Part shown: positions 1 to 64,000 of the stretch, in pieces | How positions within the stretch are numbered: position 1 is the first letter of the stretch | Layout: every line of letters begins with the position of its first letter | NCBI GenBank assembly: GCA_026702615.1 | Contig: JAPPBY010000004.1 | Location: 1 to 64,000, forward strand | Length of the DNA: 64,000 bases | Direction of reading: 5' to 3' | Source of the DNA: Chloroflexota bacterium | GTDB taxonomy: Bacteria; Chloroflexota; Dehalococcoidia; Tepidiformales; Tepidiformaceae | The notes under the pieces: model-generated | Database searches by the model: none | The model's input: only the letters and a program-made list of their open reading frames with translations | Told to the model about the DNA's origin: nothing | Program-made: the position numbers and the translations under genes

Positions 1-500
1 TTCTCGCCCTCCAGGCCCATCAGGGCTGCGATCTCGCCCTGGTGGGAGGCCACGTGCCAGACCCCGAGCGTCGCGAACACCGACAGCTTGCTTCGAGGCG
101 TCGGCCCGAACGGCACCTCCGCCAGTAGCTCCTCGTCGGAGGCCGACTCCAGGTAGCCATCGACCGCCGCGCGCAGCGCCGCGGCGTATTCGCGCAGGGG
201 CGCCAGCTCGAAGCTCAGCCCCGTCGTGTAGTCCTGCGAGATCACCGGGCTCTCGGGGAGCTCGAACCCGACACGCTCGCCGATCGCGCTCGAGTGATAG
301 ACCGGCTCTTGCCCCATTAGCCCCCGCACCAGGATCAGGTCCTGCGTGATGACCGTGTGCGCGTAGGTCGCGCCGATCGGGTTCGTCAGCGACCCCTCGA
401 TCGTCTTCGTCAGCAGCTCCGGCGAGCACCGCTCGATCGCGGCCTCCAGGTTGTCCTGCGCGAATCCGTACTGGCTGCGAAGCAGCTCCCGTCCGTCCAT
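1..500 (-). CDS. DinB-family protein (3' end cut off by window edge)
   Basis: The gene runs off the left edge; 166 residues are visible from an ATG at 500 preceded by a clear AGGAGG ribosome binding site. Residues H48 (in ATYAHT) and H149/H153 (in WHVASHQGE) are spaced like the three-histidine metal site of DinB/YfiT four-helix-bundle proteins, which include thiol-dependent transferases and enzymes of unknown substrate. The closing helix with the HxxxH signature is present, so most of the domain is seen. The substrate cannot be inferred. It is separated by 72 bases from the lut genes and is probably its own unit. Confidence 0.75.
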   Translation of the reverse strand, partial: MDGRELLRSQYGFAQDNLEAAIERCSPELLTKTIEGSLTNPIGATYAHTVITQDLILVRGLMGQEPVYHSSAIGERVGFELPESPVISQDYTTGLSFELAPLREYAAALRAAVDGYLESASDEELLAEVPFGPTPRSKLSVFATLGVWHVASHQGEIAALMGLEGE

Positions 501-572
501 GCCGTGCCTCCTGGCTTTCGTATCGCGTGAGCGGCCAGTCTGAAGCGTGGGCGGGACCGCCGCCACCTAGGG

Positions 573-2321
573 CTATGCCTGAGCCGTCCCGCTCCCCACC
601 ACGACCACCAGCGCCTCAGGCCCGTGGATGCCCCGCACGATCTGCTTCTCGATGTCGGCCGTCCGGCTCGCGCCAGTCAGGATGAGCGCGTCGCCATCCC
701 CCGCGAGCGCCGGCCCGAGCTCCTGCGGGAAGCGCACCACGCTCGCCTCGTCTACCTCGACAATGATGCGGCGGGCGTCCATCAGCGCTCCCCGCGCCGC
801 CGCCTGCCCCGTCAGCAGCACGCTTCCGGTCGAAGCCACCGCCGCCGTCGCCCGGACACGCCGGTCGCCGTCCTCTCGTTCCGCCTCGTCGACCACCACC
901 GCCCCAACGAGCGACGCACGCTCCCGGAAGGCGGCAACCACGTCATCGGGAAGCGGTACCGTAGCTGGCTCAGGCTCCGGCTCGATGCTGTCGAGGGGCA
1001 CGAGCATGGCCGGGTCTCGTGAGGGGTTCGCTGCCGGGATCGGCCGCGAACCGCTGACCGGCAGCCCCGGCAGGCGTCCGCCTGCCCGCAGCCCGAGCCG
1101 CGCAAACCAGCTCGCGACGCGTCCCTGTCGCCCCCCGAACGCCGCCGCCCACGACTTCCAGGCGACCTTCTCCACCCGCGACCCGCCGTTCTCCGCCTCG
1201 CCCGCTCGCAGGTCGAGCAGCATCCGGTGCAGGGGAATGCCGACGGGACAGACCTCCGAGCAGCGCCCGCACAGGCTCGAGGCCGACGGCAGGTCCGCGT
1301 GGCGGCCGTCGGGCCACAGCAGCGGCGAGACCACCGCCCCGATCGGCCCCATGTACGGCGACCCGTAGGAGAGCCCGCCCGCCGCCGTGTACACGGGGCA
1401 GGCGTTCATGCAGGCCCCGCAGCGGATGCAGCGGAGCACGTCGCGGTAGCGCTCGTCCGCCAGAATCTCCGAGCGCCCGTTGTCGACCACGACGAGGTGA
1501 CGTTCCTGCCCCTCATCTGGAGCACCCAGGAAGTGCGTGTAGGCCGTCAGCGGCTGAGCCGTTGCGCTCGGCGCCAGCACTTGCAGCACCGCCAGCGCCG
1601 CTTCCTCGTCCGCCACGACCTTCTCCATGCCCGTGATCGCGATGTGCAGCCGCGGGCGGCTCACGCCCAGCGACACGTTTCCTTCGTTCTCGACGATCAC
1701 GATGCGCCCACTGTCGGCGATGACCGCGTTGGCCCCTGTGATCCCCGCATCCACCTCCCCGAAGAACTCGGCGACCACGTCCCGCACCGCCCGTGAGAGG
1801 CGCACGGGGTCGTCGTCGGGCACGTCCTCCCCCGTCCCCGCCAGCAGATCCCGGATGCGCGCCCGGTTCAGGTGCAGCGCCGGCGCCGTGATGTGGCTCG
1901 GTCCCCGCCCCTCGATGTCGACGATGTACTCCCCGATGTCCGTCTCCAGCACCTCCTTGCCCCGCACCCGCAGGGCGTGCGTCAGCCCCACCTCCTCCGC
2001 CACCATCGACTTCGACTTCGCGATACGGCGCGCGTCGCCCAGCAGCTGCGTCACGAGCGCCACCGCCTCCTCGGCGGTTGCCGCGCGGTGATACCCGATG
2101 CCCTGTCGTGCACACGACTCTTTGAGCTGCTCCTGCAGCTCGTCGAGGTGGTCGACGGCGTACGCTCGCGCCGCCTGGGCACGGGCCCGCGCGTCGGATG
2201 GACTCGCCGTGGCGAGCTGGTCCCGGCTGTCGGCTACCAGCTTCCGCAAGATTGGGGAGAGCGTGGCCGCCGGCGGCCCCGCCTCGATCTCGGCTCGCGC
2301 CCGCGCGCGGAAGGGGCTCAC
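573..2321 (-). CDS. lutB: LutB-like iron-sulfur protein fused to a LutC-like LUD domain
   Basis: 582 residues from a GTG at 2321 that overlaps the TGA of lutA (GTGA), so the two are translationally coupled. Residues about 60-260 form a LUD domain (SKSMVAEE, ENEGN motifs). Two ferredoxin-type clusters follow: C298/C301/C304/C308 and C351/C354/C358. This is the usual LutB/YkgF layout of the lactate-oxidising LutABC complex. After a linker at about 430-455, residues 457-582 look like the C-terminal part of LutC (TGASRTADIEK, RGIHGPEA). Normally LutC is a separate protein of roughly 200 residues, so here it is fused and shortened. An upstream in-frame extension to 2918 is only the shadow of lutA. 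The reaction (lactate to pyruvate) is inferred from family; glycolate or another 2-hydroxyacid is possible. Confidence 0.85.
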   Translation of the reverse strand: MSPFRARARAEIEAGPPAATLSPILRKLVADSRDQLATASPSDARARAQAARAYAVDHLDELQEQLKESCARQGIGYHRAATAEEAVALVTQLLGDARRIAKSKSMVAEEVGLTHALRVRGKEVLETDIGEYIVDIEGRGPSHITAPALHLNRARIRDLLAGTGEDVPDDDPVRLSRAVRDVVAEFFGEVDAGITGANAVIADSGRIVIVENEGNVSLGVSRPRLHIAITGMEKVVADEEAALAVLQVLAPSATAQPLTAYTHFLGAPDEGQERHLVVVDNGRSEILADERYRDVLRCIRCGACMNACPVYTAAGGLSYGSPYMGPIGAVVSPLLWPDGRHADLPSASSLCGRCSEVCPVGIPLHRMLLDLRAGEAENGGSRVEKVAWKSWAAAFGGRQGRVASWFARLGLRAGGRLPGLPVSGSRPIPAANPSRDPAMLVPLDSIEPEPEPATVPLPDDVVAAFRERASLVGAVVVDEAEREDGDRRVRATAAVASTGSVLLTGQAAARGALMDARRIIVEVDEASVVRFPQELGPALAGDGDALILTGASRTADIEKQIVRGIHGPEALVVVVGSGTAQA

Positions 2322-3037
2322 GCCAGCGCCCTGTCGAGCAGCTCGGCGAGCGTCCAGGTCTCCAGCGACTGATCTGTGGCTCGCGCCGTCGCCTCCAGGT
2401 GCGCGAGGCAGGACAGGTCCCCGGAGACGAGCACCCGCACTCCCCGCGAGGCCACGTCCTCCAGCTTCGCCTGCGCCATTGCCACCGACACCTCCGGCTC
2501 CTTCACGGTGAACGTCCCGCCGAACCCGCAGCACTCGTCTTCGTAGGCCAGGCGCCGCACGTCCAGCCCCTCGACCTGTTCGAGCAGCCCCACCGCGCCT
2601 TCCGTCAGCCCCAGTTCGCGACGGCCGTGACAGGAGTCGTGGTAGGTGACCGCCCCCGGGAGGCGCAGCGGCAGCGCCGCCACGTTCGGGTGGGTGGCCA
2701 CGTAGGCGCCAAACTCCACGAAGCGCTCGCTCATGCGCTCGATGCTCGCTCCCCGCGGCCCCGCCCACAGTCCCGGCAGGTAGTGCTTCACCATGCTCGC
2801 GCACGACCCCGAGGGAACGACGATCGTCTCGTGCCCCCGCGCCGCTCGCAGCAGGGCGCGGCCCACGCTCTTCGCCTCCGACCGGTAGCCGCTGTTGAAG
2901 GCGGGCTGCCCGCAGCACGGCCCCACGATTGTCTCGACCTCATCGCCGAGCCGTTCGAGCACGCGCCGGGCGTGGCCCCCGTCATCGGGGCGCAGCGCCG
3001 CCATATAGCACGGCACGAAGAGCGCGACCTTGGCCAT
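2318..3037 (-). CDS. lutA: LutA-like (Fe-S)-binding subunit
   Basis: 239 residues, the usual LutA/YkgE size. It has two CCG-type motifs (GPCCGQP near residue 41 and ECCGFGG near residue 164) plus further cysteines (VPCYMA, SGSCAS, DLSCLA), as in the heterodisulfide-reductase-like DUF224 fold that binds iron-sulfur clusters. It is the first gene of a two-gene lut operon with the lutB-lutC fusion and overlaps it by 4 bases. There is no ribosome binding site; a TAGCGT hexamer lies exactly 6 bases before the ATG, so the mRNA is likely leaderless. No lactate permease or regulator is adjacent. Confidence 0.88.
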   Translation of the reverse strand: MAKVALFVPCYMAALRPDDGGHARRVLERLGDEVETIVGPCCGQPAFNSGYRSEAKSVGRALLRAARGHETIVVPSGSCASMVKHYLPGLWAGPRGASIERMSERFVEFGAYVATHPNVAALPLRLPGAVTYHDSCHGRRELGLTEGAVGLLEQVEGLDVRRLAYEDECCGFGGTFTVKEPEVSVAMAQAKLEDVASRGVRVLVSGDLSCLAHLEATARATDQSLETWTLAELLDRALA

Positions 3038-3043
3038 TCGTTC

Positions 3044-3049
3044 ACGCTA
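3044..3049 (-). promoter_or_regulatory. -10 element for leaderless lutA transcript
   Basis: TAGCGT followed by exactly 6 bases and then the lutA ATG. Transcription would start on or beside the start codon. No good -35 box is seen. Confidence 0.5.
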
Positions 3050-3117
3050 GGGCCACTGCCCCGCTGCCGCAAGCAGGCCGGTGCCGCTGCGTCGTGGCGC
3101 CGGCTGTCCCCGTGCCC

Positions 3118-3123
3118 TACCGT
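3118..3123 (+). promoter_or_regulatory. -10 element for leaderless site-2 protease transcript
   Basis: TACCGT followed by exactly 6 bases and then the ATG at 3130. No Shine-Dalgarno is present between them. Confidence 0.5.
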
Positions 3124-3129
3124 AGAAGC

Positions 3130-4320
3130 ATGCCTGGTCGCGGCCTGCGCATCGCCACAATCGGTGGCATCGCCATCGAGATTCACCCCTCCTGGTTCCT
3201 CATCCTGGGGCTCGTCACCTACCTGCTCGCAGCGGGATTCTTCCCCGACCGCTACGAAGGCAGTGTGGCGGGCTACTGGCTCCTTGGAGCCGCAGCCGCC
3301 GTCCTCGTCTTTGTTACCGTGCTCCTTCACGAGCTCGCCCACGCAGTGGTCGCCATCCGCCGCGGCCTCGATGTGCCGCGCATTACGCTCTTCATCTTCG
3401 GCGGCGTTTCGCACCTCGCCCGCCAGCCTCGCTCCGCCGGCGAGGAGTTCTTTATCGCCGCTGCGGGACCCGCCGCCAGCCTCGTCATCGCCCTCCTCAT
3501 CTTCGGCGCCTCCCGCCTTGCCGGTGGAGGAAACGCGCCCTTCGGGGCGATGTTCGAATATCTCGCCTTCGTCAACCTCATCCTGGCGGTCTTCAACATC
3601 CTTCCCGGCTTTCCTCTCGACGGCGGACGCGTCCTGCGCGCCATCGCCTGGAAGCGCACCCGCAGTTTCCGCAAGGCGACCCGCATCGCCGCCGGCACGG
3701 GCGAGATGTTCGGCTGGGCCGTGATCGCCTCCGGCGCCGTCTTCCTCTTCCTCGGCCAGTGGGTCGCCGGCATCTGGGCGATCATGATCGGCTGGTTCCT
3801 GCTCGGCGCCGCCCGTGGCGAAGCCAACAGCATGCGCGTCGATACCGTCATCAATCGCCTGACCGCCCGCGATCTGATGCACCGCACCTTTGTCGAGGTC
3901 CCCCCTGGTATGTCCATCCAGGAGGTCGTCGATGAGCACATGATCGGCGGTGGCGAGCGCTCCGTAGTCGTCGCCAACGACGACTACGTGGTCGGCATCC
4001 TCACCGTCAGCGACCTTGGACGCGTGCCCCGCAGCGAGTGGGCCACCACCCCCGCCCAGCGCATCATGACCCCCCGCGCCGATGTTGTGACCATCGCCGC
4101 CGACGCCCCCGCCGCCGACGTCATGCCTCTCCTCGCCCAGCGCCGCCTCAACCAGCTCCCGGTCATCGACGAAGGGCGCATGATCGGGATCATCACCCGC
4201 CGCGAATTCCTCGACCGCCTCCAGATTGCCGAGGAGCTCGGCCAGGGCGAAACGTCCGACGGCGACGCCGAGCCCCCGCCCATCCGCACCCCCGGCAGCG
4301 ACGATCCCGACGCCCGCTAG
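3130..4320 (+). CDS. Site-2 protease family metalloprotease with C-terminal CBS pair
   Basis: 396 residues from the ATG at 3130. It has about six membrane segments with the zinc motif HELAH (residues about 64-68) in the second and NILPGFPLDGG (about 160) carrying the third metal ligand, as in SpoIVFB-type intramembrane proteases. Residues about 245-375 form two CBS domains (TARDLM, RIMTPRA, NQLPVIDEG), the nucleotide-sensing module common in this subfamily. The tail is acidic and Pro-rich. It stands alone, divergent from lutA by 92 bases. It may cleave membrane-bound anti-sigma factors or other substrates; the substrate is unknown. Confidence 0.88.
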   Translation: MPGRGLRIATIGGIAIEIHPSWFLILGLVTYLLAAGFFPDRYEGSVAGYWLLGAAAAVLVFVTVLLHELAHAVVAIRRGLDVPRITLFIFGGVSHLARQPRSAGEEFFIAAAGPAASLVIALLIFGASRLAGGGNAPFGAMFEYLAFVNLILAVFNILPGFPLDGGRVLRAIAWKRTRSFRKATRIAAGTGEMFGWAVIASGAVFLFLGQWVAGIWAIMIGWFLLGAARGEANSMRVDTVINRLTARDLMHRTFVEVPPGMSIQEVVDEHMIGGGERSVVVANDDYVVGILTVSDLGRVPRSEWATTPAQRIMTPRADVVTIAADAPAADVMPLLAQRRLNQLPVIDEGRMIGIITRREFLDRLQIAEELGQGETSDGDAEPPPIRTPGSDDPDAR

Positions 4321-4332
4321 CTCCGCTCCGCG

Positions 4333-5457
4333 CTAGTTCCCCTCGATGGGAGCGGGCAACGGGCGCCGCGCCCACTCCTGCCACACGGCCCACGCCAACT
4401 TGTCCGAACCATCGCTGTAACGCAGCCCGACGTCGTTGAGCACGGCCGCGCCCCCCTGGCGGCTCTGCACCGGGTCGCGCTCCGCTCCCCAAACCACGGC
4501 GCTAAAACCGTTCGCCTCCGCGTGCTCCAGCAACAGCGTCAGGAACTCCTCCTGCTCCCGTTCCGAGCCGACCCATGAGTGCCCCTCGATCGTGGCCGAC
4601 GCGTACCCCGCCTCGCTGATCAGGATCTCCCCGATGTAGCGCTCCCTCAGCTGCGTGTAGTAGTCCTCCGGAATCTCCCGTACGAGCCGGATGCTGGAGG
4701 AGAGGTAGGGGTACGTCGAGAAAGCGAGCGCGTCGATACGCCCCCCGAACGCATCGATCGCCTCCCACTGCGGCGGATGCTCCTGCGTCAGCCTTCCCAG
4801 CAGGTCCTCGAGCTGGAACGTGGGGAACACCTTTGTCTCGGGCCGGATTGACTTCACCGCGTCGTACACCTTCGCGTACGCCTTCAGGAAGCCCACGAAC
4901 TGCCCCGGCGCCCGCGCCCGCAGCATGTTGATCTCGACACCAACCGCCAGGTACTCGGGCTCGTAGTTGGTGGCGATGTAGATGGCGTAGGCCACGAGCG
5001 CCTCCTGCACGTCGTCCCGCAGGAAGCCCCCCTCACCGTCGCTCCCCTCGGGCAATCCCGCAACGCGTGTGCGCTGGACCGCCCCGTCGGTCGGGTCGAT
5101 GGCGAACAGGAGCGATAGGTCGTACTGCCGCAGCAGGTTCCGTTCGAGCCGCATCAGCGCGTGCGTCTCCTCCGAGACTTCCGCTCCCGGGAAGAAGTCC
5201 TCCCAGGGCGGCACCCGGGCGATGCTCACCAGATCCGCGTGCTGCGCCGCCGTGGCGAAGGTGTTGATGTGGGCGCTGGGTGTGTCCTCCGAGGGCTGCA
5301 CGCCGAGTCCCAGCCGCACTTCCCGTACGGGACCTTGCGACTCCGGCCGCGTCACGTCCGGGCCGGGCGGCTCCTCTGTCTCTCCGGTTTCATTACAGGC
5401 GGCCACAAGGAGCGCTGCTACAATCACAAGGGCGGGAAACAGACGCGAGCGCTGCAT
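4333..5457 (-). CDS. Lipoprotein with TIM-barrel glycosidase-like domain
   Basis: 374 residues. The first 22 are a lipoprotein signal with lipobox LVAAC (C21-22). The rest resembles a (beta/alpha)8 barrel of the glycosidase type: strands ending in VSIARVPPWE, YLAVGVEINM, DALAFSTYPY and GEILISEAG, with acidic residues at strand ends, then WGAERDP. The pattern is like families around GH53 but I cannot assign one. It is extracellular and membrane-anchored. Its ATG overlaps the start codon of the divergent penicillin-binding protein in the tetranucleotide CATG at 5455-5458. A cell-wall or polysaccharide role is inference. Confidence 0.6.
   Translation of the reverse strand: MQRSRLFPALVIVAALLVAACNETGETEEPPGPDVTRPESQGPVREVRLGLGVQPSEDTPSAHINTFATAAQHADLVSIARVPPWEDFFPGAEVSEETHALMRLERNLLRQYDLSLLFAIDPTDGAVQRTRVAGLPEGSDGEGGFLRDDVQEALVAYAIYIATNYEPEYLAVGVEINMLRARAPGQFVGFLKAYAKVYDAVKSIRPETKVFPTFQLEDLLGRLTQEHPPQWEAIDAFGGRIDALAFSTYPYLSSSIRLVREIPEDYYTQLRERYIGEILISEAGYASATIEGHSWVGSEREQEEFLTLLLEHAEANGFSAVVWGAERDPVQSRQGGAAVLNDVGLRYSDGSDKLAWAVWQEWARRPLPAPIEGN
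5419..5424 (+). promoter_or_regulatory. Possible -10 box for the penicillin-binding protein gene
   Basis: TACAAT (5 of 6 consensus) 31 bases before the ATG at 5456. The nearest -35-like stretch is poorly spaced. It lies inside the coding region of the divergent lipoprotein gene. Confidence 0.35.
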
Positions 5458-7555
5458 GACTCTACGCAGGTTCCTCCTGGCGTCTGTCGTCCTTGGCGTC
5501 ATCGCTGGCGCCGCGGTCGGCGGAATCCGGGCTCTCGTCGGCAACGGAGAGGCCGAACCGCCGTCCCCAACGCCCACGGTCGTCCCCACGCTGGCACCCG
5601 AGACGGAAACGCCCCTGGTGGTGGCGCAGCGTTTCGCCGACGCCTGGGAGGCGGGCGACGTTCCCGCGATGTACGACCTCCTCGACAGTGGCACCCGGGC
5701 GGGCTTGCCCCTGGCTGCCTTCACCGAAGCCTACGCGGGCTTCCGCCAGGAGGTCGGCGTCACGGCCATAGTCGTGTCGGTTTCTGGTGAGGATGCTCAG
5801 CGCGTCACCTTCCGCGTCCGCCTCGAGACAAGCTACTTCGGCACGCTTGAGTATGCCACTGCCGTCCCCTTCGTTTCTCCAGAGCAGGGATCGCCCCGCA
5901 TCGCCTGGACGCCGACGGTCATGCATCCCGCCCTTACCCCCGGGCGGGAACTGCACGGGGTGGTGCAGCGGCCCGCCCGCGGCGCCATCTACGACCGCAA
6001 CGGAGAACCCCTCGCCATCACCCTCGACGTCCGCATGATCGGCCTCGACCGCAGCCGCGTGTTCGACGAGGAAACGGTCACAGCGGCCTTCGTCTCCTTC
6101 GGATTCGAAGAAGACGAGGTGGCCGCCGCCTTCGCCAGCCCCCTTGGCCAGCGACACCGCGTCCCTCTCGGCGTCGTCCCTGATTCCCGGGTCGAGGAGG
6201 CCGCCCGCTTCGTCGAGGCCGTTCCCGGCGCCGTCCTCTGGTTCGAGGAGCGCCGGGTCCACCCCCTCGGCCCCGCCGCCGCCCACGTCGTCGGCTATAC
6301 CCGCGAGTACACCGCCGAGGAGCTCGCCAACCGCCCCGACGCCGGCCTCCTTCCAGGCGACCGTGTCGGGGCCGTTGGCATCGAGGCCGCGATGAACGAC
6401 GTGCTCGCAGGACGCGTGGGCGCGCGCCTCGTGGTCACCGGCGGCGATGGTGAGCCCGTCGTCCTCTTCGAGCGCGCCTACGTTCCTGGCGAGGATGTCC
6501 ACACCACGCTCGACTCCGCCCTCCTCCAGGCCGCCCACGAAGGGCTTGCGGGCCTGAGGGGCGCTGCCGTCGTCCTCGACCCGCGCACGAACGCCATCCT
6601 TGCCCTCAACAGCTCCCCCGCCTTCGACCCCAACGCCTTCGAGCTGGGCAATGAGGCTGCGGTCACGGCCTTCACCACCAGCGACGACGATCCCCTCAAC
6701 GACCGCGCCACCCACGGCCTCTACTCGGCGGGCTCGACGTTCAAGCTCGTGACCGGCGCCGCCGGCCTCGCCCAGGGCGCCTTCAGTCCCGCCGACCGCA
6801 TCTTCTGCGGCGCCGTCTGGTACGGCGTCGACCCGCCCCGGCGCAACTGGGAGGGCGAGCGGGGAGAGCTGAGCATCGCCGAGGGTCTGATGCGCTCCTG
6901 CAACCCCGTGTTCTACGAAATTGCCCTCACGCTCTACAACGAGGCGCCTGGCGCCCTCCCCGACATGGCCCGCGCCTTCGGCTTCGGCGCGGAGACCGGC
7001 GTCGAAGGCCTCTACGACGATTCCGGGCTCGTGCCCGACGCGGCCTGGAAGCAGGCCATCAGGGGCGAGCCCTGGTACCCCGGCGACGCCGTCAACCTCG
7101 GTATCGGGCAGGGCGATCTCCTGATCACCCCTCTGCAGCTTGCCAACGCCTACAGCGCCTTCCTCAACGGCGAACTGCGCACACCCACGATTCTCGCCGG
7201 CGTCGCACCCCTGGACCGGGGCGTCCTGCCCCTCGAGTCTCAGGATGCCGCCCACCTGCGCGCCGGCCTCGAGCTCGTCACCGGCACACGTGGCACTGCC
7301 GGGTGGGTGTTCGCCGACGCCGGCTACGACGACTTCGGCGGCAAGTCGGGTACGGCCGAGGAGGCCGAGGGCCAGGCCCACGTCCTCTTCGTCGCCTATT
7401 CCCCCCGCGATGTCCCCGCCGCCCTGGCCGCCGTCGTCTTCGACAACGCCGAGGAAGGCCGCCCCTTCGCCGCCCCCCTCGCGCGCGACCTCGTCCTCGC
7501 CGCCCTCAACCCCGGCGGTTCGGAGGAGGAGACGGAGGAAGAGGAATCGCCCTAG
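5456..7555 (+). CDS. Class B penicillin-binding protein (D,D-transpeptidase)
   Basis: 699 residues. An N-terminal membrane anchor (FLLASVVLGVIAGAAVG) is followed by a Thr/Pro linker, an NTF2-like MecA_N-type domain (about 55-145), a dimerisation domain starting at RGAIYDRNG (about 180) and the transpeptidase domain. The catalytic motifs are visible: SxxK as STFK (near 427), SxN as SCN (near 481) and KSG for KTG (near 633). It crosslinks peptidoglycan outside the membrane. It most resembles PbpA/MecA-type proteins. The C-terminus is acidic (Glu-rich). Its TAG stop interleaves with the etfA stop in CTAG. Confidence 0.9.
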   Translation: MTLRRFLLASVVLGVIAGAAVGGIRALVGNGEAEPPSPTPTVVPTLAPETETPLVVAQRFADAWEAGDVPAMYDLLDSGTRAGLPLAAFTEAYAGFRQEVGVTAIVVSVSGEDAQRVTFRVRLETSYFGTLEYATAVPFVSPEQGSPRIAWTPTVMHPALTPGRELHGVVQRPARGAIYDRNGEPLAITLDVRMIGLDRSRVFDEETVTAAFVSFGFEEDEVAAAFASPLGQRHRVPLGVVPDSRVEEAARFVEAVPGAVLWFEERRVHPLGPAAAHVVGYTREYTAEELANRPDAGLLPGDRVGAVGIEAAMNDVLAGRVGARLVVTGGDGEPVVLFERAYVPGEDVHTTLDSALLQAAHEGLAGLRGAAVVLDPRTNAILALNSSPAFDPNAFELGNEAAVTAFTTSDDDPLNDRATHGLYSAGSTFKLVTGAAGLAQGAFSPADRIFCGAVWYGVDPPRRNWEGERGELSIAEGLMRSCNPVFYEIALTLYNEAPGALPDMARAFGFGAETGVEGLYDDSGLVPDAAWKQAIRGEPWYPGDAVNLGIGQGDLLITPLQLANAYSAFLNGELRTPTILAGVAPLDRGVLPLESQDAAHLRAGLELVTGTRGTAGWVFADAGYDDFGGKSGTAEEAEGQAHVLFVAYSPRDVPAALAAVVFDNAEEGRPFAAPLARDLVLAALNPGGSEEETEEEESP
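7552..7555. other. Interleaved stop codons of convergent genes (CTAG)
   Basis: The tetranucleotide CTAG carries the TAG of the penicillin-binding protein gene and the TAG of etfA on the opposite strand. Same arrangement at 18613, 27641 and 47993, and as CTAA at 39209. Confidence 0.95.
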
Positions 7556-8514
7556 TCGAGCGCCTTGATGGCGTCGATCAGGGCGGGGACCACCTTCTTG
7601 TAGTCCTCGACCACGGCGAAGCGCGACACCTGCACCATGTTGCAGTCGGGATCGCGGTTGACCGCGACGATGTTCTTCGACCCGGACATGCCCGCCATGT
7701 GCTGGCTCGCGCCGCTGATGGCAACCGCGATGTACAGGTTCGGCGTCACCGTCTTGCCGGTGAGTCCGACCTGCTGCGAGGGCGGATACCAGCCGAGGTC
7801 GCAGGCCGCCCGGCTCGCGCCGGTCGCCCCGCCGAGCAGTCCGGAGAGCTCCTCCATCATGCCGAACGCGGAGGGGTCGCCCAGGCCACGCCCGCCGGAG
7901 ACCACCACTTCGGCGTCCTCCAGCCGGATGCCCGTCGCCTCTGCCGCCTCGGTGGAGACGACGCGTACGCGCTGCTCGCCGGTTGCGTCGATGGCGGTGA
8001 CGGTCCCGCTGCGCCCATCGTCCGGCGCGAGGGCATCCCACGCCTTCGGCTTGAGCGTCGCGATCTGTACGTTGCCGCGCCAGGTGACTTCCGCGTTCGC
8101 ATTGCCGCCGTAGCAGCTACGCGTCGCGCGGAGGCGTCCGCCGTCCATCGTGAGGCCGACGCATTCCATGGCGACTGCCGTGTTCAGCTTGAAGGCCACG
8201 AGCGGCCCGAGGTCGCGACCGACGCTTGTCTGGCCCATGAGCACGACGTCGGCTTCGGCCGCTTCGCACGCGGCCAGGGCCGCGCCCGCGCCCGTCTCCG
8301 CGTAGCCCGGGTCGAGCGAGCCCGCCGGGGCGAGGTAGACGGCGTCGGCGCCGTGCGCGAAGAGGGACTGGGCGAGCGATTCGTCGCCCGCGATGAGGGC
8401 GCTGACCGCGCCGCCGCCCTGGTCGGCCAGGGCGCGCCCGGCCGCAAGCAGTTCGAAGGAGTGGGGAGCGACGGCGCCGTCGGCCGCCTCGGCAATGATG
8501 AGGGTTCCTGGCAT
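7552..8514 (-). CDS. etfA: Electron transfer flavoprotein alpha subunit
   Basis: 320 residues, usual size. It has the C-terminal FAD-binding signature of EtfA, including SGGRGLG, LGWYPPSQQVGLTGKTV and the NLYIAVAISGA-QHMAGM stretch. It works with EtfB to carry electrons from acyl-CoA or other dehydrogenases to a quinone oxidoreductase. A GAGG ribosome binding site precedes the ATG. It lies 10 bases after etfB in a two-gene operon; no dehydrogenase or ETF-quinone oxidoreductase is next to it. Confidence 0.95.
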   Translation of the reverse strand: MPGTLIIAEAADGAVAPHSFELLAAGRALADQGGGAVSALIAGDESLAQSLFAHGADAVYLAPAGSLDPGYAETGAGAALAACEAAEADVVLMGQTSVGRDLGPLVAFKLNTAVAMECVGLTMDGGRLRATRSCYGGNANAEVTWRGNVQIATLKPKAWDALAPDDGRSGTVTAIDATGEQRVRVVSTEAAEATGIRLEDAEVVVSGGRGLGDPSAFGMMEELSGLLGGATGASRAACDLGWYPPSQQVGLTGKTVTPNLYIAVAISGASQHMAGMSGSKNIVAVNRDPDCNMVQVSRFAVVEDYKKVVPALIDAIKALD

Positions 8515-8524
8515 CGTCGTTCCT

Positions 8525-9328
8525 CTAGATGAGCTTGGCCTCGCGCAGCTTCAGCGCGAGGTTGCGGGCCTGCTCCTCGGGGGAGTCGCCCTCGATGATC
8601 TCGACGTTGCTCTCCACCTGCGGGATGTAGAGCGCTTCCAGCTCCAGCCAGCGGTTGTCCTCGCCGGCCTCGTCGTCTTCGAGCTCCAGGTCGTCCGCCG
8701 ACCAGACCTGCACGGTCTTCTTGGCCGCGAGCATGATCTGCCGGAGCTGCGGGTAGCGCGGCTCGCCGAACTCGTTCGAGATCGAGACGACCGCGGGCAG
8801 GTCCACTTCGACGGTCTGGAAGCCGTCGTCCAGCACCCGCTCGACCGTGAGCGTGTCGCCGTCCAGCTCCATCGACTTCGCGATGGTCACGCAGGGGATT
8901 TCCAGCTGCTCGGCCACGCCCAGGGGCGCAACGCCCATGTCCCAGTCGGCCGAGGCCCGGCCCATCAGCACAAGGTCGACGTCGCCGATCTTTTCGATCG
9001 CCCGCGACAGCGCGACGGCCGTCTGGAAGTTATCGATGTTCTCGAAGTCAGGGTCGCTCAGCAGGACGCCTTCGTCGGCGCCCATCGCGAGGGCGTGCTT
9101 GATCGCGTCGCGCGCCGAGTCCTCGCCGAGGCTGATGACCGTGATCTTGCCCTCGCCGGCGGCGTCCTTCAGACGAAGGGCCGCCTCCGTGGCCTGGGGG
9201 TCGTAGGGATTCACCACCGGCGCGATGCCCTGCGCGGGAATCACGCGCTTCGCCGCTTCATCGACGGCGAATTGCGAGGCCGGCGTCTCCGGATCGGGAA
9301 TCTGCTTGACGCAGACGACTATGTTCAC
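8525..9328 (-). CDS. etfB: Electron transfer flavoprotein beta subunit
   Basis: 267 residues from a GTG start, with AGGAG about 11 bases upstream. It begins with the EtfB signature (VCVKQIPDPE) and carries the AMP/FAD-binding pattern with MGRASADWDMG. It is the partner of the downstream etfA. It is the first gene after the 0.5 kb repeat-bearing gap, so its promoter should lie between 9329 and 9500, though I see no clear hexamers there. Confidence 0.95.
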   Translation of the reverse strand: MNIVVCVKQIPDPETPASQFAVDEAAKRVIPAQGIAPVVNPYDPQATEAALRLKDAAGEGKITVISLGEDSARDAIKHALAMGADEGVLLSDPDFENIDNFQTAVALSRAIEKIGDVDLVLMGRASADWDMGVAPLGVAEQLEIPCVTIAKSMELDGDTLTVERVLDDGFQTVEVDLPAVVSISNEFGEPRYPQLRQIMLAAKKTVQVWSADDLELEDDEAGEDNRWLELEALYIPQVESNVEIIEGDSPEEQARNLALKLREAKLI

Positions 9329-9502
9329 GCTGACGCCAACTCCTTCTTACAGACAGGTCGGGAATGGATGGAGCGGGCAGGGCCAGCCATGCGCCGCTGC
9401 GCCGGTCAGCGTAGCACGATCCCGCAGCTTGTGAAATCTCGCACGGACCCAGAAGGCCTGTGTTGCCGGGCCATGCAAGCGACCGTGGTGAAGTCCGCCG
9501 CC

Positions 9503-9741
9503 GAGCGCGAAGCGGAGCGGAGCAGTCGAGCCGAAGGCACAGGGCGCGAAGCGAGGCGCAGCACACGAGCCAAGGAGCAGCGGCGGGCGAATCCCGGCCG
9601 GCGAGCGCGGAGCAGTCGAAGGAGCAAGACCCGGCGCCAGCCAGCGAGTGAGCGCGAGGCCACATGCGGAGCAGCCGAAGGAGCAAGACGCGGCGACAGC
9701 CGGCGAGTGAGCGCGAAGCGAAGCGGAGCAGTCGAAGGAGC
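9503..9741. repeat. Degenerate direct-repeat tract between etfB and amt
   Basis: At least five imperfect copies of a unit built on gagcgcgaagcggagcagtc followed by gaaggagcaaga occur at about 9503, 9544, 9601, 9665 and 9705. The last two full units (9601-9660 and 9665-9725) also share a following segment ending in gcgagtgagcgcga. Spacing is uneven and the copies have diverged. It sits in a 535-base region with no credible gene. It is neither CRISPR nor a simple microsatellite. A dispersed intergenic repeat family is the most likely explanation. Confidence 0.7.
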
Positions 9742-9863
9742 TAGTCGCATGAACGTTGTGTTTCGAAACCTGTCTGAAACAGGCCCGCAATCTGTGGGAA
9801 ACCAACCCGACCTAGCTTCCCCCTCGACGTTTCGCCCCACCCGGGGGCATCGAGGAGGATTGC

Positions 9864-11315
9864 ATGAAACGTGCCCTACCGGCCCTGCGCCGGCCGACCG
9901 CCATGCTTGCAGGCGGTCTGCTCGCGCTCGGCATCATTTCCGTGGTCTCCGCCCAGGACGGTGCTGAGGACCTCGCTGACATCATCAGCGCGGTCGACAC
10001 CGCCTGGTTGCTGATCGCGGGCTTCCTCGTGTTCTTCATGCAGGCCGGTTTCGCCATGCTCACGGCGGGCTTCGTCCGCTCCAAGGAGACGGCGAACATC
10101 CTGATGAAGAACATGATCGACGCCTGCGTGGGAGGCATCTCCTTCTGGCTCGTCGGCTGGGCCTTCGCCTACGGCGTCAGCGACGCCTCGAACGAGTTCA
10201 TCGGGCTTGGCAACTTCGGCTTGAACCAGCTTGCTGAAGCAGGCTATGGCCACGCCGACTGGTTCTTCCAGTTCGCCTTCGCCGCAGCCGCCGCCACGAT
10301 CGTGGCCGGCGCCCTGGCAGGACGCACCAAGTACTCTGCCTACCTCATCTACACGGTCGTCGTCACCGGCTTCATCTACCCGGTCGTGGTCCACTGGGGC
10401 TGGGACGGGACCACCTGGATGGGCGCCTTCACGGACGACATCTGGCTGGGCAACGGCTACGTCGACTTCGCGGGCTCGGGCATCGTCCACACCGTGGGCG
10501 GCATCACCGGCCTCATGGGGGCCATCGCTGTGGGCGCGCGCCTCGGCAAGTACGGACCCAACGGTGAGGTTCGCGCGATTCCCGGCCACAACATCTCGAT
10601 CGCCACGATCGGCATGTTCATCCTCTGGTTCGGCTGGTACGGGTTCAACCCGGGTTCGACGCTGGGCCTCTCGGGCGGCGGGGCCTCGTTGGCGGCCAGC
10701 GTGGCAGTCACGACGACCCTGGCGGCGGGCGCCGGCGGTATCACCGCCATGCTGTGGTCACGCTTCCGCACGGGCCGCTACGACGCCGGCCTCACCATCA
10801 ACGGCATTCTGGCCGGCCTCGTGGCCATCACGGCCGGCACAGCCACGGTCGACCCGTGGGCATCGGTCGTTATCGGCGCCGTCGGCGCGCTGGTCATGTA
10901 CTACGGTGTGCAACTCCTGGATGCTAGGTTCCGCATCGACGATCCCGTCGGCGCCGTCTCCGTGCATGCCTTCGCCGGCATCTGGGGCGTCCTCGCTGTC
11001 GGCCTGTTCTCCTCCGAGGCGGGCATGACGGCCGCTGGCTACGCCAACCCCCAGCACTACGGCCTCTTCCTGGGCGGGGGCGGCGAGCAGCTCCTGATGC
11101 AGCTCATCGGGATTGCGGCCATCGTCGGCTGGACCGCCGTGACGGGCGGGATTCTCTTCTTCGCCATCAAGTTCACCGTCGGACTCCGCGTGAGCGAGGA
11201 AGAAGAGATGCGTGGCCTCGACCTCATCGAGCACGGCGTCGATGCCTACCCGGACTTCGGTCCTTCGGGCTCTGGCATCTTCGGTGCCGCCGAGATTGGC
11301 GGAGGCGGAAGGTGA
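9864..11315 (+). CDS. amt: Ammonium transporter
   Basis: 483 residues. An N-terminal signal-peptide-like segment (cleavage after SVVSAQ) is followed by about 11 membrane helices with Amt/MEP signatures: GFAMLTAGF, DFAGSGIVHTVGG, FGWYGFNPGS and VSVHAFAGIWG (pore histidines). A strong GGAGG binding site precedes the ATG. It is followed after 49 bases by a PII gene, the usual amt-glnK pair in which PII blocks the channel when nitrogen is plentiful. The cytosolic tail carries a conserved-looking GLDLIEHG segment. Confidence 0.95.
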   Translation: MKRALPALRRPTAMLAGGLLALGIISVVSAQDGAEDLADIISAVDTAWLLIAGFLVFFMQAGFAMLTAGFVRSKETANILMKNMIDACVGGISFWLVGWAFAYGVSDASNEFIGLGNFGLNQLAEAGYGHADWFFQFAFAAAAATIVAGALAGRTKYSAYLIYTVVVTGFIYPVVVHWGWDGTTWMGAFTDDIWLGNGYVDFAGSGIVHTVGGITGLMGAIAVGARLGKYGPNGEVRAIPGHNISIATIGMFILWFGWYGFNPGSTLGLSGGGASLAASVAVTTTLAAGAGGITAMLWSRFRTGRYDAGLTINGILAGLVAITAGTATVDPWASVVIGAVGALVMYYGVQLLDARFRIDDPVGAVSVHAFAGIWGVLAVGLFSSEAGMTAAGYANPQHYGLFLGGGGEQLLMQLIGIAAIVGWTAVTGGILFFAIKFTVGLRVSEEEEMRGLDLIEHGVDAYPDFGPSGSGIFGAAEIGGGGR

Positions 11316-11364
11316 GCCCACGCCACATCCCGCATCCGACCCTGAGTCCGGAAAGGAGTACCCG

Positions 11365-11706
11365 GTGAAAAAGATCGAAGCCATCATCCGCCCGAGCGCA
11401 CTCGAACCCGTAAAGGACGCGCTCGACGAGCTCGGCTTCTCCGGCGGCATCACCGTCTGGGAGGTCAAAGGCCACGGCAAACAGCGTGGCGTCACCGAGC
11501 AGTGGCGCGGCCGCGAGTACCGTGTGGAGTACCTCTCCAAGGTGTTCCTCACGCTCGTGGTGGCCGACGACAAGGCTGACGCCGTCGTGGACGCTGTTCT
11601 CGACAACGCCAGCTCCGGCGAGATCGGCGACGGCAAGGTCTTCATCTCGAACGTGGAGGATGCCGTACGCGTCCGCACCCGCGAACGCGGAGACGAGGCG
11701 CTCTAG
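11365..11706 (+). CDS. glnK: PII signal-transduction protein
   Basis: 113 residues from a GTG with AAGGAG upstream. The fold starts KKIEAIIRP and the T-loop reads VKGHGKQRG...RGREYRVEYL. Y52 is the equivalent of the uridylylated Tyr51 of E. coli PII, while the neighbouring Tyr46 equivalent is Trp. The B-loop and C-terminal signature (GEIGDGKVFISNVEDAVRVR) are present. It controls the adjacent Amt and probably nitrogen metabolism. glnK is preferred over glnB because of the amt linkage. Confidence 0.92.
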   Translation: MKKIEAIIRPSALEPVKDALDELGFSGGITVWEVKGHGKQRGVTEQWRGREYRVEYLSKVFLTLVVADDKADAVVDAVLDNASSGEIGDGKVFISNVEDAVRVRTRERGDEAL

Positions 11707-11725
11707 CCTCCCACGTCCCCCGGCT

Positions 11726-11758
11726 GAGGGGCTGGGCGCAATCCGCGCCCGGCCCCTC
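11726..11758 (+). terminator. Strong hairpin after the PII gene
   Basis: A 14-bp stem (gaggggctgggcgc pairing with gcgcccggcccctc, one G-U pair) with a 5-base loop lies 20 bases after the stop. There is no T-run behind it, so it may be a U-less terminator or an RNA processing/stability element between the PII gene and the next gene. Confidence 0.55.
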
Positions 11759-11807
11759 TCCCATATCCCCCTCGAAACGAACAACCCCTACCCCAGGAGG
11801 TGAGGCT

Positions 11808-12260
11808 GTGGAAGGAACGCCCTTCGAGGTGCGCGTTCGAAGCCTCCGCGAAGGCTGGGTCGAGCGGCGCGAATCCGGTTTCCTCTCCCGCTCCCACGAC
11901 TTCGACTCCCAGAGTCGCGTCCTCGCCAACATCCACCGCTGGGCCAGCGAGAGCATCGAGGACATCCGCCACGTGTACGGCGAAGCGCTCCCCATCGCCA
12001 TCGACCCCATCGACGACCCGGCCCCCTTCAGCATCACCGTCGGCGCCGTCCAGCATGCCGCCTTCGAGCTGGTCGACCGAGGGGGAGCCGAGCGCTCCTC
12101 CTGGCAGGTTGTGGCCCGCGTCGCCACCGGCAGCGGCGAGGCCGGCGAAGCTCCGGAGGAGCGCCGTGTGCGCCACTGGCGCCGCAGCCAGGTCGAAGAG
12201 ATCCTGCTCTCGCTCCTCAGCGCCTACGAGCGCTCCCTCAACCGCGAAGTCTCAGCCTGA
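11808..12260 (+). CDS. Hypothetical protein downstream of amt-glnK
   Basis: 150 residues from a GTG with an AGGAGGTGAG binding site. It is soluble and charged, with no signal peptide or motif that I recognise. The C-terminal helix (VEEILLSLLSAYERSLN) is amphipathic. Another reading frame over the same span is Ser/Pro/Ala-rich shadow sequence, whereas this frame has normal composition. It may be cotranscribed with the PII gene if the hairpin at 11726 is leaky. Function unknown. Confidence 0.65.
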   Translation: MEGTPFEVRVRSLREGWVERRESGFLSRSHDFDSQSRVLANIHRWASESIEDIRHVYGEALPIAIDPIDDPAPFSITVGAVQHAAFELVDRGGAERSSWQVVARVATGSGEAGEAPEERRVRHWRRSQVEEILLSLLSAYERSLNREVSA

Positions 12261-13697
12261 CTAACCTCTCGCCTGCTCCCCGGCAGCGCGCGCCACGATC
12301 GCGTCCGCAAGTCCCGCGAAGATGCGCTTGTGGACGGGCCAGAGTGCGTACCAGTAGAGCAGCCCCGCCGCCCCCGCCGGATGGAAGTGCGCCGCCGTGA
12401 CGATGCGCGACCCCTCGCCCTCCACCGCCACCTCGAATTCGAGGATCGCGATTCCGGGCAGCTTCATCTCCGCAAGCAGTGTCAGCCGGCGTCCCGCCTC
12501 CACCCCCACGACCCGCCAGAAGTCGAGCGCGTCGCCCGTTCGGATCTCAGTTGGGTGCCGGCGCCCCCGCCGCCTCCCCACGCCCCCCACCAGGCGGTCC
12601 AGCAGCCCGCGCAGGTTCCAGAGCCAGTTTCCGTAGTACCACCCGTTCGACCCGCCGATCGCCGAGACCACCCCCCACACCGCCCCCGGCGACGCGCCAC
12701 TGCTCCGCTCGACGCGCTCCCCGCGGCTGTAGAACGAGATTTCGGCGCGGTGGTCGCGCATGGCGAACGAGCCCTCGGTCCACCGCGCCGGCAGCTCGGC
12801 CGTGCGCTCGGCCTCGAGTGCAGCCCGGACCGCTTCTTCGTACGTGTGCAGCTCGATCGGGAGGCGTGCGTGCAGGTCCGCCTCCGGATCGACCACGAGG
12901 TCGTGCCGCAGGCCGTCGATCAGCGGCCGCGCGACGCTCGAGGGCACCGCCGTCACGAGGTCGAGCCAGTAGGAGGAGAGCCGCGGGCTGAGCACCGACA
13001 CCGGGATGATGGCCAGCCGTCGCCCCACCGTCCTCGCGAAACGCGTGAGCAGGTCCTGGTACCGCACGACTTCGGGACCGCCTGCGTCGTACACATGGCT
13101 CCCGGGCGGCTCCGCTTCCGGCAGGCGCACGAGGTACTCGATCAGGTCATCGAGGGCGATGGGCTGCGTCAGCGACCGCACCCAGCGTGGGGTCACCATC
13201 ACCGGCAGGTGGTAGACGAGGTCCCGGATGACCTCGAACGCCGCCGAGCCGGGCCCGACCACGATGCCTGCGCGAACCTCCGTCACGTCCACGACGCCCT
13301 CGCGCAGGACATCGCCCGTCTCCCGGCGCGAGGCGAGGTGCGCAGACGCCGCCCCGCTCGGCTGCAGCCCGCCCAGGTAAAACATGCGGCTCACCCCCGC
13401 CCCTTCGGCCGCCTGGCGTGCGTTCTCCGCCGCCCGCCGGTCGCGCTCCGGGAAGTCGGACCCAGAGGCCATCGAGTGAACCAGGTAGTAGATGAGGTCG
13501 ACGCCCTTGAACGCGGCGTCGAGCGACTCGCGGTCGAGCGCGTCCGCCTGCACCACCTCCACCCCCTCCCATTCGCGCGCTTCGAGCGTCTCCCGCCGCC
13601 GTCCCGCCGCCCGTACGGCGTGCCCCTCCGCGACGAGCCGGGGCACGAGATGGCTGCCCACGTACCCCGAAGCCCCTAGGACAAGGACAGATGCCAC
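12261..13697 (-). CDS. SDR-family NAD(P)-binding protein with DUF2867-type C-terminal domain
   Basis: 478 residues from a GTG. It starts with a Rossmann motif VLGASGYVGSHL and AAGRR (NADP preference plausible), then the atypical-SDR pattern with IYYLVHSM near residue 70. Residues about 330-475 (GSNGWYYGNWLWNLRGLLDRL, FWRVVGVE) match the DUF2867/SRPBCC-like domain found in YbjT-type proteins of this length. Substrate unknown; membrane or quinone-related roles have been suggested for relatives. It ends tail-to-tail with, and directly adjoining, the previous gene. Confidence 0.85.
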   Translation of the reverse strand: MASVLVLGASGYVGSHLVPRLVAEGHAVRAAGRRRETLEAREWEGVEVVQADALDRESLDAAFKGVDLIYYLVHSMASGSDFPERDRRAAENARQAAEGAGVSRMFYLGGLQPSGAASAHLASRRETGDVLREGVVDVTEVRAGIVVGPGSAAFEVIRDLVYHLPVMVTPRWVRSLTQPIALDDLIEYLVRLPEAEPPGSHVYDAGGPEVVRYQDLLTRFARTVGRRLAIIPVSVLSPRLSSYWLDLVTAVPSSVARPLIDGLRHDLVVDPEADLHARLPIELHTYEEAVRAALEAERTAELPARWTEGSFAMRDHRAEISFYSRGERVERSSGASPGAVWGVVSAIGGSNGWYYGNWLWNLRGLLDRLVGGVGRRRGRRHPTEIRTGDALDFWRVVGVEAGRRLTLLAEMKLPGIAILEFEVAVEGEGSRIVTAAHFHPAGAAGLLYWYALWPVHKRIFAGLADAIVARAAGEQARG

Positions 13698-13710
13698 TCG
13701 TTTCCCCCTG

Positions 13711-13746
13711 TTGTGCGCGTCTGGCTGAGAGGATATATAATATATC
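13711..13746 (+). promoter_or_regulatory. mazEF promoter with palindromic operator over the -10 box
   Basis: A TTGTGC-like -35 (13711-13716) and a perfect TATAAT -10 (13736-13741), 19 bases apart. The -10 is embedded in a perfect inverted repeat, gatatat-a-atatatc, at 13732-13746. This AT-rich block is the most obvious AT island around. Its placement 18 bases before the antitoxin ATG fits an autoregulatory operator. Confidence 0.65.
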
Positions 13747-13763
13747 TCCGAAGGGGAGCCTGC

Positions 13764-14003
13764 ATGGGCGCCGAGTCACACGTTTCCAGGTGGGGTACCA
13801 GCCTCGCGGTCCGCATCCCGAAGCCCATCGCGGAGCAGTGGGGAATTCGGGAAGGCTCGACCATCGAAATCGTTTCCGAAGGTGACGAGGTCATCCTGCG
13901 CAAGCGAACCTACGACCTGACCACGATGCTCTCCCAGGTCAACTCCGACAACCTTCATCCGGAACAGGATCCCGGCCCGGCTGTTGGTCGCGAGGAGTGG
14001 TAG
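13764..14003 (+). CDS. mazE: MazE-like (AbrB-fold) antitoxin
   Basis: 79 residues from the ATG at 13764. The swapped-hairpin AbrB/MazE DNA-binding fold is clear: VSRWGTSLAVRIPKPIAEQWG then STIEIVSEGDEVILR. A flexible acidic tail of about 25 residues would block the toxin. It overlaps the toxin start by 7 bases. It is expected to bind the palindrome at 13732-13746 and repress its own operon. Confidence 0.88.
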   Translation: MGAESHVSRWGTSLAVRIPKPIAEQWGIREGSTIEIVSEGDEVILRKRTYDLTTMLSQVNSDNLHPEQDPGPAVGREEW

Positions 14004-14338
14004 ACCGCGACTATGTCCCCGCCCGGGGCGACATCGTCTGGCTTAGCTTCACACCGCAAGCCGGGCATGAGCAGGCCGGTCATAGACCGGCCCTCGTTTT
14101 GAGTCCGGTGTCCTACAACGAAGTAACCAGCCTTGCCCTCTGCTGCCCGATCACCTCTCGTGTCAGGGGCTATCCATTCGAGGTTGCGCTTCCCACGACC
14201 ATTCCCGTTACCGGCGTTGTTCTCGCTGATCAGATGCGTAGCCTTGACTGGCGGGCAAGAGGGGCTCGCTTCGAGTGTCGCGCCCCGCGACAGGTCGTCA
14301 GCGAAGCCCTTGAAAAGGTCGGCGTGCTGTTGGACTAG
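13997..14338 (+). CDS. mazF: MazF-like mRNA interferase toxin
   Basis: 113 residues from a GTG. It has the PemK/MazF start RGDIVWLSFTPQAGHEQAGHRPALVLSP with the catalytic Arg after HEQAGH, then CPITSRVRGYPFEV and the ADQMRSLDW strand. It cleaves single-stranded RNA at short motifs when not bound by MazE. Type II toxin-antitoxin partner of the preceding gene. Confidence 0.92.
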   Translation: MVDRDYVPARGDIVWLSFTPQAGHEQAGHRPALVLSPVSYNEVTSLALCCPITSRVRGYPFEVALPTTIPVTGVVLADQMRSLDWRARGARFECRAPRQVVSEALEKVGVLLD

Positions 14339-14362
14339 GAGGCCGTCCCGCTGGCTACGGCC

Positions 14363-15235
14363 CTAGTGGAACACCACCGTCTTGTTGTCGTACACGAGCA
14401 CCCGGTCCTCGATGTGCCAGCGCACTGCTCGCGCGAGCACCATTCGCTCCACTTCGCGGCCGAGCCGCATAAGGTCCGCCCTCGCGTTCCGGTGCGTCAC
14501 CCGCACGACGTCCTGCTCGATGATCGGTCCTGCGTCCAGCTCGGCCGTCGCATAGTGTGCCGTCGCCCCGATGATCTTGACCCCCCGCTCCTCCGCCTGC
14601 CCGTACGGGTCGGCGCCTGCGAATGCCGGCAGGAACGAGTGGTGGATGTTAATGACCTTCTGCGGGTATTCGCCCAGGAACATCGGCGTCAGTATCTGCA
14701 TGTAGCGCGCCAGCACCACGAGGTCGACCCGGCCGCGCAGCAGGTCGAGCATGGCCTTCTCCTGCTCGACCTTCGTCTCTCGCGTCACCGGCAGGTGCTC
14801 GAACGGCACGTTGAACCGCTCCGCCAGCGGCCGCAGGATCTCGCGGTTCGAGATCACCATGGTGATGTCCGCCTCAAGCTCCTCCGTCCGTGCCCGCCAC
14901 AGCAGGTCCAGCACGCAGTTTGGCTCGCGCGTGCAGAGGATGGCGATGCGCGGCCGGTCCGCGCTGTAGGAGACGCGCCACTGCATGTCGAACTTGCTCG
15001 CGACCGCTGCCCCGAATCCCGCGGCCACCTCCTCCGCGGGCGTGCTCAGGCCGTTGAGGTCGTACTCGATGCGCATGAAGAACTGTGGGTTCTCGCCGTC
15101 CGTAGAGTGCTGATCGCCCTGCAGGATGTTCGCGCCGTGCCGGTACAGGTAGTCCGAGACGGCGGCCACGATCCCGGGCCGGTCCGGACACTGGACCAGT
15201 AGCCGCGCGCTGCCCTCGGCGGGGGAGTCGCTCAT
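14363..15235 (-). CDS. purU: Formyltetrahydrofolate deformylase
   Basis: 290 residues. An N-terminal ACT domain (LLVQCPDRPGIVAAVSDYLY) is followed by the formyltransferase-like domain with the NIHHSFLPAF motif (catalytic His) and GATAHYATAELDAGPIIEQD (catalytic Asp). It hydrolyses 10-formyl-THF to formate and THF, balancing the one-carbon pool. A TATGAT hexamer sits 6 bases before the ATG, so the transcript is probably leaderless. Confidence 0.95.
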   Translation of the reverse strand: MSDSPAEGSARLLVQCPDRPGIVAAVSDYLYRHGANILQGDQHSTDGENPQFFMRIEYDLNGLSTPAEEVAAGFGAAVASKFDMQWRVSYSADRPRIAILCTREPNCVLDLLWRARTEELEADITMVISNREILRPLAERFNVPFEHLPVTRETKVEQEKAMLDLLRGRVDLVVLARYMQILTPMFLGEYPQKVINIHHSFLPAFAGADPYGQAEERGVKIIGATAHYATAELDAGPIIEQDVVRVTHRNARADLMRLGREVERMVLARAVRWHIEDRVLVYDNKTVVFH

Positions 15236-15241
15236 GGCCCG

Positions 15242-15247
15242 ATCATA
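15242..15247 (-). promoter_or_regulatory. -10 element for leaderless purU transcript
   Basis: TATGAT (5 of 6 consensus) followed by 6 bases and the purU ATG. Confidence 0.55.
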
Positions 15248-15296
15248 CGTCCCCGGCGTCCCGGAAGGTGATTCATTTGTGCCATACCGCGAGGCG

Positions 15297-16778
15297 CTAC
15301 TGGTACATGATGAGGTCCGGCACCTGCTCGATCGCCTGCACCTGCTCCGGCGTCATCACGGGCGTGTCCTGGTCAAAGAACAGCTTCAGCGCCGGCCGCT
15401 CCGAGGGCGCCGTCAGTGCGTACCAGTCGTAGTGCCGGAGCTTCAGGGCGGCGGTTCCGAACCCGTCCATATCGATCGACACCTCAACGCCCTCGACGTC
15501 CTCGACCAGGTCCCGGTCTCGCAGCATTCTCGCCGCGAACTGGTGCACCATCAGGATTTTCGGAGGGATTCCCTCCTCTTCCACCAGTGTCGCCAGGTAG
15601 TGCTGCACCTCGTTCACGTGTTCCGCGCCGATCCCCCCGATAGCGAGGCCCGGCCTCACGCCAAGGTGCTCGGTCGCGAACTCAGGGTCGATCGCCATAT
15701 GCACGAACGGCTCGCGCAGGAACTCCTCGAGCAGCTTCACTTCCGTTAGCGGGTCACTCCAGCCGATCTGCACGTCCAGGAAGAGGATCATGTCCCGCTC
15801 ACGGGCCGCCTCCACGTACTCGGCGATGCGGTCGGCCGGCAGCCGGTACAGCCAGGTACCGTCAGCGGTCGGGTACGCCTGTGCCACACCCGTGATCAGG
15901 TGGAAGGCGGGGATCACTTCCCGCGGGCCGTTGAGCCGGTCGTACCGGGCCGCCCAGATCGCGACCTCGTTGGCGACTTCCGCCGGCGTTCCGTGGCCCA
16001 GCACGCCCATCGCCGCCACATCCGGATAGCCGTAGAACGAGACTATCTGGGCGTTCTCGAACACCGACTCGACCGTCGGCGGTCGCGGGAACGTCCAGGC
16101 CCGTTCGGTGTCGGAGACGATCAGGTACTGCCCGCCCGGTGAGAAGTGCGTCAGGCCGCCCAGCAGCGGGGCTACCCCTGTACCCCACGCCCGCGTCGGG
16201 AGGATATGTCCCTCCGCGAACGACCAGACGGACAGACCAGGAACGGTGCCGTCGGGGCCACGCTCCCAGTTCACCCAGCCCAGCGCTCGTCCGGCGAACG
16301 CCTCGCGCAATTCAAGGCGTGGCCCGCTCCACTCCACCCAGGTAGCCCCCTCGCGGAGCATCACGTCGCACTGCGGAATAGCGTCGATACCACTGATCGG
16401 GATCGATTCGGACCAGCCCAGCGAGGTCGACGTGATCTCCACGGTGGCATCGTGGCCGTGGCAGATGTAGGCGCGCTCGCCGTCGATGCGCAGCGGAGTT
16501 TCTGAGTCCACATCGTGCCCGGAGCTGCCTCCGCCGGGCAGGCGCAGGTTGATCTCGGTCGGGAGGTCACAGGCGATCTCGATGGAGAGCGGCGTGCTCA
16601 GCGGGACGCTTTCCGTTGAGGTCCCGCGTGCTGCCGCCACCGTGCCGTCGTAGGCCGCTTCCGCTGTCACCTGGCAGGCGGCGTCTGCAGCGGCTGCGGA
16701 GTTGTCCGCGGTCACCCAGAAAGCGAGTGCCAGAACACCCGCCAGCGCCACACCTAGCTTGGTCAAGAATGCAGGCAT
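15297..16778 (-). CDS. Secreted protein of unknown function
   Basis: 493 residues with an N-terminal signal peptide (VALAGVLALAFWVTADNSAAAADA). Residues about 35-190 are beta-rich with paired cysteines. Residues about 230-490 look like an alpha/beta barrel (IVSFYGYPDVAAMG, VIPAFHLITG, MILFLDVQIGW, MAIDPEFATEH, ILMVHQF, VSIDMDGFG). A GGAGGTG binding site precedes the ATG. I do not recognise a family with certainty. The C-terminal half resembles the domain often annotated as lipoprotein/glycoside-hydrolase-like in Chloroflexota. No operon partner. Confidence 0.6.
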   Translation of the reverse strand: MPAFLTKLGVALAGVLALAFWVTADNSAAAADAACQVTAEAAYDGTVAAARGTSTESVPLSTPLSIEIACDLPTEINLRLPGGGSSGHDVDSETPLRIDGERAYICHGHDATVEITSTSLGWSESIPISGIDAIPQCDVMLREGATWVEWSGPRLELREAFAGRALGWVNWERGPDGTVPGLSVWSFAEGHILPTRAWGTGVAPLLGGLTHFSPGGQYLIVSDTERAWTFPRPPTVESVFENAQIVSFYGYPDVAAMGVLGHGTPAEVANEVAIWAARYDRLNGPREVIPAFHLITGVAQAYPTADGTWLYRLPADRIAEYVEAARERDMILFLDVQIGWSDPLTEVKLLEEFLREPFVHMAIDPEFATEHLGVRPGLAIGGIGAEHVNEVQHYLATLVEEEGIPPKILMVHQFAARMLRDRDLVEDVEGVEVSIDMDGFGTAALKLRHYDWYALTAPSERPALKLFFDQDTPVMTPEQVQAIEQVPDLIMYQ

Positions 16779-17000
16779 CGTCGGGACACCTCCGGAGCAG
16801 CCACCAATCCCGTCAGTAAGATATTAGCAAAGTGCTTATGCATTTGGCTATTTCTTAACGCAAGGAAGTGCGGACGTTCCATCTCCTCTCTTCCAGCGTG
16901 CCCTACCAGGGCTCCGCTTGCCTTTACGAACGGGCGGCTTTCCGGGACTCTCCTGCGCCGGCCGACCTTTCCTCCACCGGGCACGGCCTCCCTCGCCCAA
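16779..17000. other. Intergenic region between divergent genes
   Basis: This 222-base stretch, moderately AT-rich near 16810-16860, must carry the promoter of the secreted protein. A TAATAT-like box on the minus strand near 16820 is the best candidate but lacks a good -35. No gene or RNA is recognised. Confidence 0.4.
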
Positions 17001-17006
17001 TAGAAT
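17001..17006 (+). promoter_or_regulatory. -10 box for the DUF502 gene
   Basis: TAGAAT, 36 bases before the ATG at 17043, giving a leader of about 30 bases with a GGAGG binding site. Confidence 0.45.
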
Positions 17007-17042
17007 CGGCGGGTAGGCCCACGGGGCATCCGGAGGCGTTCC

Positions 17043-17693
17043 ATGACCGCAGCAGCTCACACTCCCGCCGTTCACCAGCGACTCGGCCGCGGCGCGACCA
17101 GAAAGGTCATGCGGGGAGCCGTGCTCCTCCTTCCCCTCATGGTTACGTTCTGGCTGATCCAGTTCGCCTTCCAGACCATGGACGGCCTGCTACAGCCCAT
17201 CATCTCCGCCATCGCCGGCCACGAGATTCCCGGCCTCAGCTTCGCCATCATCATCGTGGCGCTCTTCATCGTCGGCGCCCTCAGCTCAAGCCTCCTCTTC
17301 CGCACGCCGGGCTACCTCATCGAACGCGGCATCATCGCCATGCCGGGCGTCGGCGCCGTTTACAGCACAACCAAGAAGCTCCTTCCGGGCTCCGACCCGG
17401 GCGCCAGGGCTCCGACAGGCTTCGATACCGTTGTCCGAATCGAATACCCCCGCAAGGGCGTGTGGTCCGTCGGCTTCCTGATGAGCTTCATCGAAGACGA
17501 GGCAGGGTCGAAGGTCGGGGTCGTCTACATGCCCTCGACGCCCATGCCTCAGTCCGGCTGGCTCGTCCAGCTCCCCGTCGACGACATCGAAGTGACGGAC
17601 TGGAGCTCCGCCCAGGCCATGCAGTACATCGTCTCCGCCGGGGTCAGCTGCCCCGACACCATGACCATGAGTGCGCTCGAGTCGCCGGCATGA
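17043..17693 (+). CDS. DUF502 family membrane protein
   Basis: 216 residues with two membrane segments (about 25-50 and 65-90) and the family signature LLLPLMVTFWLI, PGYLIERG and the soluble STPMPQSGWLVQLP stretch. A GGAGG binding site is present. DUF502 proteins are widespread in bacteria; function unknown. It overlaps the next small membrane gene by 4 bases (ATGA). Confidence 0.85.
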   Translation: MTAAAHTPAVHQRLGRGATRKVMRGAVLLLPLMVTFWLIQFAFQTMDGLLQPIISAIAGHEIPGLSFAIIIVALFIVGALSSSLLFRTPGYLIERGIIAMPGVGAVYSTTKKLLPGSDPGARAPTGFDTVVRIEYPRKGVWSVGFLMSFIEDEAGSKVGVVYMPSTPMPQSGWLVQLPVDDIEVTDWSSAQAMQYIVSAGVSCPDTMTMSALESPA

Positions 17694-17869
17694 GGCTGGT
17701 TGTGAGGATGGTCCTCCACGCCCTCATCTTCCTCGTTGCGGCAATCGTCTTCTTCCTCGGGCTCGGCATCGGCCTCTCGCAGAACCCGGCCATCGGCACC
17801 CTTCTCTGGCTCGTCGCCGCCGGCATCGCGGTCACGAACGCCATCTGGATGACACGGCGTCGCCGGTAG
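17690..17869 (+). CDS. Small two-helix membrane protein
   Basis: 59 residues, two hydrophobic helices (MVLHALIFLVAAIVFFLGLGIG and TLLWLVAAGIAVTNAIW) and a basic tail (TRRRR) giving inside-positive topology. Its ATG overlaps the DUF502 stop codon, so it is coupled to it. No known family. It may be a partner subunit of the DUF502 protein. Confidence 0.65.
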   Translation: MRLVVRMVLHALIFLVAAIVFFLGLGIGLSQNPAIGTLLWLVAAGIAVTNAIWMTRRRR

Positions 17870-17947
17870 GGCCCCGCCGCCCTTCCGCCCCTCCCGTTCC
17901 TGTACCATCGCCCCCGCCGCCGCAGGCACGCGGCGAGGAGGGCTGAC

Positions 17948-18616
17948 ATGGCAGACGAGCTGCGTATCCAGGTCATGAACGGCGGTCCCTACGTCGTCTC
18001 CGGCGGGGTGCCTCTCAAGGAGATGGCCCCTGTCCAGACACTCAACGGTGAGAACGTCGACTGGCACGTCCTCCGCGAGATCGACGAGTCACGCGACATG
18101 TACGCCCTCTGCCGTTGCGGCCGCTCCAACGACAAGCCCTACTGCGACGGCTCCCACGCCAGCGAACCCTGGCCCGAGGCCGAGACCGCCGACCGCCGCC
18201 CGATGGCCGACCGCGCCAACCGCATCGAGGGCGCCGCCGGCGTCATGCTCGATGACGAGTCGGTCTGTATTGGCGCGGGCTTCTGCGGCACGAAGACCAC
18301 CAGCGCCTGGGACCTCATCGACGAAGAAGGCGACGAGGCCCGTGAGCGCGTCACGGCAATGGTCGGACGCTGCCCCACCGGCCGCCTCGCCATCATCCCC
18401 GCGGGCGAGGAAGGGCTCGTCGAGCCCGCCCTCGGCGCCGAGATCGCAGTCGTCCCGGGCGGCCCCCTCTGGGTACGCGGCGGCGTCAACGTCGAGAGCG
18501 CCGATGGCACCCCCTGGGAGGTCCAGAACCGCCGCACGCTGTGTCGCTGCGGCGCGTCCAACAACAAGCCCTTCTGCGACGGCGCCCACAGCGACCTGCA
18601 CTTCGACGAGCGCTAG
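17948..18616 (+). CDS. CDGSH iron-sulfur protein with two CDGSH domains
   Basis: 222 residues. Two zinc-finger-CDGSH motifs that bind 2Fe-2S clusters are visible: CRCGRSNDKPYCDGSH near 52-67 and CRCGASNNKPFCDGAH near 198-213. Between them, residues about 95-145 resemble the divergent 4Fe-4S mono-cluster domain (DESVCIGAGFC, VGRCPTGRL). The tripartite layout is known in bacteria, with a likely redox or cluster-transfer role in the cytosol. A -10 like TACCAT lies at 17903-17908 and GAGGAGG serves as binding site. The stop interleaves with vapC in CTAG. Confidence 0.9.
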   Translation: MADELRIQVMNGGPYVVSGGVPLKEMAPVQTLNGENVDWHVLREIDESRDMYALCRCGRSNDKPYCDGSHASEPWPEAETADRRPMADRANRIEGAAGVMLDDESVCIGAGFCGTKTTSAWDLIDEEGDEARERVTAMVGRCPTGRLAIIPAGEEGLVEPALGAEIAVVPGGPLWVRGGVNVESADGTPWEVQNRRTLCRCGASNNKPFCDGAHSDLHFDER

Positions 18617-19053
18617 CCCGGAGCTTCAACCTCGCTCAAGGAGCGCGCGAAGTCGAAGGCGGCGCTCGCGGCCCGCCAGAACCGCTCGTCAGCGGTCCAG
18701 TATTCGCACTCGAGCGCTTCCGCCAGCGCCAGGTAGTGAGAGTCGTACGCCGCGCCCTGGCCGAGTTCGCTGGCCAGCTCCAGCGCGCGTGTGTGCAGAA
18801 GCAGCGGCTCGCCAAACTCAAAGTCGGAGAAGAGGTCCTCGGCGAGGGCCGCAGCCTCACGGGCAGCCAGTTCGCCTCGCACCACGCGTCGATGGAGGGC
18901 GTTCGTCACCTCGAACCGGAAGAGTTGCGGGGCCGCGAGCTGCCGCTCCTCGCGATCCCAGATCGCAAGCCGGGCGTGCGCGTGCGGGGAGTTCTCTTCC
19001 CTCAATAACCACTTGATCGCCAAACTCGCGTCAACGACGACGTAGCCGCTCAA
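18613..19053 (-). CDS. vapC: VapC-like PIN-domain toxin
   Basis: 146 residues. PIN-domain acidic residues are in place: D8 (VVVDASLAIKW), E about 48 (FRFEVTNAL), D about 103 (AAYDSHYLALAE) and D about 121 (WTADERFW). It would cleave RNA with Mg2+. It overlaps the upstream antitoxin gene by 4 bases, the standard vapBC arrangement. Confidence 0.88.
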   Translation of the reverse strand: MSGYVVVDASLAIKWLLREENSPHAHARLAIWDREERQLAAPQLFRFEVTNALHRRVVRGELAAREAAALAEDLFSDFEFGEPLLLHTRALELASELGQGAAYDSHYLALAEALECEYWTADERFWRAASAAFDFARSLSEVEAPG

Positions 19054-19370
19054 GGGCGAGGCTTCTTGGTGGCGTCCAGTTGGGCGTCGCGGATCTCACG
19101 GGCCTCCCTGATGAACTCGACCGAGTCTCCGGGCAGCACGCGGTCCCCGAAGTACTTCTGGCGGAGGGCCGCGAAGTGCTCTGCGCGCGAGAACCGCGAG
19201 ACCTCCCCGAGTGTCTCCGCACCCTCGTCCTCTGCGAGCTCTCTCTCGATCGCGGTCTGGCAGTACTCGCGCATGCTGATGCCTTTGAGGGCCGCGACCG
19301 CCTTCAGCCGCCGCTGCAGGGGCGCGTCAAGGTCCAGGGTGAGCCGCTTCCTCTCGACTGACTTCGCCAT
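19050..19370 (-). CDS. vapB: VapB-like antitoxin with ribbon-helix-helix start
   Basis: 106 residues. The N-terminal 45 residues (KRLTLDLDAPLQRRLKAVAALKGISMREYCQTAIERELAE) read as a ribbon-helix-helix DNA-binding domain. The remainder is charged and helical and would wrap the VapC toxin. First gene of a two-gene type II toxin-antitoxin operon. Slightly longer than typical RHH antitoxins. Confidence 0.78.
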   Translation of the reverse strand: MAKSVERKRLTLDLDAPLQRRLKAVAALKGISMREYCQTAIERELAEDEGAETLGEVSRFSRAEHFAALRQKYFGDRVLPGDSVEFIREAREIRDAQLDATKKPRP

Positions 19371-19410
19371 GCCGTCACTCCGCAGGCCCGTTCGGCCACC
19401 TACACATTTG

Positions 19411-19433
19411 CGGAAATACTGAAATACGTCAAG
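19411..19433 (-). promoter_or_regulatory. vapBC promoter/operator region
   Basis: On the minus strand a TTGACG -35-like box (19427-19432) is followed by a direct repeat, GTATTTCA-GTATTTCC. The -10 is poor. The direct repeat of GAAATAC, 41 to 60 bases upstream of vapB, is a candidate binding site for the RHH antitoxin. Confidence 0.4.
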
Positions 19434-19483
19434 GTGCGCCGAGAAGGTGTTCCGAGGGCTGAAGGAGCTGCTCGAAGCGGCTG

Positions 19484-20353
19484 CTAGCCCAGCAGCCGCT
19501 TCATCGTGGCGCCGATCTCCGCCGGTGAATCCGAGACCACGGCGCCCGCCGCTCGCAGCGCGGCCTTTTTGTTCTCGGCCTTGCCGTCCTCGCCCGAGAT
19601 GATCGCGCCTGCGTGACCCATCCGCCGCCCAGGAGGCGCTGTCGCCCCCGCGATGAACGCCACCACCGGCTTACGCACGTGCTCCTTGATGTACGCCGCC
19701 GCGTCCTGCTCGGCGCTCCCGCCGATCTCACCGACCATCACGATCGCGTCCGTGTCCGGATCCTCGTTCAGCAGTCGGATCGCGTCGCGCTGGGGCGTCC
19801 CGATGATCGGGTCGCCGCCCACGCCGATGCACGTGCTCTGGCCGAGTCCCTCGGCCGTCAGCTGCGCCACCACCTCGTAGACCAGCGTCCCCGAGCGGCT
19901 CACTACGCCCACGCGTCCTGGCAGGAACACGTCCCCCGGCATGATGCCCACGCGCGTCTGCGTCCCCGGCGTGATCACGCCCGGGCAGTTCGGCCCGATC
20001 AGCATCGTTGGGCCTTCTTTCAGCGCCTGCTTCACGCGCACCATGTCCATCACGGGGATGCCCTCCGTGATGCACACCGCCAGCGGCACTGCCGAGGACG
20101 CCGCCTCCAGGATCGCGTCCGCCGCGAACGGGGCCGGCACGAAGATGATGCTCACGTTGGCGCCCGTCTCTCGTACCGCTGCGTCCACCGTGGGGAAGAT
20201 GGGAACCCCGTCCTGCTCCTCGCCGCCGCGCCGCGGGTGTACCGCCGCCACCACGTTCGTCCCGTAGGCGATCGATCGGCGCATGTGGTTCGCGCCCTCC
20301 GTGCCGATCCCCTGAACCATCAGTCGCGTGTTCTCGTCGAGAAGGACGCTCAT
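19484..20353 (-). CDS. sucD: Succinate-CoA ligase alpha subunit
   Basis: 289 residues with the CoA-binding Rossmann start ([19 protein letters not shown]), the [12 protein letters not shown] stretch and the phosphohistidine loop [12 protein letters not shown]. It catalyses succinyl-CoA to succinate with ADP or GDP phosphorylation together with a beta subunit. sucC, which normally sits directly upstream, is not present anywhere in the window, so the two genes are unlinked here. Confidence 0.93.
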
Positions 20354-20422
20354 CGAAGCTCCCGCGCGCGCCGCGCCGCCGAAATACGCCCGCGCGCTCC
20401 CTCGGTGGTCGCGGGCCTCCGC

Positions 20423-20428
20423 ATTCTA
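20423..20428 (-). promoter_or_regulatory. -10 box for sucD
   Basis: TAGAAT on the minus strand, about 70 bases before the sucD ATG. Confidence 0.4.
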
Positions 20429-20488
20429 GCCGCGCCTCCCGATGGCGCTAGCGGGAGGCGCCCTCCGGCTCCCAGCCGCCGCCGCTGC

Positions 20489-20494
20489 TACGAT
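20489..20494 (+). promoter_or_regulatory. -10 box for the CoA-transferase operon
   Basis: TACGAT, 46 bases before the ATG at 20541. The leader between contains two copies of ACCGACCAC at 20500-20508 and 20521-20529, then a GGAG binding site. Confidence 0.4.
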
Positions 20495-20540
20495 TACGCA
20501 CCGACCACCGGTCACCAACCACCGACCACTGGAGATCCCC

Positions 20541-21725
20541 ATGGCCACGGCTCTCGACGGTATCAAGGTCCTCGACCTCTCCCGCCTCGCTCCCGGTCCC
20601 TACTGTTCCATGCTCCTCGCCGACTTCGGCGCCGACGTCACCCTCGTCGAGGCCGTCCCCGGCGTGAACGCCAAGCTCGCCGGCCCCGCCGCCGACCCCG
20701 AGGCCGCCAAGCGCGCCGCCGCCTACAACGCCCTCGGCCGCGGCAAGCGCTCGATCGCCCTCAACCTCAAGAACGAGGCCGCCCGCGACATCTTCTACGA
20801 GCTCGTCAAGGGCGCCGACGTCGTTCTCGAGGGCTTCCGGCCCGGCGTGGTGAACCGCCTTGGCGTCGACTACGAGACCCTCTCCGCCATCAACCCCCGC
20901 ATCGTCTACTGCTCCCTCTCCGGCTTCGGCCAAACCGGCCCCTACAGCAACCTCGTCGGCCACGACATCAACTACATCTCCATCGGCGGCGCCCTCGGAG
21001 TCATCGGCCGCCCCGGCGCCGCCCCCGCCATCCCCGTCAACCTGCTCGCCGATTTCGCCGGAGGCGGACTCATGGCCGCCTTCGCCATCTGCGCCGCCCT
21101 CCTCGCCCGCGAGCACACCGGCCGCGGCCAGACGGTTGACATCGCCATGAGCGACGGCGTTCTCTCCCTCATGACCAGCGCCATGACCGGCTTCTTCTCG
21201 ACGGGTACGCCCCTCCGCCCCGGCGAGGGCTTCCTCACCGGCGCCCGCCCCTGGTACGACACCTACCAGTGCGGCGATGGCCGCTGGTTCTCCATCGGCA
21301 GCATCGAGCCCCACTTCTACGAAGCGCTCTGCCGCGTCCTCGGCGCCGACGAGTTCCTCGGCAGGCAGCACGACGAGTCTGCCTGGCCCGCCATGCGCGA
21401 GCGCTTCGAGGCCGTTTTCGCCACGAAGACGGCCGACGAGTGGATGGCGATCATGTCCGAACACGACATCTGCGCTTCGCCCGTCCTCGAGCAGGAGAAC
21501 ATCGTTACCGACCCCCACAACGTCGCCCGCGACATGATCGTCACCGTCGACACGCCCGCGGGACCGGTCCAGCAGGTCGGCGTCGGCCCGAAGCTCGGCG
21601 ACACTCCCGGACGCGTGGAGCGAGGCGCGCCCCTCAACGGCGAACACACCGACGAGGTGCTTGCCTCCATCGGTTACGATGCCGAACGCATCGCCGCCCT
21701 CCGTGCGGAGGGCGCAATCGGCTAG
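20541..21725 (+). CDS. CaiB/BaiF CoA-transferase family protein, AMACR-like
   Basis: 394 residues. The family start LDLSRLAPGPYCSMLLADFGADV and the central GHDINYISIGG...IGRPG then NLLADFAGGGLM follow alpha-methylacyl-CoA racemase closely, including His in GHDINY and Asp in LLADF used there for proton shuttling. It is either a racemase of 2-methylacyl-CoA esters or a class III CoA transferase; the AMACR pattern favours the first. First gene of a seven-gene run ending in surE. Confidence 0.88.
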   Translation: MATALDGIKVLDLSRLAPGPYCSMLLADFGADVTLVEAVPGVNAKLAGPAADPEAAKRAAAYNALGRGKRSIALNLKNEAARDIFYELVKGADVVLEGFRPGVVNRLGVDYETLSAINPRIVYCSLSGFGQTGPYSNLVGHDINYISIGGALGVIGRPGAAPAIPVNLLADFAGGGLMAAFAICAALLAREHTGRGQTVDIAMSDGVLSLMTSAMTGFFSTGTPLRPGEGFLTGARPWYDTYQCGDGRWFSIGSIEPHFYEALCRVLGADEFLGRQHDESAWPAMRERFEAVFATKTADEWMAIMSEHDICASPVLEQENIVTDPHNVARDMIVTVDTPAGPVQQVGVGPKLGDTPGRVERGAPLNGEHTDEVLASIGYDAERIAALRAEGAIG

Positions 21726-21763
21726 CGCCCGCGCAAGCGAGGCGCAGCCGTCAAGGAGCACCC

Positions 21764-22711
21764 ATGGAATACCGCGTCGTCGCCACCGACATCGAATTCG
21801 CCGAAGGTCCGCTTGAGCTGCCCGGAGGCGACATCCTCTACACCGAGATACGCGCCGGCACCCTCACCCGCGTCTCGCCCGACGGCTCCCGCAAGGAGAC
21901 CTTCGCAACCACCGGCGGCGGCCCCAACGGCGCCGCCATCGGCCCGGATGGAGCCATCTACGTCACCCAGAACGGCGGCTTTCAGTGGTCCGAGAGCCGC
22001 ACCTCAAGCGGCCAGCGCATGATTTCACCCGGTCCCCGCCCCGAGAGCGGCTACATCGGCGGCCAGATCCAGCGCGTCAGCGCCGACGGCTCCGAGGTCA
22101 CGACCGTCTACTCCGAGTGCGACGGCGAGCCCCTGAAGGGCCCCAACGACCTTGTCTTCGACCGCGAGGGCAACTTCTACTTCACCGACCACGGCAAGCG
22201 CTACGGCCGTCAGCGCGACATCACCGGCGTGTTCTACGCCTCCCCGAAGGGCGATTTCATCCGCGAAATCATCTTCCCCCTCGAGGCCCCGAACGGCATC
22301 GGCCTCAGCCCCGACGAGCGCACGCTCTACGTCGCCGAGACCCCCACCGGCCGCCTCTGGGCCTTCGACATCACCGCCCCGGGCGAGATCGGCGAACGCC
22401 ACGTCGTCGCCACCGTCCCCGGCGCATCGCCCCGCAACCACGCCATGTGCGACTCCATGTGCGTCGACGGCGACGGCAACATCCTCGTCGCCACCATCAT
22501 CAACGGCGGCATCACCTCCATCTCCCCCGACGGCGCTAACGTCTGGCACGAGCCTCTCCCCGACCGCGTCACCACCAACGCCTGCTTCGCCGGCCCCGAC
22601 CTGCGCACCCTGTACGTGACCATGGGCAGCATGGGCCAGCTCGTCGCCTTCGATGACTGGCCCGTGCGCGGCCACAGGCTCAACTTCCAGGCCGAGCCGA
22701 GCCCCGCGTGA
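21764..22711 (+). CDS. SMP-30/gluconolactonase-like beta-propeller protein
   Basis: 315 residues. A start EFAEGPLELPGGDILYTE and repeats such as GPNGAAIGPDGAIYVTQNGG, GPNDLVFDREGNFYFTD and APNGIGLSPDERTLYVAET match the six-bladed SMP-30/Re/gluconolactonase fold, with Glu, Asn and Asp metal ligands at E14, N~135 and D~. It probably hydrolyses a lactone or ester. It follows the CoA transferase by 38 bases with an AAGGAG site and overlaps the next gene by 4 bases. Confidence 0.88.
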   Translation: MEYRVVATDIEFAEGPLELPGGDILYTEIRAGTLTRVSPDGSRKETFATTGGGPNGAAIGPDGAIYVTQNGGFQWSESRTSSGQRMISPGPRPESGYIGGQIQRVSADGSEVTTVYSECDGEPLKGPNDLVFDREGNFYFTDHGKRYGRQRDITGVFYASPKGDFIREIIFPLEAPNGIGLSPDERTLYVAETPTGRLWAFDITAPGEIGERHVVATVPGASPRNHAMCDSMCVDGDGNILVATIINGGITSISPDGANVWHEPLPDRVTTNACFAGPDLRTLYVTMGSMGQLVAFDDWPVRGHRLNFQAEPSPA

Positions 22712-23889
22712 TCGTCGCCGGCGGCGCAACCCTCGCTGTCTGTGCCGTCGGCCTCGCCCTGCTGCGCCTGACCGTCGCGGCTCCACAGCACTGCCCGGAG
22801 ATCACGCCCGAGTTGCTGGAGACGTCCGCCGCGGCTTCCGCGGAGTGGATCGAGATCGCCCAGTTCCCCGACGGCCGCTACGTCTACGAGTACAACGCCG
22901 ACACCGACTCCTTCCCCGACGACTACAACGTCGTCCGCCACGCCGGCGTCACCATGTCGCTCTACCAGGCCGCCGCCCTCGGCGACCTCGCCCGCATCCC
23001 CGCAGCCGACCTCGGTACTGCCTGGATGCAGGCCAATCTCATCGAGCACGACGACTGGGTCGCCCTCCGCAACCCGGTCACCGGCCGCGTGAAGCTTGGC
23101 GCCAGCTCGCTCATGCTCGCCGGCCTCACCCAGCGCCGCCTCGCCACCGGCGACCCGGCATACGACGACCTGATGAAGCAGCTCGCCCGCTTCCTCGTCG
23201 TGATGCAGCTCCCCGACGGCGCCATGCTCAACTTCTGGGACCCCGGCACGGGCAAACCCGACCCCTCCGTCCGCTCGCGCTACGCCACCGGCGAGGCGCT
23301 CTGGGCCCTGGCCCAGATGCACCGACACTTCCCCGGCGAGGGTTGGGATGAGCCCTCCTGGCGCATCGCCGACTACCTCGCCCTCCACCGCGACGAAGTC
23401 GAGGAGCTCGACTTCCCGCCCTGGCCCGACCAGTGGGCCGCCTACAGCCTCTCCGAGATGGCCGACTGGCCCCTGAAGGAGCACCACATCGAGTACGCGC
23501 GCGCCCTCGCCGAGCGCTTCGGCTTCCTCATCCGGGTCGAATCCCAGCGCACCGGCGGCTTCATCAACGAGCCTTTCCACGGCAGGCTTACGCGCGCCGC
23601 CGGACTCGGAACCTGGGTCGAGGGCCTCACCTCGATGTGGCGCCTCGCGCGTACCGATGAGCGGCTCGCCGACCTCGAACCGGAGCTCGCCGAGCGCGCC
23701 ATCTGCGGCGCCGGCATCCTCGCCAGCCGCCAGATCACGTTCAGGGAGAGCGCTGCCTGGCCCAACCCCGACCTCGCCGCCGGCGCCTGGTTCCGCGACG
23801 GCATCACGCGCATGGACGACCAGCAGCACGCCCTCTCCGGGCTTGCCCTCACAGAGGCTATCCTTGCCCGCCAGGAGGACACCCCATGA
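22708..23889 (+). CDS. Membrane-anchored alpha/alpha-toroid protein of unknown function
   Basis: 393 residues from a GTG overlapping the previous stop (GTGA). An N-terminal anchor or signal (TLAVCAVGLALLRLTV) precedes a helical domain with repeated sugar-hydrolase-like segments (WIEIAQFPDGRYVYEYN, MLAGLTQRRLATGDPAYDDLMKQLARFLV, ATGEALWALAQM, AGLGTWVEGLTSMWRL), typical of (alpha/alpha)6 toroid glycosidase or lyase folds. No specific family assigned. Extracytoplasmic by topology. Confidence 0.65.
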   Translation: MIVAGGATLAVCAVGLALLRLTVAAPQHCPEITPELLETSAAASAEWIEIAQFPDGRYVYEYNADTDSFPDDYNVVRHAGVTMSLYQAAALGDLARIPAADLGTAWMQANLIEHDDWVALRNPVTGRVKLGASSLMLAGLTQRRLATGDPAYDDLMKQLARFLVVMQLPDGAMLNFWDPGTGKPDPSVRSRYATGEALWALAQMHRHFPGEGWDEPSWRIADYLALHRDEVEELDFPPWPDQWAAYSLSEMADWPLKEHHIEYARALAERFGFLIRVESQRTGGFINEPFHGRLTRAAGLGTWVEGLTSMWRLARTDERLADLEPELAERAICGAGILASRQITFRESAAWPNPDLAAGAWFRDGITRMDDQQHALSGLALTEAILARQEDTP

Positions 23890-24437
23890 GCGGTCTGTGG
23901 ATCACCATCCTCCTGATCTTCGCCTCCATAAACCCGCCCGCCGTCCTCGCCACCGTGAACAGGGCGGAGAAGGGCCGCCTCCAGCTGATACCGGCGGCCG
24001 TCGCCTTCCTCGTGGGCGCGGCCCTCCTCCTCGCCGCCACCTTCGCCGCCGACGCCTTCCTTGATGCCCTCCAGCTCGAACCCGAGACCTTCCGCATCTC
24101 CGCCGGCATCGTCATGGCCGTCACCGGAGTCGCCTTCATCCTCTTCGGCCCCTTCTCCTATCCCGTGGAACAGGACTGGAAGAGCGGCCTCTTCCCCCTC
24201 GCCTTCCCCCTCCTCGCCAGCCCCGCCGCCTTCGCCGCTGTCCTCACCCGCTCCGCCGACAAGGGCGAACCGCAGGTGGTGCTCGCGACCCTCATTGTCG
24301 TCGCCGCCGTTGCCGTGGGAGTGGCACTGGTCTCGGGACGCGACTCGCCCATCCCGGGCGTCCTCGCGCGCCTCATCGGCGCCGTCCTCATCTTCCGTGC
24401 CGTGGGACTCGTCATCGACGGGATTCGCTCCGTCTAG
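23886..24437 (+). CDS. MarC-like integral membrane protein
   Basis: 183 residues with six hydrophobic segments. FASINPPAVL near the start, FRISAGIVMAVTGVAFI in the middle and FPLAFPLLASPAAFAAVL match the conserved positions of MarC/SnatA proteins (NP-, RIAGG-, PLA-P-GP motifs), although the match is loose. Proposed roles of that family (small neutral amino acid export) are uncertain. Overlaps the previous gene by 4 bases. Confidence 0.6.
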   Translation: MSGLWITILLIFASINPPAVLATVNRAEKGRLQLIPAAVAFLVGAALLLAATFAADAFLDALQLEPETFRISAGIVMAVTGVAFILFGPFSYPVEQDWKSGLFPLAFPLLASPAAFAAVLTRSADKGEPQVVLATLIVVAAVAVGVALVSGRDSPIPGVLARLIGAVLIFRAVGLVIDGIRSV

Positions 24438-24457
24438 CTCCGGGGAAGGAGGACCCC

Positions 24458-25003
24458 GTGCCCGAACTCGACCAGTCCGCCCTCCAGCGCGCGCTCGACG
24501 AGATCGAGCTCCGCAACCTCTACTTCCGCTACGCCCGCGGCGTCGACCGCCTCGACCCCGAGCTGCTGCGCTCCTGCTTCCACGAGGATGCCTACGTCAC
24601 GACCCGCAACCGCGAGGTCCGCGACGACTTCGTCAAGAACGTCATGGTCGGACTCTCCCGCTTCAAGATGACCCAGCACGTCACCACCAACGTCTGGGTC
24701 GAGATCGACGGCGACACGGCGACGGGCGAGGCCTACGCCCAGGCCAACCACCGCGCCCCCGGCGAGAACGGCGAGCCCGACACCGACTACCGCTGGGGCG
24801 GCCGCTACGTCGACCGCTTCGAGCGCCGCGACGGCGTCTGGAAGTTCTCCGACCGCGTCGTCATCCACGACATGGACCGCGTCGTGAAGGTCACCGAGGT
24901 CTGGGGCCCGCCCGGCCTCGGCTTCACCGAGGGCTCTCACTCCACCGACGACATCGTCTACAGGGAATGGGGGAAGCAACCGCCCCCAGGAGGCACATCG
25001 TGA
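24458..25003 (+). CDS. SnoaL-like (NTF2-fold) protein
   Basis: 181 residues from a GTG with an AAGGAGG site. The pattern DEIELRNLYFRYARGVDRLDPELLRSCFHEDA, then VTTNVWVEIDGDTATGEAYAQAN and WGGRYVDRFERRDGVWKFSDRVV is typical of SnoaL_4/ring-hydroxylating-dioxygenase beta-like cone folds. May be an isomerase, dehydratase or binding protein. It is translationally coupled to the VOC protein downstream. Confidence 0.82.
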   Translation: MPELDQSALQRALDEIELRNLYFRYARGVDRLDPELLRSCFHEDAYVTTRNREVRDDFVKNVMVGLSRFKMTQHVTTNVWVEIDGDTATGEAYAQANHRAPGENGEPDTDYRWGGRYVDRFERRDGVWKFSDRVVIHDMDRVVKVTEVWGPPGLGFTEGSHSTDDIVYREWGKQPPPGGTS

Positions 25004-25470
25004 CGTTCGAAGACCTCACCAGCCCCTACGACATCCCCTCTGGCGGCATCTTCCACTTCGCCATGGCCGTCCCCGACCTCCCGGCGGCGATGGACATGCT
25101 CGGCCCTGCCCTCAACGTCGACTGGACCTCGATCTGGTCCATGACCCGCAAGATGAACACCCCCGAAGGACCTACCACCGACGAGATGCAGGCCGTCTAC
25201 ACCCGCCAGGGTCCGCCCTACGTCGAGCTGGTGAGCGGCTACGGGAGCGGTTTCTTCGCCGCCGATCACGGGCCCCGCCTCCACCACGTGGGCTACATCG
25301 TCGACGACGTTCGCGCCGAGGCCGAGCGCCTGCAGGCGCTCGGCATGACCATCTGGGACCTCGGCCCCGGCTCCGCATTCGTCACGAACGACGCCGGCAT
25401 GACCTTCGAGGTCATGGGACCGGGCATCCGCCAGACCCTCGATGAGTGGTTCTCCAGGCCCTCCGACTAG
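25000..25470 (+). CDS. VOC-family (glyoxalase-like) protein
   Basis: 156 residues from a GTG at 25000 overlapping the previous TGA, with a CCAGGAGG site. Two beta-alpha-beta-beta-beta modules are seen: IFHFAMAVPDLPAAMDMLG and LHHVGYIVDDVRAEAERLQALG, ending FEVMGPG. His in each first strand and Glu in VELVSGYG and FEVM could bind a divalent metal. Lyase, dioxygenase or isomerase activity is possible. Confidence 0.82.
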   Translation: MTFEDLTSPYDIPSGGIFHFAMAVPDLPAAMDMLGPALNVDWTSIWSMTRKMNTPEGPTTDEMQAVYTRQGPPYVELVSGYGSGFFAADHGPRLHHVGYIVDDVRAEAERLQALGMTIWDLGPGSAFVTNDAGMTFEVMGPGIRQTLDEWFSRPSD

Positions 25471-25499
25471 GGTCCGCAGCCGCTAACGGGCCTGTCGCG

Positions 25500-25505
25500 T
25501 AGCAT
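25500..25505 (+). promoter_or_regulatory. -10-like hexamer before surE
   Basis: TAGCAT ending 9 bases before the surE ATG; there is no Shine-Dalgarno. Fits a near-leaderless transcript. Confidence 0.4.
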
Positions 25506-25514
25506 CCGCACGCG

Positions 25515-26300
25515 ATGCCCCGTCGCATCCTCATCAGCAACGACGACGGCCACGAGTCCCCCGGGCTGTGGGCCCTCGCCCGTGCCTGCCGCTCCCTCGA
25601 CTGCGACGTCACCGTCGTCGTCCCCAACAAGAACCAGAGCGCCGTGGGCGGCAGCCTCACCCTCCGCCAGGAGCTGAACTGGGTCCGCATCGAGGATCCG
25701 CCCGTCCCCGGCGTCGATGCCTGGCATGTCAACGGTTCCCCCGCCTCCGCCGTCATCGTCGGCCTCAACGGCGTGCTCGACGAGGAGCCCGACCTGCTCG
25801 TCTCCGGCATCAACCGGGGCGCGAACATCGGCAACGACCTCACCGCCAGCGGCACCGTCGGCGCCGCCCTCCAGGGGCACTACCGCGGTATCACCTCCCT
25901 CGCCATCTCCTACGCGATGGACCCCCGCGCCGAAGGGATCGACTGGGACGCCGCCGAGCGCGTCGCCGCCATCTTCTGCCGCGAGGAGATCGAGGGCCGG
26001 CTGCCCAAATCCATCTTCCTCAACGTCAACATCCCCCTCGTCCCCTTCGACGAGATCAAGGGCATCCTCGTCACCCGCGTCGCCCGGCGCGGCTACTTCC
26101 ACCTCGAGGTCCAGGGCGAGTCGAAGGGCTTCCTCACTCGCGGACCCTTCGAGCCCACCCCCCTCGACCCACCCCCCGGGACTGACATCTGGGCGATCAT
26201 GCACAAGTACGTCAGCGTCAGCCCCCTCCAGGCCAATTTCACCGACCACCACGTCATCGACGCCCTCGGCGAGCGCTTCAACGCCGCCTGGAACGAGTGA
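25515..26300 (+). CDS. surE: 5'/3'-nucleotidase SurE
   Basis: 261 residues with the SurE metal motif ISNDDGHESPG at the N-terminus, VVVPNKNQSAVGGSLTL, the VNGSPASAV segment and SGINRGANIGNDLTASGTVGAA. It removes phosphate from nucleoside monophosphates. The length is standard. It follows the VOC gene by 44 bases but may have its own start site. Confidence 0.95.
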   Translation: MPRRILISNDDGHESPGLWALARACRSLDCDVTVVVPNKNQSAVGGSLTLRQELNWVRIEDPPVPGVDAWHVNGSPASAVIVGLNGVLDEEPDLLVSGINRGANIGNDLTASGTVGAALQGHYRGITSLAISYAMDPRAEGIDWDAAERVAAIFCREEIEGRLPKSIFLNVNIPLVPFDEIKGILVTRVARRGYFHLEVQGESKGFLTRGPFEPTPLDPPPGTDIWAIMHKYVSVSPLQANFTDHHVIDALGERFNAAWNE

Positions 26301-26323
26301 CGAAGGGCCCTCGGGCGTTGCGC

Positions 26324-26329
26324 TACACT
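26324..26329 (+). promoter_or_regulatory. -10 box for yebC
   Basis: TACACT, 30 bases before the ATG at 26360, leaving a short leader with a CCGGAGG binding site. Confidence 0.45.
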
Positions 26330-26359
26330 CGAAGCTGACCAAATCCGGAGGACAGCCCC

Positions 26360-27109
26360 ATGTCTGGCCACTCGAAATGGTCGACCATCAAGCGGAAGAA
26401 AGAAGCCGCCGATAACAAGCGCGGCGCCCTCTTCACGAAGCTTGCCAAGGAGCTCCAGCTCGCCGCCAAGGCTGGTGGTCCCGACCCCGACGCGAACTTC
26501 AAGCTGCGCCTCGCCGTCCAGCGCGCGAAGGCCGCCAACATGCCCAACGACAACATCACCCGCGCCATTGCCAAGGCAACCGGCGGCGGCGACAGCGACC
26601 AGCTCATCGAAGTCAGCTACGAAGGCTACGGACCCGGCGGAGCCGCCATCCTCGTCACCGCCGTCACCGACAACCGCAACCGCACCGTCGCCGCCATTCG
26701 CCACGAGTTCACGAGCGTCGGCGGCAGCCTTGGCGAGAACGGCTCCGTCGCCTGGCAGTTCAAGTCCCGAGGCGCGCTCTCTGTCCCAATTGACGGCCAC
26801 GACGAGGACGAGATCGCCCTGGTCGCGATCGAGGCCGGCGCCGAGGACATCGAGACTTCCGACGGCGCCGTTGAGGTCCAGACCGCTCCAGGCGACCTCG
26901 AAGCCGTCCGCCAGGCCCTCACCGAAGCGGGGTACACCGTCGACCATGCCGACCTCTCGATGGTCCCCACCTCCACCATCGCCCTTGAGAAAAGCGTTGC
27001 CGGCCAGATCCTCCGCCTTCTCGACGGCCTCGAAGAGCTCGAGGACGTTCAGCGCGTCTACTCCAACGCCGACTTCGACGACGAGCTCCTCGCCCAGTAC
27101 GCGAGCTAG
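26360..27109 (+). CDS. yebC: YebC/PmpR family protein (TACO1 homologue)
   Basis: 249 residues with the hallmark start SGHSKWSTIKRKKEAADNKRG, the NMPNDNITRAIAKATGG stretch, and YEGYGPGGAAI. Family members were long described as transcription regulators, and recent work links them to translation of proline-rich stretches. This genome encodes many Pro-rich proteins. The usual yebC-ruvC neighbourhood is kept. Confidence 0.95.
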   Translation: MSGHSKWSTIKRKKEAADNKRGALFTKLAKELQLAAKAGGPDPDANFKLRLAVQRAKAANMPNDNITRAIAKATGGGDSDQLIEVSYEGYGPGGAAILVTAVTDNRNRTVAAIRHEFTSVGGSLGENGSVAWQFKSRGALSVPIDGHDEDEIALVAIEAGAEDIETSDGAVEVQTAPGDLEAVRQALTEAGYTVDHADLSMVPTSTIALEKSVAGQILRLLDGLEELEDVQRVYSNADFDDELLAQYAS

Positions 27110-27146
27110 CGCCACCCGCCCCTCGGCGCTCCCCGGCCCGCCGTCG

Positions 27147-27152
27147 TAGAGT
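27147..27152 (+). promoter_or_regulatory. -10 element for leaderless ruvC transcript
   Basis: TAGAGT followed by exactly 6 bases and then the ruvC ATG. Confidence 0.5.
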
Positions 27153-27158
27153 GCGGGC

Positions 27159-27644
27159 ATGCGGATCGCAGGCATCGACCCGGGCCTCAACGCGACCGGC
27201 TACGGCATCGTCGACGTCGACGGCGACCAGTGCCTCCACGTCGCCCACGGCGTCGTTCGTACCCGCTCCGCCGATAGCCTCGCCCGCCGCCTCGTCCTCA
27301 TCCGCGACGGCCTGCGCAAGGTGTTCGCCCAGTGGTCACCCGAGGTCGGCGCCGTCGAGGCCTCGTTCGTCGGCTCCAACGCGCGCTCGGCCCTCGCCCT
27401 CGGGCACGCGCGCGCCGCCGCCATCCTCGCCCTCGCCGATTCCGCCCTCGAAGTGCACGAGTACGCCCCCGCCGTCATCAAGAACCAGGTGGGCGGCTAC
27501 GGTCAGAGCGACAAGGCGCAGATCGCCAAGATGGTGGCGATGGAGCTCGGCCTGGCCGAACAGCCCAGCCCCTCGGATGCCGCCGACGCCCTCGCCGTGG
27601 CTATCACCCACTGGGCGCACACGCGGCTTGAGGGCCGGATCTAG
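27159..27644 (+). CDS. ruvC: Crossover junction endodeoxyribonuclease RuvC
   Basis: 161 residues. Catalytic acids are visible: D7 in AGIDPGLNATGYG, E in GAVEASFVG, and DAADALAVA near the end. It resolves Holliday junctions with RuvA (encoded at 34820) and RuvB (not in the window). The stop interleaves with that of the next gene on the other strand in CTAG. Confidence 0.95.
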   Translation: MRIAGIDPGLNATGYGIVDVDGDQCLHVAHGVVRTRSADSLARRLVLIRDGLRKVFAQWSPEVGAVEASFVGSNARSALALGHARAAAILALADSALEVHEYAPAVIKNQVGGYGQSDKAQIAKMVAMELGLAEQPSPSDAADALAVAITHWAHTRLEGRI

Positions 27645-28105
27645 TAGCGCCCGCCCAGCTTCCCGTGGTCCCAGCTGTAGACGCGCTCGGGCCGGACACG
27701 CACCGTTACTCGCTTCGCCGCCGCCGGGAGCGCCGCCTCGGGCGTATCCGTCGGGATCGGCAGCCCCCGGTACTTGTTCGCCACGACCGACATCACCTCG
27801 GCCGTCGTCTGGACGTCCGTATCCACCTCGGCGGTGCCCCGGATCACGAGCCCCCGCAGCTCCTCGTAGGCCTGGCCCGTCTCCAGCATCACGGAGATGT
27901 GCGGGTCACGCTGCAGGTTCAGGATCTTCTGGCTCTTCCCGAACGTCGTGAACGTGATGACGCCGTCGATCATCACGTACCACATCGGCGCCAGGTGCGG
28001 GAATCCCCCAGGGCCGTTGGTGGCCACCTGCAACGTCCAGCCCTCGTCCAGGAACTGCTCCTGCTCTTTGGCGGTCAGGGCGATTGATGCTCGGCGGCTG
28101 GGCAT
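27641..28105 (-). CDS. Pyridoxamine-phosphate-oxidase-like flavin/F420 split-barrel protein
   Basis: 154 residues. The split-barrel pattern ALTAKEQEQFLDEGWTLQVAT then GGFPHLAPMWYVMIDGVITFTT, SQKILNLQRDPHISVMLE and GLVIRGTAEV is typical of PPOX-class proteins that use FMN or F420. Substrate unknown. Monocistronic, convergent with ruvC. Confidence 0.85.
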   Translation of the reverse strand: MPSRRASIALTAKEQEQFLDEGWTLQVATNGPGGFPHLAPMWYVMIDGVITFTTFGKSQKILNLQRDPHISVMLETGQAYEELRGLVIRGTAEVDTDVQTTAEVMSVVANKYRGLPIPTDTPEAALPAAAKRVTVRVRPERVYSWDHGKLGGRY

Positions 28106-28174
28106 GTGGGGGACCCCTTTTGTAGCTGGTTGCCCAAGCCTACGCTCTGCCCCCGATCTGGCGCGATCGGCCGC

Positions 28175-30292
28175 CTACCCGCGCCGGAAGCGCCGTCGCC
28201 GGTTGCGGCCACCGGCCTGGCTGCGACCGTAGCGCACCGGGCCGCTCCGCCCCGCCACCTCCGCGAATGCCTCCAGCTCCTCGCTCTCCGACCCCACGAG
28301 CTCCCGCCGCAGCTCCACGATGCGGTCGCGCAACGCCGCCGCCTTCTCGAACTCGAGGTTCTTCGCCGCCCCCTTCATCTCCCGTTCCAGCTCCTTGATC
28401 GTCCGCAGCAGCTCGTCCGGCGGCATCCCCGCGGGAACGTCCGCGTCGTACTCCGCCGGCTCCTCCGCCACCTCCCGCACATGGTCCGTGATGTCCCGGA
28501 TCGCCTTCGTAATCGTCTCCGCCTCCAGCCCGTGCTCGCGGTTGTAACTGTCCTGGATGCCCCGCCGCCGTTCCGTCTCGTCGATCGCCGTGCGCATGCT
28601 CGCCGTCACGTGGTCCGCGTACATCACGACGCGCCCCTCGATGTGCCGCGCCGCCCGCCCGATCGTCTGGATCAGCGACCGGTTCGAGCGCAGGTACCCC
28701 TCCTTGTCCGCATCGAGGATCGCCACGAGCGAAACCTCGGGCAGGTCCAGCCCCTCCCGCAGCAGGTTGATCCCCACCACCACGTCGTACACCCCCAGCC
28801 GCAGGTCCCGCAGGATCTCGACGCGGTCCAGCGTCTCCACCTCCGAGTGCAGGTAGTGCGTCTTCACGCCCATCTCCGTCAGGTAGTCCGCCAGGTCCTC
28901 CGCCATCTTCTTCGTCAGCGTCGTCACCAGCACGCGCTGGCCCTTCGCCGTCGTCGCATTGATCTCCGCCAGCAGGTCGTCGATCTGCCCGTCCGTTGAG
29001 CGCACCTCCACCACCGGGTCGAGCACGCCCGTCGGACGGATCACCTGCTGCGCCACCTGCGTCGACTGGTCCAGCTCGTACTGCGCCGGCGTCGCGCTCA
29101 CGAAGATCGTCTGGTTGATGTGCTGGTCGAACTCCTCGAAGGTGAGCGGCCGGTTGTCGAGTGCGCTCGGCAGCCGGAACCCGAACTCCACCAGCGTCTC
29201 CTTGCGCGACCGGTCGCCGTAGAACTGCCCCTGCACCTGCGGCAGCGTGATGTGCGATTCGTCCACCACCAGCAGCCAGTCGTCCGGGAAGTAGTCGAGC
29301 AGGCACCACGGGGTCGAGCCCGCCGGGCGCACCTGCAGGTGTCGCGAGTAGTTCTCGATACCCGCGCAGTACCCCGTCTCGCGCAGCGTCTCCAGGTCGT
29401 AGTGGGTGCGCTCCTCCAGCCGCGCCGCCTCCAGGATCTTGCCCTGCTCCTTCAGGAAGGTGAGCTGATCGCCCAGCTCCGTCTCGATCGCCTTGAGCGC
29501 GTCATCGAGGTTGTCCTTGCTCGTCACGAAGTGCTTGGCCGGGAAGATCTCGATCGCTTCCCGCTCCGCCACGATCTCGCCCGTCAGCGGGTCGAGCTCG
29601 CTGATGCGCTCAACCTCGTTGTCCCAGAAGTCGATGCGGACCGCCAACTCCTCGTAGCTCGGCAGGATCGTGAGCGAGTCGCCCCGCATCCGGAACCGCC
29701 CCCGCACGACGTTCTGGTCGTTCCGCTCGTACTGCATCTCCACCATCCGCCGCAGCACGTCGCGACGCTCAAGCTGCTCCCCCACCTTCATCCTGAGGAT
29801 GAACTCCTCGTAGCCGGAGGGCTCTCCCAGGCCGTAGATGCAGCTCACGCTCGCCACGATGATCACGTCGCGCCGCGTGAACAGCGACCGTGTGGCCGCA
29901 TGCCGCAGCTTGTCGATCTCGTCGTTGATGTCTGCATCCTTGGCGATGTACGTGTCGCTCCGCGGGATGTACGCCTCCGGCTGGTAGTAGTCGTAGTAGC
30001 TGACGAAGTACTCCACCGAGTTCTCCGGGAAGAACTCCTTCAACTCGGCGCAGAGCTGCGCCGCCAGCGTCTTGTTGTGGGCCAGCACGAGCGTTGGCCG
30101 CCCCACTGCCTGCACCACGTTCGCGATCGTGAAGGTCTTCCCCGAGCCCGTCGCTCCCAGCAGCGTCTGGTAGCGATCGCCGCGCTGCAGCCCCTCGACC
30201 AGGGTGTCGATCGCCTGCGGCTGGTCGCCGGTCGGCTGGAAGTCGGCGCTCAGCTTGAAGGCGCGCTCCGTTGGGGAGGCCACGGAAACCAT
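28175..30292 (-). CDS. uvrB: Excinuclease ABC subunit B
   Basis: 705 residues. The UvrB order is complete: Walker A GATGSGKT near 45, the beta-hairpin YYQPEAYIP near 95, DESHI (Walker B), helicase motifs GRAARH, and the C-terminal UVR motif ([23 protein letters not shown]) that contacts UvrC, then a basic tail. It verifies lesions in nucleotide excision repair. TACACT lies 7 bases before the ATG. panC lies 22 bases upstream on the same strand, so read-through from the pan genes is also possible. Confidence 0.97.
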
Positions 30293-30299
30293 GGACGCC

Positions 30300-30305
30300 A
30301 GTGTA
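30300..30305 (-). promoter_or_regulatory. -10 element for uvrB
   Basis: TACACT followed by 7 bases and the uvrB ATG. It overlaps the 22-base gap to panC, so uvrB can be transcribed alone as a leaderless mRNA. Confidence 0.45.
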
Positions 30306-30314
30306 GCAGCGACC

Positions 30315-31160
30315 CTACCGGGCCTCGCCCAGCGTCACGTTGTCGATGAGCCGCACCGCCCCGAAGCGCACCGCCAGCGACAACATCGCCACCTCGTCCA
30401 CCTCCCCCTCGACCTCCGCCAACGTCTCCGAGTCCGCGAGGGAGACGTAGTCCAGCTCCGCCAGCGGCTCCGCCCGCACCAGCTCCCGCACCCCCGACCG
30501 TAGCGCCTCTGCCGAGCGCACACCGTCCTCGAACTTCCGCTCCGCCTCCCGCAGCGCCCGCGAGAGCACGACCGCCGCCGGCCGCTGTTCCGGCGTCAGG
30601 TAGGCGTTGCGGCTGCTCATCGCCAGCCCGTCCGCCTCCCGCACCGTATCGCAGGCCACGATCTCGACCGGCAGGTCGAGGTCCCGCGCCAGCCGCCGGA
30701 TGACGCGCAGTTGCTGGCCGTCCTTCCTCCCGAAGTAGGCGCGGTCCGGCTGCACGGCGTTCAGCAGCTTGGTCACCACCGTCGCGACCCCGCGGAAGTG
30801 GACCGGCCGCGATCCCCCCTCCAACCCCTGCGACACGCCCTCCACCGTCACGTAGGTCTGGTACCCCTCCGGGTACACCGCTTCAACGGCCGGCAGGTAC
30901 ACCGCATCGACGCCGATCTCCCGGAGCTGCCACAGATCCCCCTTTTCGTCCCGCGGGTACCGGTCCAGGTCTTCATTCGGCCCGAACTGCGTCGGGTTCA
31001 CGAAGATGCTTGCCGCCGACGCCTCGTTCTCGGCCAGCGACCGCCGTACGAGCGACAGGTGCCCCTCGTGCAGGTACCCCATCGTGGGCGTCAGCCCGAG
31101 GCTGACCGGGTGCGCCCGCCGCCAGGCGCGCATCTCCCCCGGGGTCGTCAGGATTTCCAT
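30315..31160 (-). CDS. panC: Pantothenate synthetase
   Basis: 281 residues. It has the HxGH nucleotide motif ([13 protein letters not shown]), [27 protein letters not shown] and the MSSRN loop. It joins pantoate and beta-alanine using ATP. It lies 22 bases after panB and is controlled by the shared structured leader. Confidence 0.96.
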
Positions 31161-31182
31161 GCGTCGCCCCGTTACGGGACCG

Positions 31183-32034
31183 TCAGGCGGGCGTGCTCGC
31201 GCCCTGGCGAAGCTCCGTCAGCGTCTCCTCGGTCATCGGGAAGCTCTCCTCCTCGGTCGGGAACGCTCCCTCCTCGACCTCCGCGACGTACTCACGGATG
31301 GCCCCGCGGATCGCCTCGCCCAGCACGGCGTAGCGCTTCGCGTGGCGGAACTGCCGCTGGTCGTCGAACAGCCCTAGCAGGTCGTGCAGCACCTGCACCT
31401 GGCCGTCGCAGTCCACCCCCGCGCCAATGCCAATGGTGGGCACGCCGATGCGCTCCGTCACCATCTTTGCGAGTGGCGCCGGAACCGTCTCCAGCACGAT
31501 CGCGAAGGCGCCCGCCTCCTCCAGCGCGCGCGCGTCGCCGATGATGCGCGCCGCCGCGGCCGGCGTCTTGCCCTGCACCTTGTGTCCGCCGAACTGGTTC
31601 ACCGATTGCGGCGTCAGGCCCAGGTGCCCCATCACGGGGATTCCCGCCGACACCATCCTCCGTACGAGCGGCGCCATCTCGCTGCCGCCCTCAAGTTTCA
31701 CTGCTCCCGCGCCCGCCTGAAGCAGGCGACCCGCGTTCTTGACCGCCTCGTCGGGGTTCGCCTGGTAGCTCATGAAGGGCATGTCCGCCACCACCAGGCA
31801 GCGCTCCGTGCCCCGCACCACCGCCTTCGTGTGGTGCAGCATGTCGTCCATCGTGACCGGCACCGTCGAGTCGTGGCCCAGCATCACCGTGCCGAGCGAG
31901 TCCCCGACGAGGATCACCGGCGCGCCGGCCTGCTCGACCAGCCGCGCCATCGCGTAGTCGTACGCCGTCAGCATCGCGAAGCGACGGTCCTCGCGCTTCC
32001 ACTCAGCCAGCTTGTGAATCGAAAGGCGTCCCAT
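31183..32034 (-). CDS. panB: 3-methyl-2-oxobutanoate hydroxymethyltransferase
   Basis: 283 residues from the ATG at 32034, chosen over an upstream GTG because GGAGGG sits 6 bases before it. Motifs MLTAYDYAMARLVEQAG, LVGDSLGTVMLGHDST, KLEGG and MGHLGLTPQSVNQFGG are the PanB signature, including the Asp/Glu metal ligands. It makes ketopantoate from ketoisovalerate and methylene-THF. Preceded by a leader with a terminator, suggesting attenuation. Confidence 0.96.
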   Translation of the reverse strand: MGRLSIHKLAEWKREDRRFAMLTAYDYAMARLVEQAGAPVILVGDSLGTVMLGHDSTVPVTMDDMLHHTKAVVRGTERCLVVADMPFMSYQANPDEAVKNAGRLLQAGAGAVKLEGGSEMAPLVRRMVSAGIPVMGHLGLTPQSVNQFGGHKVQGKTPAAAARIIGDARALEEAGAFAIVLETVPAPLAKMVTERIGVPTIGIGAGVDCDGQVQVLHDLLGLFDDQRQFRHAKRYAVLGEAIRGAIREYVAEVEEGAFPTEEESFPMTEETLTELRQGASTPA

Positions 32035-32062
32035 CGGTCCCTCCGCTCGCGTCAGTGCCACG

Positions 32063-32092
32063 AAAAACGCCCTTGCCGGGTTCGGCAGGGCG
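32063..32092 (-). terminator. Intrinsic terminator in the panBC leader
   Basis: On the minus strand a 10-bp stem (CGCCCTGCCG with CGGCAAGGGCG, one bulged A) with an AACC loop is followed at once by TTTTT. It ends only 28 bases before the panB ATG, so it can stop transcription before panB. Its 5' arm GCCCTG can also pair with CAGGGC at 32153-32158 upstream, a possible antiterminator. Confidence 0.8.
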
Positions 32093-32231
32093 CGGAACGG
32101 TAGAACCGGAAGCCAGGTACTGCTTGCTGGCCGCGGCTCGCCATCCGTACCGGCCCTGTGGGTCCAGGCGGACTAGAGCGTGCGTGGTCTCGTTTCCCAG
32201 GCTCGCCGTCCGCGAACGGATCGGCGGCATG
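32093..32231 (-). ncRNA. Structured panB leader, candidate pan-motif RNA
   Basis: The 5' part folds into a hairpin at 32201-32228: GC, C-G, GCCG, UCCG closed by a UUCG loop, with one bulged A on each strand (a 5' side A before UCCG and a 3' side A after CGGCG). A second, weaker copy of the 3' arm (CGGAUGGCGAGCC) occurs at 32133-32146. As I recall, the published pan RNA motif upstream of pantothenate genes in Chloroflexi, Firmicutes and Deltaproteobacteria is a hairpin with two conserved bulged adenosines, often in tandem. The match to that covariance model is inferred, not tested. Confidence 0.55.
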
Positions 32232-32235
32232 CGGG

Positions 32236-32264
32236 ATCGTCGCGACCCCGGAAACGCTTGTCAA
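32236..32264 (-). promoter_or_regulatory. Likely promoter of the panBC leader
   Basis: A perfect TTGACA (32259-32264) and GACGAT (32236-32241), 17 bases apart, on the minus strand. The -35 overlaps the stop codon of the upstream peptidase gene. Transcription would start near 32229, at the foot of the bulged hairpin. Confidence 0.55.
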
Positions 32265-33277
32265 CCCCTCTTGCCGGAACCTTCGCGCCACTCCCGAGCC
32301 GACGGTACCCCCGCCAGCCCCTCCGCCAGCCTGACGCTCCGCACGACTGCCCGCTCGACCGTGAGCATCGCCATCAGCCCCAGCGTCGTGAGGTCGTGCG
32401 GCTCCGTCGCGACCTCGCCCGTCGTCAGCGCGAACACGGTGTCGCCGTCGCCGAGCGTGTGCGCGGGAACGATCGATCGCGCCAGCCCGTCGTGCCCGTG
32501 CACCGCGAGCCGCTGGACCCCTACGTGCTCGATGTCGGCGTTCGTCGCGATGCAGACGAGCGTCGTGTTCGTCCGGAACGAATCCGTTCCTCCGACCCGC
32601 TCGACCACGGCCTGCTCCGGCGTCCGCATATCCCCGCTGCCCTCCCCCCGCGGCCCTGCCACCAGCTCCCCCGTCTCCGGGTCGACGATCGCCCCCACCG
32701 AGTTCGTCACAGCCAGCGCCCCCACCACCAGCCCCCGCGGCCCCACCAGGCTCGCCGTCCCCAGACCTCCCTTGAGCTCCTGCTCGACACCCAGCAGCTT
32801 CGCCACCGTCGCGCCCGTCCCCGCCCCCACGCTCCCCTGCGCGACCCTCCTGCCCGTCGCTCGCGCCGCCGCCCGCTCCCCCTCGTCCGCCCCCGGGAAC
32901 GCGTTCCGCCCCGTGGGCAGGTCGTAGATGGCGGCCGCCGTCACGATCGGGACCGGTCCCGCCTTCGTCTCCACCCCGACTCCCCGCCCCGCCAGCCAGC
33001 GCGCCACCCCCGCCGTGCTCGCGAGCCCGAACGCCGACCCGCCCGTCAGCACCACCGCGTGGCAGCGCCGGATCGCGTTCGCTCCCGAGAGCACCTCCGT
33101 CTCGTGCGTCGCGGGCGCCCCGCCCCGCACGTCCACCGCCCCCAGCGTGCTCTCCTCGCACAGGATGACCGTGCACCCCGTCGCCTGCCGCCGCGAGGTC
33201 CAGTGCCCGACGCGCACGCCCCGCACGTCGGTGATGGCGTCGCGCCTGCCGGGTGCGAGCGGCTCGACCGCGCTCAC
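32261..33277 (-). CDS. P1-family peptidase (DmpA/NylC-like N-terminal nucleophile hydrolase)
   Basis: 338 residues. The start AITDVRGVRVGHWT and VVLTGGSAFGLASTAGVARWL are family signatures. The autocleavage site is visible as FRTNTTLVC, where cleavage between Asn and Thr frees the catalytic Thr of the beta chain. Relatives are L-aminopeptidase D-ala-esterase and 6-aminohexanoate oligomer hydrolase. Overlaps the upstream gene by 4 bases. Confidence 0.9.
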   Translation of the reverse strand: MSAVEPLAPGRRDAITDVRGVRVGHWTSRRQATGCTVILCEESTLGAVDVRGGAPATHETEVLSGANAIRRCHAVVLTGGSAFGLASTAGVARWLAGRGVGVETKAGPVPIVTAAAIYDLPTGRNAFPGADEGERAAARATGRRVAQGSVGAGTGATVAKLLGVEQELKGGLGTASLVGPRGLVVGALAVTNSVGAIVDPETGELVAGPRGEGSGDMRTPEQAVVERVGGTDSFRTNTTLVCIATNADIEHVGVQRLAVHGHDGLARSIVPAHTLGDGDTVFALTTGEVATEPHDLTTLGLMAMLTVERAVVRSVRLAEGLAGVPSAREWREGSGKRG

Positions 33278-33906
33278 ACCCGCTGCCCCAGCGAACGGCG
33301 CGCTCGCAGGTACGCCCCCAGGAGCCCTCGCGCCACCGAGCAGAGGTCGGCGATCAGGTCCGCCATTGCAACGGTGTCGTTCTCACCCGCGGCCAGCCGC
33401 ACCTCCAGGCGCTCCCCCTCCGCATTCGTCCCCGTGATCGCGAGCTGGTCGATGGGCGCTGGCATCGCCAGCGAGTCCGCTGCCGTGCTCGCCTCGATCA
33501 GCGCGGGCAGCCACTCCGGGATCGGCAGCCCGCGCAGTTGCGCGGCGCTCTCGACCGCGCCCTCGTCCAGCGCCAGCCGCCGCACGACGCCTTCCGGCTC
33601 CGCCGTGCCCGCCAGCTGCGCCAGCGCCACCCACGCCTCCGCCCCCGGTAGCGGTCCCTGCAGGTGCTGCGCGATCGAGACCCGCCGGTCGTCGAGCGCC
33701 TCGAACACGGCCGTCAGCCGCAACGCTGCCTCGACGAGCTGCTCCGCCAGCATCCCCACCAGCGCCGGACGCTCGTACGGCGGCGCGAACGCGAGCGCCT
33801 TCAGCGCGGCGTCCGCCACCATCTGCGGCTTGCTCAGGACTGTGCGCTCGTACTCCTCGAGGAACCGGATCTCGGTCAGCCCCGCGACGTACGACTCTTC
33901 CGGCAT
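33274..33906 (-). CDS. Hypothetical helical protein
   Basis: 210 residues, predicted mostly alpha-helical, Ala/Leu-rich and acidic, with no signal peptide, cysteines or known motif. It lies between mutM (10 bases upstream) and the P1 peptidase, with which it overlaps by 4 bases. A TAGAAT hexamer 6 bases before its ATG overlaps the mutM stop codon, so it may also have its own leaderless transcript. Function unknown. Confidence 0.65.
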   Translation of the reverse strand: MPEESYVAGLTEIRFLEEYERTVLSKPQMVADAALKALAFAPPYERPALVGMLAEQLVEAALRLTAVFEALDDRRVSIAQHLQGPLPGAEAWVALAQLAGTAEPEGVVRRLALDEGAVESAAQLRGLPIPEWLPALIEASTAADSLAMPAPIDQLAITGTNAEGERLEVRLAAGENDTVAMADLIADLCSVARGLLGAYLRARRSLGQRV

Positions 33907-33912
33907 GCCGGC

Positions 33913-33918
33913 ATTCTA
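33913..33918 (-). promoter_or_regulatory. -10 element for leaderless transcript of the 210-residue gene
   Basis: TAGAAT followed by exactly 6 bases and the ATG at 33906. It includes the stop codon of mutM. Confidence 0.5.
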
Positions 33919-34764
33919 GCTCTTGGGGGAACGGCGTCTGCGTGGCCGCCGCTGGCAGCGCGGGCAGAAGTGCGTCCCCCGTCCCCCCACAACGGACCGC
34001 ACGATCTCCACCCCGCACGCGTAGCACGGCTTCCCGTCGCGCCGGAACACCTGCACGTACATGTGCTGCCGCCCTGGGTCGCCCTGCGCGTCGACGTAGT
34101 CGCTGAAGCTCGCCCCCCGATTCTCGATCCCCCGCTCCAGCACCTCCCGACAGGCCACGTGCAACCGCGACACCGCCCCCCGCGATACCTCCCCCGCCGC
34201 CGTGTCCGGCCGGATGCGCGCCTGATACAGCGCCTCGTCGACGTAGATGTTCCCCAGCCCCGCGATCCGCCGCTGGTCGAGGAGCACCGCCTTCACGGGC
34301 GCCGTCCGCCCCGCCAGCAGCTTCCGCAGGAACGCCGCCGTGAACTCCTCGTCCAGGGGCTCCGGCCCCAGCTTCCCCACCACCTCCGCCGGGTCGTCGA
34401 CGATGTCCCAGGTACCGAACTTGCGCAGGTCGCTCCACCGCAGCTCGTGTCCCCCGTCGAGCGCGACGCGCCCCCGCTCGTACTCGATCTCCGGGTCGTC
34501 CGCTTTCCGCCACACCAACCGGCCCGTCATGCGCAGGTGCGTCACGAACGTGCGGCCGTCGTCCATGCCGAACAGCAGGTACTTCCCCCGCCGCCCCAGC
34601 GAGACGAACCGCCGCCCTACCAGCCCCGCCCGCAGTCCGTCGATGGGCAGGTCCGTTAGCAGCTCGATCGTCCCTGGATCGACTTCCACCGCCGCCACCG
34701 TCCGCCCCACCACCAGCGGCTCCAGGTCGCGCCTGATCGTCTCGACTTCCGGCAGTTCCGGCAC
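33916..34764 (-). CDS. mutM: Formamidopyrimidine-DNA glycosylase
   Basis: 282 residues from a GTG, so the mature protein begins with the catalytic Pro and PELPEVET. It has the helix-two-turn-helix (GLGNIYVDEALYQARI) and a C-terminal zinc finger with Cys in CYACG and CPRCQ. It removes 8-oxoguanine and FaPy lesions. TAGGCT lies 7 bases before the start. The tail is strongly basic. Confidence 0.96.
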   Translation of the reverse strand: MPELPEVETIRRDLEPLVVGRTVAAVEVDPGTIELLTDLPIDGLRAGLVGRRFVSLGRRGKYLLFGMDDGRTFVTHLRMTGRLVWRKADDPEIEYERGRVALDGGHELRWSDLRKFGTWDIVDDPAEVVGKLGPEPLDEEFTAAFLRKLLAGRTAPVKAVLLDQRRIAGLGNIYVDEALYQARIRPDTAAGEVSRGAVSRLHVACREVLERGIENRGASFSDYVDAQGDPGRQHMYVQVFRRDGKPCYACGVEIVRSVVGGRGTHFCPRCQRRPRRRRSPKS

Positions 34765-34771
34765 GGCCCTC

Positions 34772-34777
34772 AGCCTA
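34772..34777 (-). promoter_or_regulatory. -10 element for mutM
   Basis: TAGGCT followed by 7 bases and the mutM GTG; no Shine-Dalgarno. Confidence 0.45.
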
Positions 34778-34807
34778 CCCGCGCCCCGGCCCGGCGTCGC
34801 GGCGGCG

Positions 34808-34813
34808 TAAGAT
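34808..34813 (+). promoter_or_regulatory. -10 element for leaderless ruvA transcript
   Basis: TAAGAT followed by exactly 6 bases and the ruvA GTG. Confidence 0.55.
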
Positions 34814-34819
34814 CGCCCC

Positions 34820-35473
34820 GTGATCACCCACCTCTCCGGAACCCTCACCCACACGGACGTCGGCGAGCTCAGCGTCGAGATCGATGTCTCCGGCGTCCGC
34901 TACGAGGTGCTCGTCCCCGCCTTCCTCTGGCCCGAAATCCAGGAGACGACCGATTCCGCCGGTGAAGACGACCCCGATCCCCCGATCGCCCTGCATGTCC
35001 TCTACCACGCCACCGCCAATGTGCCTGTTCCCCTCCTCGTCGGCTTCCTCCGCCGCCCCGAGCGCGACTTCTTCCGCAAGTTCACCACGGTCGAGGGACT
35101 GGGCCCGACGAAGGCTGTCAAGGCCATGACCGTCTCCGTCAGCACCATCGCCCGCGCCATCGAACAGGAAGACCAGGCGGTCCTCACGCGCCTCCCCGGC
35201 ATCGGCCCCCGTGTCGCCGGGAAGATCATCGCGACCCTGCGGGGCAAGGTCGTCGCCGAGGCCGCCCTCCAGGACAGTGGGCTCGACAGCCCCGTCGACC
35301 TCGACAGCCTCCGCCGCGACCGCGTCTCCCTCGACGCCGTCGAGGCGATCGCCGCGCTCGGCTACGCCCGCACGGAGGCCCGCCGCTGGGTCGATGAAGC
35401 CCTCACCGACGACCCCGACATCGCCACGGTCGAGGAGCTCACCCTGGCCGTCCTCCGCGCTCGCGGCGCCTGA
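34820..35473 (+). CDS. ruvA: Holliday junction branch migration protein RuvA
   Basis: 217 residues from a GTG. N-terminal OB fold (LSVEIDVSGVRYEVLVP), a helix-hairpin-helix pair (FTTVEGLGPTKAVKAM and LPGIGPRVAGKIIATL), and a C-terminal RuvB-binding domain (DAVEAIAALGYARTEARRWV). An acidic insertion (about 40-55, DSAGEDDPDPP) in the OB domain is longer than usual. It is unlinked to ruvC (27159), and ruvB is absent from the window. Confidence 0.94.
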   Translation: MITHLSGTLTHTDVGELSVEIDVSGVRYEVLVPAFLWPEIQETTDSAGEDDPDPPIALHVLYHATANVPVPLLVGFLRRPERDFFRKFTTVEGLGPTKAVKAMTVSVSTIARAIEQEDQAVLTRLPGIGPRVAGKIIATLRGKVVAEAALQDSGLDSPVDLDSLRRDRVSLDAVEAIAALGYARTEARRWVDEALTDDPDIATVEELTLAVLRARGA

Positions 35474-35507
35474 CCTGCCCCGTTCGCCCCTAACCTCCCT
35501 GCCCCGC

Positions 35508-35513
35508 TAGGAT
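35508..35513 (+). promoter_or_regulatory. -10 element for leaderless transcript of the permuted DsbA-like gene
   Basis: TAGGAT followed by exactly 6 bases and the GTG at 35520. Confidence 0.5.
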
Positions 35514-35519
35514 GGCCCG

Positions 35520-36467
35520 GTGACCGAGCCCCCTGCCGACCCAGAGAGCACCCCTCCCCCGGAGCAGCGGCCGGAACCAGCGTTTGAGGCTCCCCCGCAG
35601 GCCCCTCGCAGGACCGTTCGTCCTCCGCTGTGGCCCTATTTCCTGACTCCGATCGCCGTGCTCATCGGCGCCGCCGCTATCGTCGTCACGATCATCCTGC
35701 TCGACGACGACCCGCCTCCCGCCGAGCCCATCGGCCCCGCCCTGGAGTCTCTGTCCGAGGCGGTCGAGTCCCTCGCCGACGCTTCCGAGGACATGCGGGC
35801 TGCCGCCGAGGCCGCCCAACCCGCCGCCGCCCGCGATCCGGTCACCCTCCGCGGGACACTGGAGGGCTACGCCGCCGACCTCGACCTCGACGCCACGGCC
35901 TTCGGAGCGTGTCTCGGGGACTCGGCGACCCTCGACACGGTCGGCGATCAGCTCCAGCGCGGCCTCGACCTTGGTGTGAACGGCACGCCCGCCTTCTTCG
36001 TGAACAACAAGTACATCTCCGGGGCGCAGCCATCCGGGGTGTTCGCCGAGGTCATCGCCGCCGAGCTTGCGGGCAGCCCCACCACCATCGAGGAGTACTC
36101 GGAACCCATTCAGGTGCTTGCCAACCGCGAGCCCCCCGCCTTCGCCATCCTCGACCGGGCCCCGGACTTCTCGAATGCGCCCATCAAAGGCAGCCCCGAC
36201 GCTACTGTCGTGATCGTCGAGTTCAGCGACTTCCAGTGCCCGTTCTGCCAGCGCTGGTACCTGAACACCCTTCCCGAAATCGAGCGGCAGATCGGCGACG
36301 ATGTGGCGCTCGTCTTCCTCCACTTCCCCATCACGCAGCTCCACCCGAATGCCCCCACCGCCCACGCCGCCGCCGAGTGCGCCGGGGAGCAGGGCAAGTT
36401 CTGGGAGATGCACGACCTCCTCTTCGAAACGCAGGACGAGTGGTCGCGGCTCCCGAACCCGAACTAG
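35520..36467 (+). CDS. Membrane-anchored DsbA-like thiol-disulfide protein with circularly permuted domain order
   Basis: 315 residues. A Pro-rich cytosolic start, one membrane helix (about 38-62) and an extracytoplasmic part. Residues 112-184 read like the second half of a DsbA/Thioredoxin_4 domain: YAADLDLDATAFGACL, then LGVNGTPAFFVNNKYISGAQP with the cis-Pro loop TP at 156-157. Residues 218-306 then read like the first half: IKGSPDATVVIVEFSDFQCPFCQRWY (CPFC at 240-243), PNAPTAHAAAECAGEQGKFWEMHDLLFE. The protein stops at 315, exactly where the second half would normally begin. All fold elements are thus present once but in swapped order. Likely oxidises or isomerises exported thiols. Two truncated tandem domains are the alternative. 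Confidence 0.8.
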   Translation: MTEPPADPESTPPPEQRPEPAFEAPPQAPRRTVRPPLWPYFLTPIAVLIGAAAIVVTIILLDDDPPPAEPIGPALESLSEAVESLADASEDMRAAAEAAQPAAARDPVTLRGTLEGYAADLDLDATAFGACLGDSATLDTVGDQLQRGLDLGVNGTPAFFVNNKYISGAQPSGVFAEVIAAELAGSPTTIEEYSEPIQVLANREPPAFAILDRAPDFSNAPIKGSPDATVVIVEFSDFQCPFCQRWYLNTLPEIERQIGDDVALVFLHFPITQLHPNAPTAHAAAECAGEQGKFWEMHDLLFETQDEWSRLPNPN

Positions 36468-36473
36468 CCGCCT

Positions 36474-36881
36474 CTACCCCGCCTCCTCCAGCCTCCCCTG
36501 GATGTGACGCACCACCCGCCCCGTGCGGTCGTACCCCGCGCTGCAGTGGACCAGCACCGGCTTCGGCAGCCGCCGGAACGACGCCCACGCCTCGTCGAGC
36601 TGCGCCGCCGTGTACGGCTCCGTAAGCCCGTCGCGGACACCCATGTGCGCCACCTCGAAGCCCGCCGTCCGGTAGCGCCCCAGCAATCCCTCTGGCAGCG
36701 CCTCCGCGTAGAGCGGCAGCTGGTCGTCACCGAGCAGGCAGATCACCGACCGCACGCCGGCCGCCTGCGCCTCCGCGATCCACGCCTCCACGACCGCGCG
36801 CGATACCGCCCGCTCCTCCCCCGGGACGTACCCGGGACGCGAGCTCACCGCCAGCTCACGCTCGATGATCCAGCTCACCAT
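36474..36881 (-). CDS. Dual-specificity/tyrosine phosphatase-like protein
   Basis: 135 residues from the ATG at 36881. The phosphatase P-loop HCSAGYDRTGR (near 112-122; Cys nucleophile, Arg) is intact, with the general-acid Asp candidate in MGVRDGLTEPY. It starts SWIIERELAVSSRPGYVPGEE, typical of small cyclin-phosphatase-like DSPs. A far longer open frame continues upstream but is the shadow of neighbouring genes. Follows the next gene by only 5 bases on the same strand, so they form an operon. Confidence 0.82.
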   Translation of the reverse strand: MVSWIIERELAVSSRPGYVPGEERAVSRAVVEAWIAEAQAAGVRSVICLLGDDQLPLYAEALPEGLLGRYRTAGFEVAHMGVRDGLTEPYTAAQLDEAWASFRRLPKPVLVHCSAGYDRTGRVVRHIQGRLEEAG

Positions 36882-36886
36882 CGGCC

Positions 36887-37855
36887 CTACACGGCCCCCA
36901 TCAACCCGAACGCCTCCGCGATCGCCTGCGCGGCCCGCCGCTCGTGCCCCGCCGCCCTCCGCAGCGCGTTCGCCGCCGCCTCCCGCAGCCCCGGATTCGC
37001 GACGTTCCCGTGTCCGCCCGCCGGGAACGGGAACAGCGTCAGCAGCGGCGAGAGCGCCTGCGTCACGTCGCGCACCGCCTCCTCCGCCCGACCCAGCGGC
37101 TCCGCCAGTGGCGGGACCGACTCCGCCAGGTCGCGCAGGAACGCCGCGCCGTCCATGCGCGCCGCCTGCAGCACCGCGAGCGTGTACGCGTTCCCCGCCC
37201 GGTCCACCTCGCCCGTCCCCTCGAGGGTGTCCGCCCACGCCTCCAGCGCCGCCGTCCCGCGCGGGTGCTCGCTCGCGCCCCCTTCGCCGGACAGTAGCTC
37301 CAGCGCCGTCTGCAGCGCCCCCAGCACCGCCAGCTCCGGGTCGGGGTCGCTCGGCCCCGTTGGCGCGAACAGCTCGATGATGCCCAGCGCGGGCGACGGC
37401 CAATCGCTCCAGGGGGCGAATCCCCCCAGCTCGCCCGACACTGCCGACTCCACGTGGAACCCGGCCCGCTCGTCGTCGTAGCCGGTCACGATCGCGAACT
37501 CGTGCACCTGCAGGTCGAATCCGATCAGGGGAATGCCCTCGTCCAGCCGCTCCCGCGCCCATCCCAGCGCCTCCTCCCGCGCCGCCGCCAGCTCCTCCCC
37601 CTGCGCCCGCCGCCCGAACCGCTCCCACGCCAGACCCGTGCGCGCGTACCGCTCCACCATCGCGCCCCAGTCCAGCTCGTGCGGGCCGTTCGGCAGCGCC
37701 GCGACTCCCCCCTCGCTGGCCAGGCACAGGTGCCACGCGTGCCCCGTCAGGCCCATCACGGCGTGACGGGGCAGCTCCAGCCCCTCCGCCGCCAGCACCC
37801 CTTCGAGCGCGCCCGCCGCCGTCGTCCAGTTCGGTCTCAGTGTGAGTTCGCCCAC
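36887..37855 (-). CDS. Hypothetical protein, possibly BtrH/C39-like
   Basis: 322 residues from a GTG. The first half (GLTGHAWHLCLAS, LIGFDLQVHEFAIVTGYDD, FHVESAVSGELGGFAPW) resembles the papain-like BtrH N-terminal domain, though without a certain catalytic triad (His in VHEFAIVTGYDD is a candidate). The second half is helical and Ala-rich. Upstream partner of the phosphatase gene. The assignment is weak. Confidence 0.5.
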   Translation of the reverse strand: MGELTLRPNWTTAAGALEGVLAAEGLELPRHAVMGLTGHAWHLCLASEGGVAALPNGPHELDWGAMVERYARTGLAWERFGRRAQGEELAAAREEALGWARERLDEGIPLIGFDLQVHEFAIVTGYDDERAGFHVESAVSGELGGFAPWSDWPSPALGIIELFAPTGPSDPDPELAVLGALQTALELLSGEGGASEHPRGTAALEAWADTLEGTGEVDRAGNAYTLAVLQAARMDGAAFLRDLAESVPPLAEPLGRAEEAVRDVTQALSPLLTLFPFPAGGHGNVANPGLREAAANALRRAAGHERRAAQAIAEAFGLMGAV

Positions 37856-37897
37856 GGATCCATCCCCGCCAATCGCGGCCCGTTCTGCGGGCGACCG

Positions 37898-37903
37898 TAG
37901 AAT
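37898..37903 (+). promoter_or_regulatory. -10 box for the M16 peptidase gene
   Basis: TAGAAT, 34 bases before the ATG at 37938, giving a leader of about 28 bases with a GAGAGG binding site. Confidence 0.4.
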
Positions 37904-37937
37904 ACGCCCAACCCGCCCCGGAACGAGAGGCTACCCC

Positions 37938-39212
37938 ATGGCCGTTACCTGGCAGACGACCACACTCCCCCACGGCCTGCGTGTCGTCACCACCCCCGTC
38001 CCCACCACCCAGGCGGCCACCGTCAGCCTCTTCGTCGGTGTCGGATCCCGCTCCGAGCCCCAGCGCCTGAACGGCATCACGCACTTCCTTGAGCACATGA
38101 TCTTCAAGGGAACCGAGCGTCGTCCCAAGGCCAACATGATCGCCGAGGAGATCGAGGGCGCTGGCGGCACCCTCAACGCCTACACGAACAAGGAATACAC
38201 CTGCTACTGGAACATCGTCCCCTACGACCGCCTCGAGACTGCAATCGACATAACCGCTGACATGCTCCTCCACTCCACCCTCTCTCAGGAGGAGATCGAC
38301 CGCGAGCGTACCGTCGTCCAGCAGGAACTGAAGCGGAACCACGACAACCCCGGAAGCTGGGTGGGGCGCCTCCTCGGCGTCTCCGTCTACGGCGAGCAGC
38401 CCTGCGGCTGGGACGTTGGCGGCAGCGTCGAGCACGTCGATGGCATGAACCGCCCCGACTTCCTCGAGCACATGGAGGGCTGGTACCTCGGTCCGAACAT
38501 GGTCCTCTCCGTCTCCGGGAACTGCACCCACGAGCAGGTCCTGGAACTGGCCGAACCCTGTTTCGCCGAAGTCGCCAGCGGTTTCCTCCCAGCCGTCACC
38601 CCCTACGACCCCGACACAAGCGGCCCCCGGGTCAGCATCGATTCCCGCGACATCGACCAGTGCAGCGTCATGCTCGGCATGCCCCTCTTCGGCCGCCACG
38701 ACCCCCGCCGCTTCGCCCTCCGCATCCTCAACGACGTGCTCGGCTCCGGCATGTCCTCTCGGCTCTTCACCGAGGTGCGCGAGCGCCGCGGCCTCGCGTA
38801 CTCCGTGCACTCAAGCTACGGCTACCTCGCCGATGCTGGGGTCTTCACCGTCTCCGCCGGCGTCAACCGCGAGAAGCTCTCCGAGACCATCGGCGTCTGC
38901 CTCGACGAGCTCCGCAAGCTCGTCGACGAGCCCGTCCCCGAGGACGAGCTGCGCCGCGCCAAGGACCACGCCATCGGCCGCTTCCGCCTCTCCCTCGAAA
39001 CGGCCTTCTCCCTCGGCCAGCGCCACGGCGAGCACCTCCTCACGAAGGGCGAGGTCGAGACCATCGACGACTTCGTGGCCGGTCTCGAAGCGGTCGACGC
39101 CTCCCAGGTCCGCTCCCTCGCGACCGACATCTTCGTGAGCGACCGCATGCACTGCGCCGCCGTCGGCCCGGACCTGAGCGAGGACGAGATCGCGAACGCC
39201 CTGGGCTGCTAA
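37938..39212 (+). CDS. M16-family zinc peptidase (processing-peptidase-like)
   Basis: 424 residues. The inverted zinc motif HFLEH (near 54-58) with the distal Glu in the MIAEEIEGAGGTLNAYTNKEYTCYW stretch, and the C-terminal GSGMSSRLFTEVRERRGLAYSV motif. It is the single-chain YmxG/MPP-beta-like type that works as a homodimer in the cytosol. The stop interleaves with purL's in CTAA. It lacks the pnp neighbour seen in many bacteria. Confidence 0.93.
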   Translation: MAVTWQTTTLPHGLRVVTTPVPTTQAATVSLFVGVGSRSEPQRLNGITHFLEHMIFKGTERRPKANMIAEEIEGAGGTLNAYTNKEYTCYWNIVPYDRLETAIDITADMLLHSTLSQEEIDRERTVVQQELKRNHDNPGSWVGRLLGVSVYGEQPCGWDVGGSVEHVDGMNRPDFLEHMEGWYLGPNMVLSVSGNCTHEQVLELAEPCFAEVASGFLPAVTPYDPDTSGPRVSIDSRDIDQCSVMLGMPLFGRHDPRRFALRILNDVLGSGMSSRLFTEVRERRGLAYSVHSSYGYLADAGVFTVSAGVNREKLSETIGVCLDELRKLVDEPVPEDELRRAKDHAIGRFRLSLETAFSLGQRHGEHLLTKGEVETIDDFVAGLEAVDASQVRSLATDIFVSDRMHCAAVGPDLSEDEIANALGC

Positions 39213-41419
39213 AGCCCCAGCCCCGACTCCCACGCCTCGCGAACCTCGCCGAGGTCCGCGTCGACGGGTCCGAAGCGCAGGATGCCCTCGTCCGTCGTGA
39301 CGCCCAGCCGTGTGGCTGGCACCCCCACTTCCTCCGCCAGCGCCGCCAGCCGCTCCCCCGCTTCCGGACGCGCGCTCACGATGATGCGCCCCTGTCCCTC
39401 GCCGAACAGCGCCGCGTCGATGCGCCCCTCCACCTCGACCTCCCCAGCGAAGCCGTAACCGCCAAGCAGGCAGCACTCCGCCAGCGCCACTACGAGCCCG
39501 CCGTCGCTGCAGTCGTGCGCGCTCAACAGCAGACCCGCGTCGTTCGCGCCCAGCACCAGGTCGTGCAGCCGCGCTTCCGCCTCGAGGTCGACCGTCGGCG
39601 TGCCGATGACGGCGCCGTGTACTGCCTCCAGGTACTCGCTCCCCGCGAGCGTTCGCGCGGCCTGCTCGACCGTCCCGCCCAGCAGCCAGACCTCCGTCCC
39701 CGCCCGCTCGAACGCCGCCCCCAGGTGCGCCTGCACGTCCTCCAGCACCCCCAGCATCCCGATCACCGGTGTCGGCCAGACCGGCGCCCCGCCACTCTCG
39801 TTGTAGAGGCTCACGTTGCCGCTCACGACGGGCGTCCCGAACGCCTCGCAGGCCGCGGAGATGCCGTCCACCGCCCCGGCCAGCGTCGCGTATACCTCAA
39901 GGTTCTCGGGCGCGCCGAAGTTGAGGCAGTCCGTCACCGCCACCGGCCGCGCGCCCGTGCAGACGACGTTCCGCGCCGCCTCCGCCACCGCGATGGCGCC
40001 GCCGTTGTGCGCGTCGAGCTGGCAGTAGCGGCCGTTCCCGTCCGTCGCCACGGCGATGCCCCGCGTCGTGCCCGACACCCGCAGCACCGCCGCGTCGCCC
40101 CCGGGCGCCACCACCGTGTTCGTCAGCACCTGGTGGTCGTACTGCCGGAACACCTCCGCCTTGCTCGCGAGGTTCGGCCGCTGGATCAGCGCCACGAGCG
40201 CTTCCGTCGCCGCCTCGGGACGCAGGTCCGGGAACGCTCCCGGATTGGCCTGGCTGCGCGCCAGCGCGTCCAGGCTGCGCTGCCCGTCGCGCGTGTAGGC
40301 CGGCGCCTCCGTCGCCACCTCGACCGGCACGCGCCCGACCTCCACCCCGTCTTCCCGCAGCACCACCTCGTCGCCGTCCGTCACCTGCCCGATCTCGATG
40401 CAGTCCACCTCCCAGCGCTCGAACAGCGCTGCCACGTCCGCCACGTGCTCCCGCTTCGCGATGACGAGCATTCGCTCCTGGCTCTCCGAGAGCATGACCT
40501 CATACGGCGTCATCCCCGACTCCCGGCGCGGCACGCACTCCAGGTTCAGCACCGCCCCCGCCTCGCCCCGCGCGCAGCACTCGAGCACCGAGCTCGTCAG
40601 CCCCGCCGCCCCTAGGTCCTGCAGCCCCACGATCCAGTCGCGATGCTCCGAGGCGAGCTCGAAACACGCCTCCATCAGCATCTTCTCCAGGAACGGGTTG
40701 CCCACCTGCACCGCCGGACGCATCTCCTCGAACCGCGCCTCCGGATCGGTGCGGCTCGCAAGCCCGCTCGCCCCGTGGATGCCGTCCCGGCCCGTGTCCG
40801 CGCCCACGAGCAGCAGTGCGTTCCCCTCGCCGCTCGCCGTCGCGCTCACGATCCCGTCCGCCCGCACCAGCCCCACGCACATCGCGTTCACGAGCGGGTT
40901 GCCGTTGTACGGCCCCCCGACCACCACCTCGCCCCCCACCGTGGGGATGCCGAGGCAGTTCCCGTACCCGCCGATGCCGCCCACTACCCCCTCGAACAGG
41001 TAGCGGTTGTTTCCCTCGTCCAGCGGCCCGAAGCGGAGCGAGTCCAGCAGCGCGATCGGGTACGCCCCCATCGCGAAGATGTCCCGCACGATGCCTCCCA
41101 CGCCCGTCGCCGCCCCCTCGTACGGCTCGATCGCCGACGGGTGGTTGTGCGACTCGACCTTCATCACCACCGCCCAGCCGTCCCCGATGTCGACAGCCCC
41201 CGCGTTTTCCTCGCCCACGCGGGTCAGTACGCGGTCGCCCCCGCTCGGAAAGCGGCGCAGTAGAGGGCGGCTGTTCTTGTAGCCGCAGTGCTCGCTCCAG
41301 AGCGAGCCGAACATCCCCAGCTCGACCTCGTTTGGTTCGCGCCCCAGCCGCGCGACGAGGAGGTCGTACTCGTCGCGGCTCAGCGCGACCGCGTCCAGCG
41401 CCTCCTGCTCGACCGCCAC
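39209..41419 (-). CDS. purL: Phosphoribosylformylglycinamidine synthase subunit PurL
   Basis: 736 residues, the small-PurL type that needs separate PurQ and PurS. Motifs GMFGSLWSEHCGYKNSRPLL, VMKVESHNHPSAIEPYEGAATGVGGI, LGAAGLTSS and SAHDCSDGGLVVALAEC are diagnostic. It converts FGAR to FGAM with ATP and ammonia passed from PurQ. GTG start with TAGCAT 6 bases upstream. purQ lies about 2.3 kb upstream, separated by four membrane-protein genes; purS is not in the window. Confidence 0.97.
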   Translation of the reverse strand: MAVEQEALDAVALSRDEYDLLVARLGREPNEVELGMFGSLWSEHCGYKNSRPLLRRFPSGGDRVLTRVGEENAGAVDIGDGWAVVMKVESHNHPSAIEPYEGAATGVGGIVRDIFAMGAYPIALLDSLRFGPLDEGNNRYLFEGVVGGIGGYGNCLGIPTVGGEVVVGGPYNGNPLVNAMCVGLVRADGIVSATASGEGNALLLVGADTGRDGIHGASGLASRTDPEARFEEMRPAVQVGNPFLEKMLMEACFELASEHRDWIVGLQDLGAAGLTSSVLECCARGEAGAVLNLECVPRRESGMTPYEVMLSESQERMLVIAKREHVADVAALFERWEVDCIEIGQVTDGDEVVLREDGVEVGRVPVEVATEAPAYTRDGQRSLDALARSQANPGAFPDLRPEAATEALVALIQRPNLASKAEVFRQYDHQVLTNTVVAPGGDAAVLRVSGTTRGIAVATDGNGRYCQLDAHNGGAIAVAEAARNVVCTGARPVAVTDCLNFGAPENLEVYATLAGAVDGISAACEAFGTPVVSGNVSLYNESGGAPVWPTPVIGMLGVLEDVQAHLGAAFERAGTEVWLLGGTVEQAARTLAGSEYLEAVHGAVIGTPTVDLEAEARLHDLVLGANDAGLLLSAHDCSDGGLVVALAECCLLGGYGFAGEVEVEGRIDAALFGEGQGRIIVSARPEAGERLAALAEEVGVPATRLGVTTDEGILRFGPVDADLGEVREAWESGLGL

Positions 41420-41425
41420 AGCCCG

Positions 41426-41431
41426 ATGCTA
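41426..41431 (-). promoter_or_regulatory. -10 element for leaderless purL transcript
   Basis: TAGCAT followed by exactly 6 bases and the purL GTG, so purL can be transcribed separately from the membrane genes in front of it. Confidence 0.5.
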
Positions 41432-41461
41432 CCGCCCCTCCCTCTCACGCGCGCGCTCCGC

Positions 41462-41890
41462 CTACGAGGTCACCTCGACGCGCGTTCCCGCTGCCTTGTC
41501 CCAGAGGCACTGCCGGTTCCCGTCCCACATGCACCAGAGCGCCGCCACCAGCCAGACCACCACCCCCGCCAGCGCGAGATCGACGCCTCCCTCCACTTCC
41601 ATCGACAGCAGCAGCAGGTCAAGGAGGACGAATGCCACGACCTTGAGCAGCACGTCCCGGACGACCATCCGCCGCAGGCTCGCCGGCCGCCCCTCCCCAT
41701 CGACGACGCGCATCCCCAGCAGCCGCTTCGCGGGCGTCTGTCCGCCTCGCCCCGTGCTCGCGAACCAGAACGCCCACCCAACCCCGAGCGTCAGCCCGAA
41801 CAGCGCCATCTCAAGGACGTGACCGGAGAGCCGCTGCCCGCGGCTGGCCAGCACGATGGGCGTTTGCGAGGGAGCCTCGTCCGTCGCCAA
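41462..41890 (-). CDS. RDD-family membrane protein
   Basis: 142 residues from a TTG at 41890, chosen because AGGGCG precedes it and because the alignment with the upstream paralogue then starts at the same place. The RDD pattern is LASRGQRLSGHVLEMALFGLTLGVGW with further helices and the GQTPAKRLLGMRVVDGEG motif, ending ALWCMWDGNRQCLWDKAAGT. Integral membrane; function unknown, possibly transport or stress-related. Paralogue of the next gene, without its SHOCT tail. Confidence 0.75.
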   Translation of the reverse strand: MATDEAPSQTPIVLASRGQRLSGHVLEMALFGLTLGVGWAFWFASTGRGGQTPAKRLLGMRVVDGEGRPASLRRMVVRDVLLKVVAFVLLDLLLLSMEVEGGVDLALAGVVVWLVAALWCMWDGNRQCLWDKAAGTRVEVTS

Positions 41891-41912
41891 CGTTTCGCCC
41901 TGCGACCCGGGC

Positions 41913-42473
41913 CTACAGGTTCTCCAGCTCCCGAGCCCGCCGCTCTTCGTACTCCTCATCGGTCAGCAGACCGCGCGCGTGCAGGTCCTGCAGCGTCTCG
42001 AGGTTCTCGGCCGATCGTTCGGCGGAAGAGGTGCCCCTCATGCCGCCCGAGGTGTCTGCCTCAACAACGTACGTGCCGATCATTTTGTCCCAGAGGCACT
42101 GCCGGTTCGCATCCCAGGCGCACCAGAGCGCGGCAATCGCGAACGCGACCAGCGTGATCGCGCCTGCAAGCCCCGGGTTCACGGGGCTCAGCACAAGGTC
42201 CAGCACCACGAACACCGCCCACTTGGCGACGATCTCCCGGAGCAGCATCCACCCCAGCCCAGCTCGACTCCCGTCCTCGCGGACCACGTGCATGCCGAGC
42301 AGTTGCTTCCCCGGGTTCTGCCCCCGCTGTCCGACGACAAGGAGCCAGATCAGCCAGCCAATCCCGAGCGTGAACGCGAAGAGAACGATGTCGAGGACGT
42401 ACGCCGCCAGTCGCCGTCCCTGGCTTGCCAGCTCCAGTTCGGGTCCTTCGGAAAACTCCGCTGCGACCGTCAT
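41913..42473 (-). CDS. RDD-family membrane protein with SHOCT tail
   Basis: 186 residues from the ATG at 42473 with AGGAGGG upstream. RDD domain (LASQGRRLAAYVLDIVLFAFTLGIGW, GQNPGKQLLGMHVVREDG, CLWDKMIGT) followed by a short oligomerisation SHOCT motif (LQDLHARGLLTDEEYEERRARELENL). It starts 8 bases after the DUF4389 gene and is clearly in its operon. Confidence 0.85.
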   Translation of the reverse strand: MTVAAEFSEGPELELASQGRRLAAYVLDIVLFAFTLGIGWLIWLLVVGQRGQNPGKQLLGMHVVREDGSRAGLGWMLLREIVAKWAVFVVLDLVLSPVNPGLAGAITLVAFAIAALWCAWDANRQCLWDKMIGTYVVEADTSGGMRGTSSAERSAENLETLQDLHARGLLTDEEYEERRARELENL

Positions 42474-42481
42474 GCGCCCTC

Positions 42482-43066
42482 CTACGTGAAGCTGAATGGC
42501 GGGTATTCGTCGACCAACAGGGCGCCGTAGGCGTTCACGCGCTCGGTCCAGACGGTGTACCCCAGGAGGAAGTTGTGAAGCCCCTCGGGGACCCGTCCGA
42601 CGATCAGTGCGATCAGCCACGTCGCCAGAATCACGAAGGACGCGGCGAGGCCGAGGAACCACAGCACAATTCCGTGCGGAATGATGAGGATGGGCCGGAA
42701 AAAGGTCGTCAGCCGGTTGCGGTCTTCGCTTCGCTCCTCCACAACGAGCCGCGCGGGGTAGTCCCCCTCCTCCTCCAGAGAGAAAGGTGGGTAGCGACCG
42801 GTCAGAAGGGCGGCGTAGGCGCTGACGCGTGCCGTCCAGCGCGACACACCGATCGCGAACCGCAACATGCTCGCCGGATACCGCCCCACGAACACGATCG
42901 TGAACCACGCCAGCAGCGTCACCACGCCTAGCGCGATCCCCAGGAGCTCGATAATGATCACGTGCGGGATGACGAGCAGCCACCGGAACAGGATCGAGAG
43001 CCGGTTCTGGGCGGTCACCTCGTCGACTTCGAACTGAACCGGATAGCCCGTTGTCTCGGCTGTCAT
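42482..43066 (-). CDS. DUF4389 membrane protein (two repeats)
   Basis: 194 residues made of two similar halves: NRLSILFRWLLVIPHVIII...GRYPASMLRFAIGVSRWTARVSAYAALLTGRYPPF and NRLTTFFRPILIIPHGIVLW...GRVPEGLHNFLLGYTVWTERVNAYGALLVDEYPPF. Each half has two membrane segments. AAAGGGG precedes the start. Function unknown. Confidence 0.85.
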   Translation of the reverse strand: MTAETTGYPVQFEVDEVTAQNRLSILFRWLLVIPHVIIIELLGIALGVVTLLAWFTIVFVGRYPASMLRFAIGVSRWTARVSAYAALLTGRYPPFSLEEEGDYPARLVVEERSEDRNRLTTFFRPILIIPHGIVLWFLGLAASFVILATWLIALIVGRVPEGLHNFLLGYTVWTERVNAYGALLVDEYPPFSFT

Positions 43067-43106
43067 GGCGAGCCCCTTTCAGGCGACGAGGTTATGGGCC
43101 CCGACT

Positions 43107-43742
43107 CTAGTTGAAGCTGAACGGCGGGTACTCGTCGACCAGCAGGCCGGCGCAAACCCCCACACGGGTGCTCCAGCGGGTGTATCCCGCGATGAAGTTG
43201 TGCAGCCACTCGGGCAGTCCGCCGAGGACAGTCCCCCCGAGCCAGGCCACGATCGTGGCCAGCGAGACGACGATCCCGAGGATGGCAAGGACAATGAAGT
43301 GCGGAATGAGCATGATGATGCGCACCGGGAAGAAGCCTGTCAGCCGGTTCCGCCCCTCCACCTGCTGCTGCACATGCAGGCGGACGGGGTAGTCGGCCGC
43401 CTCGCCAAGCGTGAACGGCGGGTATTTGTCAGTGAGGAATCCGCCCGTCACCGAGATGTACGTCTCGAGGTCGGTGTTCAGCGTGCCCCCGTAGGCGCTG
43501 ACCCGTGTGGACCAGCGGGCAAAGCCGGTCGAGAACCGAAGCAACCCCTCGGGGTAGCGGGCGGTGACGACGATCGAGAGCGATGCGAACAGCCAGACAA
43601 AGAACGCTGCGATTCCAAGGAAAGCAAGAATGATCCAGTGCGGGATCGCCAGGATCGGCCGGAAGAACACCGTTAGCCGGTTCTGCGAAGCCGCAGGGTC
43701 GATCTCCAGTTGAACCGGATACTCCGGGTCCATTGCCGTCAT
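43107..43742 (-). CDS. DUF4389 membrane protein (two repeats), paralogue
   Basis: 211 residues with the same internal duplication (NRLTVFFRPILAIPHWIIL; NRLTGFFPVRIIMLIPHFIVL) and the ending LLVDEYPPFSFN, nearly identical to the end of the downstream paralogue. AAAGGAG binding site. It follows purQ by 13 bases. The tandem pair arose by gene duplication. Confidence 0.85.
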   Translation of the reverse strand: MTAMDPEYPVQLEIDPAASQNRLTVFFRPILAIPHWIILAFLGIAAFFVWLFASLSIVVTARYPEGLLRFSTGFARWSTRVSAYGGTLNTDLETYISVTGGFLTDKYPPFTLGEAADYPVRLHVQQQVEGRNRLTGFFPVRIIMLIPHFIVLAILGIVVSLATIVAWLGGTVLGGLPEWLHNFIAGYTRWSTRVGVCAGLLVDEYPPFSFN

Positions 43743-43755
43743 GGTTGTGCTCCTT

Positions 43756-44457
43756 TCAGACCGCGACTTCCGCCGCGGTTTCGACCAGTGATTGCCAGAT
43801 GCGGTTCCCGTCCGCCCCGCCCGTCAGTTCCTCTCCCGCTCGTTCGGGGTGGGGCATCATCCCCACCACATTCCCGGCCTCGTTGCGGATGCCCGCGATG
43901 TTGCGGGCGCTCCCGTTCGGGTTCGAGTCCGGCGTGACCTCGCCCCGCTCGTCGCAGTAGCGGAACACCACCCGTCCTGCCGATTCCAGCTCGTCGAGCG
44001 TTGCGCGGTCGGCCTGGTAGTTCCCCTCGCCGTGGCTGATTGGAATGCGCAGCACTTCTCCCTCGCCGATGCCCGCCGTCCACGGCGTCTCCTCCCCCTC
44101 GCGACGCAGGTGGGTCCACTCGCAGCGGAAGCGCAGGCTCCGGTTCCGGATCAGCGCCCCCGGCAGCAGGCCGCTCTCGCAGAGCACCTGGAAGCCGTTG
44201 CAGATGCCGATAACCGGCAGCCCTGCGTTCGCAGCGCGCACCACCTCTTCCATGATCGGCGAGAAGCGCGCGATCGCCCCGCAGCGCAGGTAGTCCCCGT
44301 AGGAGAAGCCGCCCGGCAGAACCACCGCGTCGAACCCCGCCAGGGAGGTCTCGCGGTGCCACACGATCTCCGCTTCCTGCCCGAGCACGTTCGCGAGCAC
44401 CTGCTCGGTATCGCGGTCGCTCCAGGTCCCCGGGAAACGCACGATAGCGAAGCGCAT
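43756..44457 (-). CDS. purQ: Phosphoribosylformylglycinamidine synthase subunit PurQ
   Basis: 233 residues, class I glutamine amidotransferase. The nucleophile motif is GICNGFQVL, the triad His in MMPHPERA, and the start [15 protein letters not shown] is typical. It makes ammonia for PurL. A TATACT -10 lies 37 bases upstream with a GAGG binding site. Head of the purQ-DUF4389-DUF4389-RDD-RDD-purL series. Confidence 0.96.
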
Positions 44458-44493
44458 CAGTCCTCGAACGTCGGCCTGTGGGTGCCTGACCGC

Positions 44494-44499
44494 AGTATA
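44494..44499 (-). promoter_or_regulatory. -10 box for purQ
   Basis: TATACT (5 of 6) on the minus strand, 36 bases before the ATG; no matching -35. Confidence 0.5.
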
Positions 44500-44526
44500 G
44501 CAGCGCCCCTTGAATGCTCTGGCGGC

Positions 44527-46731
44527 CTACTCGTCGGCTGCCCGGATTGGGGGGGCCTCGGGGTCCGCCGGCGTTGGACCGACTAATGGCGCCGCCGTGT
44601 CCTGTGGCTCGTCCGGCGAGCCGGCCCGCTCAGGCGCGTCAGGGTATTCGATGCGCGGGTGGTAGACCGCCCGCAGGGTGCTCCGGAAGCTTGCCGCCAC
44701 CACCTGCAGATCCCGCATCGTGATGTCGCATTCGTCCATTTGTCCTTCGGCCAGCCGCTCCGCAAACACGCCGTTCACGAGTTCGTCGATCTCCTCGTGC
44801 GTCTCCGGCTGGGTGGCCCGCACGAGCGCCTCGCACGAGTCCGCCAGCATCACGATGGCGTGTTCCTTCTCCTGCGGGCGTGGCCCCGGATAGCGGAAGT
44901 TCTCCTCCTCGGCATCGCCCCGCTCCAGCGCCTTGTGGAAGAAGAACTCCACCAGCCGTGTGCCGTGGTGCTGCGGAATGAAATCCCCCACGAGCGCTGG
45001 CAGCCGGCGCCGTCGTGCGATCTCCACACCGTCGAGCACATGGCCGTGGATGATCCTGGCGCTCGCTTCCGGGGAGAGGCTGTCGTGTGGACTTACCCCC
45101 CGGTCGATGTTGTTCTCCACGAAATACTCGGGACGCTCCATCTTGCCGATGTCGTGGTAGTACGCCCCGGCCCGCACCAGCAGTGAGTCCGCCCCGATGC
45201 GATTCGCTGCCTGCTCCGCCAGCGTGCCCACCAGCATGCTGTGGTGGAACGTCCCCGGCGCCTTCTCCTGCAACTCCTGCAGGATTGGGTGGCCGGCCTG
45301 CGCCAGCTCCATCAGCTGCATTCGCGTCGTGACCCGCAACGCCATCGAAAGGAGCACGTGCAGCCCGAGCCCGATCACGGCCGAGCCGCCTCCGGCAATG
45401 CCTGCCGCCATCGCCAGCCAGCCCAGTCCCTCCGTCTCCCGTTGCTCCGTCAGCAGCCAGAACGCCAGCAAGACCGCCCCCGTCGCCGCCGCCACCGCCA
45501 CGCCCGCCGTGGCAAAGCGCCCCAGCCGTTCCGTCCGTTGCATCGCCGCCGCCCCCGCCAGACCGGCCGCCGCATACGCGATCACCAGCTCCAGTGGCTC
45601 GAGCGCGCTCGTGAATGCCGCCCCCGCGAGAGAAGGCGCCGTGGCCGCAATGAACCCCGCATAGAGCGCCACCACCACCGCCACCATCGCCCCGAATCGC
45701 GGCGCCGATACCGACGACACCACCACCGCCGCCGCTCCCACCGGCACGCTGTAGGCGAAGAACCGCCCCTCCGTGTCGGGGAGCAACTCCGGCAAGGCCA
45801 CCCGCACGGCGACGAGCGTCCCCAGCACCGCCAGCAGCGTCATCAGGCCCCGGCGCTCGGCCGGCCGTTCGAATGGTTGCAGGCGGTAGAGGTAGACCCC
45901 CAGCACCGTCCCCAGGGCCGCCCCCATCAGCAGCCCCGCTCCCAGGTCGTAGTAGTCGAACCCCTCGCGAATGACCCCCGTCTCCCGCAGCGCCTCGATC
46001 ACGACGGCGTCGAGCGTCTGCCCTTCCTCCGCGATCACCTCGCCCGTGGCGTAGGTCACCAACACCGGCTCCACCGCCGCTCGCGCCTCCTCCTGAAGCT
46101 CCTGCGTCGTTTCCAGGTCGAGCGCGACTGTCGGCGTCACGAACGCCTCGAGCAGTTCGCGAAGCGCCCCTTCCCCGTTCTGGAACGACGGCACGTTCCC
46201 TACCAGCAGGTACGCCTCGATGCGGTTGCGTTTGTCTTCCTCGCGGAGGGGCGAGTTCAGGATCGCGCGCACGCCCTCCACGGCCGATTGGCGCAAGTCC
46301 TCCAGGTCCCGCAGGGTCAGCGTCAGGAGCGTCGACCGGATCGCCTGTCCCAGGCCGATGCCTCCCGGCGACTCGCCGAGCGCCTCCAGCCGCTCGTCCG
46401 AGGAAAGCCCGGAACGCAGTCGTAACCGCGCCACCTCCTCAAAGAGCGTGTCCAGCAACGCCAGCTGCTGTGCCGGCACCTCTTCGAGCGAGGCCATCAC
46501 CGGCTCGATGGTGGCTTCTGCCTCGTCCCTCGCCGCCCGTGTCAGTTCCTCCGAGACGTATTCGCTTTCGCGCACGGCGGCGAAGGCGCGCGGGGCGATG
46601 TCGCCCTCGTTGGGGGCGCTCTCGCCGGGAAGCAGCGGTATCGCCAGTGCGATCGCGCCGATGGCGATGATCACGCCAAAGGCAGCCGCGCCCCCGCGCG
46701 TAACGACCGGATCAGGACGGCGGCGGAGCAT
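44527..46731 (-). CDS. 7TM-HD phosphohydrolase (PgpH/YqfF-like, probable c-di-AMP phosphodiesterase)
   Basis: 734 residues: N-terminal membrane helix, an extracytoplasmic domain (about 45-270) with a degenerate YVTYATGE motif, seven membrane helices (about 275-475), then a cytosolic HD domain with HHSMLVGTLAEQAANRIG, YYHDIGKMERPEYF and DFIPQHHGTRLVEFFFHKA metal motifs. Homologues hydrolyse c-di-AMP. A TATCAT hexamer lies 13 bases before the ATG. The C-terminal tail is Pro-rich. Confidence 0.92.
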   Translation of the reverse strand: MLRRRPDPVVTRGGAAAFGVIIAIGAIALAIPLLPGESAPNEGDIAPRAFAAVRESEYVSEELTRAARDEAEATIEPVMASLEEVPAQQLALLDTLFEEVARLRLRSGLSSDERLEALGESPGGIGLGQAIRSTLLTLTLRDLEDLRQSAVEGVRAILNSPLREEDKRNRIEAYLLVGNVPSFQNGEGALRELLEAFVTPTVALDLETTQELQEEARAAVEPVLVTYATGEVIAEEGQTLDAVVIEALRETGVIREGFDYYDLGAGLLMGAALGTVLGVYLYRLQPFERPAERRGLMTLLAVLGTLVAVRVALPELLPDTEGRFFAYSVPVGAAAVVVSSVSAPRFGAMVAVVVALYAGFIAATAPSLAGAAFTSALEPLELVIAYAAAGLAGAAAMQRTERLGRFATAGVAVAAATGAVLLAFWLLTEQRETEGLGWLAMAAGIAGGGSAVIGLGLHVLLSMALRVTTRMQLMELAQAGHPILQELQEKAPGTFHHSMLVGTLAEQAANRIGADSLLVRAGAYYHDIGKMERPEYFVENNIDRGVSPHDSLSPEASARIIHGHVLDGVEIARRRRLPALVGDFIPQHHGTRLVEFFFHKALERGDAEEENFRYPGPRPQEKEHAIVMLADSCEALVRATQPETHEEIDELVNGVFAERLAEGQMDECDITMRDLQVVAASFRSTLRAVYHPRIEYPDAPERAGSPDEPQDTAAPLVGPTPADPEAPPIRAADE

Positions 46732-46856
46732 GAGGTGGCCTCGGATGATAGCAGAGCAACCCTGCCGTCCCGCCGCCGTGGCGCCCCGCGAGCCGGTATC
46801 GTTACGCGTCGAGCCGGCCCCCGAGCCGGCCAGTTTCCCCCCGAAGGGTGGACCGA

Positions 46857-47996
46857 ATGGCGGACATCAACGAGGTAGTGGGGACGGCGCTCGAGGAGCT
46901 CATCGCTAGCGGTGTCGAGTCGGGACTGCAGGTCGCGGCCTACCACCACGGCGAGCTCGTCGTCGACGCCTGGGCCGGCCTGGCCGACGTTGAATCAGGC
47001 CGCCCGGTCGATGGCGGCACGCTCTTCACGTCGTTTTCGTGCACCAAGGGCGTCACCGCGACCGCGATCCACATGCTCGTCGAACGCGGTGTCATCGCCT
47101 ACGACGAGCCCGTCGCCGCCTACTGGCCCGAATTCGCCCAGCGCGGGAAGCAGTACGCGACCATCCGCCACGCCCTCACCCACCGCGCTGGCGTCCCCCA
47201 GATGCCCGACGGCGTCACGCCCGAGCTGATGGCGGACTGGGACTACATGTGCGACGCCATCGCCGCCCTTGAGCCCCTCTGGGAGCCTGGAACCCGCACG
47301 GGCTACCACGCCTACACCTTCGGCTGGATCCTCGGCGAGATCATCCGGCGCGCCGACGGCCGGCCCATCAACCAGTTCGTCCAGGACGAGATATGCGCTC
47401 CCCTCGGCCTCGACGGCATTTTCATGGGCGTAAACGACGCCGCCGAGCCGCGCGTCGCCACGCTCGTCGACGGCCCCCGGCCCGACCTCCCGCCTGCCCC
47501 GCCGGACGCGCTCATCGCGCGCGCCATCCCCCCTGCCGTCGGCATCCTCGCCGAGCCTTACAACAACCCCCGCGTGCGCCGCGCCTCCCTCCCCGCCCAC
47601 GGAGGACTCATGAGCGCCCGGTCCCTCGCCCGCATGTACGCCGCGCTCGGCAACGGCGGCGAGCTCGACGGTGTCCGCATCCTCCCCGAGGAGCGCGTCC
47701 GCACCGCCACCCGCTTCCAGACCGACGAGGTCGATATGGTCATCCAGCAGCCCGTGCGCAAGGCGCTGGGCTACTTCCAGACCGGTCCCATCACCGCCAT
47801 GGGTCCCCGCACGACCACCTTCGGCCACCCGGGGGCCGGCGGCGCCATCGGCTTCGCCGACCCGGAGCACGAGTTCGCCTTCGCCCTCACCAAGAGCTCG
47901 CTCGTCGCCGGCGCCGAGCCTGGCCAAAGCGCCGCCGAGGTCATCGGCGCACTCGTGCGCCGCGAGCTGGGATTCCCCGATGAAGAGGCTGGCTAG
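46857..47996 (+). CDS. Serine beta-lactamase-like esterase (class C fold)
   Basis: 379 residues from the ATG at 46857 (a GTG 9 bases earlier is less likely). SxxK is SCTK at 61-64, the Tyr motif lies in GYHAYTFGW near 150, and the third motif is HPG in TFGHPGAGGAIGF. This combination is typical of EstB-like esterases and other non-lactamase members. No signal peptide, so cytosolic. Ends interleaved with yqeY in CTAG. Confidence 0.88.
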   Translation: MADINEVVGTALEELIASGVESGLQVAAYHHGELVVDAWAGLADVESGRPVDGGTLFTSFSCTKGVTATAIHMLVERGVIAYDEPVAAYWPEFAQRGKQYATIRHALTHRAGVPQMPDGVTPELMADWDYMCDAIAALEPLWEPGTRTGYHAYTFGWILGEIIRRADGRPINQFVQDEICAPLGLDGIFMGVNDAAEPRVATLVDGPRPDLPPAPPDALIARAIPPAVGILAEPYNNPRVRRASLPAHGGLMSARSLARMYAALGNGGELDGVRILPEERVRTATRFQTDEVDMVIQQPVRKALGYFQTGPITAMGPRTTTFGHPGAGGAIGFADPEHEFAFALTKSSLVAGAEPGQSAAEVIGALVRRELGFPDEEAG

Positions 47997-48439
47997 CCCA
48001 GCAGACCCCGCACGATCTCGCTAATCACACGGCCGTCGGCCCGTCCCTGGAAGCGCTTGATCAGCACCGGCATCACCTTGCCGATATCCCGCGGTCCCGA
48101 GGCGCCCGTCTCCGCGATCGTGGCCTGCGCGGCCTCCTCGATCTCTTCGCGGCTCGCTTCCTCGGGCAGGTAGCCCGCGAACGCCTCCAGCTCCGCTTCC
48201 TCGCGCTCCACCAGGTCGTCGCGGCCGCCCTTGCGGAACTCCTCGATGCTCTCCCGCCGCTGCTTCACCTGCCGCTGCACGACGACCAGCAGGTCGCCCT
48301 CGGCAAGCTCGTCGCCCGCCTCGATCTCTGCGTTTTTGATCGCTGCTGTCAGCATGCGCAGCGCGGCCTTGCGCGGCTCGTCTTTCGCGAGCATGGCCGC
48401 GCGCAGGTCGCTCTGGATGCGCTCTTTCAGTTCTGCCAC
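47993..48439 (-). CDS. yqeY: YqeY/GatB-like protein
   Basis: 148 residues. LKERIQSDLRAAMLAKDEPRKAALRMLTAAIKNAEIEAG and the closing DIGKVMPVLIKRFQGRADGRVISEIVRGLL are diagnostic of YqeY (tRNA-amidotransferase GatB C-terminal-like). It lies 10 bases after rpsU, the widely conserved rpsU-yqeY pair. Exact role unknown, probably linked to translation. Confidence 0.93.
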   Translation of the reverse strand: MAELKERIQSDLRAAMLAKDEPRKAALRMLTAAIKNAEIEAGDELAEGDLLVVVQRQVKQRRESIEEFRKGGRDDLVEREEAELEAFAGYLPEEASREEIEEAAQATIAETGASGPRDIGKVMPVLIKRFQGRADGRVISEIVRGLLG

Positions 48440-48449
48440 GGGAAGAGGG

Positions 48450-48665
48450 TTACCGGCCCGAGCGGGCTCGCGCTTCCGCCCGAAGCTGCTTCTTCCGCAA
48501 CTTCCGCAGGCGCGCTGCTTCCTTCTTCTTGCGCTTCACGCTCGGCTTTTCGTAGTGCTGGCGCTTGCGCGTTTCGGAGAGGATGCCGTCTTGCTGCACG
48601 CGCTTGTTGAAGCGCTTCAGTGCAGACTCGAATGGCTCATCCTCGCCGATGATGATTTCAGCCAC
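48450..48665 (-). CDS. rpsU: Ribosomal protein bS21
   Basis: 71 residues with the S21 pattern [36 protein letters not shown] and a long basic tail. Small-subunit protein involved in initiation. Two hairpins lie in its upstream region at 48679-48713. Confidence 0.96.
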
Positions 48666-48678
48666 GTTGCTGGCTCAC

Positions 48679-48713
48679 CACCCTTCGGGTGCGACTGCCG
48701 CCCGTCCGGACGG
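48679..48713 (-). promoter_or_regulatory. Two hairpins upstream of rpsU
   Basis: CACCC-TTC-GGGTG at 48679-48691 and the perfect palindrome CCGTCCGGACGG at 48702-48713 lie 14 to 48 bases before the rpsU start. They could be part of an autoregulated leader or end transcription of the upstream gene; no T-run is seen. Confidence 0.35.
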
Positions 48714-48760
48714 CGAGCGCTCACGGTACCACCCGCCGACCGCTCGCGAAAGCTGCGGCG

Positions 48761-49231
48761 TCAGCTTCCCCCGCCGCCCCGCGCCTCCCGCACGCGCGCA
48801 TCCAGGATGCGCAGCCGTTCCTCCACCCAGATGGCCGGACGCTCGTTCCGGACGCTCGGCGACTCGATGTTGTAGCGGTCCTGCTTCATGCGCAGCGACC
48901 GCGCCGCGGCCGCGAACTCCCGCCTGCGCTCCGCGATGAGCGGCGCCAGCCGCTGCCACTCCCCCGTCGACCGTGCCCGCTCGACGAGCGTTCCGTGCTC
49001 CCCCTCGATATCGGCCAGCCGCTTCTTGTCGCCCTCGATCGTGCGCGCCAGCTCAAGCCACTCCGGCAGCGCCCCCGCGTTCCCGAGGATGTGGTGGGCC
49101 AACCACAGGTCACCCGCCAGCCGGTCCGCATCCCGCAGCTGGAGCGGCGCCCCCTCCCCCGGGAGCCCCGCGAGCACGCCCTCCTCGATCGCTTCGAGGA
49201 TGCGGTTCTCGACCAGCTGCTCGAATCTCAC
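48761..49231 (-). CDS. DUF1992 protein (DnaJC28-type conserved domain)
   Basis: 156 residues. The start FEQLVENRILEAIEEGVLAGLPGEGAPL and the LAHHILGNAGALPEWLELAR stretch are the DUF1992/DnaJ-homologue-C28 signature. Soluble and helical; function unknown. No J-domain here. Confidence 0.85.
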   Translation of the reverse strand: MRFEQLVENRILEAIEEGVLAGLPGEGAPLQLRDADRLAGDLWLAHHILGNAGALPEWLELARTIEGDKKRLADIEGEHGTLVERARSTGEWQRLAPLIAERRREFAAAARSLRMKQDRYNIESPSVRNERPAIWVEERLRILDARVREARGGGGS

Positions 49232-49308
49232 CGGTTCCTCGCCCTGCCCTGCCTAGCAGAACGGGGCCACGCGGGCCCCGTCTCAATCGTCTCCGTTGGT
49301 GCAGGTCG

Positions 49309-49452
49309 CTAGTCGGCCGAGGGCAGAACCTTCGGCTGCATCAGCTCCATGTCGCGCTCGTCGCACTTCAGGTCGCAGTCGCCCGGCTTGATTACCAGCA
49401 CCTCAATGCCGGTGTTCTCGTCCTTGTAGCGCTTCCCCAGTTGTACGGCCAT
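49309..49452 (-). CDS. Micro-ORF related to desulforedoxin-like protein, metal site degenerate
   Basis: 47 residues from the ATG at 49452. The sequence GKRYKDENTGIEVLVIKPGDCDLKCDERDMELMQ aligns with the 39-residue paralogue just upstream (both begin MA-Q-GKRY, then a strand, then GD-DLKC). The first Cys pair of desulforedoxin is missing; two Cys remain (CDLKC). It follows its paralogue by 14 bases. Too short for routine gene calling but clearly coding by paralogy. Confidence 0.6.
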   Translation of the reverse strand: MAVQLGKRYKDENTGIEVLVIKPGDCDLKCDERDMELMQPKVLPSAD

Positions 49453-49466
49453 CGCAAGTTCCCTCG

Positions 49467-49586
49467 TTACTTCTTCAGTTCGAGCGGCACGTCGCCGCAC
49501 TTCAGGTCGCCGTCGCCGCCCTTCGTGACGATGAACTCAGCCTTGCACTTCGGGCAGAGATACCGTTTTCCCGTCTGCGCCGCCAT
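49467..49586 (-). CDS. Desulforedoxin-like metal-binding micro-protein
   Basis: 39 residues from the ATG at 49586 with a GGAGGGA binding site. CPKC at 11-14 and C30 in GDGDLKCGD follow the desulforedoxin layout (CxxC then CC), with the fourth ligand replaced by Gly/Asp. It would bind Fe or Zn with at most three Cys unless it dimerises. It lies 82 bases downstream of the bc operon's last large gene and may be cotranscribed with it. Confidence 0.65.
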   Translation of the reverse strand: MAAQTGKRYLCPKCKAEFIVTKGGDGDLKCGDVPLELKK

Positions 49587-49668
49587 CTCAGTCCCTCCTG
49601 TTGTCGACGAAGTTCCGGTCGGGTCCGGATCGTAGGCACGCCCCTTCGGAGCGTCAATGAAGCAGCCG

Positions 49669-51408
49669 TTACTCGGTGACGAACACGACCGCCAGCATGT
49701 CCGGGTGGTAGCTGCAGGTGATGCGGTACTCGCCCGGCGCATCGAAGGTGAACGTCCGCATGACGCCCACGCCCTCGAAGTCATCGCCCTGCTGCTGGCC
49801 GTCGATCTCGATGTTGTGGAGCCCCACCACGTTCTCGAACGTCACCGTTGTTCCCACGGCGACCTTCACGCCCGTCCGGTTCGGCTCGCCGGCTACGCCG
49901 TCGGCCACCACCGTCCAGTCGTTGTCGTTCGCGAGGATGAGGACGTCGGTCGAAACCGCGTTCGGCTCGTCGATGACAATCGGGTCCGCGCCGCTGATCG
50001 TGTTGAACGCGCTTGTCGAAACGGTGTGCTCGACGCAGGCCGTGCCCGGGTTGATCTCGTCCGACGGCGCCGCCCCCCACGCGTCGGCGGGGAAGTGCAG
50101 CGACTTGCCGATGGGCACCACCGCGTCCGCCGCCAGGCCGTTCGCCTCACCCAGCGAGGCCGCCGTCACGTTGCCGAAGCCCGAGGCCACCTGGGTCAGG
50201 TCGGCGCCCGCTACCACGTACGCGTTGATCGGCGGGAGCGCGATCCAGACTTCGGTCGAGACGTCTTCGCCCGCGCCCAGCTCGTTGTCCGACCGCAGCG
50301 TGCTTTCGCTCAGGCCATGGGCGCTGGCGATGGAGAGGACCGTGTCGCCGAACTGCACGATGTAGCCAGTGCCGTCGCGCAGCATGAGTTCCGTGCCCTC
50401 CGCGATGGCGGCGTCCTCGGCGAGCTCGTTGTCCTCCGCGAGTGCCAGCACGGGGATGTCGTGCGCTTCCGCGATGGAGAGGAGCGTATCGCCCGCCTGT
50501 GCGGTGTAGGACGTGCCGTCGGGCAGGAGCAGCTTGCGCTCACCCGTCAGCGGCGTGTCGTCGGCGATGTCGCCCACGATCGACAGCAGCAGCGGATTCA
50601 GCGAACGGATCTGCGACGGCGTGATGCCGTGCCGCTCTGCGATGCTCCCCAGTGTGTCTCCCGCGCTCACCCGGTAGGCCGCGCCTTCCGGCAGGCGCAG
50701 CGTTTGCCCCGGAAGCAGCCCGGTCGCGATGTTGTCCGCGGACGGGTTCAGCATCAGGGCCTCGTCGTCGCCCGAGTACGGAAGGTAGAAGTTCCCGCTC
50801 CCGTCCACCGCGTAGGTCAGCCCGTTCAGCTCGGCGATGAGGATGGCGCCCTCGACCTCGTTCGCTCCGATCCCGTGCGCCGCCGCAATCAGGGGCAGTG
50901 TGTCGCCCGTCACCGAGGCCGATGACTCGTGGTTCAGGTTGTGGGCGAACTCGACCGCCGCCAGCCAGCCGTGGTTCGTCGGATTGCCGTTTGCGTCGAA
51001 CGTCTCTCCCTCGAGCGGCGCCGTCAGCAGCCGCACGAGGTGCTCAATCTGGTTCGCCGTCAGGCTGCCGCCGTTCGAATCGAGCCAGGCCGGCATCAGT
51101 GTGCCCGCCCGCCCGCAGATCAGCGTGCGCCTGATCAGGTCCTGGTTTTGCGAGAGCGCCAGCGGTTCCTGGTTCCGGAACGCGGCCTTGTTCAGCGTCA
51201 GGCCCACGCCGCCCTCGCCCCGGATGCCGTGGCAGGTGCGGCAGTTGTTCGCGTAGAGCAACGCCCCGCGCTCGATCGACTCGGCCTCGAAGAAGTCTGC
51301 CTGCCGCTCCGCGCGGATGGGCAGGTCGATTGCCGTGTACGCGGCGCAGCCCGCCACGCTGATAAACAGCAGCACCACGATCAGGAAGATTTGGCGCTGG
51401 GTGTTCAA
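49669..51408 (-). CDS. Cytochrome c - multi-LysM - cupredoxin fusion protein
   Basis: 579 residues. Start with a lipoprotein-like signal (lipobox VAGC, C21). A class I cytochrome c domain follows with CRTCH at 56-60 and the Met ligand in TLMPAW (M105). Then four to five LysM repeats: about 245-293 (YRVSAGDTLGSIAERHG), 301-345 (YTAQAGDTLLSIAEAHD), 349-392 (YIVQFGDTVLSIASAHG), plus weak ones at about 164-209 and 397-440. The C-terminal 68 residues are a type 1 copper cupredoxin: H531, C565, H568, M571 (CxxHxxM as in amicyanin). It is the last large gene of the bc operon, so it should accept electrons from Rieske. LysM would bind peptidoglycan glycans. The domain combination is unfamiliar to me. 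Confidence 0.88.
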   Translation of the reverse strand: MNTQRQIFLIVVLLFISVAGCAAYTAIDLPIRAERQADFFEAESIERGALLYANNCRTCHGIRGEGGVGLTLNKAAFRNQEPLALSQNQDLIRRTLICGRAGTLMPAWLDSNGGSLTANQIEHLVRLLTAPLEGETFDANGNPTNHGWLAAVEFAHNLNHESSASVTGDTLPLIAAAHGIGANEVEGAILIAELNGLTYAVDGSGNFYLPYSGDDEALMLNPSADNIATGLLPGQTLRLPEGAAYRVSAGDTLGSIAERHGITPSQIRSLNPLLLSIVGDIADDTPLTGERKLLLPDGTSYTAQAGDTLLSIAEAHDIPVLALAEDNELAEDAAIAEGTELMLRDGTGYIVQFGDTVLSIASAHGLSESTLRSDNELGAGEDVSTEVWIALPPINAYVVAGADLTQVASGFGNVTAASLGEANGLAADAVVPIGKSLHFPADAWGAAPSDEINPGTACVEHTVSTSAFNTISGADPIVIDEPNAVSTDVLILANDNDWTVVADGVAGEPNRTGVKVAVGTTVTFENVVGLHNIEIDGQQQGDDFEGVGVMRTFTFDAPGEYRITCSYHPDMLAVVFVTE

Positions 51409-51426
51409 CGGGTCCTCCGCTGCCGG

Positions 51427-52020
51427 CTAGCCACTGTAGGGGACCGCCCGCTTCGGATTGGGAACCGCTCCGCCGCCGAGCGTCAGGCCGCGCGTGTTTA
51501 CCGTGACCGAGCCGTCGGGATTGGTCGTCAGCAGGAACGTGTCCAGCGGGCGAGGCGCCGGTCCGAAGACTCGCACGCCCGCGCGCGAGTAGGTCGAGCC
51601 GTGGCAGGGGCAGCGGAACCACCCCTGGACACCAGGGAAGGCCACTTCCGCCCCGTCGAAGTCGCCCCGCCAGGGGACGGTGCAACCGAGGTGGGGGCAC
51701 TTCCAGTAGAGCGCCAGCAGGCCCCCCGTGCCTCCCTGGTCGAGCACGTCGCCTTCGTTACCGTCCAGGTTCACCAGCCAGAACTTGCCTTCGGTGATGC
51801 GGACGGGCTCGGCGCCCGGCTCCGGGATCTGGATCTTGGGGACCGTCACCGGTCGCCCGAAGCCCTGCGGGCTGCGCAGGTTGAAGAAACCCAGGAAGAA
51901 CGCGCTGAATGCGCCCAGGGCGAGCGTTAGGCCCGCGAAGGCGCTCACCCGCATGAACGAGCGCCGCGAGACCTTGCGCGCCTCTGCCTGCCGTGCTTGC
52001 TCTACCCGTTGCGCTGCCAT
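51427..52020 (-). CDS. Rieske 2Fe-2S protein of the bc complex
   Basis: 197 residues. Twin-arginine-type start (SRRSFMRVSAFAGLTLALG) acting as membrane anchor, then the Rieske motifs CPHLGCTVPW and CPCHGSTYSR. The sequence after GPAPRPLDTF completes the fold. It takes electrons from menaquinol and passes them to the heme c/copper protein encoded next. Overlaps in a tight operon (7 bases after subunit IV). Confidence 0.94.
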   Translation of the reverse strand: MAAQRVEQARQAEARKVSRRSFMRVSAFAGLTLALGAFSAFFLGFFNLRSPQGFGRPVTVPKIQIPEPGAEPVRITEGKFWLVNLDGNEGDVLDQGGTGGLLALYWKCPHLGCTVPWRGDFDGAEVAFPGVQGWFRCPCHGSTYSRAGVRVFGPAPRPLDTFLLTTNPDGSVTVNTRGLTLGGGAVPNPKRAVPYSG

Positions 52021-52027
52021 CCGCTCG

Positions 52028-52918
52028 CTACTCCTGCCCCGGGATGCCTTCGAGCGTGCGCAGGTCCCACGGCCAGATTAGGTCCTGACCGGGCCCGCGG
52101 AAGGCTGTTCCGATAACCGTCAACATCAGGAAGACGCCCACGAACCCGCTCATCAGCGTGATCAGCGCGTCCCGGCGCGTATGCACCCAGTTGATCTTCC
52201 AGAAGAAGAAGATGAGCAGGCACGAGAACCCGACCATGAATCCCGTCGGGATGCCGATGTCCACCAGGAGCGTGGGCAGGTCGATCTTCTGGAAGGTCGT
52301 TACGCCCGCCCCCGGACCTTCGTCCAGGATCTTCAGGTTGAACCACAGGTAGGGAATCGAGTCCGCCCACCCGGGCCAGGGCACAACCGAGGGGTCCTTC
52401 AGCGCCGCCGAGCGCTCCAGGAACGCGAGCGTGCTGCCGCCGGAGAAGCCGAACCAGTCCTTGGCCCAGAGCGCCGCCTTGCCCGAGTTCCAGATGATGA
52501 GCGCCAGCGTGCCCCACAGGCCCACATTGAGTGAGACCACGGTGTTCTTCACCGAGTTTACGTCGGCGAACCAGCGCCCCTGTCCCTCGGTGGACCGGTC
52601 GAAGTACGGGAACACGATCAGGACGATCAGCCACACGGTCGGCACCACGATGCCGGCCAGCGCCGCGTTCATGTGCAGCAGTAGCTCCTGCAGGTTCAGC
52701 AGGTACCACGGCGCCTTTGCCGGGTCGTTCGTGACGTTCGCGTTCGCCTCGTCCAGGAGCGGAGCGTTCATCAGGTACGAGAGCAGGAAAAGCAGGACCG
52801 TGAACAGCATCGCCGAGATGAACTCGACGAAGACCAGATCGGGCCAGACCAGCACCTCCTCGTCGCGAGCGCGAGGAGTGGGTCGGGCGGCCGGCCGGGC
52901 GACGACGACGGTTGCCAT
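52028..52918 (-). CDS. Cytochrome b C-terminal subunit (subunit IV-like)
   Basis: 296 residues, three to four main membrane helices. The quinol-site motif normally PEWY/PDWY reads APWY in DPAKAPWYLLNLQELL. Extra C-terminal helices beyond the usual 160-residue subunit IV are present (GIPTGFMVGFSCLLIFFFW, LMSGFVGVFLMLTVIG). Together with the b6-like gene upstream it makes the quinol-oxidising cytochrome b. Split genes mark a b6f-type rather than fused bc1-type complex. Confidence 0.9.
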   Translation of the reverse strand: MATVVVARPAARPTPRARDEEVLVWPDLVFVEFISAMLFTVLLFLLSYLMNAPLLDEANANVTNDPAKAPWYLLNLQELLLHMNAALAGIVVPTVWLIVLIVFPYFDRSTEGQGRWFADVNSVKNTVVSLNVGLWGTLALIIWNSGKAALWAKDWFGFSGGSTLAFLERSAALKDPSVVPWPGWADSIPYLWFNLKILDEGPGAGVTTFQKIDLPTLLVDIGIPTGFMVGFSCLLIFFFWKINWVHTRRDALITLMSGFVGVFLMLTVIGTAFRGPGQDLIWPWDLRTLEGIPGQE

Positions 52919-52937
52919 GCGTTAGCTCACCCCGCCG

Positions 52938-53690
52938 CTACAGCGGCCGCGCCAGGCCGCCATCCCGGCGAATCCGCCAGAAGTGCACGGCCATGAAGAT
53001 TGCTGCCAGCAGGGGCAGGCCGATGACGTGCAGTGTGTAGAAGCGAATCAGCGCGTCCGGACCCACCTCGAAGCCGCCGAGCAGCCAGAAGCGCGTCTTC
53101 GGGCCCAGCACTGGCGCCGAGCCGGCGATGTTCGTGCCCACCGTGATTGCCCAGAAAGCCAGCTGGTCCCACGGCAGCAGGTAGCCGGTGAAGCTCAGGA
53201 GGAAGGTGAGCACCAGCAGGACTACGCCCACCACCCAGTTGAATTCCCGCGGTGGCTTGTAGGCCCCCGTGTAGAAGACCCGCAGCATGTGCAGGAACAC
53301 GAGGATCACCATCGCGTGCGCCATCCAGCGGTGCATGTTCCGCATCAGCTGCCCGAACTGCACGTTCGTCTGGATGTTCTGGATGTCCAGGTACGCCCGG
53401 TCCACGCTGGGCACGTAATAGAACATCAGCAGGATGCCCGTCACGGTCAGCCCCAGGAACATGAAGAAGGTGAGCCCGCCCAGGCAGTAGGTGTGCGTGA
53501 TCTTTACGTGCGTGCGGTGGATGCGGGTGGGATGCAGGTGGAGGAACACGTTCGTCGCGACCACCAGCATCTGGTTGCGCGGGGTGTTCGGGTAACCCGT
53601 GCGGAAGATCGACCGCCACACGTAGTTGTGGAAGAGCTTGTCGTAGATCAGGTCGCCGAGAGTCGGTTGGGTGGGCTGCTCCACGGCCAT
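52938..53690 (-). CDS. Cytochrome b6-type subunit
   Basis: 250 residues, four membrane helices. Heme b ligands are paired H120/H134 in helix II ([22 protein letters not shown]) and H221/H236 in helix IV. C69 in [11 protein letters not shown] corresponds to the b6 cysteine that binds the extra heme c(n). The [13 protein letters not shown] segment is the b6 quinol-reduction motif. It starts 3 bases after the tiny membrane gene. Confidence 0.94.
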
Positions 53691-53693
53691 GCG

Positions 53694-53792
53694 TTACCGC
53701 TCCCACCACTTGCCGAACAGAACCATGATGCCAAGGCCCAGGAACATCGTGATGAACACGAAAACCAGCTCGAGGAATTCGCCAACTTCCAC
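53694..53792 (-). CDS. Tiny single-helix membrane protein heading the bc operon
   Basis: 32 residues from a GTG at 53792 with a GAGAGGG binding site: acidic start, one hydrophobic helix (LELVFVFITMFLGLGIMVLFG), then KWWER. It is the first gene after a good promoter and is followed after 3 bases by cytochrome b6. Size and topology recall the small b6f subunits (PetG/L/M/N) or CcoQ, but there is no sequence match I can claim. A longer in-frame extension to 53897 has no hydrophobic or conserved content and crosses the promoter. Confidence 0.6.
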   Translation of the reverse strand: MEVGEFLELVFVFITMFLGLGIMVLFGKWWER

Positions 53793-53868
53793 GGCCCAGC
53801 GCCCTCTCTGTTCCACGCCAGCAGGCCCTCTTTGGCCGCGGCGACTTTGTGAATCCTGTAGCAAGCGA

Positions 53869-53897
53869 GTTATACCCTGCCCCTCTAGGGGGGTCAA
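53869..53897 (-). promoter_or_regulatory. Sigma-70-type promoter of the bc operon with internal palindrome
   Basis: TTGACC (53892-53897) and TATAAC (53869-53874) are exactly 17 bases apart on the minus strand. The spacer contains CCCCT-CT-AGGGG (53880-53891), a perfect 5-bp inverted repeat that could be an operator. The best promoter in the window. The leader is about 70 bases. Confidence 0.75.
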
Positions 53898-53943
53898 ACC
53901 TGAGCGCCCTCCCGAGGCACACCCTGAACGCCCGCCGCTTCCC

Positions 53944-54675
53944 TTACAGGCGCAGCCCGAAACGAAGCCTCACCAGCCCCCGAAGATCCTCCAGCGCCGT
54001 GCTGATGATGTGCACCTTCGTGTCCGGATCCTCCACCCAGCGAACCGGCAGTTCCCCCACCCGAAATCCCTGTTGCTGCGCCCGGATCAGGAGCTCCGTA
54101 TCGAAGAACCAGGCGCGGTCCTCGATCCCTTGTACCACTGCGTCCACGGCCTTCCGGCTCACCGCCTTGAACCCGCACTGCGCGTCCGTGATCCGCAGCC
54201 GCGGGAAGAACGCCCGGATGATGAGCACGTAGCTCCGCGAGATCACCTCGCGCTTGAGCGAACGCTCCGTCGCCGACCCGCGCGCCAGCCGCGAACCGCT
54301 CACCACGTCGTAGCCGCCTTCCGCCACCATCCCGACCAGCTCCGGCAGGTGTGTCAGGTCCGTGCTCAAGTCCACGTCCATGTAGGAGACCACGTCCGCC
54401 TTGCTGCCCAGCCACGCCTCCCGAAGCGCGATCCCGCGTCCCTTGATAGTGAGCACGAGCGCCTGCACGCGTGCGTGCTCGGCATCCAGCTGGCGCGCCA
54501 GCTCGCTCGTCCCGTCGTTCGAGCCGTTGTCCGCGATCACCAGGCGCCAGTTGTAACCGGGATGCTCCTCGAACAGCGCGAGCGTTCGCTCCACGCTCTC
54601 CCGCAGCACCGAGACCTCGTTGTAGCAGGGGATGACCACGTCCACCGTCGTGCGACCGCCACCCCGCTCGGTCAC
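53944..54675 (-). CDS. Family 2 glycosyltransferase (dolichyl-phosphate glucosyltransferase-like)
   Basis: 243 residues from a GTG. GT2 fold: VDVVIPCYNEVSVLRESVE, IADNGSNDGTSELA, the DxD motif in SYMDVDLSTDLTHL, and SGSRLARGS, CGFKAVSRKAV. No membrane helices. It resembles enzymes that glucosylate dolichol- or undecaprenyl-phosphate. Monocistronic after rpsT. Confidence 0.9.
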   Translation of the reverse strand: MTERGGGRTTVDVVIPCYNEVSVLRESVERTLALFEEHPGYNWRLVIADNGSNDGTSELARQLDAEHARVQALVLTIKGRGIALREAWLGSKADVVSYMDVDLSTDLTHLPELVGMVAEGGYDVVSGSRLARGSATERSLKREVISRSYVLIIRAFFPRLRITDAQCGFKAVSRKAVDAVVQGIEDRAWFFDTELLIRAQQQGFRVGELPVRWVEDPDTKVHIISTALEDLRGLVRLRFGLRL

Positions 54676-54762
54676 GGGGCCGCTCCCTGGTCGTCGATCA
54701 CGAATCCGGCGTGTCGCAGCTTGATGCTCACGCCGTCCTCCGGGCCCGCTTCGGGAAAGGGG

Positions 54763-55020
54763 TTACTCCGGGCGCAGGGCCGCCAGCCGGCGCTTGGTGC
54801 GGTCGGCGCGCCCTGTGGGGATGGCGCCCTTCCGCGCCGCCCGGTCCAGCACCGAGTACGCGTGACTCAGCGCCTCCTGGTAGGCATCGCCGTCGCCCGC
54901 AGCCGCGGCCTCGCGGGCTGCACGCACCGCCGTCCGCGACTCGGACCGGTTCGGCCGGTTCCGGGCCCGGCGCTTGAGCGACTGCCGCCAGCGCTTCATC
55001 GCTGATTGCTTCGTAGCCAT
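54763..55020 (-). CDS. rpsT: Ribosomal protein bS20
   Basis: 85 residues with the S20 pattern KQSAMKRWRQSLKRRARNR...RTAVRAAREA and HAYSVLDRAARKGAIP. TACGAT lies 8 bases before the ATG, near-leaderless. Divergent from rho across 214 bases. Confidence 0.93.
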   Translation of the reverse strand: MATKQSAMKRWRQSLKRRARNRPNRSESRTAVRAAREAAAAGDGDAYQEALSHAYSVLDRAARKGAIPTGRADRTKRRLAALRPE

Positions 55021-55028
55021 GGACGCCG

Positions 55029-55034
55029 ATCGTA
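55029..55034 (-). promoter_or_regulatory. -10 element for rpsT
   Basis: TACGAT followed by 8 bases and the rpsT ATG. Confidence 0.45.
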
Positions 55035-55071
55035 GGCGCGCCTCCGGCTCCGCGCAAAGCCAAACCCCTAC

Positions 55072-55100
55072 TTGCCCCGTTTCCAATGCTCTCGTATTCT
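55072..55100 (+). promoter_or_regulatory. Candidate rho promoter
   Basis: TTGCCC (55072-55077) and TATTCT (55095-55100) with a 17-base spacer. It would give a leader of about 130 bases before the proposed AUC start. Confidence 0.5.
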
Positions 55101-55234
55101 GAATTTGCACTGGAACGAAGCCCGGCATCCTGCCGAAGCGCTCACCAGGCACACCTCAGAGTTCGAGGTCGCTCTGCAACCCATACCGCCCGTCCTGACG
55201 AGCGCCGCTCGCAGCGGGCAACAGGATCGTTGCC

Positions 55235-56575
55235 ATCACACGCGCACCAGAATCCCCGCCGGCTGAAGAAGCCAACACTCCCTCCGAGCGAGAGGACACT
55301 GTCCCCACGCTCAACATCTCTGAGCTCGAGGGCAGCACTCGTGGCGAGCTGATTAGCCTTGCCCGCGACCTCGGCGTCAGCAACGCCACCACCCTGCGCA
55401 AGCGCGACCTCATCTTCCGCTTGCTCCAGACCCAGGCCGAGCGCCGCGGCAACCTCTTCTCCGGCGGCTTCCTTGAGGTCTCGGACGACGGCAACTACGG
55501 CTTCCTCCGTGGCGAGTCCCTCCTGCCAGGGCCCCACGACATCTACGTCTCCCAGTCCAACCTCCGGCGCTTCGCGCTCCGCCCCGGCGACTACGTCACC
55601 GGCCAGATTCGCGCCCCGCGCGACAACGAGAAGTACTACGGTCTCCTCAAGGTCGAGGCCGTCAACGGGATCGACCCCGAGGCCGCCAAGCGGCGTCCCT
55701 TCTTCGAGAACCTGACGGCGGTCTTCCCCAACGAGCAGCTTCGCCTCGAGACCACCTCCGACAACCTCACCCACCGCCTCATCGACCTCATCGCCCCCAT
55801 CGGCCGCGGTCAGCGCGCCCTCATCGTCTCGCCCCCCAAGGCCGGCAAGACGATGCTCCTCCAGAACATCGCCAACGGCATCACCACCAACCACCCCGAC
55901 GTCCACCTCATGGTCGTGCTCATCGGCGAGCGCCCCGAAGAGGTCACCGATATGCGTCGCAGCGTGCGTGGCGAGGTCGCCAGCAGCACCTTCGACGAGC
56001 CCGTCGAGGACCACACCCGCGTCGCCGAGATGGCCTTCGAGCGCGCCAAGCGCCTCGTGGAGGGCGGCCAGGACGTCGTCATCCTCATGGATTCCATCAC
56101 GCGCGCCACGCGTGCCTACAACCTGGCCCTGCCCCCCAGCGGCCGCACCCTCACCGGTGGTGTCGACCCCGTCGCCCTCTACCCCCCCAAGCGCCTCTTC
56201 GGCGCGGCCCGCAAGTGCGAGGAGGGCGGCTCCCTCACGGTTATCGCCACCTGTCTCATCGATACCGGCAGCCGCATGGACGAGGTCATCTTCGAAGAGT
56301 TCAAGGGCACCGGGAACATGGAGCTCCGGCTCGACCGCAAGCTCGCCGAGCGCCGCTTCTATCCCGCCATCGATATCCAGGCCAGCTCCACTCGTCGCGA
56401 GGAGCTTCTCCTCGACGAGGGCACGCTCAAGGGCGTCTGGCTGGTCCGCCGCATGACGGCCATGATCTCCCAGAACTCCCCCAACTCCCTTGAGGCCACC
56501 GAGCGTCTGCTCGAGCGGCTCGGCCGGAGCGACACCAACGAGGAGTTCCTCTCCGGCCTCCGAACCGAGGTTTAG
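55235..56575 (+). CDS. rho: Transcription termination factor Rho (non-standard start codon)
   Basis: About 446 residues. N-terminal Rho_N helix domain ([32 protein letters not shown]), cold-shock RNA-binding domain ([16 protein letters not shown]), then the RecA-like ATPase with Walker [11 protein letters not shown], Walker [11 protein letters not shown] and the Q/R loops. In frame, the last stop is at 55196-55198 and the first ATG/GTG/TTG is the TTG at 55421, inside the Rho_N domain. Start must therefore be non-standard: ATC at 55235 (AGGA 8 bases before) is my choice, ATC at 55226 an alternative. A sequencing error or autoregulatory rare start could explain it. Confidence 0.9.
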
Positions 56576-56655
56576 AGGCGGACGAAAACCCTCGCCAATC
56601 CTTGCTTTTCACAGCCGAGTGCGGCAGTTTAGGTCTTAACAATCCACGCGCTCGT

Positions 56656-56678
56656 GGGCGTGAGGGTCCGTCACGCCC
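56656..56678 (+). promoter_or_regulatory. Hairpin in the leader of the M23 peptidase gene
   Basis: A perfect 8-bp stem, gggcgtga with tcacgccc, around a 7-base loop, 25 bases before the GTG. There is no T-run. It may terminate rho transcription or control the downstream gene. Confidence 0.4.
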
Positions 56679-56702
56679 GACACCACGGAGGGACTGGAGA
56701 AC

Positions 56703-57923
56703 GTGCTGAGGGATTGGCTCCTGGACCTCCTGCATGGTCGCTCTTCTGCTCGCGCCCGCTCGCATGCCCACGGCCACCTTCCCCTTCGCACCGTCCTCCA
56801 CCTGCTTGTCATCGGCATCGCCGCCCTGGCGGCGCTCCTCGCCGTCCGGCTCGTCTCCGAGGACGAGACCGCCCAGGTCTCCAGCATTCCGCCCGCCCCC
56901 CTCTCGGGCGTGCGCGCCATTGCTCCCACGGGCGAGTCGTTCCTCCGCCCCGGCGTCAGCCACGGCACGGTCGAGTCCCCCCTCAGGGCCGCACTCGCCA
57001 CACCCCAGGTTCCCCTGCGTCCTACCGAGGACGTGGCGGAGGGAGAGACCATCTCTTATGGCGTCGGCCGCGCCACCGCCGCCGGCCAGGACGCCGGCTA
57101 CGACGTCCGGGCGCTGACCGACCAGATCGACCCCGAGGAGCCGTACGTCATCTACGAGGTTCGCGGGGGCGACACGCTCGGCGAGATCGCTGAGACCTAC
57201 AGCACCACCGTTGACAACATCCTGCTCAACAACGCCGAGGTCGTCGAAGGCGACTACATCCCCGTCGGCCAGGAGATCCTCGTCCCCCTCGGAAGCGTCC
57301 ACGGCATCCTCTACCTCGTCGGCCACGCCGAGACGCTCAGCGGCATCATCGACCGGCACCTTGATGTCACGATCCAGGACGTCCTCGATCACCGCCCCAA
57401 CAACCTCCTCAGCAGCGATGACATTAAGCCGGGCAGCTACATCCTCCTTCCCAACGCCAGGCTCAAACCGCCCCCCGTCCGCAGCCCCGATGGATGGATC
57501 ATTACCCCGCCGCCGCCGGTGTCCCCCGGCCGATTCGGCCTGCCCCTGGCGTCCTGGGACTTCGTCAGCGACCTCTTTGGGACCGACCGCGGGGGCGGCC
57601 GCATCCATACCGGGATCGACCTCGCCCTCGGGTCGCAACCGGCGTCATCCGTCTACGCCGCCTGCGACGGCTGGGTGTCACGCGTCGAGTGGCTTACCTA
57701 CAGCTACGGCTACTACGTCATCGTCGATTGCGGCGACGGCTGGACGACCCTCTACTCGCACTTCCGCGAGATCATCGTGAGGTGGGGTGATTCGGTGAGG
57801 AAAGGCGAGACCATCCTCGGCATCTCCGGCTCCACCGGCTTCAGCACCGGCGAGCACCTCCACTTCGAGATTCGCTACAACGGCCAGTACCTCGACCCCG
57901 CCGACTACCTGAACTTCTGGTAG
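56703..57923 (+). CDS. M23 metallopeptidase with LysM repeats
   Basis: 406 residues from a GTG with GGAGG upstream. A basic cytosolic start, one membrane helix (about 29-48), a linker, two LysM-like repeats (about 146-195 YVIYEVRGGDTLGEIAETYSTT and 198-250), a Pro linker, and a C-terminal M23/LytM domain with HTGID (zinc His and Asp) and GEHLHFEI (HxH). Exported peptidoglycan endopeptidase, probably involved in cell elongation or separation. Near the sortase genes. Confidence 0.92.
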   Translation: MLRDWLLDLLHGRSSARARSHAHGHLPLRTVLHLLVIGIAALAALLAVRLVSEDETAQVSSIPPAPLSGVRAIAPTGESFLRPGVSHGTVESPLRAALATPQVPLRPTEDVAEGETISYGVGRATAAGQDAGYDVRALTDQIDPEEPYVIYEVRGGDTLGEIAETYSTTVDNILLNNAEVVEGDYIPVGQEILVPLGSVHGILYLVGHAETLSGIIDRHLDVTIQDVLDHRPNNLLSSDDIKPGSYILLPNARLKPPPVRSPDGWIITPPPPVSPGRFGLPLASWDFVSDLFGTDRGGGRIHTGIDLALGSQPASSVYAACDGWVSRVEWLTYSYGYYVIVDCGDGWTTLYSHFREIIVRWGDSVRKGETILGISGSTGFSTGEHLHFEIRYNGQYLDPADYLNFW

Positions 57924-57953
57924 GCCGTCCCTGCCCGCTCGCTTCCCCGTCCG

Positions 57954-58733
57954 CTAGTTGCCATCCGCTATCGACTGCACGATATCTCCCGGCCTCGTCT
58001 CCACCAGCCGTGCGATTACCACGTCGCGATGCACGTAGTACCCCGACCCGTCCGGCTCCGTTGGTATGAAGTCGCCTCCGCACGTAATGAGCGTGACCCA
58101 CTCCTCGTCGGCCGGGCGCAGCAGTTCTTCGTTTTCCGCTTCGTGCGGCCAGATCAGGTCGTGCATGGGCATGTCCCCGGCCGCGTAGCGCCGCTGGAAG
58201 AACACCTCGTACACGTACTCGCGGCCGTCGTCCATCACCACGATCACGAGGTCGCCGTCTTCGAGCTCGGTGAGCGCGTAGAAAGGCCCTCGAATATTGT
58301 CCCGAGCCCAGTCCTTGTGAGCCGAGAACAGCGCGCTCGTTCCGAAGCCCGGCTTGTCGTAGATGTCGTACCAGCCGACGTTTCGGGGTCGGGGCACATC
58401 CAGCTTGTTCTGCCCCGGAATCTTCCCGATCGCCTCGATCGGCGCTTCCACTCCCAGCGAGGGGATGCGCATCAAGACCACTTCCCCGTCGTAGGGCGTT
58501 GCTTCCGCCCCCGCCGTCGGCTGTTCCGTGGGGGCTTCGGTGGGCGCCCCACTGGGCGATGCCGTTGGCGTTGCGGTCCGCGCCGCCGTGGGTGTCTCCG
58601 GCACTTGCTCCGGCTCGGCCGGCACGTCGATCGCCGCGCACCCTGCTCCTGTGAGGGCAACCACGGCTGCCAGCACCCACGCTCCCGCCGCCCGGCTCCG
58701 GCGGCCCATGGCCCGTTCCGCGAACCCCCGCAT
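57954..58733 (-). CDS. Sortase with lipoprotein-type anchor
   Basis: 259 residues. Signal with lipobox LTGAGC (C32), then a Thr/Pro-rich stalk (about 45-80), then the sortase domain. Catalytic residues: H139 in FSAHKD, C218 in VTLITCGGDF, Arg in HRDVVIARL (R242). The class is unclear, closest to D/E/F-type. Lipid anchoring plus a stalk would hold the enzyme outside the membrane, whereas most sortases use an uncleaved N-terminal helix. Tandem paralogue of the next gene. Confidence 0.87.
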   Translation of the reverse strand: MRGFAERAMGRRSRAAGAWVLAAVVALTGAGCAAIDVPAEPEQVPETPTAARTATPTASPSGAPTEAPTEQPTAGAEATPYDGEVVLMRIPSLGVEAPIEAIGKIPGQNKLDVPRPRNVGWYDIYDKPGFGTSALFSAHKDWARDNIRGPFYALTELEDGDLVIVVMDDGREYVYEVFFQRRYAAGDMPMHDLIWPHEAENEELLRPADEEWVTLITCGGDFIPTEPDGSGYYVHRDVVIARLVETRPGDIVQSIADGN

Positions 58734-58740
58734 GGTTGTC

Positions 58741-58746
58741 AGCTTA
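58741..58746 (-). promoter_or_regulatory. -10 element for the downstream sortase
   Basis: TAAGCT followed by 7 bases and the ATG at 58733. It sits in the last codons of the upstream sortase gene. Confidence 0.4.
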
Positions 58747-59550
58747 CCGCCGGTCGTCTTCGAGTGTCCCTACAGCCGGCGGAGGGATCGTCTCGACGAG
58801 CCTGCCGATCACGACGTCCCGGTGGAGGTAGTAGCCCGCCCCGCCCGGGGTCCTCTCCACGAAGTCGCCACCGCAGGTGTACAGCGTGATCCACTCCTCG
58901 GTCTCGGGCCGCAGCAACTCCGGGTTCCTCGCCTTGTGCGGCCAGATCAGGTCGTACATCGGGATGTCCTCCCTGGTGTAGCGCCGCTGAAAAAACACCT
59001 CGTACACGTACTCGCGGCCGTCATCCATCACCACCACGATCTGGTCGCCGTCCCGCAGCTCCGTCAGGGCATAGAACGGACCTTTCTTGTTGGGCCAGTA
59101 GTCCTTGTGCGCCGAGTAGAGGGAGCTCGTTCCGAATCCGGGCTTGTCGTAGATGTGGTACCAGCCGATGTTGTTCCACTCGGGTACGTCGAGCTGGTTG
59201 CGTCCCTCCACCAGGCCGATCGGCTCGATTGCCGCCTCCACCCCCAGCGAGGGGATGCGCATCGACACCAGATTGCCGTCATAGGGTCCCAGCTCCGGCG
59301 TGGCCTCCGGCGTCGGTCTCTCCGTCGGCGGCGGAATCGTGGGCGCTGCCGCGGCCGGCGTTCTCGTCGGCGCGGGTGTCGCGACAGGGGTTGGCTCAAC
59401 TGTCGGTTCCGCCGTCGGTTCGGGAGGGTCGGGCCTGGCGCCGGCGCAGGCAACGATCACAAGCAGGGCCAAGGCCAGGACCAGGACTCCAGATATCAGT
59501 CGCCAGCTGCGCACGACCCTCTCCGTGCACCCCGCGGGGATCGTTCCCAC
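58744..59550 (-). CDS. Sortase with lipoprotein-type anchor, paralogue
   Basis: 268 residues from a GTG. Lipobox-like VIVAC (C35), a Pro/Thr stalk to about residue 90, then the sortase domain with H148 (YSAHKD), C226 (ITLYTCGGDF) and R250 (HRDVVIGRL). The two domains are very similar (IPSLGVEA, NVGW/NIGW, KPGFGTS, DDGREYVYEVFFQRRY), marking a recent tandem duplication; the stalks differ. A TATACT box lies 9 bases before the start. Confidence 0.87.
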   Translation of the reverse strand: MGTIPAGCTERVVRSWRLISGVLVLALALLVIVACAGARPDPPEPTAEPTVEPTPVATPAPTRTPAAAAPTIPPPTERPTPEATPELGPYDGNLVSMRIPSLGVEAAIEPIGLVEGRNQLDVPEWNNIGWYHIYDKPGFGTSSLYSAHKDYWPNKKGPFYALTELRDGDQIVVVMDDGREYVYEVFFQRRYTREDIPMYDLIWPHKARNPELLRPETEEWITLYTCGGDFVERTPGGAGYYLHRDVVIGRLVETIPPPAVGTLEDDRR

Positions 59551-59578
59551 CGATGCCCAAGTATACGGTTCGGCGAAT

Positions 59579-60709
59579 CTACGGTCGCTGGATTCTTGAC
59601 CGAATGCTGTCCCAGAGCGTCGCCAGCCGGTCCCTAGCCCCGCTTCCCATGGCAGCGAACTGGCCGCTACGCATCTCGTTCCCGCCGGCTACACCGCCGC
59701 CTGTCGCTGGAGATCTCGCCATCCACAGGAAGAACACGGTGCTGATCGCAGCCAGCCCTGCCACCACCGAGAGCACGACGATGAGCGCGGTGGTTCCGGC
59801 GCCCGTGCCGCCGCCGCTCTCCTCCGGGGCTGGAGGAGCGGGCGTATCCGTTGGCGCGGGCGTGGGCGCCTCCGTTGCTGCGGGGGGCTCGGTGGTGGCC
59901 GCAGGGGGCTCGGTGGCGACCGGTGTTGCAGCGGCTGTTGGCGTCGGCGCCGGGGTTGGCGTAGCGGTCGCAACCTCCGTCGCTTCAACGGCCTCGGTGG
60001 GTACCGGTGTCTCTTCGGTGGTTTCCTCGGATTCCGTTGTTTCCGTTGGCTCCTCGGTATCGGCGGGCTCTTCGGTCTCAGTCGGCTCCTCGGTGTCGGT
60101 CGGCTCCTCGGTCTCCGTGGGTTCCTCGGTCTCCGTGGGTACCTCGGTTTCCGTGGGCTCAGTCGGCTCCTCGGGCTCCCCCGGTTCTTCGGGCTCGGCA
60201 GGCTCCTCTGGTTCCCCGGGTTCCTCAGGCTCGGCAGGCTCCTCCGGTTCCCCGGGATCGGAAGCCGTTGGCGTTTCCGTCGGCTCGACCGGCTCGGGCG
60301 GAGCTGCCGGCAACGTCAGATCGAGCTCCTGCGGTGCCGCCCGCCAGGCCCCTGTTTCTTCGGCGAACCGGTCACCGATCTGGAAGCGCACCACGGCATC
60401 CTCAACGCCGCATCCCGCCTTCCCCTCCTCGGAGAGCACCACCACCCGATAGCTCGTGACCCCGTTTTCGCTGAGCGTCTGAGGAGTGTCCGCTTCGCTG
60501 CACACGGTGCCGTCGATGTAGGCGACGACCTCCAGCCCTCCGTCTACATCGCCGTCCGCCGCGGTCACTACACCGAAGAACGTTCCCGGGAGACCCGGCT
60601 GCGCCTGCGCTACCCCGCTCGGCTCCGCCGCCAGCCCCGCCGCCAGCGCCGCACCTGCGGCCAGCGTCGCGAGGGCCGCGAATAGCCATCTCCCCCGCTG
60701 CCGGTCCAT
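59579..60709 (-). CDS. Surface protein with Glu/Pro/Thr repeats and C-terminal membrane helix
   Basis: 376 residues. Signal peptide (cleavage about AQAQP), a beta-rich domain of about 90 residues with two Cys (C70, C100), then a repeat region (about 140-235) of EEPGEP/EEPAEP and TEEPTET units, an Ala/Pro/Thr stalk, one helix at about 307-331 and a 45-residue basic cytosolic tail. No LPxTG-like signal precedes the helix. It lies beside two sortases and may be their partner or a substrate using an unusual signal. Confidence 0.7.
   Translation of the reverse strand: MDRQRGRWLFAALATLAAGAALAAGLAAEPSGVAQAQPGLPGTFFGVVTAADGDVDGGLEVVAYIDGTVCSEADTPQTLSENGVTSYRVVVLSEEGKAGCGVEDAVVRFQIGDRFAEETGAWRAAPQELDLTLPAAPPEPVEPTETPTASDPGEPEEPAEPEEPGEPEEPAEPEEPGEPEEPTEPTETEVPTETEEPTETEEPTDTEEPTETEEPADTEEPTETTESEETTEETPVPTEAVEATEVATATPTPAPTPTAAATPVATEPPAATTEPPAATEAPTPAPTDTPAPPAPEESGGGTGAGTTALIVVLSVVAGLAAISTVFFLWMARSPATGGGVAGGNEMRSGQFAAMGSGARDRLATLWDSIRSRIQRP
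60040..60260. repeat. In-frame tandem repeats within the surface protein gene
   Basis: Imperfect units of about 18 bases (ggctcctcggtctcngtn type) and longer blocks (ggttcctcaggctcggcag / ggctcctctggttccccgg) repeat in frame and encode the EEP and TEEPTE units. Repeat-number change here would not break the frame. Confidence 0.65.
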
Positions 60710-60716
60710 GGGCCCG

Positions 60717-60722
60717 AGCCTA
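60717..60722 (-). promoter_or_regulatory. -10 element for the surface protein gene
   Basis: TAGGCT followed by 7 bases and the ATG at 60709. Confidence 0.45.
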
Positions 60723-60779
60723 CAGCAGTTTCTGGAAATATCCTACTGTACTAGCGCTTTAGCCTTTAGGTTCGCCCGC

Positions 60780-61106
60780 CTAGTTCACCGAGAGCGTCAT
60801 CGTCGGAGGCGTCAGCGCGAAGTGCATCTCCACCGAGAACTCGTCCAGCTTGTCCGACCAGCTCGCCCACATCCCCCGCGCGTACGCCGCCTCTGCGCTC
60901 CCGAACGATCCCTGCATCGCCCGCGCATCCTCGAAGCAGTACACGCCCAGCATCGTCCCTTCCCGCGTCTCTCCCCACTGCACGCTCGAGATCCCCGGGA
61001 TCTTCGCCACCTCGCGCAGGTGTTGCGAGCGGAACCACGCCGAGAACGTCGCGCGGTCGTCCTTCACACGCGCCCGCAACAGGATGAACGGCTGCTCGCC
61101 TCTCAT
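60780..61106 (-). CDS. Small alpha-beta protein of unknown function
   Basis: 108 residues from an ATG that overlaps the previous stop (ATGA). The pattern FILLRARVKDDRATFSAWFRSQHLREVAKIPGISSVQWGE, then MLGVYCFEDARAMQGSFGS looks like a dimeric ferredoxin-like barrel (EthD/antibiotic monooxygenase type). No catalytic residues assigned. Coupled to the P-loop kinase gene. Confidence 0.65.
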   Translation of the reverse strand: MRGEQPFILLRARVKDDRATFSAWFRSQHLREVAKIPGISSVQWGETREGTMLGVYCFEDARAMQGSFGSAEAAYARGMWASWSDKLDEFSVEMHFALTPPTMTLSVN

Positions 61107-61618
61107 GCGTCTCCCCGCCTGCCTCCCTGGCAGAGCGTCGCCGTCAGGACCACGCTCGCCTCCACACAGTATCGCGAATCCACCTGTACGCACGGCACCC
61201 GGAACGGCTCCTCCTCGCCTCGCATACGGTTGTACACGCCGATGTTCGCTTCGGAGGCTCCCCCGCGCGGCCCTGAGAGCCGTTCTCGCACGATGGCCTC
61301 CGGTGCCGTCAGCCGCACTGCTACCACGGGCGCCCCTTGCCGCTCCGCCAGGTCCAGGAACCCCTGCCGCTCCCGCTCCCGCAGGTTCGTCGCGTCGATG
61401 ATCACGTCGCGGCCCTCCTCCAGCGCCCCCTCCGCCCGCGTCCGCACCTCCGCGAACACGGCTCCGCTCTCCTTGCGCGTGTACCGCCGCTTCGGGAACA
61501 GCTCCCGGCGCACGAGGTCGCTCTCGAGCACGCAGGCGTCCAGTCGCGGCGCAAGCTGCGCTGCAAACGTGGTCTTGCCCGAACCCGGCAAGCCGCTCAG
61601 CAGGACCAGTGTCGGCAA
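61103..61618 (-). CDS. P-loop kinase-like ATP-binding protein
   Basis: 171 residues from a TTG with GGGAGG upstream. Walker A is SGLPGSGKTTF at 8-18, then ESDLVRRELF and DVIIDATNLRERERQGFLDLA, the AAA_33/zeta-toxin/polynucleotide kinase pattern. Likely phosphorylates a small molecule or nucleic acid end. Divergent from rpsO. Confidence 0.82.
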   Translation of the reverse strand: MPTLVLLSGLPGSGKTTFAAQLAPRLDACVLESDLVRRELFPKRRYTRKESGAVFAEVRTRAEGALEEGRDVIIDATNLRERERQGFLDLAERQGAPVVAVRLTAPEAIVRERLSGPRGGASEANIGVYNRMRGEEEPFRVPCVQVDSRYCVEASVVLTATLCQGGRRGDA

Positions 61619-61619
61619 A

Positions 61620-61648
61620 TTGCCGGTACCTCCCCCTCGTGCTACTTT
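61620..61648 (+). promoter_or_regulatory. Candidate rpsO-pnp promoter
   Basis: TTGCCG (61620-61625) and TACTTT (61643-61648) with a 17-base spacer, about 40 bases before the rpsO start. Confidence 0.45.
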
Positions 61649-61687
61649 CCTCCCTGAAGACAGGTAAAGGAAGTCGAACGAGCAAGT

Positions 61688-61954
61688 TTGCTGGCCCAGG
61701 AAACGAAAGAGGCCCTGATTCGGGAGTACGCCCAGAACGAAGGCGATACAGGCTCCCCTGAAGTACAGGTGGCGCTCCTCACTGAGCGCATCAAGTACCT
61801 GACCGCGCACCTGCAGGAGCACAAGCACGACTACCACACGCGCCGCGGGCTGCTGAAGCTCGTCGGCCAGCGTCGCAGGCTGTTGCGCTACCTCAACAAG
61901 CGGGATGTAAACAGGTACCGAACGCTCATCGGGCGCCTCGGGCTGCGCCGCTAG
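61688..61954 (+). CDS. rpsO: Ribosomal protein uS15
   Basis: 88 residues from a TTG start. Signature [57 protein letters not shown]. Binds 16S rRNA central domain. Followed by pnp after 115 bases, the conserved rpsO-pnp order. Confidence 0.96.
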
Positions 61955-62033
61955 CCCACCCTCTTTCTCCCCGGCCTTGCCCCCGCGCTGGGCCGCAGCC
62001 TGCCACTGAGCCCTCCCGAACCGACCTGACACC

Positions 62034-62047
62034 GCGGCGGACGCCGC
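62034..62047 (+). promoter_or_regulatory. Small hairpin in the pnp leader
   Basis: GCGGC-GGAC-GCCGC stem-loop, 23 bases before the pnp ATG. In E. coli a longer stem-loop here is cut by RNase III to autoregulate pnp; this one is short, so the parallel is tentative. Confidence 0.3.
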
Positions 62048-62069
62048 AAGAGAAAGTGTGAAGAGAAAC

Positions 62070-64000
62070 ATGACAGCAACCGAATCCAGCATCCGTACCT
62101 ACGAAGTCGAGATCGGCGGCAAGCCCCTGCTCATCCAGCACGGCGCCCTCGCCGGCCTCGCCAACGGCGCCGTCACCGTGCGCCAGGGCGATACCGTCGT
62201 CCTTGTCACGGCCTGCATGGCCGATCCCCGGGAAGGTATCGACTTCTTCCCCCTCACCGTCGATTACGAAGAGCGCCTCTACGCCGTGGGCAAGATCCCC
62301 GGCGGTTTCCCCCGGCGCGAGGGTCGCCCCTCCTCCGATGGCATCCTCGCCATGCGCCTCACCGACCGCTCGATCCGCCCCCTCTTCCCCAAGGGCTTCC
62401 GCAACGAGATCCAGATCGTCGCCACCACCCTCTCCTCCGACCGCGAGCACCAGCCCGACACCCTCATCACCGTCGGCGCCAGCGCCGCCCTCAGCATCAG
62501 CGACATCCCCTTCAACGGTCCCGTCAGCAGCGTCCGCGTCGGCCGCATCGACGGCGAGTACGTCGTGAACCCCACCTTCACCGAGGCCGCCGAGGGTGAC
62601 CTCGACCTCATCGTCGCCGGCACGAAGGACGCCGTCATGATGGTCGAAGCCGGCGCCACCGAGGTTCCCGAGGAAGCCGTCATCGAGGCGATGGAGATTG
62701 CCATGGAGGCGAACTCCGCCATCAACGGTCTCATCGAGGAAATCGCTGCGGACGCCGCCCCCGTCAAGAAGGACTACACCCCCGCCGTCGACAACGAAGA
62801 GGCCATCGAGGCCGTCCGCGACGCCCTTTCCGGCCGCCTCGACGACCTCGTCTCGAACGCCGCCAGCGAGCGCAGCGAAGAGAACAAGCGCGTCCGCGCC
62901 GAGCTTACCGAGCAGTTCGAGGACCGCTTCGACAAGCGAGACATCGGTGATGCCCTCTACGCCGTCATCAAGAAGGCCATGCGCGACCGCATCCTGAACG
63001 AAGGCCGTCGCGCCGACGACCGCGAAACGACCGAGATCCGCCCCCTCGACATCCACGTTGGCACCCTCCCGCGCACCCACGGCTCCGGCCTCTTCAAGCG
63101 CGGCGAGACCCAGGTGCTCACCATCGCCACCCTCGGCGGCATGAACATGGCGCAGAAGCTCGACACCCTCTCCCCGGACGAGTCGAAGCGCTACATGCAC
63201 CACTACAACTTCCCGCCCTACTCCGTTGGCGAGGCGCGCCCCATGCGTGGCGCCGGCCGCCGCGAGATCGGGCACGGCGCTCTTGCCGAGCGCGCCCTCC
63301 TTCCCGTCATCCCGCCCGAGACGGAGTTCCCCTACGCCCTCCGCCTCGTCAGCGAGGTGCTCTCCTCCAACGGCTCCACCTCCATGGCCAGTGTCTGCGG
63401 CAGCACCCTCGCCCTCATGGACGCGGGCGTGCCCCTCTCCGCCCCCGTCGCCGGCATCGCGATGGGCCTGATCATGGGCGAGGACGACAACTACGCCGTC
63501 CTGACCGACATCGCCGGCCAGGAAGACTTCATGGGCGACATGGACTTCAAGGTCGCCGGAACGGAAGAGGGCATCACCGCCCTCCAGATGGACATCAAGA
63601 TCGGCGGCGTCTCCCGCGAGCTGCTCGAGACCGCCCTCTCCCAGGCTCGGGAAGCCCGCATGTTCCTCCTTGAGCGCATGGGCGAGGTCATCGAGAAGCC
63701 GCGCGAGTCCGTCTCCGAGCACGCGCCCAAGGTCTACATCATCAAGATCGACCAGGAGCAGATCGGCACGGTGATCGGCCCGGGCGGCCGCGTCATCCGC
63801 AAGATTCAGGAAGACTCCGGCGGCGCCAACGTCGACATCCAGGAGGACGGCACGATCTTCGTCTCCGCTGTCGAGGGCGATGCTGCCGATATCGCCATCC
63901 GCATGATCGAGGGCCTCACCAAGGAGATCGGCGTCGGCGAGACCTACACCGGTCCCGTTACCCGCATCCTCAACTTCGGCGCCTTCGTCGAGATCCTTCC
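62070..64000 (+). CDS. pnp: Polyribonucleotide nucleotidyltransferase (3' end beyond the window)
   Basis: 643 residues visible from the ATG at 62070. First RNase PH core ([47 protein letters not shown]), helical linker, second core with [23 protein letters not shown] and [14 protein letters not shown], then the KH domain ([20 protein letters not shown]) and the start of S1 ([15 protein letters not shown]). Phosphorolytic 3'-5' exoribonuclease. Confidence 0.97.

Follow-up and report, generated by a model that had tools for sequence, protein, structure and literature searches.

The panBC operon in the window, by which we mean the whole stretch of 64,000 nt analysed here, is preceded by a structured leader, and the questions that it raises are whether this leader belongs to a known RNA family and how it could control the operon. 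The pan motif is described as a stem with two bulged adenosines, usually found in tandem, upstream of panB, panC or panD (PMC2864571). The genes mentioned in the founding paragraph on pan are panB, panC and aspartate decarboxylase only, and the phyla are three; the paragraph agrees with the initial annotation of this DNA that the ligand is not established (PMC2864571). Later papers mention pan in lists, ahead of panB operons in Bacillus methanolicus and Paenibacillus or as one of the leaders of B. amyloliquefaciens. Literature searches, with subscription journals mostly outside their coverage, returned no paper naming a pan effector or a switching mechanism. Here, we propose on sequence evidence that in this leader a divergent pan RNA, built as a tandem, attenuates transcription of panBC, a reading to which we assign a probability of about 0.77. 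Its kinship with pan, its promoter, its terminator and a mutually exclusive pairing with its co-variation are computed here; we infer the transcription start site, the direction of the switch and the effector.

Results

Read along the minus strand, the region has the S58 peptidase gene, the leader, panB and panC in this order (Table 1), with the terminator lying just before panB, where the initial annotation had placed it. The S58 protein is left without a name by an NCBIfam scan. The TTGACA promoter proposed for the leader is kept in all 26 leaders of the window's family: the best sigma-70-like pair carries TTGACA in 25 and TTGACG in one, with a spacer of 16–18 nt and a mostly NACGAT-like −10 hexamer that ends 5–6 nt before the pan core (n = 26). 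A generic promoter scan misses the pair in the window because its −10 element matches at only three of six positions. Given that the promoter ends 5–6 nt before the pan core, the probable transcription start lies at or close to the first base of pan stem 1.

Table 1 Features of the panBC leader and its neighbouring genes (positions in the window).
Feature	Position	Strand	Remarks
S58 peptidase gene (P1/DmpA-like)	32261–33277	−	Upstream of leader; in relatives often pan-linked
−35 element TTGACA	32259–32264	−	Overlaps stop codon of S58 peptidase gene
−10-like element GACGAT	32236–32241	−	Spacer 17; ends 6 nt before pan core
Whole tandem pan RNA	32141–32229	−	89-nt match of model R1
Pan stem 1	32201–32228	−	2+5+4 bp; bulged A 32221 (5′ strand) and 32203 (3′ strand)
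Pan stem 2	32145–32171	−	Bulged A 32163 and 32148; conserved C·U mismatch 32168/32149
Antiterminator strand CAGGGCCGGUACGG	32145–32158	−	3′ strand of pan stem 2
Hairpin GCCAGC...CUGGC	32112–32131	−	Within antiterminator loop
Antiterminator partner CCGUUCCGCGCCCUG	32086–32100	−	Extends into terminator 5′ arm
Intrinsic terminator hairpin	32068–32092	−	
Terminator U-tract T5	32063–32067	−	
panB, ketopantoate hydroxymethyltransferase	31183–32034	−	ATG at 32034, GGAGGG at 32039–32044
panC, pantoate-beta-alanine ligase	30315–31160	−	

The first check suggested for the leader, the Rfam pan model, is negative: RF01749, with a gathering threshold of 36.2 bits, has no match in the window or the leader at gathering and none at E ≤ 10, which places the leader outside curated RF01749 membership (≥36.2 bits with the Rfam model). 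Among 100 genomes of the same class the model has matches in 26, 18 of them over the cut-off, and it has none in the window's own genome or in the four other genomes of the family in that sample. We built a covariance model, R1, from 17 RF01749 finds in other families of the class, with the window's family excluded; these are 17 of the 20 RF01749 matches fetched, L040, L045 and L049 being left out as misaligned. R1 matches the 64-kb window exactly once, at the tandem pan RNA of Table 1 (36.7 bits, E 9.8e-8). It also matches 30 of 33 sources, comprising 27 of 30 panB loci of relatives (the window's own, L002, included) and three class loci that were not in the training set; L010, L029 and L031 are the panB loci missed, and L013, which is matched at 19.7 bits only, is absent from the leader set used for the covariation, antiterminator and energy tests. 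The R1 genome searches scored 74 of 713 and 150 of 743 first-look candidates, so the genome tallies are lower bounds, and this partial scoring is apparently also why the whole-genome search did not return the window's own leader.

An open reading frame from 32230 runs through the leader and could suggest a peptide-leader or T-box attenuator. We regard both as extremely improbable and reject them: the ATG is not kept (it is GTG in L005 and TTG in L006, with no start codon in L009), and T-box and other Rfam cis-regulator models give no match at gathering and no plausible match at E ≤ 10.

The pan assignment is carried by the architecture as well as by homology to accepted members through R1. A geometric search for stems of 2 bp, a 3′-side bulged A, 5 bp, a 5′-side bulged A and at least 2 bp returns one perfect match, at 32201–32228, and one match with a single mismatch, at 32146–32170 (32145–32171 with a third outer pair); when the leader is shuffled by mononucleotides, 1.45% of the shuffles contain a perfect stem of this pattern. 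The double-bulged hairpin described in the initial annotation is thus exact, with 11 bp and no mismatch, and is pan stem 1. The two-bulged-A pattern is present in both stems and kept in relatives, the arrangement is tandem, and the position is that of the motif, upstream of panB/panC/panD operons. The true second stem had been overlooked, and the 'partial second copy' CGGATGGCGAGCC (32135–32147) is a different element: no 5′ partner was found for it that gives a pan stem, and part of it coincides with the 3′ end of the actual stem 2. It resembles the 3′ strand of stem 1 (12/13 by eye), and a repeat tool at its settings reports no repeat for it. Most leaders of the genus keep CGGATGGCGAGCC.

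Covariation in related genomes, the second check suggested, is strong. The set consists of 57 matches from 61 sources, 55 of them distinct, and includes the 17 R1 training sequences. Across the 55 distinct sequences 96.1% of 1,063 cells are paired and 16 of 20 pairs are changed on both sides, a result reached by 0 of 500 shuffles and with six slid versions also far off, in alignments fitted to R1, which favours the structure of R1. Restricted to the 25 distinct rows of the window's family, the alignment has 93.3% of cells paired; five pairs are double-changed, which 6 of 500 shuffles reach, and the covariation score is reached by none of 500, with counts that are non-independent events as the sequences are related. 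The C·U mismatch of stem 2, its identity read from the sequences, is present in 23 of the 25 rows. The combination named as speaking against the initial annotation, no model match together with no conservation in relatives, is not what we find: conservation is strong, and together with the R1 match it bears out the link drawn there to the orphan pan motif. By its predicted architecture and kinship the leader RNA is a pan RNA, although not an RF01749 match; where examined, Rfam's model misses pan RNAs throughout the window's family.

The proposed terminator is present, a hairpin followed directly by T5; a generic terminator scan misses this hairpin, probably because of its bulged base. The 6-base antiterminator match is exact, with CAGGGC (32153–32158) fully complementary to GCCCTG (32086–32091), and it extends to 13 bp when CAGGGCCGGUACGG is paired with CCGUUCCGCGCCCUG, with one U·U mismatch and one bulged C. 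The same strand is used by stem 2 and by the antiterminator, making the two mutually exclusive. The leader therefore has an explicit expression platform, as the initial annotation held, and a larger one than the 6 bp seen there; both elements of a transcription attenuator, a terminator and a mutually exclusive antiterminator, are found in the computed structures. In L006 the sequence of the hairpin within the antiterminator loop differs and, by eye, a hairpin can still be drawn.

The antiterminator duplex of the window has an energy of −23.6 kcal/mol, which 0 of 300 dinucleotide shuffles equal, and an equally good pairing with the arm is given by 33 of 63,980 windows taken along the 64 kb. An earlier, looser test with a long target gave p < 0.05 in 9 of 52 leaders and p = 0.21 for the window; the target was then narrowed to the 5′ side of the terminator, the site of the pairing in the initial annotation, so that the narrowed tests came second. 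The looser test and the class test used 52 of the 57 leaders (without L049, L040, L045, L027 and L063), with the terminators of L043, L016 and L014 set by hand. For the dinucleotide-shuffle test of the narrowed target, terminators were obtained for 102 of 133 records, and 22 of 26 family leaders were kept, four having no terminator by the rule. Eighteen of these 22 reach p < 0.05 (9 of 13 with similar leaders removed; Fisher 1.8e-8). Own arm–target pairs of family leaders have a mean of −18.5 compared with −16.0 when swapped, and 1 of 20,000 permutations does equally well; for L014 the own target is the poorest partner of all. Independent co-changes in the pairing are few, by our estimate perhaps two to four, the leaders being related.

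Outside the family the energy test is weak or null (class Fisher 0.03 or 0.32; other phyla Fisher 0.21). The pattern YCUYGG, the complement of the stem-2 strand CCGAGA, is present in 13 of the 27 class terminators, whereas 2,000 shuffles give a mean of 0.8 and at most 5; the pattern was picked after viewing the sequences, and the terminators were counted without kinship correction. A usable terminator was not found in family leader L027 or in class leaders L040, L045 and L049. In these three class leaders pan ends a few bases from the apparent gene start, and pan control may therefore act on translation there.

The two states of the leader are nearly balanced. In forced folds of a 179-nt leader, pan plus terminator has −80.6 and the antiterminator −80.2 kcal/mol, and the free optimum is the antiterminator fold at −81.1. 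Because the states lie so close in energy, the fold of a 205-nt leader shows the terminator instead, with a z of only −2.4. Across 24 family leaders (L016 and L027 left out) the ON minus OFF difference has a mean of −0.3 kcal/mol, with a range from −8.8 to +7.3, and when the terminator pairs and eight upstream bases are permuted the mean is +6.0. In 23 of the 24 leaders the real value is lower than the mean of that leader's permutations, with 7 of 24 individually at the 0.05 level (window 0.10).

The low z, together with the overlap between the peptidase stop codon and the −35 box, is what could be expected if the region held only a terminator for the peptidase gene plus chance hairpins in GC-rich DNA, which folds easily. 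This reading is very improbable: all 26 family leaders have a promoter directly ahead of pan, the stems show compensatory changes, R1 has its single match in 64 kb here, and pan is kept beside panD or panB in other genera, including panD–panB in sister genera.

A pattern scan of named genomes returned at least 119 stretches, of which 80 were fetched; among the matches listed, R1 confirms 76 of these 80 loci, with titles from Chloroflexi, Firmicutes/Clostridia, Deltaproteobacteria, Nitrospinota/Nitrospirota, Acidobacteria and others. These cross-phylum loci are mostly MAGs, for which single phylum labels are uncertain. The first ORF after pan was tallied for 65 of 72 ORFs, leaving out seven cut or doubtful ones. 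Among the matches listed it is panB in 32, a DUF2520 gene in 8, an ABC ATPase in 6, panC in 5, an S58 peptidase in 5, an SBF transporter in 3, type III pantothenate kinase (coaX) in 2, and panD and BioY in one each, plus others; the first ORF of L092 falls narrowly below the cut-off for an ECF S component.

Several neighbours of pan fall outside the founding description. The S58 peptidase is first after pan by Pfam in L081, L118, L126, L138 and L140 and, by the start of the sequence, in class loci L035, L037, L038, L043 and L050–L054; this recurrence suggests that the gene belongs to the pantothenate regulon. In nine of nine family genomes with pan directly before panB (G000–G004, G007, G014, G017 and G018; completeness 69–98%), panD (PF02261) is missing and the S58 peptidase is present, adjoining pan in the window. 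Our guess is that the protein acts as a beta-alanyl peptidase, which could be a source of beta-alanine in these panD-less genomes. Transporter genes follow pan in L087, L094 and L083 (ABC), L086 (BioY) and L102 (SBF), with transporter-linked pan RNAs in Anaerolineae/Chloroflexi, Clostridia and Megasphaera; uptake of pantothenate or pantoate is a possible role. The DUF2520/Rossmann-like oxidoreductase (for example in L152) is by sequence start also first in many class loci (L034, L044 and others), and may be a non-orthologous ketopantoate reductase. Lastly, pan precedes a HUMPS-type plus RraA-like fusion protein in L122 (2543–3898) and, by a similar N-terminus, in L047, and a possible formaldehyde link to PanB deserves attention.

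Discussion

The pairings suggest how the leader could work. During synthesis of the leader, the 3′ strand of pan stem 2 would have two possible partners: the other strand of its own stem or, further on, the 5′ side of the terminator. An effector, be it a metabolite or a protein, would signal pantothenate/CoA status and hold the tandem bulged-A stems; the strand would then stay locked in stem 2, the terminator would form and panBC would be off, and if the effector is missing the 13-bp antiterminator would form and panBC would be transcribed. Because stem 2 and the antiterminator share a strand, stabilization of pan should favour the terminator, and binding should switch panBC off. We give an even chance to the more specific view that pan in the window's family is a self-contained OFF switch acting through premature termination, with stem 2 as the switching helix.

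We know of no ligand for pan. The regulon joins synthesis, kinase and uptake genes, and the signal is therefore most likely pantothenate/CoA sufficiency. What carries this signal divides the attenuator model into two versions of equal weight, each of which we hold at slightly below even odds. The attenuator could be a direct metabolite riboswitch for pantoate, pantothenate, 4′-phosphopantothenate, CoA or beta-alanine, which would fit a feedback regulon in which the first downstream genes join synthesis, kinase (2) and transporters (ABC 6, SBF 3, BioY 1), but an RNA of about 20 pairs, with two bulged As in each stem, offers little space for a binding pocket. The same attenuator could instead respond to an RNA-binding protein, for example one that sits as a dimer on both stems. 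Such a partner would agree with bulged As that are conserved while loops and linker vary, and the pan passage of the founding paper takes the simplicity of the tandem structure to suggest a motif bound by a dimeric protein (PMC2864571), but in the loci examined no candidate regulator gene was found in first place behind pan, where the genes encode enzymes, transporters or a kinase.

For the attenuator as a whole, the balanced two-state design with a terminator read-out makes candidate effectors directly screenable, and the proposed early-termination switch before panBC makes the signal of the orphan pan family easier to seek. The position of pan before transporter and kinase genes narrows this signal to pantothenate/CoA status as the likely one. 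If the model is true, the missing effector could be found by a one-tube termination assay, and the regulon of synthesis, kinase, S58 peptidase, and ABC/ECF-type and SBF-type transporters would make pan a general feedback sensor for vitamin B5 in many phyla.

In transcription-attenuating riboswitch leaders, an aptamer-like stem, an antiterminator and an intrinsic terminator compete for one strand. The leader in the window resembles them, with the difference that its recognition element is two short bulged-A stems and that its effector is only proposed. Protein-controlled attenuators such as the PyrR and TRAP leaders are comparable in that the switch could equally be driven by a protein bound to a simple stem; here no partner protein is known, and the likeness is one of design. 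The closest known system is the pan motif RNA (RF01749; Weinberg et al. 2010, PMC2864571), with which the leader shares the two-bulged-A stem, the tandem arrangement and the position upstream of panB/panC/panD. Its stem geometry is identical to that of RF01749-detected members of the class. It differs in lying below Rfam detection, in the replacement of one mid-stem pair of stem 2 by C·U, in a stem 1 that is longer and capped by a UUCG loop in most of the window's genus, and in an explicit covarying antiterminator–terminator that is absent from the pan passage of the founding paper (PMC2864571). Judged from sequence, the leader is a genuine pan-family attenuator, divergent enough to escape Rfam rather than a new kind of system, and it has the clearest expression platform found for the pan family in the present analysis.

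Follow-up and report, generated by a model that had tools for sequence, protein, structure and literature searches.

Natural circular permutations are uncommon, and DsbA is a textbook system for engineered ones. The closest described system is PDB entry 1un2, the engineered circularly permuted E. coli DsbA Q100T99. Ordinary relatives include C. diphtheriae DsbA/TsdA (4pwp) and B. subtilis BdbD (3eu3). A natural DsbA-like domain with a rearranged topology is also found in TRXL1 of the eukaryotic folding sensor UGGT, in which, according to two papers, the whole four-helix subdomain comes before the thioredoxin part (PMC5610325, PMC8024514). Our search of the open-licence literature, a scope outside which most subscription papers lie, found no report of a natural permuted DsbA, and no open-licence paper matched UGGT together with permutation.

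Here we describe a gene within the window, the whole stretch of 64,000 nucleotides, from an uncultured Chloroflexota bacterium, that was analysed. Its product resembles 4pwp and 3eu3 in having a CxxC motif, a Thr-Pro loop and a helical insert, but differs from both in the order of its halves and in the point of membrane attachment. An engineered DsbA permutant is already known; for a natural and conserved one, the open-licence papers searched gave no precedent.

Gene layout and order of the halves

The features of the gene and its upstream neighbour are as follows (window coordinates, all on the + strand).

34820..35473, +, gene directly upstream, which we take from its sequence to be ruvA-like; a homologue lies upstream at 24/33 loci
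35520..36467, +, gene for the circularly permuted DsbA-like protein, 315 aa, GTG start, TAG stop, with full-length orthologues
35631..35702, +, predicted membrane anchor, residues 38-61, from the sequence and a helix at 38-61 in the AlphaFold2 model
35736..35813, +, spacer helix, residues 73-98, pLDDT about 70, varying among relatives
35841..36080, +, half B, residues 108-187, the former C-terminal DsbA half, now first (DSBA profile, half-HMM scan)
35910..35912, +, Cys131, invariant (31/31), aligned to C146 of Wolbachia alpha-DsbA1 (second disulfide)
35985..35990, +, Thr156-Pro157, the cis-Pro loop, invariant (31/31, and 24/24 in alignment A3)
36081..36158, +, linker, residues 188-213, connecting the former C-terminus to the former N-terminus
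36159..36455, +, half A, residues 214-312, the former N-terminal half, now last (Thioredoxin_4 profile match)
36237..36248, +, CPFC active-site motif, residues 240-243, invariant (31/31)
36378..36380, +, Cys287, invariant, aligned to C97 of Wolbachia alpha-DsbA1

The protein begins with a proline-rich stretch that carries basic residues and precedes the helix at 38-61. Under the positive-inside rule, these basic residues and the DDD after the helix suggest an N-in, C-out topology. Half B contains GTPAFFVNNKYISGAQP, and half A contains FSDFQCPFC and is followed by the stop. Pro157 is presumably in the cis state, as is expected from its family membership.

The first-pass annotation had proposed that the cis-Pro half precedes the CPFC half in one open reading frame, and three kinds of search concur. 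In a Pfam scan, positions 118-190 (of 191) of DSBA PF01323 fell on residues 107-179 and positions 6-94 (of 165) of Thioredoxin_4 PF13462 on residues 221-309, so the start of the family profile is placed after its end and the order is second half, then first half. With phmmer against the PDB, residues 223-313 matched 72-162 of the 4pwp chain and residues 142-189 matched 197-244. Six-frame scans with separate half profiles found one half B and one half A at each orthologous locus, and no third half at these loci or in their flanks. The residue ranges first assigned to the two halves were correct within a few residues.

Circular permutation had been offered as the explanation of this order. When residues 188-315 and then 105-187 were joined in silico, the exchanged sequence gave a single Pfam stretch (Thioredoxin_4 6-160/165 and DSBA 2-190/191) and one alignment to 4pwp over chain positions 72-242 with 83 bits. 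The profile halves are therefore reversed in the natural protein and continuous once exchanged, one family match is restored by the exchange, and the predicted model aligns end to end with 1un2 (see below). The protein thus has the CxxC, the Thr-Pro loop and the helical domain of the DsbA-like/Thioredoxin_4 family and departs from its canonical half order; like a circular permutant, it has complete swapped halves that become continuous after exchange, a stable architecture and, as judged from the predicted model, the same fold.

The position of the new termini can be seen by comparison with a normal-order Chloroflexota relative (L125), in which the loop between the halves reads FWEMHDLLFARQSEWASLSSPLDRFVGYAGDLGLD. 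A permuted example (L023) ends at FWEMHDLLFARQAEWSNLR and restarts at LLDTFLGYARSLGLD. Since both permuted termini lie within the inter-half loop, the core helices are all retained.

Conservation and selection in Chloroflexota

Sixty genomes, including the window's own, were searched for a long match in the swapped order. It was present in 30 of the 36 members of the window's family and in none of the 24 genomes from other families. We also carried out two profile searches in which 5 or 6 candidates were scored per genome. Across the class, 35 of 393 genomes had a full-length orthologue (31 of the 38 in the window's family, plus 4 in a second one), and the other 358 had no match at E<=1e-40. 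Across the phylum, a full-length match was found in only 4 of 400 genomes, each a member of the window's family. To judge from contig numbers and coordinates, L035 (Chloroflexi bacterium SB0661_bin_44) and L036 (APA_bin_13) come from two of the second-family genomes. Orthologues of the same order, which the first reading had suggested seeking in related genomes, thus exist in two families. Two full tandem domains in relatives, which would have told against a permutation, were also looked for; the relatives show the swapped order instead. The single-contig genomes G005, G020, G034 and G830 are among those with the swapped-order gene.

We aligned 31 of these proteins, dropping L034, which is cut by a contig end, and L037 (Dehalococcoidia bacterium CSSed162cmA_515), which duplicates L030 in gene coordinates and ends. 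Nine residues are invariant in 31/31: C131, T156, P157, C240, P241, F242, C243, C287 and W308. The protein had been described as ending where the second half normally starts, and its orthologues do stop at the same helix end, with the stop just past the helix FWEMHDLLFxxQxEWxxL (with small variations) at 32/33 loci and the remaining locus cut by a contig end. Chance is excluded because the 31 aligned proteins share both the order and this C-terminal helix end. In nine close pairs, dN/dS was 0.05-0.23 across the gene, with values of 0-0.14 in half A and 0.03-0.22 in half B; the swapped-order gene is under strong purifying selection.

Two further observations concern the history of the gene. Between the window gene and L006 and L007, synonymous divergence was more than 2-fold higher in half B (0.54-0.64) than in half A (0.21-0.28), a pattern that would fit separate histories of the two halves, for example through recombination. 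In addition, the loci of the window's genus (L001 and L006-L012) group (SH-aLRT 98) with L035 and L036, which seem to belong to the second family, and apart from the remaining genera of the window's family. Gene transfer is a possible cause of this grouping. The ruvA neighbour is missing at L010, L011, L035 and L036.

Swapped order in another phylum

Outside the Chloroflexota set, two swapped-order open reading frames were found among 114 loci, L063 and L068. The first belongs to Candidatus Collierbacteria bacterium RIFOXYD2_FULL_45_13, a genome that we take to be of the phylum Patescibacteria. In that phylum, 285/379 genomes had a DsbA-like match. Its best 30 loci comprised 23 with a swapped-order open reading frame and 7 with the normal order only, and 12 further loci, chosen for their long match ranges, comprised 4 swapped and 8 normal. 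The swapped order was therefore present at 27/42 loci examined, which are a selected sample, and in at least 27 of the 379 genomes.

Alignment A3 holds 24 proteins, namely L063, L068 and 22 others, and its CPxC, TP and two further cysteines are invariant (24/24). An independent model, that of L063 (pLDDT 87.1), again had 1un2 as its sole match at E<=0.001, with Z 13.8 over 167 residues. A second natural cut site is seen in L159, L160 and L198: most permuted proteins are cut ahead of the fourth helix, and these three are cut behind it, a shift of one helix.

Tandem arrays of 2-7 complete DsbA-like domains per open reading frame occur in Myxococcota and others, which shows that the duplication stage of the classical permutation mechanism exists in nature. 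The window's own lineage yielded no tandem intermediate as direct ancestor. In Myxococcota, arrays of two to four domains are common, and a single open reading frame of an uncultured bacterium (L100:2945-7981) encodes seven complete tandem domains.

Number of origins

All swapped-order proteins could descend from one permutation event, with gene transfer between Chloroflexota and Patescibacteria. In a tree of 152 rows, from which units with >35% gaps, identical units and many tandem units were omitted, the 32 permuted rows from Chloroflexota formed one clade (SH-aLRT 100) and the other permuted rows were scattered. One origin was rejected on this full set (p-AU 0.0151) but not on a thinned set of 98/152 rows (p-AU 0.0888), from which 7 long or odd rows had been removed and others thinned. 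Nor was a single clade of the 24 non-Chloroflexota proteins rejected (p-AU 0.106), and the majority of cuts fall within the same loop. Against it stand the 9 label changes needed on both trees, the rejection on all 152 rows, and the later cut in L159, L160 and L198. We consider a single event a serious candidate, at slightly less than even odds.

Since the AU rejection vanishes on the thinned set, we do not claim several origins. Permutation in this membrane-anchored thiol-disulfide oxidoreductase is possibly recurrent. We tentatively suggest, again with a confidence a little short of one half, that permuted DsbA enzymes are widespread in nature and arose several times, in Chloroflexota and on repeated occasions in Patescibacteria, in most cases through a new cut in the helix-helix loop that is also cut in the engineered protein, and that the permutation may have been kept because the anchored enzyme is turned round and tethered via its helical domain.

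Predicted fold

AlphaFold2 was run on 31 permuted sequences and no templates. In the model of the window protein, block means of pLDDT were 88-98 over residues 111-310, and the helices of the helical domain lie at 110-120, 125-132, 135-150, 278-289 and 294-303. The prediction of the monomer, which had been suggested as a check, joined both halves in one fold. The engineered permutant 1un2 was the only PDB chain at E<=0.001, and VIA-align placed model residues 109-309 on its residues 4-189 (Z 13.9, 169 residues, 3.1 A), although AlphaFold2 may be acquainted with 1un2 and DsbA folds through its training. The next-best entry, the ordinary BdbD, gave Z 7.2 over 104 residues and one half only. No viral relative was found by fold at E<=0.001; by sequence, 8 viral stretches matched a pattern and none encoded a relative.

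The same halves might instead close on their counterparts in another chain, forming a domain-swapped dimer through the linker. Several DsbA-like proteins are oligomers. The half profiles, 6-16 residues apart (median 12, n=44) in normal-order single-domain relatives, are separated by 35-41 residues in the permuted Chloroflexota proteins and by 18-38 in the other permuted proteins, which would be long enough for such an exchange. The monomer model, however, is confident across both halves and aligns with 1un2 over 169 residues, and we regard the swapped dimer as unlikely, at perhaps one chance in ten.

Putative redox function and partner genes

By homology, the protein is a putative thiol-disulfide oxidoreductase that acts outside the membrane. 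Its genome also encodes a normal-order paralogue (C18), and a DsbD_TM-like protein was the only partner candidate found; neither DsbB nor VKOR, which are membrane four-helix bundles unrelated to the DsbA fold, was recognised there. Both were likewise unrecognised in all 9 genomes of the window's genus, though DsbA-like proteins are present. Among the 38 genomes of the family, VKOR matched in 8 and DsbB in 17, and one or the other matched in 22/29 family genomes outside the genus. Partner genes (DsbB, VKOR, DsbD_TM) were also searched as an explanation of the permutation, and no explanation was gained.

It could be argued that the permuted domain folds and yet is no redox enzyme, serving as a binding or sensing module, a role suggested for the thioredoxin-like domains of UGGT. 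TRXL1 likewise has a rearranged DsbA-like topology (PMC8024514, PMC5610325). UGGT chains align across portions of the two halves, with Z reaching 6.5 for the window model and 7.4 for the L063 model, and a genus in which DsbB and VKOR go unrecognised would suit such a role. Nevertheless, CPFC and Thr-Pro are invariant in 31/31 proteins, as are CPxC and TP in 24/24 of A3, and we rate a non-redox module as improbable, marginally more so than the swapped dimer.

Proposed explanation

Many other bacteria carry DsbA domains in tandem, and a truncation could leave halves B and A behind, but an error of assembly or annotation, or the decay of such a tandem gene, is rejected as extremely improbable, barring one error common to all assemblies, given an order and ends shared by dozens of separate genomes, single-contig ones included, strong purifying selection, flanks without further halves and class-wide orthologues.

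The reading that we prefer is a natural circularly permuted DsbA-like thiol-disulfide oxidoreductase, to which, with its proposed origin, its closure as one chain and its predicted anchoring and activity, we assign a probability of about 0.9. An ancestral DsbA-like gene would have been duplicated in tandem, after which the first copy would have lost its first half and the second copy its second half. A linker would then join the former termini, and the new termini would fall in the loop that connects helices three and four of the helical domain. The single chain would close as a monomer into an ordinary DsbA fold, in which CPFC of the C-terminal half would meet the Thr-cis-Pro loop of the N-terminal half.

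A disulfide between C131 and C287 may staple both ends beside the new cut by linking the helices next to the new termini. In the alignment to Wolbachia alpha-DsbA1 (3f4r), with numbers counted by hand, C287 falls on C97 and C131 on C146, the pair that is mutated in PDB entry 3f4t according to its title. The N-terminal helix would anchor the protein in the membrane with the domain outside, and the tether would run via the helical domain instead of via the first strand of the thioredoxin core. Thus anchored, the domain may exchange disulfides with exported proteins.

Comparison with known systems

This natural permutation is a conserved feature of two bacterial families, and the other phylum shows more than one cut. 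Evolution seems to have re-cut the fold and left it unbroken. These proteins are an evolutionary counterpart to the engineered permutant. They offer a natural sequence set to probe the effects of permutation on folding, stability and the membrane presentation of a redox enzyme, and they warn that annotation that relies on family match alone overlooks the order of the halves.

The window protein and 1un2 have the same half order, new termini within a few residues of the same loop, and an end-to-end structural match. Unlike the window protein, 1un2 was made in the laboratory and crystallised as a chain that lacks a membrane anchor, and the two share ~15% identity. TRXL1 is a domain of a large glucosyltransferase; the window protein, in contrast, is cut within its helical domain and retains the CxxC.

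Follow-up and report, generated by a model that had tools for sequence, protein, structure and literature searches.

A heme c–LysM–cupredoxin protein of Tepidiformaceae as the probable cytochrome c subunit of a split-b bc complex

What is the role of a protein that carries a heme c motif, an array of LysM repeats and a type 1 copper site in one chain? The question is raised by positions 49669–51408 of the window, i.e. the whole 64,000-nucleotide stretch of Tepidiformaceae DNA (contig JAPPBY010000004.1) analysed here, where the minus strand holds a single open frame that translates into 579 residues. A first-pass annotation had described the product as an electron carrier that could span the wall or be fixed in it, as a sort of tethered wire from the membrane to a distal acceptor. 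The presence of CRTCH, several LysM repeats and a copper set in one protein is borne out by the translated frame, Pfam, profile comparison with the PDB and an AF2 model, which together give the following layout.

49669..51408, minus strand: heme c–LysM array–cupredoxin protein, 579 aa, with a TTG start at 51406–51408 and the stop at 49669–49671
51346..51348, minus strand: C21, in a lipobox-like V-A-G-C that ends the N-terminal hydrophobic segment (conservation)
51025..51288, minus strand: class I cytochrome c domain, residues 41–128 (profile and model)
51229..51243, minus strand: heme motif CRTCH, residues 56–60 (sequence; heme Cys and His invariant)
51115..51117, minus strand: C98, first member of a cysteine pair without a ligand role, located 7 residues ahead of M105, the presumed axial ligand
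50824..50922, minus strand: LysM repeat 1, residues 163–195 (alignment and model)
50527..50682, minus strand: LysM repeat 2, residues 243–294 (profile and model)
50383..50517, minus strand: LysM repeat 3, residues 298–342 (profile and model)
50239..50370, minus strand: LysM repeat 4, residues 347–390 (profile and model)
50095..50223, minus strand: LysM repeat 5, residues 396–438, devoid of a GDT motif (alignment and model)
50035..50037, minus strand: C458, the other member of the pair, past the LysM array and ahead of the cupredoxin (alignment)
49672..49956, minus strand: cupredoxin domain, residues 485–579 (ligand conservation, model and profile)
49816–49818, 49714–49716, 49705–49707 and 49696–49698, minus strand: copper ligands H531, C565, H568 and M571, respectively

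The TTG start is backed by the alignment, in which the homologues begin with LNTQ, VNTQ or MNTQ at the same residue. The first domain matches Cytochrome_CBB3 in a Pfam search with the 579-aa protein (E = 2.1e-7), and comparison of the AF2 model with known structures relates its fold to the cytochrome c domain of cd1; C56, C59 and H60 are invariant in the family homologues, and M105 is kept in at least 90% of them. It is followed by about five β-α-α-β LysM units (residues 163–441 of the model), for which Pfam provides strong support (PF01476, E = 4.6e-30, 103.7 bits against a gathering cut-off of 20.9, three significant stretches). The array covers about 280 residues instead of the 400 or so estimated initially, and the heme motif lies about 470 residues from H531. 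Repeat 1 is shortened in the genus of the window relative to the other Tepidiformaceae of the alignment. The Fer2_4, HTH and other weak Pfam matches within the LysM region were set aside as cross-matches to the LysM helices or noise.

The C-terminal domain is preceded by a linker (residues 459–475) with a pLDDT below 50 in the AF2 model. Whereas the LysM assignment was upheld by single-sequence Pfam, the cupredoxin assignment was not, the Copper-bind match being sub-threshold (E = 0.07); it is supported by profile comparison with the PDB (amicyanin 1sfd, 1.1e-4; plastocyanin 1bxu, 4.7e-4) and by the fold. Residues 487–578 of the model superimpose on plastocyanin 1bxu (Z 11.6, 81 residues, 1.8 Å) and adopt the Greek-key fold of type 1 cupredoxins. 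H531, C565, H568 and M571, exactly the residues named by the first-pass annotation, are invariant in 26 homologues and make up a full type 1 ligand set, with an amicyanin-like C-x2-H-x2-M ligand loop.

The gene lies directly after that of the Rieske protein, as first noted, and is the last of a same-strand operon encoding cytochrome b6, a subunit IV-like cytochrome b, the Rieske protein and the cytochrome c.

52938..53690, minus strand: cytochrome b6-like subunit (PF00033, 1.2e-48; synteny)
52028..52918, minus strand: C-terminal part of cytochrome b, subunit IV-like (PF00032 slightly below the cut-off; synteny)
51427..52020, minus strand: Rieske [2Fe-2S] subunit (PF00355; synteny)

Nearly all loci of the family and the class that were read and had enough flanking sequence show the same gene order, and the NCBIfam model bc1_QcrC_actin matches the N-terminus of the 579-aa protein (1.1e-5). 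Gene order and homology point to a c subunit of a split-b bc complex as the best reading of the protein, and not to a free soluble carrier. In bc complexes, the c subunit is described as the least conserved part (PMC3578206). C21, at the end of a conserved V-A/G-G-C-like lipobox, is nearly invariant and occurs in every family protein that has the N-terminus; outside the sister lineage, the majority of relatives without LysM lack a cysteine at this position. Since this lipobox-like cysteine is conserved and LspA is present in the genome, C21 would probably carry a lipid anchor.

Pfam detected LysM and cytochrome c domains in 26/26 Tepidiformaceae proteins scanned, including those of the cultured Tepidiforma flava (L040, complete genome) and of a member of the window's own genus (L038). 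The architecture is therefore common within one family, which is half of what the first-pass annotation had named as telling against its reading (an architecture already common and characterised); as to the other half, the open-access papers searched contain no account of a bc subunit with LysM repeats or a cupredoxin. The gene is single-copy and conserved among Tepidiformaceae, and the full-length members (526–645 aa) differ in length by whole LysM repeats. In the family alignment, mean identity is 69% for the cytochrome domain, 53% for the cupredoxin and 43% for the LysM part, and canonical GDT-type repeats persist across the LysM arrays.

We searched 294 genomes of the class with the first 133 residues of the protein and retrieved a homologue in 111, about 40 of which, from some twenty families, were read. 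On reading, none of them shows a LysM insert, and for 38 of them LysM is absent from the Pfam families listed as matched (25 of 28, the other three being minor ones). The heme c–cupredoxin or two-heme c subunits of other Chloroflexota (L096–L135, L190, L194 and L196) share the N-terminal domain with the LysM protein and, in the Dehalococcoidia loci, its operon position; all their copper types have the cysteine pair. Their spacers differ from that of the LysM protein; in the class, the spacer is a short linker, a coiled-coil-like stretch or a long β-repeat array of the type RIGxELLxVxxV...VERGxxGTxAxxHxxGT. Some also differ in their C-termini: the class homologues end in one cupredoxin, in two (L096 and L098), in another cytochrome c (L118, L126, L130, L132 and L133) or, in the case of L099, L104 and L116, without any additional redox domain. 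The long β-repeat arrays occupy the same insertion site (L107, L111, L127 and L129, the subunits reaching about 757 aa), as do shorter ones (L110, L112, L114, L122 and L123); no obvious cover for the VERGxxGTxAxxHxxGT repeat was seen among the Pfam families listed for the class homologues. In the three proteins devoid of a further redox domain, which belong to one family (f21), the cysteine pair is kept and the chain ends soon after; a separate carrier must therefore exist there. In a tree based on concatenated bc subunits, the LysM proteins form one clade, whose nearest relatives are tandem-cupredoxin lineages without LysM, which is consistent with the LysM array having been gained once. The tandem-cupredoxin bc cytochromes of these closest lineages are encoded at L096:4049–5341 and L098:3161–4423. 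More distant homologues in a sample of the phylum are two-heme or three-heme forms, or heme-copper forms without LysM.

How are the two redox domains arranged with respect to each other? Every full-length family protein contains exactly six cysteines (the N-terminally truncated L045 was left outside this count): C21, the two heme cysteines, C98, C458 and the copper ligand. The C98 and C458 equivalents have no cofactor role and bracket the insert. In 79 homologues, which are related so that the count is not a probability, both cysteines were present in 65 and neither in 14; one only was found in 0. In the family protein L044, the second cysteine was missed by one pattern scan because the copper pattern had taken it up, but it appears in the list of family cysteines. 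The pair is kept whether the tail carries copper, carries heme or is absent, and the two residues are separated by 65 (L097) to 511 residues (L107). Given this strict co-occurrence despite a variable gap, a disulfide is the simplest reading, and C98 and C458 are likely to form a bridge that closes the insert into a loop. Such a bridge would pin the segment preceding the cupredoxin to the cytochrome domain near the Met ligand, so that any insert would be a loop; the two redox domains thus probably stay in close proximity.

Apart from this protein, no cytochrome c domain of PF13442 or PF00034 was found in the genome, which is 95% complete; a scan of the DNA for CxxCH patterns was uninformative (95 matches versus 149 in the control). 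One COX1 and one COX2 were detected, corresponding to one detected heme-copper oxidase, and COX2 carries CAELCGTNHALM, a CuA-type motif, without a heme motif. In actinobacteria devoid of small c cytochromes, the diheme head of QcrC carries electrons to the CuA of the aa3 oxidase (PMC8361435). As no other class I cytochrome c was detected alongside the one CuA oxidase, the 579-aa subunit appears to be an equivalent of actinobacterial QcrC that combines heme with copper. The most economical path, we infer, would lead from the Rieske centre to the heme c of the subunit, then to its in-chain type 1 copper domain and finally to the CuA of the aa3-type oxidase, either directly or via the cupredoxin of the oxidase operon. 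The natural acceptor is the detected CuA-bearing oxidase with its own tethered cupredoxin. The latter forms the C-terminus of a 418-aa membrane protein encoded directly after COX2–COX1–COX3 (L148:8529–9785, plus strand), which is possibly the copper partner of the oxidase. Another cupredoxin, a probable lipoprotein of 129 aa with the same CDYHPQM loop, is encoded next to a catalase-peroxidase-like gene (L149:2413–2802, minus strand). This stand-alone protein could act as a mobile carrier, which counts against the in-chain relay.

As to the LysM array, MurG was found in all Tepidiformaceae genomes searched, and Tepidiforma isolates display sacculi, β-lactam sensitivity and a wall layer of about 20 nm inside a 40 nm periplasm (PMC10284905). 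As peptidoglycan is made in this family, the wall fixing suggested initially is possible. The array is an insert specific to the family, placed between heme and copper domains, and would be looped out by the C98–C458 bridge; the loop would point into the wall zone and bind peptidoglycan while the redox domains stay close. Since Tepidiforma has peptidoglycan, it is plausible that the array binds it and holds complex III to the wall. The idea that LysM is a mere consequence of having a wall was discarded: MurG is widespread in class genomes without a LysM insert, and a wall therefore does not require LysM, which also counts against the anchoring role. Note that the window also holds, at 56664–57920 (plus strand), a 419-aa frame with LysM repeats followed by what, on inspection of the sequence, resembles an M23-type peptidase domain, probably an ordinary wall hydrolase, and, at 57957–58500 (minus strand), a frame that reads like a sortase, with TLITCGGDF near its end.

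The same array could also be a passive spacer, whose repeats were duplicated in the ancestor of Tepidiformaceae without glycan binding. Conservation is lowest in the LysM region, as expected of a spacer and of a binding module alike, and family members differ there by entire repeats; in other lineages the same site is occupied by unrelated β-repeat arrays, coiled-coil-like stretches or a short linker, with 65 to 511 residues between the two cysteines. The LysM repeats are nevertheless kept in every family member scanned, their canonical GDT repeats persist and these organisms possess a wall that could be bound, so that we regard a passive spacer as a real possibility without favouring it. The extended wire fares far worse. 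With the heme at the membrane and the copper beyond the wall, feeding a distal acceptor, it would make sense of two redox centres some 470 residues apart with LysM repeats in between, and a peptidoglycan layer is indeed present. The main argument against it is the probable closure of the loop by a disulfide: LysM is one of several alternative inserts, and the co-occurring cysteines flank the insertion site. Furthermore, LysM folds are redox-inert and electrons could not hop along the array, homologue L097 keeps the same two ends with a 65-residue spacer, and the CuA oxidase detected sits in the membrane. We therefore deem a wire stretched across the wall highly improbable.

The copper domain, for its part, might be a copper store or a chaperone for oxidase assembly instead of a redox relay. 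In other bacteria, CuA assembly is served by cupredoxin-like copper carriers, and a further cupredoxin is encoded here in the oxidase operon. However, the full type 1 ligand set is invariant, and sister lineages place a second cytochrome c at this position, which is sensible only for electron transfer; a storage or chaperone role thus appears improbable. Altogether, we consider it probable that electrons leave a split-b (b6f-like) bc complex through this protein, in which a heme-to-copper relay would be combined with a disulfide-closed, peptidoglycan-binding LysM loop. The more specific proposal that Tepidiformaceae complex III is fixed to peptidoglycan through this loop and that the in-chain heme-to-copper relay replaces a mobile carrier is put forward tentatively.

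If the relay exists, a large set of aerobic Chloroflexota would do without a mobile cytochrome c, and a second carrier, often copper instead of heme, would be built into complex III. LysM repeats within complex III would offer a means of attaching respiration to the wall, which cultured Tepidiforma strains make testable, and the conserved cysteine pair constitutes a concrete structural prediction.

Among known systems, the closest sequence matches to the LysM repeats of the protein are found in wall hydrolases (DipM, LytE and Thermus NlpC/P60); unlike these, it has no hydrolase domain, and its repeats lie inside a respiratory subunit. Its copper domain has the fold and the ligand set of amicyanin and plastocyanin, with the C-x2-H-x2-M loop of amicyanin, but is fused to other domains, whereas amicyanin and plastocyanin are free single-domain carriers. 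Finally, it resembles QcrC, the diheme cytochrome cc of the bcc–aa3 supercomplex, in being a complex III c subunit with two redox centres per chain; in both cases, the organism has no further class I cytochrome c that can be recognised. QcrC contains two CxxCH motifs and the LysM protein one, so that the likeness would lie in a QcrC-like mode of working and not in membership of the QcrC family. Compared to QcrC, the LysM protein has type 1 copper as its second centre, a split cytochrome b, a LysM array, a cysteine pair and a lipobox-like N-terminus.
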